Below are positions 1-9,333 of a stretch of 9,333 nucleotides of DNA, in pieces. Position numbers and translations under genes: made by a program. Each line of letters starts with the position of its first letter. The first letter of the stretch is position 1. The notes beneath the pieces were generated by a model. It had not been told where the DNA came from, searched no databases, and saw nothing but the letters and a program-made list of their open reading frames with translations. The stretch spans positions 1 through 9,333 of the forward strand of contig JAJYGW010000253.1 of the NCBI GenBank assembly GCA_021790615.1, in the 5' to 3' direction. Source of the DNA: Actinomycetes bacterium. Lineage in GTDB: Bacteria > Actinomycetota > Acidimicrobiia > Acidimicrobiales > JAKAOS01.

Positions 1-537
1 CCAGGCGAGGATCTCGGACTCGGCGAATACCGTGCAGGTCGTCGAGATGCGCACGGGCTTGTCCGAGCGCAACGCGGTGGGCCCGAGCTCGTCGAGGGGG
101 AGCTCGAGCGCCGAGGCGGCGGCGCCGAGGAAGCGGCCGGTGCCGGCCGAGCACTTGTCGTTCATCGCGAAGTCGAGGACCTCGCCGCGCTCGTTGACCT
201 TGATCGCCTTCGTGTCCTGGCCGCCCATGTCGAGCACCGTCCGCGTCCCGGGGAACATCTGGACCGCACCCCGGGCGTGGCAGGAGATCTCGGTCGTCTG
301 GGCGTCCCCGAAGGTCACCCGGAACCGGCCGTAGCCGGTCCCGATGACGTAGCCGACCCCGTCCTTCTCCTCGTCGATGTCGCCGTCGCGCAGGGCGAGC
401 TCGTAGGCCCGCTCGGCCGCGAGGGTCACGTTCGAGCCGGTGTCGATGAGCGCCCGGCCAGCGATGCGGAGGTGCTCGTCGATGATCACGGCCTTGGTCT
501 GCGTGGAGCCCACGTCCACACCTGCCGCGTAGGTCAT
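1..537 (-). CDS. bcrA: Benzoyl-CoA reductase ATPase/activase subunit, BcrA/BadF type (3' end cut by window)
   Basis: This is the electron activase of a class I benzoyl-CoA reductase. It belongs to the BcrA/BcrD/BadF/BadG and HgdC family with an ASKHA ATPase fold, which couples ATP hydrolysis to delivery of a low-potential electron to the BcrBC core. Only the first 179 codons are in the window. Visible are the N-terminal phosphate-binding strand [10 protein letters not shown] (6-15), GTGYGR (66-71), the second phosphate loop LDMGGQDTK (102-110) and [11 protein letters not shown] (126-136). Cys129 and Cys168 (in [10 protein letters not shown]) lie at the spacing of the cysteines that bridge a [4Fe-4S] cluster between the two activase subunits in HgdC. 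The GYGR, GGQDTK and CSAGTGRF wording fits BcrA better than BcrD, judged from memory. The start is ATG at 537, preceded by AAAGGAG about 9 nt away. It is the third gene of the operon, after bcrC and bcrB, as in the classical bcrCBAD order. A single-subunit HgdC-like activase is the alternative; the missing C-terminus and next gene would decide. Confidence 0.85.
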
Positions 538-562
538 TGCCCGTCTCTCCTTTCCGCTGCTC

Positions 563-588
563 GCCGGGCCGCCCGCTCCCGGCCCGGC
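563..588 (-). promoter_or_regulatory. GC hairpin between bcrB and the activase gene
   Basis: A perfect 9-bp inverted repeat (563-571 with 580-588, arms GCCGGGCCG and CGGCCCGGC) encloses an 8-nt loop in the 91-nt spacer between bcrB and the activase gene. A smaller 5-bp stem (606-610 with 615-619, GGCGC and GCGCC, 4-nt loop) lies just after the bcrB stop. Neither is followed by a U-tract on the minus strand. The larger stem ends about 12 nt before the Shine-Dalgarno sequence of the activase gene. It may be an mRNA-processing or stability element, or a partial terminator that sets subunit ratios. The repeat is plain in the sequence; its role is inferred. Confidence 0.45.
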
Positions 589-628
589 CCGGCCCCGGCA
601 TGCTCGGCGCGCTCGCGCCCGGTTCCCG

Positions 629-1957
629 TCACGACCGTGCCCCGGCGAGGAGGCGCCTCGTCTCGAGGCCCTCGAAGAACGCGTCGACACGGTTGCGCAT
701 GCCTGCCTCTGCGACGACACGGGGATCCATGTGGTCCGAGTCGATGAGCAGCGCGTTCACGTCGGCCTGCTCCAGCACCGCTCGCCGGCTGTCGGCGAGC
801 CCGGACGACACGGTCCGGCAGGACTTGATCGCGTGGAAGACGATCCCGTCGATGCCGTACGGCTCGGCCATCTCGGCGAGGACCCGGTCGACGTGGAACA
901 TGGTGTCCATCGCCGCCCGGCCGGTGACGAGCAAACCTTCGGCCAAGCTGTCGAGGGGGTGGGCGAGGTCGTACTCGTAGCCGGTGCTCCATCCGCCCGA
1001 GGCGAACCAGGTGTAGCTCGAGCCGACGAAGATCCCGCCGTGCTGGGTGAACATCTCGGAGAACTTCCGGTAGATCGGGTAGCACGGGACGCCTACGAAG
1101 GCGAGGCGGTGGCGCTCCTCGAAGGGCGTCCCCAAGCCGTGGGACGCTTTGTACTCGAGCTCCTCGACGACGTCTCGGAAGTAGTCGGCACCCTCGACGC
1201 GGCCGCGCAGGGCGTTCACCGCGCCGAGGTAGACGGTGCCGTCGGTCACCGCGTTGTACACCGCCGGGCGGGACTTGTTCAGCTCGAGCACGCGCACCCA
1301 GTCGCGGGTCATCGAGTTCGCGTGGGACATCGCCTCGACGAGGCGGTCCTGGTCGAAGCGGCGTCCGCTGACCTGCTCGCAGACCTCGACGAGCTCGTCG
1401 ACCTGGCCGCGCACGTAGGCGAGGTCGTTCTCGTAGTCGACGTGCCCGCGGCCGGGCAGGCGACCGGCCGCCCTCGAGCCGGGGATGTCGAGGGTGACGA
1501 CCGGGACGTGGTACAGCCGCTCCCAGATCTCCCCCCACTTGATGTAGGTGTTGCAGACGTTCGTCTGGAGGGCGAGATCGGGGGGCGGGATGCGGCCCAT
1601 GGGGTGGTCCCCGCCGCGCAGCTGCATGCCGACGTCGGCCTTCACGTAGCCGCACACGTCCGTGGCGAACCCGTAGCCCTCCGCCTGGTCGATGTAGTCC
1701 TCGGCGACGTGGCGCACCGCGGTCTGGAGCCCGTTGATCTCGGGCAGCACGAGGTTGAAGCCGAACGACTCGAACAGCTCGGCGGCGCTGCCCATCACGA
1801 ACACGTACGCCGCCTTCTCGCCCCGCTCGGGTCCCGAGCTCACGCGGCCGTACCACTCCTTGAACAGCCGGTTGCCTTCCCGGTTGCCGCGGCCGACCAG
1901 CTCCGAGGAGTCGAGGGTCGCCTGCGGCGCGACCTTGGGGCTCGTGTCGTTGTCCAT
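629..1957 (-). CDS. bcrB: Benzoyl-CoA reductase subunit B (BcrB/BadE/BzdO family)
   Basis: This is one of the two catalytic-core subunits of class I benzoyl-CoA reductase. With BcrC it binds the aromatic CoA thioester and [4Fe-4S] clusters and performs the two-electron ring reduction to the cyclohexadiene-carbonyl-CoA. The 442-residue product matches the family's usual length (roughly 430-440) and belongs to the 2-hydroxyacyl-CoA dehydratase D superfamily. Characteristic stretches are [15 protein letters not shown] (53-67), [12 protein letters not shown] (71-82), [17 protein letters not shown] (100-116), [16 protein letters not shown] (131-146), [15 protein letters not shown] (289-303) and [11 protein letters not shown] (376-386). 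Cys102, Cys135, Cys292 and Cys380 are candidate cluster ligands. The VCNTYIKW wording is typical of BcrB rather than of HgdA/HgdB dehydratases. An ATG at 1963 overlaps the bcrC stop (ATGA), but GGAGGT directly abuts it and lies 6 nt before the ATG at 1957, so 1957 is preferred. A methyl- or otherwise substituted benzoyl-CoA reductase is the main alternative. Confidence 0.93.
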
Positions 1958-1959
1958 CG

Positions 1960-3138
1960 TCATACCTCCGCGCCGGCGAACAGGACGTTCTCGATGAACG
2001 TCTCGAGCTGGATCTGCAGCGAGTCGAAGCTCGTCATGTTCTCCTCGAACTCGTTGACGAAGTAGGGGATCCCCTCCGCCTCGAGGGCCCGCACGTAGGG
2101 CACCTGCTCGTCGAGGCCGGGCTCGCACATCTTGGCGGCGCTGATGATGGCCGCCCCGGCGCCGGACTCGCGGATCCGGCGGAGCAGCATCTCCTCCTTC
2201 GGCTTGCGGTCGTCGTGCTGGACCGGGCTGTAGGACGAATGGTCGAGGTAGGCCGTCGCCAGGTTGGCGAGCGGGTCGCCGTCGGTGGCGACGTCCTCGG
2301 AGAGCCAGCGGAGCCCGATCAGCAGGTCGTCGTCGACGACGTAGGAGGACTGGGCGATCGTCGTCAGGAGGTCGAGGGGCGGCTGCTCGCAGAAGCCACC
2401 CTCGAAGACGATCCGCATCCGGTCCTGGGGAGCCGTCCCGCGCTGCTCGAGCATCGGGATGACCGCTGAGAGGAGGCGGTTGTGCTCCTCCCTCGGGATG
2501 CGCCCGCCGAGGGCAACGAGCACGTACGCCTCGTCCACCTGGAGGAGCCAGGGGGTCTCGCGCTTGATCTCGTAGAGGCGGCGAAGGAGGCGCCGGTTCT
2601 CGTTGTAGACGGCGATGGCCCGGCGCAGGTCGTCGTCGCTCACGGTCCTGCCGGCGATCTCCTCGACACCGCGCTGCAGGCGCTGGTACTCGCCGCGCAG
2701 GTACGTCGCCGCATGCCGTGACGTGGCGTTCTGCGGGAGGTAGAGGATCTCGCAGGGGTACGGGACGTTGCGGCCCCACACGGCCGCCAGGTTCCGGGCG
2801 GTGTCGCAGATCGGGTGGGACACGAACATCTCGAGCTCGAGACGCCCGGAGAGGGCGAGCTCGAGGGAGGTCTTGACGATCGAGCAGAGGTTCGAGCCGA
2901 AGTGCGCGTCGCCCTGGCGGGCCTCGATCGGCGCCCCGTGGATCTTGACCGGGAGCAGCCCGGCCGCCGCGACGATCTCCTCGGGGAAGTAGACCTCGAA
3001 GTGGCCGACGACCTTGCCGCCCGCCTCCCGCCACCGGCGCACCGTCGGGTAGTCGGGGTCCTCGACGAGGTCCCGGCAATCGCGGAGGAGCTCGTCGAGG
3101 GAGAGGCCCCCCCAGTCGTCCAGCACGTGCGTGCCCAT
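1960..3138 (-). CDS. bcrC: Benzoyl-CoA reductase subunit C (BcrC/BadD/BzdN family)
   Basis: This is the second catalytic-core subunit of class I benzoyl-CoA reductase, paired with BcrB. The 392-residue length is close to the known BcrC/BadD size of about 385-390. It shows the 2-hydroxyacyl-CoA dehydratase D fold: GHFEVYFPEEIVAAAGLLPV (45-64), GSNLCSIVKTSLELALSG (81-98), VSHPICDTARNLAAVWGRNVPY (split as VSHPICDTARN 106-116 and LAAVWGRNVPY 117-127), FEGGFCEQPPLDLL (245-258) and ISAAKMCEPG (332-341). Cys85, Cys111, Cys250 and Cys338 are the candidate cluster or structural cysteines. An in-frame ATG lies 32 codons further upstream (3234), but the added stretch crosses the AT-rich promoter region. 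The ATG at 3138 has GGGAGG five nt before it, so 3138 is chosen. It is the first gene of the bcrC-bcrB-activase operon, with its control region at 3139-3360. HgdB-like dehydratase function is unlikely given the paired BcrB signature. Confidence 0.92.
   Translation of the reverse strand: MGTHVLDDWGGLSLDELLRDCRDLVEDPDYPTVRRWREAGGKVVGHFEVYFPEEIVAAAGLLPVKIHGAPIEARQGDAHFGSNLCSIVKTSLELALSGRLELEMFVSHPICDTARNLAAVWGRNVPYPCEILYLPQNATSRHAATYLRGEYQRLQRGVEEIAGRTVSDDDLRRAIAVYNENRRLLRRLYEIKRETPWLLQVDEAYVLVALGGRIPREEHNRLLSAVIPMLEQRGTAPQDRMRIVFEGGFCEQPPLDLLTTIAQSSYVVDDDLLIGLRWLSEDVATDGDPLANLATAYLDHSSYSPVQHDDRKPKEEMLLRRIRESGAGAAIISAAKMCEPGLDEQVPYVRALEAEGIPYFVNEFEENMTSFDSLQIQLETFIENVLFAGAEV
1964..1969 (-). promoter_or_regulatory. 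Ribosome binding site deciding the bcrB start
   Basis: GGAGGT on the minus strand touches the first in-frame ATG (1963-1961) with no spacer. It stands 6 nt from the second ATG (1957-1955), which is a workable spacing. This favours the second ATG and leaves a 2-nt gap, rather than a 4-nt overlap, after the bcrC stop codon (1962-1960). The sequence lies inside the end of bcrC, so translation is probably coupled. Confidence 0.6.
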
Positions 3139-3166
3139 CGCACCCTCCCGGTCTGCCACTGCCGGC

Positions 3167-3197
3167 CTACTATTTTTTCTACTCACTAGCCGGTCAA
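3167..3197 (-). promoter_or_regulatory. Candidate bcrC promoter or control element (proximal)
   Basis: On the minus strand TTGACC (3197-3192) is followed after 11 nt by an A-rich block, AGAAAAAATA (3180-3171), and then GTAGG. The -35 match is good. The -10 candidate (TAGTAG, 3172-3167, spacer 19) is weak. Transcription from here would give a leader of only about 20 nt containing the GGGAGG site. The same TTGACC-N11-AG-A(n)-TA layout occurs at the promoter of the plus-strand dehydrogenase (4181-4206), which supports a functional element. Confidence 0.5.
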
Positions 3198-3198
3198 C

Positions 3199-3226
3199 TG
3201 AATTGCTCGGAGTATAGGCAATGTCA
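3199..3226. promoter_or_regulatory. Inverted repeat over the distal -10 box, candidate operator
   Basis: TGAATTGC (3199-3206) and GCAATgTCA (3218-3226) form an inverted repeat with 8-bp arms, one bulged base and an 11-bp centre. The centre contains the TATACT of the distal promoter. A protein bound here would block that -10 box. The nearby TetR-family gene is the obvious candidate ligand, but no known operator consensus was recognised. Confidence 0.4.
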
Positions 3227-3239
3227 GCATGCAAGTCCA
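3211..3239 (-). promoter_or_regulatory. Candidate sigma-70-type promoter for the bcr operon (distal)
   Basis: On the minus strand TGGACT (3239-3234) is followed after a 17-nt spacer by TATACT (3216-3211). The -10 box matches TATAAT at 5 of 6 positions and the -35 at 4 of 6. A start near 3204 would give a leader of roughly 65 nt before the bcrC ATG. It lies in the only AT-rich island between the TetR gene and bcrC. It may act as an alternative to the proximal element or in tandem with it. Confidence 0.5.
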
Positions 3240-3258
3240 GGGACCTTCGGCCCTGTGC

Positions 3259-3300
3259 GGCCGAGAATCCGTGGGGCCGAGAATCCGTGGGGCCGAGAAG
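3259..3300. repeat. 16-bp tandem repeat upstream of the bcr promoter
   Basis: The unit GGCCGAGAATCCGTGG occurs twice without a gap (3259-3274, 3275-3290), followed by a partial third copy of 9-10 bp (3291-3300). It begins 20 bp upstream of the distal -35 box as seen from bcrC. It may be a binding array for an activator, or simple slippage duplication. Sixteen bp is about one and a half helical turns, so identical sites would fall on alternate DNA faces. Confidence 0.85.
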
Positions 3301-3312
3301 AGATCGAGGGGG

Positions 3313-3347
3313 ACCGACGGTGCGGCCGTCCCGCGCGACGGGTCGGT
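3313..3347 (-). terminator. Possible terminator hairpin after the TetR gene
   Basis: A nested inverted repeat lies 14 nt past the TetR-gene stop: the outer arms are ACCGAC (3313-3318) and GTCGGT (3342-3347), the inner arms CCGTC (3326-3330) and GACGG (3337-3341) around a 6-nt loop. There is an internal bulge and no U-tract, so this is a weak call. Without termination here, tetR transcripts would read into the bcr operon. Confidence 0.3.
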
Positions 3348-3360
3348 GACCGGCGCCGAG

Positions 3361-3984
3361 TCAGCCGGTGGGCCCGAGCAGGAGCTCGATGCAGGTGCTG
3401 GCGAAGCGCTCGGGGTCGTCACGACCGGGGTCGAACCACTTGTAGACCCAGCTCGTCATCCCGAGGATGGCCTGGGCCCCGTAGCGCGGGTCGACGGGCG
3501 AGAGCGAGCCCTGGTCGACGGCGCTCTCCACCGCCTCGCGGAAGACACGGAGGTACTGCCGCTCCTTGGCGCGGATGTCCGATTCGTAGGTGGAGGCGAG
3601 GCGCGGTCGCTGGTCGAAGAAGACCGTGAAGAAGGCGGGTTCGCGCGCGACGTTCACCGTCTGGTCCCTGATGAGCGCCTCGAGGCGCCGGCGGGGATCC
3701 TCGATGAGCAGCGCGTCCGACAGGCGCGCCAGCGCCAAGGTGATCGCACGGTCGAACACCCGGTAGAGGAGCTCGGCCTTCGAGTGCACGTAGTAGTAGA
3801 GGCTGGCCTTGCGCAGGTCGAGCGCGGCAGCCACGTCGTCGAGCGAGCCGGCGTCGTACCCCTTGGCTTGGAACACCCGCGCGGCCGTCTCGACGATCTC
3901 GCTCATGCGGGCTACGAACTCCGGGCTCGGCTCTACGTTGCGTGGCCGGCCGGGGCGGCGTGGCGTGGTGCGCTCAGCGACCAT
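3361..3984 (-). CDS. TetR/AcrR-family transcriptional regulator
   Basis: This is a 207-residue ligand-responsive repressor of the usual TetR size. A basic N-terminal tail (RTTPRRPGRPRN, 5-16) precedes the helix-turn-helix domain at about 23-75. Its recognition part is GYDAGSLDDVAAAL (42-55) followed by LRKASLYYYVHSKAELL (57-73), the classic KASLYYYF-type segment. The C-terminal ligand domain (about 80-204) carries AFFTVFFDQRPRL (117-129) and GMTSWVYKWFDPG (175-187), a pattern seen in KstR2/FadR-like TetR regulators that sense acyl-CoA thioesters. That likeness is from memory. The ATG at 3984 keeps the basic tail; a GGAG lies 11 nt before it, so the ribosome site is weak, and Met27 is a possible shorter start. 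Its position between the bcr operon and the divergent dehydrogenase gene suggests it controls both, with a CoA ester from the pathway as effector. The function as a regulator is secure; target and ligand are inferred. Confidence 0.88.
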   Translation of the reverse strand: MVAERTTPRRPGRPRNVEPSPEFVARMSEIVETAARVFQAKGYDAGSLDDVAAALDLRKASLYYYVHSKAELLYRVFDRAITLALARLSDALLIEDPRRRLEALIRDQTVNVAREPAFFTVFFDQRPRLASTYESDIRAKERQYLRVFREAVESAVDQGSLSPVDPRYGAQAILGMTSWVYKWFDPGRDDPERFASTCIELLLGPTG

Positions 3985-4180
3985 CGATCGGCTCGCTCCG
4001 CCGTGCGAGCACGCCGGGGCCGTGATCCCGTCGTCGGCCAGAGGGTGCTCGCCGAGGCCGGACCCCGGGGGATGCTCGCAGTCGTTCCACCGTTGCCTCC
4101 GTCACCTCGTGCCTGCCGGCGCTGGTGCCTCGAACCCGGGCTCGACCTGCCGAGCTCGACACCCGTGCCCGACTCCGAGC

Positions 4181-4210
4181 TTGACCTACCGGACGTCAGA
4201 AAAATATACT
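4181..4210 (+). promoter_or_regulatory. Promoter of the 3-hydroxyacyl-CoA dehydrogenase gene
   Basis: TTGACC (4181-4186) and TATACT (4205-4210) are separated by 18 nt. This is a strong sigma-70-type promoter in an AT-rich patch, and a start near 4217 would give a very short leader. GGGAG (4221-4225) stands 8 nt before the ATG at 4234. An imperfect palindrome, TGAC...GTCA (4182-4198), overlaps the -35 box and spacer and could be an operator. The sequence from TTGACC through the A-run resembles the element in front of bcrC. Confidence 0.65.
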
Positions 4211-4233
4211 CGACGAGCGAGGGAGCGCTGGCG

Positions 4234-5118
4234 ATGACGAACGACGGGAACGGCACGGACCGGGACGGCGGCGCCGTTGCCATCGTCGGCGGCGGCCTCA
4301 TGGGGAGCGGGATCGTGCATGCGTTCCTGCTCGCAGGTCGGCGGGTGGCCCTCGTCGAGATCGACGACGAAGCAGCGGCGGGGAGCCGCCAGCGGATCCG
4401 GGCCCATCTCGAAGAGAGCGCCCGGCGAGGCCACCTCGGTGAGCCGGTCGAAGCAGCCCTTTCCCGCGCCGTCGTGCACTCGGGCCTCGCAGGTCTCGAG
4501 GGCGAGGACGTCACCCTCGCGATCGAGGCGGTGCCGGAGATCGCGTCGCTGAAGCTCGAGGTACTCGGGGCCCTCGAGGCTGCCGTCGAGGACGCCGCCG
4601 TGGTGGCGACGAACACGAGCAGCATCGCCATCGGCGAGCTCGCAGCCGGGCTCGCCCGCCCCGAGCGCTTCCTCGGCCTGCACTTCTTCAACCCGGTGCC
4701 CGCCAGCCTCCTCGTGGAGGTCGTCGTCGGTCAGGACACGAGCGCGACGACGGTCCAGCGAGCCAGGTCGCTCGTCGAGGCGATCGGCAAGCAGGCTGTC
4801 GTCGTGAGGGATTCACCCGGTTTCGCCACGAGCCGCCTGGGCGTGCTCCTCGGGCTGGAGGCGATTCGGATGCTGGAGGAGGGGGTCGCTTCTCCCGAGG
4901 ACATCGATCGGGCGATGACCCTCGGCTACAAGCACCCGATCGGGCCGTTGCACTTGACCGATCTCGTCGGGCTCGACGTGCGCCTCGCTGTGGCCGACTA
5001 CCTCCGCTCGGTCCTCGGCGACCGGTTCGAGGCACCGGCGCTGCTGCGCGAGAAAGTCGAGCGGGGCGAGCTCGGTCGCAAGTGCGGGAAGGGCTTCTTC
5101 TCCTATCCCGAGGGGTGA
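4234..5118 (+). CDS. 3-hydroxyacyl-CoA dehydrogenase, HBDH/FadB2-like
   Basis: NAD(P)-dependent oxidation of a 3-hydroxyacyl-CoA to the 3-oxoacyl-CoA, in the cytoplasm. The 294 residues match single-domain 3-hydroxybutyryl-CoA dehydrogenases. The Rossmann loop is IVGGGLMGSG (17-26), with acidic VEIDD (41-45) at the end of the second strand favouring NAD. The catalytic pair is His150 in GLHFFNPVP and Glu162 in LLVEVV, twelve residues apart as in human HADH (His158, Glu170). NTSS (127-130) is also present. The C-terminal helical domain carries DSPGFATSRLG (193-203), YKHPIGPLHLTDLVGLD (232-248) and GRKCGKGFFSY (281-291). Ser200 replaces the Asn (human Asn208) usually found in PGFxxNRL. The start at 4234 has GGGAG at 8 nt and its own promoter; the open frame upstream to 3229 crosses the promoter and is not coding. 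It is divergent from the TetR gene and convergent with the hydratase at 5156. It may oxidise a linear or cyclic hydroxyacyl-CoA formed downstream of ring reduction; the substrate is not readable from sequence. Confidence 0.9.
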   Translation: MTNDGNGTDRDGGAVAIVGGGLMGSGIVHAFLLAGRRVALVEIDDEAAAGSRQRIRAHLEESARRGHLGEPVEAALSRAVVHSGLAGLEGEDVTLAIEAVPEIASLKLEVLGALEAAVEDAAVVATNTSSIAIGELAAGLARPERFLGLHFFNPVPASLLVEVVVGQDTSATTVQRARSLVEAIGKQAVVVRDSPGFATSRLGVLLGLEAIRMLEEGVASPEDIDRAMTLGYKHPIGPLHLTDLVGLDVRLAVADYLRSVLGDRFEAPALLREKVERGELGRKCGKGFFSYPEG

Positions 5119-5122
5119 CGGG

Positions 5123-5141
5123 GGCCCGGGCGCGCTGGGCC
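5123..5141. terminator. GC hairpin between convergent genes, possible bidirectional terminator
   Basis: The 37-nt gap between the two converging stop codons holds GGCCC (5123-5127) and GGGCC (5137-5141) around a 9-nt loop, followed by the palindrome GGCCGGCC (5138-5145). There is no U-tract. The position between convergent genes makes a shared terminator plausible, but the stem is short. Confidence 0.3.
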
Positions 5142-5155
5142 GGCCAGGTGGCGCC

Positions 5156-5938
5156 TCAGGGGTGACGCCCCGTCCAGACCGGCGGTCGCTTCTCCGCGAA
5201 GGCGAGCGCTCCCTCGCGGGCGTCCGTCGAGCGGCTCACGACAGCGGCCGCGTCGTCGTTGATCCGCCACCCGGATGCCTCGTCGGTGTCGGCGGCGGCG
5301 CGCAGCACGGCCTTGGAAGCCCGTACCGACAGCGGTGCGTTGGCGGCGATCACCTCGGCGAGGTCCAGGGCCGCGTCGAGGGTCTGGTCCCGGGGCACCA
5401 CCCGGTTGACGAGCCCCAGGGCACGGGCCCGCTCGGCGTCGATCGGCAAGCCGGTGAGGGCGAGCTCCAGAGCGACGGCGAGGGGCAGGCGCTTCGGCAG
5501 CCGCACGAGCCCGCCGGCCGCAGCGAGCAGTCCCCGCGTCACCTCGGGGATGCCGAAGGTGGCGTGGTCGGCGGCGACGGCGAGGTCACAGCTGAGGACG
5601 ATCTCGAACCCTCCGGCGACTGCTACCCCGTTGACCGCCGCGATGAGCGGCTTACCGAAGCTGCGCCGGGTGATGCCGGCGAACCCCCCCGAGATCGAGG
5701 AGGTCTCGGGCATCTCGCCGGCGGCGAATGCCTTCAGGTCCATTCCGGCGCAGAAGGCCCGATCGCCCGCCCCGGTGAGGATGACCACGGCCACCCCGTC
5801 GTCGGTGGCGAGCTCGTCGAGCGCGGAGGCGATCCCCCTCGAGACCGCGCCGTTGATGGCGTTGCGCTGGTCGGGCCGGTTGATCGTCAGGATCTCGACG
5901 GATCCACGACGCTCGCGCAGTACTGCGTGGTCGGACAC
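5156..5938 (-). CDS. Enoyl-CoA hydratase, crotonase family (canonical active site)
   Basis: Hydration of a 2-enoyl-CoA to the 3-hydroxyacyl-CoA, in the cytoplasm. The 260 residues match the crotonase family. Motifs in order are NRPDQRNAINGAV (20-32), LTGAGDRAFCAGMDL with the oxyanion-hole segment (54-68), NGVAVAGGFEIVLSCDL (103-119) and FGIPEVTRGLLAAAGGLVRLP (split as FGIPEVTRG 128-136 and LLAAAGGLVRLP 137-148). Glu112 and Glu132 are 20 residues apart and correspond to the catalytic Glu144/Glu164 pair of rat mitochondrial hydratase, so hydratase chemistry is expected. The start is GTG at 5938 with GGAGG 8 nt before it; another GTG two codons upstream sits too close to that site. It is the last gene of the minus-strand run, 56 nt after the ligase. 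In context it may hydrate a cyclic dienoyl- or enoyl-CoA (Dch- or BadK-like role) or a linear product. The substrate cannot be told, and general fatty-acid EchA function is possible. Confidence 0.9.
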   Translation of the reverse strand: MSDHAVLRERRGSVEILTINRPDQRNAINGAVSRGIASALDELATDDGVAVVILTGAGDRAFCAGMDLKAFAAGEMPETSSISGGFAGITRRSFGKPLIAAVNGVAVAGGFEIVLSCDLAVAADHATFGIPEVTRGLLAAAGGLVRLPKRLPLAVALELALTGLPIDAERARALGLVNRVVPRDQTLDAALDLAEVIAANAPLSVRASKAVLRAAADTDEASGWRINDDAAAVVSRSTDAREGALAFAEKRPPVWTGRHP

Positions 5939-5994
5939 GGGCACCTCCTCCTTCTGCTCCCCTCGCTGCTCCGCCCGCGCCACTCGCGCCGCCC

Positions 5995-7605
5995 TCACCT
6001 CGCCGGCGCGTCGGCCGGTCCGCCCTCCGGCGGCCAGCCGGTGCGCAGGACGTGGCGCTGGAGCTTGCCCGAAGGGGTGCGGGGCAGCGCGTCGACGAAG
6101 GTGACGCTGCGCGGGACCATGTACGCGACGAGGTGCGCCCGCACGAGCTGGAGCAGTGCCGCCCCGAGCTCTGCGGACGGGGCTTGTCCGGGTGCAGCGA
6201 CGACGAAGGCCTGAAGGCGGGTCGCGCCGATGGCGTCGGGGAGGGCGACGACGGCCGCTTCCTCGACGGCAGGGTGGCCCAAGAGGATCCCCTCGATCTC
6301 GGTGGGTGCCACGGAGATGCCACCGACCATCTCGAGGTCGTCCTTTCGACCGTGGTAGTGGACGTCGCCGTCCTGGCCGAGGCTGACCCGGTCGCCGGTG
6401 CAGAGCCAGTCGCCGACCAGCGTCCGGGCGTTCTCCTCGGGCCGGTTGTGGTAGCCCACCATGATGGTCGGACCTTTCACCCACAACGTCCCCACCTCGC
6501 CGGGGGGCACGGGGTCGGCGAGCTCGTCCCGGACGCTCAGCTCGTAGCCGGGCATCGCCTTGCCCAAGGTCCCCGGGCGGCAGTTCCCGAGGGTGTTGGA
6601 GATGAACGGGGGCCCCCCCACCTCGGTCGCCCCGAGCCCGTTCAGCACGGGTGCCCCGAGGAAGGCGGCGGCGCGCTCTTGGAGCGCCGGGGCAAGCGCT
6701 TCGCCGGCCGAAAGGCAGACGCGCAGCGAGGCGAACTTGCTCGCGTCCCCCTCGGCGAGGAGCACGGCGTAGAAGGTCGGGACGGCGAACAGCACCGTGG
6801 GCCGGACCCTGGCCACGAGCTGGGAGACGGCCTCGACGGTGGGCAGCTCCCGCTGGAGGACCGCAGCGACGCCGGTCGACAGGACGCACAGCAGGCTGTT
6901 GCCGAGCCCGTAGGAGAAGTAGGCCCGCGACACCGAGTACAAGACGTCGTCGGGGGCCGGCTCGAAGGTCGCCCTGAGCACCGCTGCGTGGTGGGCGACA
7001 TCGGAGTGCCGGTGGAGCGCGAGCTTGGGCTTGCCGGTGGTGCCCGAGGTGTACAGGCCGTAGAGGAGAGCGCCGGGCGGCAGGCTGGCGGGGGGCGCAG
7101 GAGGCTGGGAGGGTCCGAGAGCCTCGAGCTCGTCTGCGCCGAGCGTCTCGACGCCGGAGAAGTGGCCGGCGAGCTCGTCCTCGCACACGGCGAGCGTGGG
7201 CTTGGCGTCGGCGACCATGAAGGCGTGCTGCTTCGAGCCGAGCCTCGGGTTGACCGGCAGCGCGATGGCACCGAGGCGGGCAGCGCCGAGGAAGGCGAGG
7301 ACGAAAGCGATCCGGTCCTGGGTGGCAATGAGGACAGGCCGGCCCGCGCACGCGCCACGCTGCTCCAGGAGGGTGGCCGACGACGCCACTGCGGCCGCGA
7401 CCTCCTCGTAGCTCCAGCGCCGGTCGCCGTCGAGGTAGGCGACGTGTGTGAGCCATCCCGACGACCTGGCGAGCTCCTCCAGCCACACGGTCACGTTGTG
7501 GGCGGGCGAGCGGTCGTGACGCGGGAGGGGTGAGCCCCCGGGTTTCACCTGCAGTGCCGTCGCGCCGAGCTGGCTGTCGGGCCCCCTCTTGGTGCCTCGG
7601 AGCAC
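5995..7605 (-). CDS. Acid:CoA ligase of the benzoate-CoA ligase type (ANL superfamily)
   Basis: ATP-dependent activation of a carboxylic acid to its CoA thioester via an acyl-adenylate. The 536 residues are close to benzoate- and 4-hydroxybenzoate-CoA ligases (about 510-530). The phosphate-binding motif is YTSGTTGKPKLALHRH (185-200); the A5 motif is NGLGATEVGG (322-331). A7/A8 are WLCTGDRVSLGQDGDVHYHGR (split as WLCTGDR 400-406 and VSLGQDGDVHYHGR 407-420) and KDDLEMVGGISVAPTEIE (421-438); Asp404 and Arg420 contact the adenylate. Catalytic Lys514 is in RTPSGKLQRH (509-518). The short Asp-Asp-Leu-Glu-Met-Val-Gly-Gly hinge and the LHRHSD after the P-loop resemble the benzoate-CoA ligase family, judged from memory. 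The start is GTG at 7605, preceded by AAAGGGGGG. The gene lies 40 nt after the crotonase at 7646 and near a benzoyl-CoA reductase, so benzoate, a substituted benzoate or an alicyclic acid is the likely substrate. Exact specificity is unknown. Confidence 0.88.
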   Translation of the reverse strand: MLRGTKRGPDSQLGATALQVKPGGSPLPRHDRSPAHNVTVWLEELARSSGWLTHVAYLDGDRRWSYEEVAAAVASSATLLEQRGACAGRPVLIATQDRIAFVLAFLGAARLGAIALPVNPRLGSKQHAFMVADAKPTLAVCEDELAGHFSGVETLGADELEALGPSQPPAPPASLPPGALLYGLYTSGTTGKPKLALHRHSDVAHHAAVLRATFEPAPDDVLYSVSRAYFSYGLGNSLLCVLSTGVAAVLQRELPTVEAVSQLVARVRPTVLFAVPTFYAVLLAEGDASKFASLRVCLSAGEALAPALQERAAAFLGAPVLNGLGATEVGGPPFISNTLGNCRPGTLGKAMPGYELSVRDELADPVPPGEVGTLWVKGPTIMVGYHNRPEENARTLVGDWLCTGDRVSLGQDGDVHYHGRKDDLEMVGGISVAPTEIEGILLGHPAVEEAAVVALPDAIGATRLQAFVVAAPGQAPSAELGAALLQLVRAHLVAYMVPRSVTFVDALPRTPSGKLQRHVLRTGWPPEGGPADAPAR

Positions 7606-7645
7606 GATCCCCCCCTTTCTTCGTGAGGCCGGGTCGCGCTCACCC

Positions 7646-8473
7646 CTACCGTCCCTGCCACGCGGGGGGGCGCTTCTCGTTGAACGCCGCGTGGAACTCG
7701 GCGTGGTCGGCGCTCTTCATGAGCAGCGCCTGGGTCATCGCCTCGAGCTCGATGGCCGCCGAGAGCGGCATGTCGAGCTCACGCGACAGCAGTGACTTGG
7801 TCTGGGCGTAGGCGAAGGACGGCCCGCGGGCGAGCCGTTGGGCGAGGGCCGCCGCGGCAGCGTCGAGCTCGCCGTCCTCGACGAGCTCGGACACGAGCCC
7901 GTAGCGATCAGCGGTCTCGGCGTCGATCGTGTCGCCGAGCATGAGCAGCTTCGTCGCACGTCCGAATCCCACCAGGCGCGGCAGGAGGTAGGCCGAGCCC
8001 ATGTCGGCCCCTGCGAGGCCGACCTTGGTGAACAAGAAGGCGAAGCGGGCCGAGCGGGTGAGGAGGCGGAAGTCGGCGGCCAGGGCGATCACCGAGCCGG
8101 CGCCCGCTGCCATCCCCTGGATCGCTGCGATGATCGGCACGGGGCACTCCCGCATCGCCTGCACCACCGCGCCGGTCATGCGGGTGAAGTCGAGCAGCTC
8201 GTCCGGGCGCATCTTCAGCAGCTCACCGATGATCTCGTTCACGTCGCCGCCCGAACAGAACGCCTTCCCCTCGCCGCGGATGACGAGGGCGCGGACGTCG
8301 TCGCGCTGGGGGAGCTCCCGCAGGAGGTCGCGGAGGTCTGCATAGCTCTCGAAGGTGAGGGCGTTCAGCTTCTCGGGCCGGTTCAGCGTGACCGTGGCGA
8401 CCCGATCCTCGAGGGCGAACTCGAAGTGCTTCCAGGCCGACGTGGGGCTGACCGAACCGCGGAACGGGCTCAT
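7646..8473 (-). CDS. Crotonase-family protein with atypical active site
   Basis: A 275-residue enoyl-CoA hydratase/isomerase-superfamily member. Motifs are NRPEKLNAL (31-39), RGEGKAFCSGGDVNEIIG with the oxyanion-hole CSGGDV (66-83), QGMAAGAGSVIALAADFR (119-136) and FLFTKVGLAGADMGSAYLLP (146-165). Aligned by eye to the canonical neighbour, the two catalytic glutamates become Val128 and Thr149. Asp157 (GADMG) instead takes a position like Asp204 of rat dienoyl-CoA isomerase. The fold and thioester binding are clear; simple hydration by the usual Glu pair is not expected. Isomerase, dienoyl-CoA, ring-cleaving or lyase chemistry are options. FCSGGDV and TKVGLAGADMG resemble, from memory, crotonases clustered with aminobenzoate or salicylate CoA-ester catabolism. 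The ATG at 8473 has GAGGAG 8 nt before it. The 130-nt spacer to the acyl-CoA dehydrogenase holds an 11-bp direct repeat (8490-8500, 8508-8518) and no clear promoter. Confidence 0.85.
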   Translation of the reverse strand: MSPFRGSVSPTSAWKHFEFALEDRVATVTLNRPEKLNALTFESYADLRDLLRELPQRDDVRALVIRGEGKAFCSGGDVNEIIGELLKMRPDELLDFTRMTGAVVQAMRECPVPIIAAIQGMAAGAGSVIALAADFRLLTRSARFAFLFTKVGLAGADMGSAYLLPRLVGFGRATKLLMLGDTIDAETADRYGLVSELVEDGELDAAAAALAQRLARGPSFAYAQTKSLLSRELDMPLSAAIELEAMTQALLMKSADHAEFHAAFNEKRPPAWQGR

Positions 8474-8603
8474 CGATGGATCTCCTCTGCTCGTGCTTCT
8501 CGTTCGTCTCGTGCTTCTGTTGCTTGTCGTGCCGTCCTCTGGCCCCGGGCGATGGTCGTCCGACCGCCATCTCTGAGACACGCATCGGGCATCCCCGGAA
8601 GGC

Positions 8604-9333
8604 TCACCGCAGGAGCTCCCGGGCGATGATCGTGCGCTGGACCTCCGACGCGCCCTCGTAGATGCGCGTAGCCCGCACCTCCCGGTAGAGGTGCTCGAGA
8701 AGGTGGCCCCGGACCAGCCCCCGGGCGCCGTGGAGCTGGAGAGCCCCGTCGATGATCCGCTGGGCCGCCTCGGTGGCGAAGACTTTGGCCATCGCCGAGG
8801 CCCGGGTGACTGCGTGGCGTGTCGCTCCTGCGTCGTAGGCGGTGGCGGCGGCCCGAACGAGCAGCCGGGCGGCCTCGAGCTCCGTCGCCATGTCGGCCAG
8901 CGAGTGCGCCACGGCCTCCAGGTCGGCGAGCCTGCCGCCGAATGCCTCTCGCTCCTGGGTGAAGGACACCGCGGCGTCGAGCGCGGCGCGGGCCATCCCG
9001 ACGGCGAAGGCTCCGACACTCGACCGGAACAGGTCGAGGGTGGCCATGGCGACCCCGAAACCCCGGTCGACCTCGCCGAGCACGTCGTCGGGGCCGACCT
9101 CGACGCCGTCGAGGAGGAGCCGACCGATCGCGTGGGGCGCGAGCAGCTCGAGGGGCTCCCCGGTGCACCCGGGTCGCTCGGCCGGAAGCGCGAAGGCGGT
9201 GACGCCGCGAGCGCCGCCGCCGGCGGTGGTCCGGGCGAAGATCGTGTAGACGTCGGCTTCGGGTGCGTTGGAGATCCACAGCTTCTCGCCGTACAGCCGC
9301 CACCCCTCGCCGAAGGGCTCGGCTCGCAACGCG
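8604..9333 (-). CDS. Acyl-CoA dehydrogenase (5' end beyond window)
   Basis: FAD-dependent alpha,beta-dehydrogenation of an acyl-CoA, passing electrons to electron-transfer flavoprotein. About 243 C-terminal codons are present out of the family's usual 380-400, so the N-terminal helical domain is missing. Visible are the end of the middle beta domain (GEKLWISNAPEADVYTIFAR, ending about 77 codons before the FAD-contact segment) and the C-terminal helical domain with FRSSVGAFAVGMARAALD, REAFGGRLADLEAVAHSLAD, LQLHGARGLVRGHLLEHLYR and RIYEGASEVQRTIIARELLR. The glutamate in IYEGAS is the catalytic base position of short- and medium-chain enzymes. The usual Gln of the FGxxLxxxQ stretch is Glu here. 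No start codon is in the window; the TTG near 9329 is internal to the middle domain. It is first of the visible minus-strand run. Near a benzoyl-CoA reductase it could act on a cyclic acyl-CoA (AliB/BadJ-like), a glutaryl/pimelyl-type product, or ordinary fatty acyl-CoA. Confidence 0.9.
   Translation of the reverse strand, partial: ALRAEPFGEGWRLYGEKLWISNAPEADVYTIFARTTAGGGARGVTAFALPAERPGCTGEPLELLAPHAIGRLLLDGVEVGPDDVLGEVDRGFGVAMATLDLFRSSVGAFAVGMARAALDAAVSFTQEREAFGGRLADLEAVAHSLADMATELEAARLLVRAAATAYDAGATRHAVTRASAMAKVFATEAAQRIIDGALQLHGARGLVRGHLLEHLYREVRATRIYEGASEVQRTIIARELLR

Follow-up and report, generated by a model that had tools for sequence, protein, structure and literature searches.

The closest described relative of the enzyme studied here is the 3-methylbenzoyl-CoA reductase MbdONQP (PDB 9g87, 9gai, 9gal and 9gba), whose source organism we take to be Azoarcus sp. 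CIB. BcrABCD and BzdNOPQ belong to the same family, use an ATP-dependent activase pair as well, and share most of the cluster cysteines. In Thauera, the ferredoxin is fed by 2-oxoglutarate:ferredoxin oxidoreductase. The accessible part of one report describes a TetR-type regulator, MbdR, at the Azoarcus mbd locus (PMC4424350), as is found at the present locus. Here we examined a stretch of 9,333 nucleotides (hereafter the window) from an uncultured actinobacterium; it very probably encodes the reductase section of a locus for degrading aromatic acids anaerobically, with the whole pathway set out below.

Reductase cassette and enzyme branch

The window contains an mbdN-like, BcrC-type catalytic subunit (1960–3138, minus strand; 392 aa) and an mbdO-like, BcrB-type catalytic subunit (629–1963, minus strand; 444 aa), both stop-free and overlapping by 4 bases. 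An mbdQ-like activase of the BcrA family (1–537, minus strand; PF01869, 142.7 bits) runs on to the left and is truncated by the window edge to its N-terminal 179 of ~270 aa. PF06050 or PF01869 scored far above cut-off in each of these three frames, in agreement with the original prediction of intact bcrC-like and bcrB-like genes and a partial activase. Genes beyond the window edges were read from relatives and from G001, a same-species MAG (99.4% identical), and not from the window's own assembly. Left of position 1, G001 encodes an MbdP-like second activase (263.7 vs 176.2 bits), an FrhB-type protein, a ferredoxin and 4-hydroxybenzoyl-CoA reductase-like HcrCAB; a second activase and a ferredoxin had been anticipated on this side. 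The cassette order N-O-Q-P was kept in 21 of 22 loci, the remaining locus (L043) beginning inside O, and the order mbdNOQP-frhB-fdx-hcrCAB was identical in four same-genus MAGs.

In PDB searches the mbdN-like protein matched MbdN at 527.9 bits (HadC, 132.7; BzdN, 104.5) and the mbdO-like protein matched MbdO at 495.7 bits (HadB, 116.1; BzdO, 103.8), making MbdN and MbdO the nearest among enzymes with solved structures (59% identity for N, 51% for O). The E values, 1.2e-147 for O and 1.9e-157 for N, lie far beyond chance. The window activase scored 261.4 bits against MbdQ, compared with 143.8 for the activator of HadBC, 136.1 for HgdC and 113.9 for MbdP. With the MbdP-like protein of G001 included, all four subunits match Azoarcus MbdONQP one to one, whereas the host here is actinobacterial and N-O-Q-P is followed by frhB, ferredoxin and hcrCAB. 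Because the MbdN, MbdO and MbdQ matches are far above those to Bzd proteins or 2-hydroxyacyl-CoA dehydratases, the sequences place the reductase in the methylbenzoyl-CoA reductase (MBR, Mbd) branch of class I enzymes. The class I benzoyl-CoA reductase first proposed thus stands as to family, but its subtype is Mbd and not Thauera-type Bcr. In a tree of N and O subunits, built without any Thauera-type Bcr sequence, the MBR clade separated from HadCB and BzdNO with a UFBoot value of 100, consistent with the earlier expectation that BcrB and BcrC would fall outside the dehydratase group.

The BcrB-type cysteines were correctly recognized in the original prediction but numbered two too low (102/135/292/380); counted from the ATG at 1963 they are Cys104/137/294/382, kept in 28, 28, 27 and 28 of 28 aligned sequences. 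BcrC-type Cys85/111/338 were kept in 28, 28 and 28 of 28, and the conserved N and O cysteines are common to the window proteins and MbdN/MbdO. BzdN and BzdO are only 27–28% identical, and of the four O cysteines one is exchanged for another residue. The N subunit also carries Cys250, present in 26/26 MBR-type rows and missing from HadC and BzdN. Two further predicted features, NVCNTYIKW in the mbdO-like protein and Cys129/Cys168 of the activase (numbered from the ATG at 537), were both present.

Unlike BcrABCD and BzdNOPQ, the window proteins fell below the curated cut-offs of the Thauera-type BcrABCD models (TIGR02260, 205.7 of 486.6; TIGR02263, 256.0 of 421.2) and of the Azoarcus-type BzdNOPQ models (TIGR03190, 110.3 of 453.8; TIGR03191, 113.2 of 448.6). 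With these cut-offs missed and MbdN/MbdO nearest, a Bcr or Bzd subtype was dropped. Genuine Azoarcus MbdO and MbdN also score below the curated BcrB and BcrC cut-offs. Since genuine MBR catalytic subunits miss all four of the Bcr/Bzd cut-offs matched, surveys based on curated Bcr/Bzd models probably count too few members of this branch, which leaves an annotation gap. Plasmid records yielded no Bcr reference sequence, since the family members in them (12 records) were all distant, at most 27.3% identical.

Host and proposed pathway

Relatives at 94–96% occur in MAGs named Actinomycetes, and four MAGs of the same genus (G002, G003, G006 and G008) have 80–82% orthologs of a glycosyltransferase that lies on the contig ~18 kb away from the window. 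Because this flanking gene links the contig with the genus, we assign the locus on sequence to an uncultured actinobacterium, as had been surmised. The MBR trait is sporadic (4/396 phylum genomes), and a related cassette is present in G401, a one-contig genome of the same class. Isolate codes of some of the MAGs presumably refer to acid mine-water sites. The host is probably a facultative anaerobe: G001 carries NarG (nitrate reductase) and COX1 (terminal oxidase), and among these incomplete MAGs NarG was over cut-off in 3/10 genomes searched (not in G009 or G010) and COX1 was found in 6/7 (not in G009). If this reading is right, high-GC Gram-positive bacteria encode ATP-driven dearomatisation, some together with genes for nitrate and oxygen respiration. 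The broader taxonomic range that had been proposed holds for the host, but its novelty is smaller. The best-scoring relatives (best 120 of 3456 family members) include some named Actinomycetota, Acidimicrobiales or Chloroflexota. Since such reductases are already in databases, often under the name 2-hydroxyacyl-CoA dehydratase among the matches listed, and bcrBC is mentioned for UBA5794 actinobacteria in the available portion of another report (PMC12008989), the claim for the phylum is new only in part. Judged from the sequences, the novelty appears to lie in how the operon is arranged, including a candidate F420-linked route for electrons, and in a lower pathway of non-classical type.

Degradation would begin with a CoA ligase forming the aryl-CoA. 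The window encodes an acyl/aryl-CoA ligase near the benzoate-CoA ligase family (5995–7605, minus strand, start uncertain; TIGR02262, 332.2 bits, cut-off 375.3); in the same profile search it scored 332.5 bits against NF004716 FadD22 (cut-off 1228). HcrCAB, found near the cassette in 7/22 loci, would then remove a 4-hydroxyl group where present. Among PDB entries HcrB matches 4-hydroxybenzoyl-CoA reductase best, and the cysteines of its extra loop, which presumably binds a cluster, align with those of HcrCAB in PDB 1rm6 (source organism, we assume, Thauera). The same three genes are present, but here each scores under its curated cut-off (C, 176.0/257.8; A, 772.2/994.6; B, 291.0/404.6), and hcrC scores highest with a model for a glyceraldehyde dehydrogenase subunit (190.5 vs 176.0 bits). 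MbdN/O, with the ATP-hydrolysing MbdQ/P pair, would reduce benzoyl-CoA, substituted or not, to a cyclic diene, whose ring would then be opened by a hydratase, a short-chain dehydrogenase and an Oah-like hydrolase. Beta-oxidation could be finished by an acyl-CoA dehydrogenase (8604–9332, minus strand; C-terminal part, PF00441, running on to the right), two enoyl-CoA hydratase family proteins (5156–5944, minus strand, start uncertain, PF00378, NF006100 327.4 bits, cut-off 282; and 7646–8473, minus strand, NF006107 417.9 bits, cut-off 330) and a divergent 3-hydroxyacyl-CoA dehydrogenase (4234–5118, plus strand; PF02737/PF00725). For the full-length acyl-CoA dehydrogenase of G001, the best model was NF043006, cyclohexane-1-carbonyl-CoA dehydrogenase (219.9 bits, cut-off 650). 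We infer both the substrate and the order of the lower steps.

Pathway-specific cut-offs are not reached by the CoA ligase, the Oah-like protein or either SDR. No match over cut-off to the NCBIfam Oah ring-opening hydrolase model was found in 7 genomes, and the protein was therefore recognized as an Oah-like variant. Its gene occurs in 4/61 relatives, exactly the genus members with MBR (G001, G008, G009 and G010), and among 13 genus members searched, those four and no others had both this gene and closely similar copies of a CoA-transferase-fold gene. MBR-positive G060 had no Oah-like gene and no ipdB-like match at the limits used. Had- or Oah-type homologs lie in the fetched stretch of 10/22 loci, and in G401 both adjoin the cassette (55% and 67% identity). 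In Foldseek comparisons the MBR-linked CoA-transferase-fold gene pair appears to share its fold with the AibA/AibB decarboxylase and the IpdA/IpdB ring hydrolase (AibA 36%, IpdA 28–31% identity), on weak models (pLDDT 66 and 54, that of the B subunit unreliable). An IpdAB ring hydrolase was weakened as a candidate when AibAB came first. Seven B subunits, read at the sequence level, have no Glu in the GGSG/GGTC stretch; an IpdAB or AibAB enzyme would be expected to lack the transferase glutamate.

Alternative readings and electron supply

The proteins could be 2-hydroxyacyl-CoA dehydratases, or another radical reductase or dehydratase, misread as an aryl-CoA reductase: they share the Pfam family HGD-D, several relatives among the matches listed were deposited under the dehydratase name, and the curated BCR cut-offs were missed. 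Genuine MbdN and MbdO miss the same cut-offs, however, and the MbdN/MbdO scores are ~4x those of HadC/HadB. The dehydratase pattern of one homodimeric activase with subunits nearest HadB/HadC was not seen; there are two different activases, MbdQ-like in the window and MbdP-like in G001, genes of Hcr, Had and Oah type are among the neighbours in this branch, and Cys250 is restricted to the MBR-type rows. With the fully supported MBR clade, a dehydratase was dropped as very improbable. Still less credible is a mis-binned contig carrying genes of a proteobacterium or other phylum. The trait is sporadic and this genus is known from MAGs only so far, but the shared gene order in four same-genus MAGs, the glycosyltransferase orthologs and the cassette of one-contig G401 oppose it, and it was set aside. 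It is possible, though rather unlikely, that the cassette acts on another aryl-CoA (methyl-, hydroxy- or aminobenzoyl-CoA) in place of benzoyl-CoA. The nearest characterised enzyme is a 3-methylbenzoyl-CoA reductase by its PDB name, and the crotonase at 7646–8473 passes NF006107, a family encountered in 2-aminobenzoyl-CoA clusters. Against this, the adjoining HcrCAB would predict benzoyl-CoA as an intermediate, and in L036 an MBR-type cassette adjoins curated benzoyl-CoA pathway genes (Had, 394.7, cut-off 338.7; Oah, 536.3, cut-off 464.5).

The ferredoxin whose gene lies between frhB and hcrC would carry low-potential electrons to both reductases. We tentatively suggest, as the least certain part of our explanation, that the FrhB-type protein feeds this ferredoxin from F420H2. 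It has both FrhB_FdhB domains over cut-off (PF04432 and PF04422) and an N-terminal iron-sulfur part, like FrhB (3zfs and others) and chains 8riu_B and 8rja_E; while FrhB belongs to F420-reducing hydrogenase, this gene lies in an aryl-CoA reductase operon, and no hydrogenase gene was recognized among the ORFs neighbouring it. The chances are about even that the protein instead runs in reverse, from reduced ferredoxin to F420, or serves HcrCAB only, with POR-type enzymes feeding the ferredoxin. POR-family genes occur in 9/9 genomes searched, G001 included, and could reduce ferredoxin without F420; in L028 frhB follows hcrB rather than mbdP, and none was seen in the fetched stretch of 18/22 loci. 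In G001, by contrast, frhB begins 10 bases past the end of mbdP and the ferredoxin gene comes next, and because a separate general FrhB paralog exists elsewhere in the genomes (~42% identity), the operon copy looks dedicated. G001 also carries cofD (F420). The FrhB-type protein as a ferredoxin substitute was dropped once the separate ferredoxin gene appeared. The fuller scheme, in which F420H2, the FrhB-type flavoprotein and the dedicated ferredoxin of the cluster drive HcrCAB and MbdNOQP while the AibAB/IpdAB-like pair performs a ring-opening or decarboxylation step, is more doubtful than the F420H2 feed by itself. If true, the F420 link would offer a novel means of driving the step that is energetically most difficult in the anaerobic breakdown of aromatics; among the literature matches listed, titles and abstract openings named no F420-linked benzoyl-CoA reductase.

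Regulator and upstream region

The predicted TetR-family regulator adjoins the reductase cassette (3361–3984, minus strand), with TetR_N and TetR_C_24 over cut-off, and may repress the locus until aryl-CoA appears. Among its 50 matches, no PDB entry bore the name MbdR. No single operator stood out convincingly in a palindrome scan 5′ of tetR and mbdN. When the region upstream of mbdN (3139–3360, no strand assigned) was aligned between the window and 4 loci, it held a conserved block, GACCGGCTAGTGAGTAGAA, which is a candidate control site. TetR orthologs (71–98%) were present in L025–L030 (6/22 loci).

Genes and identity of the reductase

The minus strand of the window encodes a BcrC-like protein (N, 3138-1960), a BcrB-like protein (O, 1963-629) and an activase (Q, 537 to beyond the left end), together with a TetR regulator (3984-3361), a second enoyl-CoA hydratase (about 5944-5156), a CoA ligase (7605-5995), an enoyl-CoA hydratase (8473-7646) and an acyl-CoA dehydrogenase (running in across the right edge and ending at 8604); a 3-hydroxyacyl-CoA dehydrogenase (4234-5118) lies on the plus strand. 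GC content is 69-73%, and a tRNA search of the window found none. The block GACCGGCTAGTGAGTAGAA (window 3139-3360, upstream of mbdN), conserved across the genus with one change in locus L027 and nearly conserved in L028, is a candidate TetR or promoter site.

The nearest genome, the same-species assembly G001, matches the window along its full 9333 bases with 99.43% identity. To the left, the minus strand of its locus L015 carries an MbdP-like activase (18900-19715; 263.7 bits to MbdP versus 176.2 to MbdQ), an FrhB-type protein with an N-terminal iron-sulfur part (17582-18889; PF04432 98.0 and PF04422 73.3 bits), a ferredoxin (17307-17594; Fer4_7 35.2 bits), hcrC (16837-17304; glyceraldehyde dehydrogenase subunit model 190.5, 4-hydroxybenzoyl-CoA reductase 176.0, below cut-off), hcrA (14423-16840) and hcrB (13444-14448), the last two with 4-hydroxybenzoyl-CoA reductase as top NCBI model, below cut-off. 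The second activase and ferredoxin that the original prediction had placed on its list for the sequence left of position 1 are thus present in G001. The top PDB match of HcrB was 1rm6_B (204.8 bits; next 102.6). Right of the window, G001 holds the remainder of the acyl-CoA dehydrogenase, then an SDR whose best model is BadH (253.8 of 431.2), and a putative second TetR-type ORF, proposed from codon composition.

Against solved structures, all three reductase components scored highest with methylbenzoyl-CoA reductase (MBR): N with MbdN (527.9 bits; HadC 132.7, BzdN 104.5), O with MbdO (495.7; HadB 116.1, BzdO 103.8) and the activase part with MbdQ (261.4; HadBC activator 143.8, HgdC 136.1, MbdP 113.9). 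Identity was 59% to MbdN and 51% to MbdO, and 27-28% to Bzd and Had. A maximum likelihood tree of N+O (LG+F+G4, 800 columns) comprised 28 taxa: the window, 21 of the 22 compared loci (L043 omitted), genomes G060, G401 and G085, and three PDB-derived references (Azoarcus MBR, HadCB and BzdNO), which were partial rows from local alignments. All MBR-type sequences, including the Azoarcus enzyme, grouped together and apart from HadCB and BzdNO (SH-aLRT/UFBoot 100/100), which speaks against grouping with 2-hydroxyacyl-CoA dehydratases; the placement of the Azoarcus enzyme within the MBR clade was weakly supported (74/60). The cluster cysteines reported earlier for BcrB held up across the alignment (O-Cys104/137/294/382, each two higher than in the earlier numbering, in 28, 28, 27 and 28 of 28 sequences), and N-Cys85/111/338 were present in 28/28. 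N-Cys250, found in 26 of the 28 and absent only from HadC and BzdN, appears characteristic of the MBR branch.

The window proteins missed the cut-offs of the NCBI BcrB (205.7 of 486.6) and BcrC (256.0 of 421.2) models, as did the genuine Azoarcus subunits MbdO (221.0 of 486.6, TIGR02260) and MbdN (230.5 of 421.2, TIGR02263), so MBR-type enzymes can be named 2-hydroxyacyl-CoA dehydratase in databases. By family, the system is of a known class, in an unusual host and with an operon design worth testing.

Neighbourhoods and lower pathway

The N-O-Q-P order was kept in 21 of the 22 compared loci (L043 is cut by a contig start, and P of L040 by a contig end), which span Actinomycetota, Acidobacteria, Gemmatimonadetes, Elusimicrobia, Planctomycetota and a deltaproteobacterium. 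In the stretches examined around these loci, HcrCAB lay near the cassette in 7/22 (L025-L030, L044), a TetR ortholog (71-98% identity) in 6/22 (L025-L030) and frhB with ferredoxin in 4/22 (L025-L028). Homologs of the pathway gene Had or the ring-opening hydrolase Oah occurred in 10/22 stretches (L029-L034, L036, L039, L041, L043), and both adjoin the cassette of the one-contig genome G401; this gene content ties the MBR branch to a predicted aryl-CoA dearomatisation. Among the three loci scanned against curated models, L036 exceeded the cut-offs (Had 394.7 over 338.7; Oah 536.3 over 464.5), and the L031 Had (257.3) and the L029 Oah-like protein adjoining mbdN (218.5) fell below them.

A small protein (70-98 aa) with a CxxC-type motif lies immediately 3' of mbdP in 10/11 MBR loci (L031:8655-8951, L020:13687-13896; also L032, L033, L035, L037, L038, L039, L041, L043), the L029 copy (7233-7487) lying across the cassette; the window-genus loci searched gave no match at E 0.01. 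In an Acidobacteria MAG, ORFs near the MBR locus (L036:15991-18295) resemble Cas2 and Cas4-Cas1 on reading of the sequence.

In the same-genus genome G008, the contig with sdr-acad-echB-lig-echA goes on with two CoA-transferase-family genes, a BadH-like SDR (277.7 of 431.2) and an Oah-like gene (217.3 of 464.5); in G001 these four lie on another contig. The Oah-like gene (E <= 1e-60) occurred in 4 of 61 relatives, exactly the genus members with MBR (G001, G008, G009, G010), some of the nine MBR-negative members being incomplete (completeness 58-92%). The CoA-transferase-fold pair was searched by its second gene, which had close copies (90-100%) in the same four genomes and any match (E <= 1e-20) in 26/61, the other 22 at only 31-38%. 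Neither gene was found at these limits in G060, an MBR-positive genome of another family, which counts against strict linkage to MBR. Elsewhere the pair stood directly 3' of the cassette or within a few genes in 4/22 loci (L030, L044, L045, L046:12897-14500) and in G085; the linked pairs noted include L085:10510-12191 and L092. Foldseek with the A-subunit model (moderate, pLDDT 66.1) ranked AibA first (36% identity), then IpdA (28-31%) and glutaconate CoA-transferase (24%), and the poor B-subunit model (pLDDT 54.1) had the same families on top. As AibAB decarboxylates 3-methylglutaconyl-CoA according to PMC7756340, we propose that the pair may serve either ring opening or glutaconyl-CoA decarboxylation, with neither preferred.

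Host and spread

The original prediction of an actinobacterial host was borne out. Relatives with 94-96% identity come from three MAGs labelled Actinomycetes bacterium YP2.bin54, YP2.bin47 and LSA5.bin114. The contig also carries, ~18 kb from the window, a glycosyltransferase whose orthologs are 80-82% identical in the same-genus genomes G002, G003, G006 and G008 and 98% in G009, which places the contig in the genus. The claim that such a host widens the range of anaerobic dearomatisation stands for the host and falls as novelty for the phylum: excerpts of PMC12008989 mention bcrBC for UBA5794 actinobacteria, and several of the 120 entries listed, out of 3456, come from Actinomycetota, Acidimicrobiales and Chloroflexota. 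Of the 7997 candidates scored in that search, 3456 were retained as family members, a set reaching beyond the MBR branch; named entries among the 120 were mostly "benzoyl-CoA reductase subunit B" or "2-hydroxyacyl-CoA dehydratase". Dehydratase-like proteins are mentioned for Anaerosomatales in excerpts of PMC9686372.

The MBR trait is patchy in the lineage. PF06050 matched in 7/61 relatives, five of them (G001, G008, G009, G010, G060) MBR-type by score and cassette, and MbdN-like proteins (E <= 1e-100) were present in 4/396 genomes drawn from the phylum. The MBR tree scatters the actinobacterial sequences over separate branches (the window clade with G060; Ilumatobacter with G401; the Acidimicrobiia, HyVt-587 and G085). 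This pattern suggests acquisition on more than one occasion, though several backbone nodes are weak.

Electron supply and lifestyle

F420H2-driven electron supply through the FrhB-type protein is a tentative reading, to which we give somewhat less than an even chance. cofD was over its cut-off in G001, G008 and G010 and in 11/19 MBR genomes overall. None of the literature matches listed describes this operon or an F420 link. We put at about even the chance of either reverse flow through the FrhB-type protein or a role for it with Hcr only, the reductase being supplied otherwise. POR-family genes were present in 9/9 genomes, so ferredoxin reduction need not depend on F420. In L028, frhB lies 3' of hcrB, with the hcr genes between frhB and the cassette. 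Elsewhere in 8/12 actinobacterial genomes there is a general FrhB-type paralog that shares 40-43% identity with the one in the operon (G001:C19:3150-4250; homologs in G008, G009, G010, G060, G062, G063 and G069), and a second copy (75-76%) in G008 (C77:17600-18563) matched in two pieces.

G001 encodes two NarG (1621.5 and 1611.3 bits; cut-off 1084.2) and also one COX1, in keeping with a probable facultative anaerobe. NarG was over cut-off in 3/10 genomes searched and COX1 in 6/7; G009 had neither over cut-off. Two further loci are L088 (G063:C134:56001-66000), whose contig equals in length the one bearing the L029 cassette, and L089 (G001:C66). They carry a cluster resembling genes for indolepyruvate/2-oxoacid:ferredoxin oxidoreductase alongside others for CoA-transferase and ligase, named by sequence reading except for PF01558.
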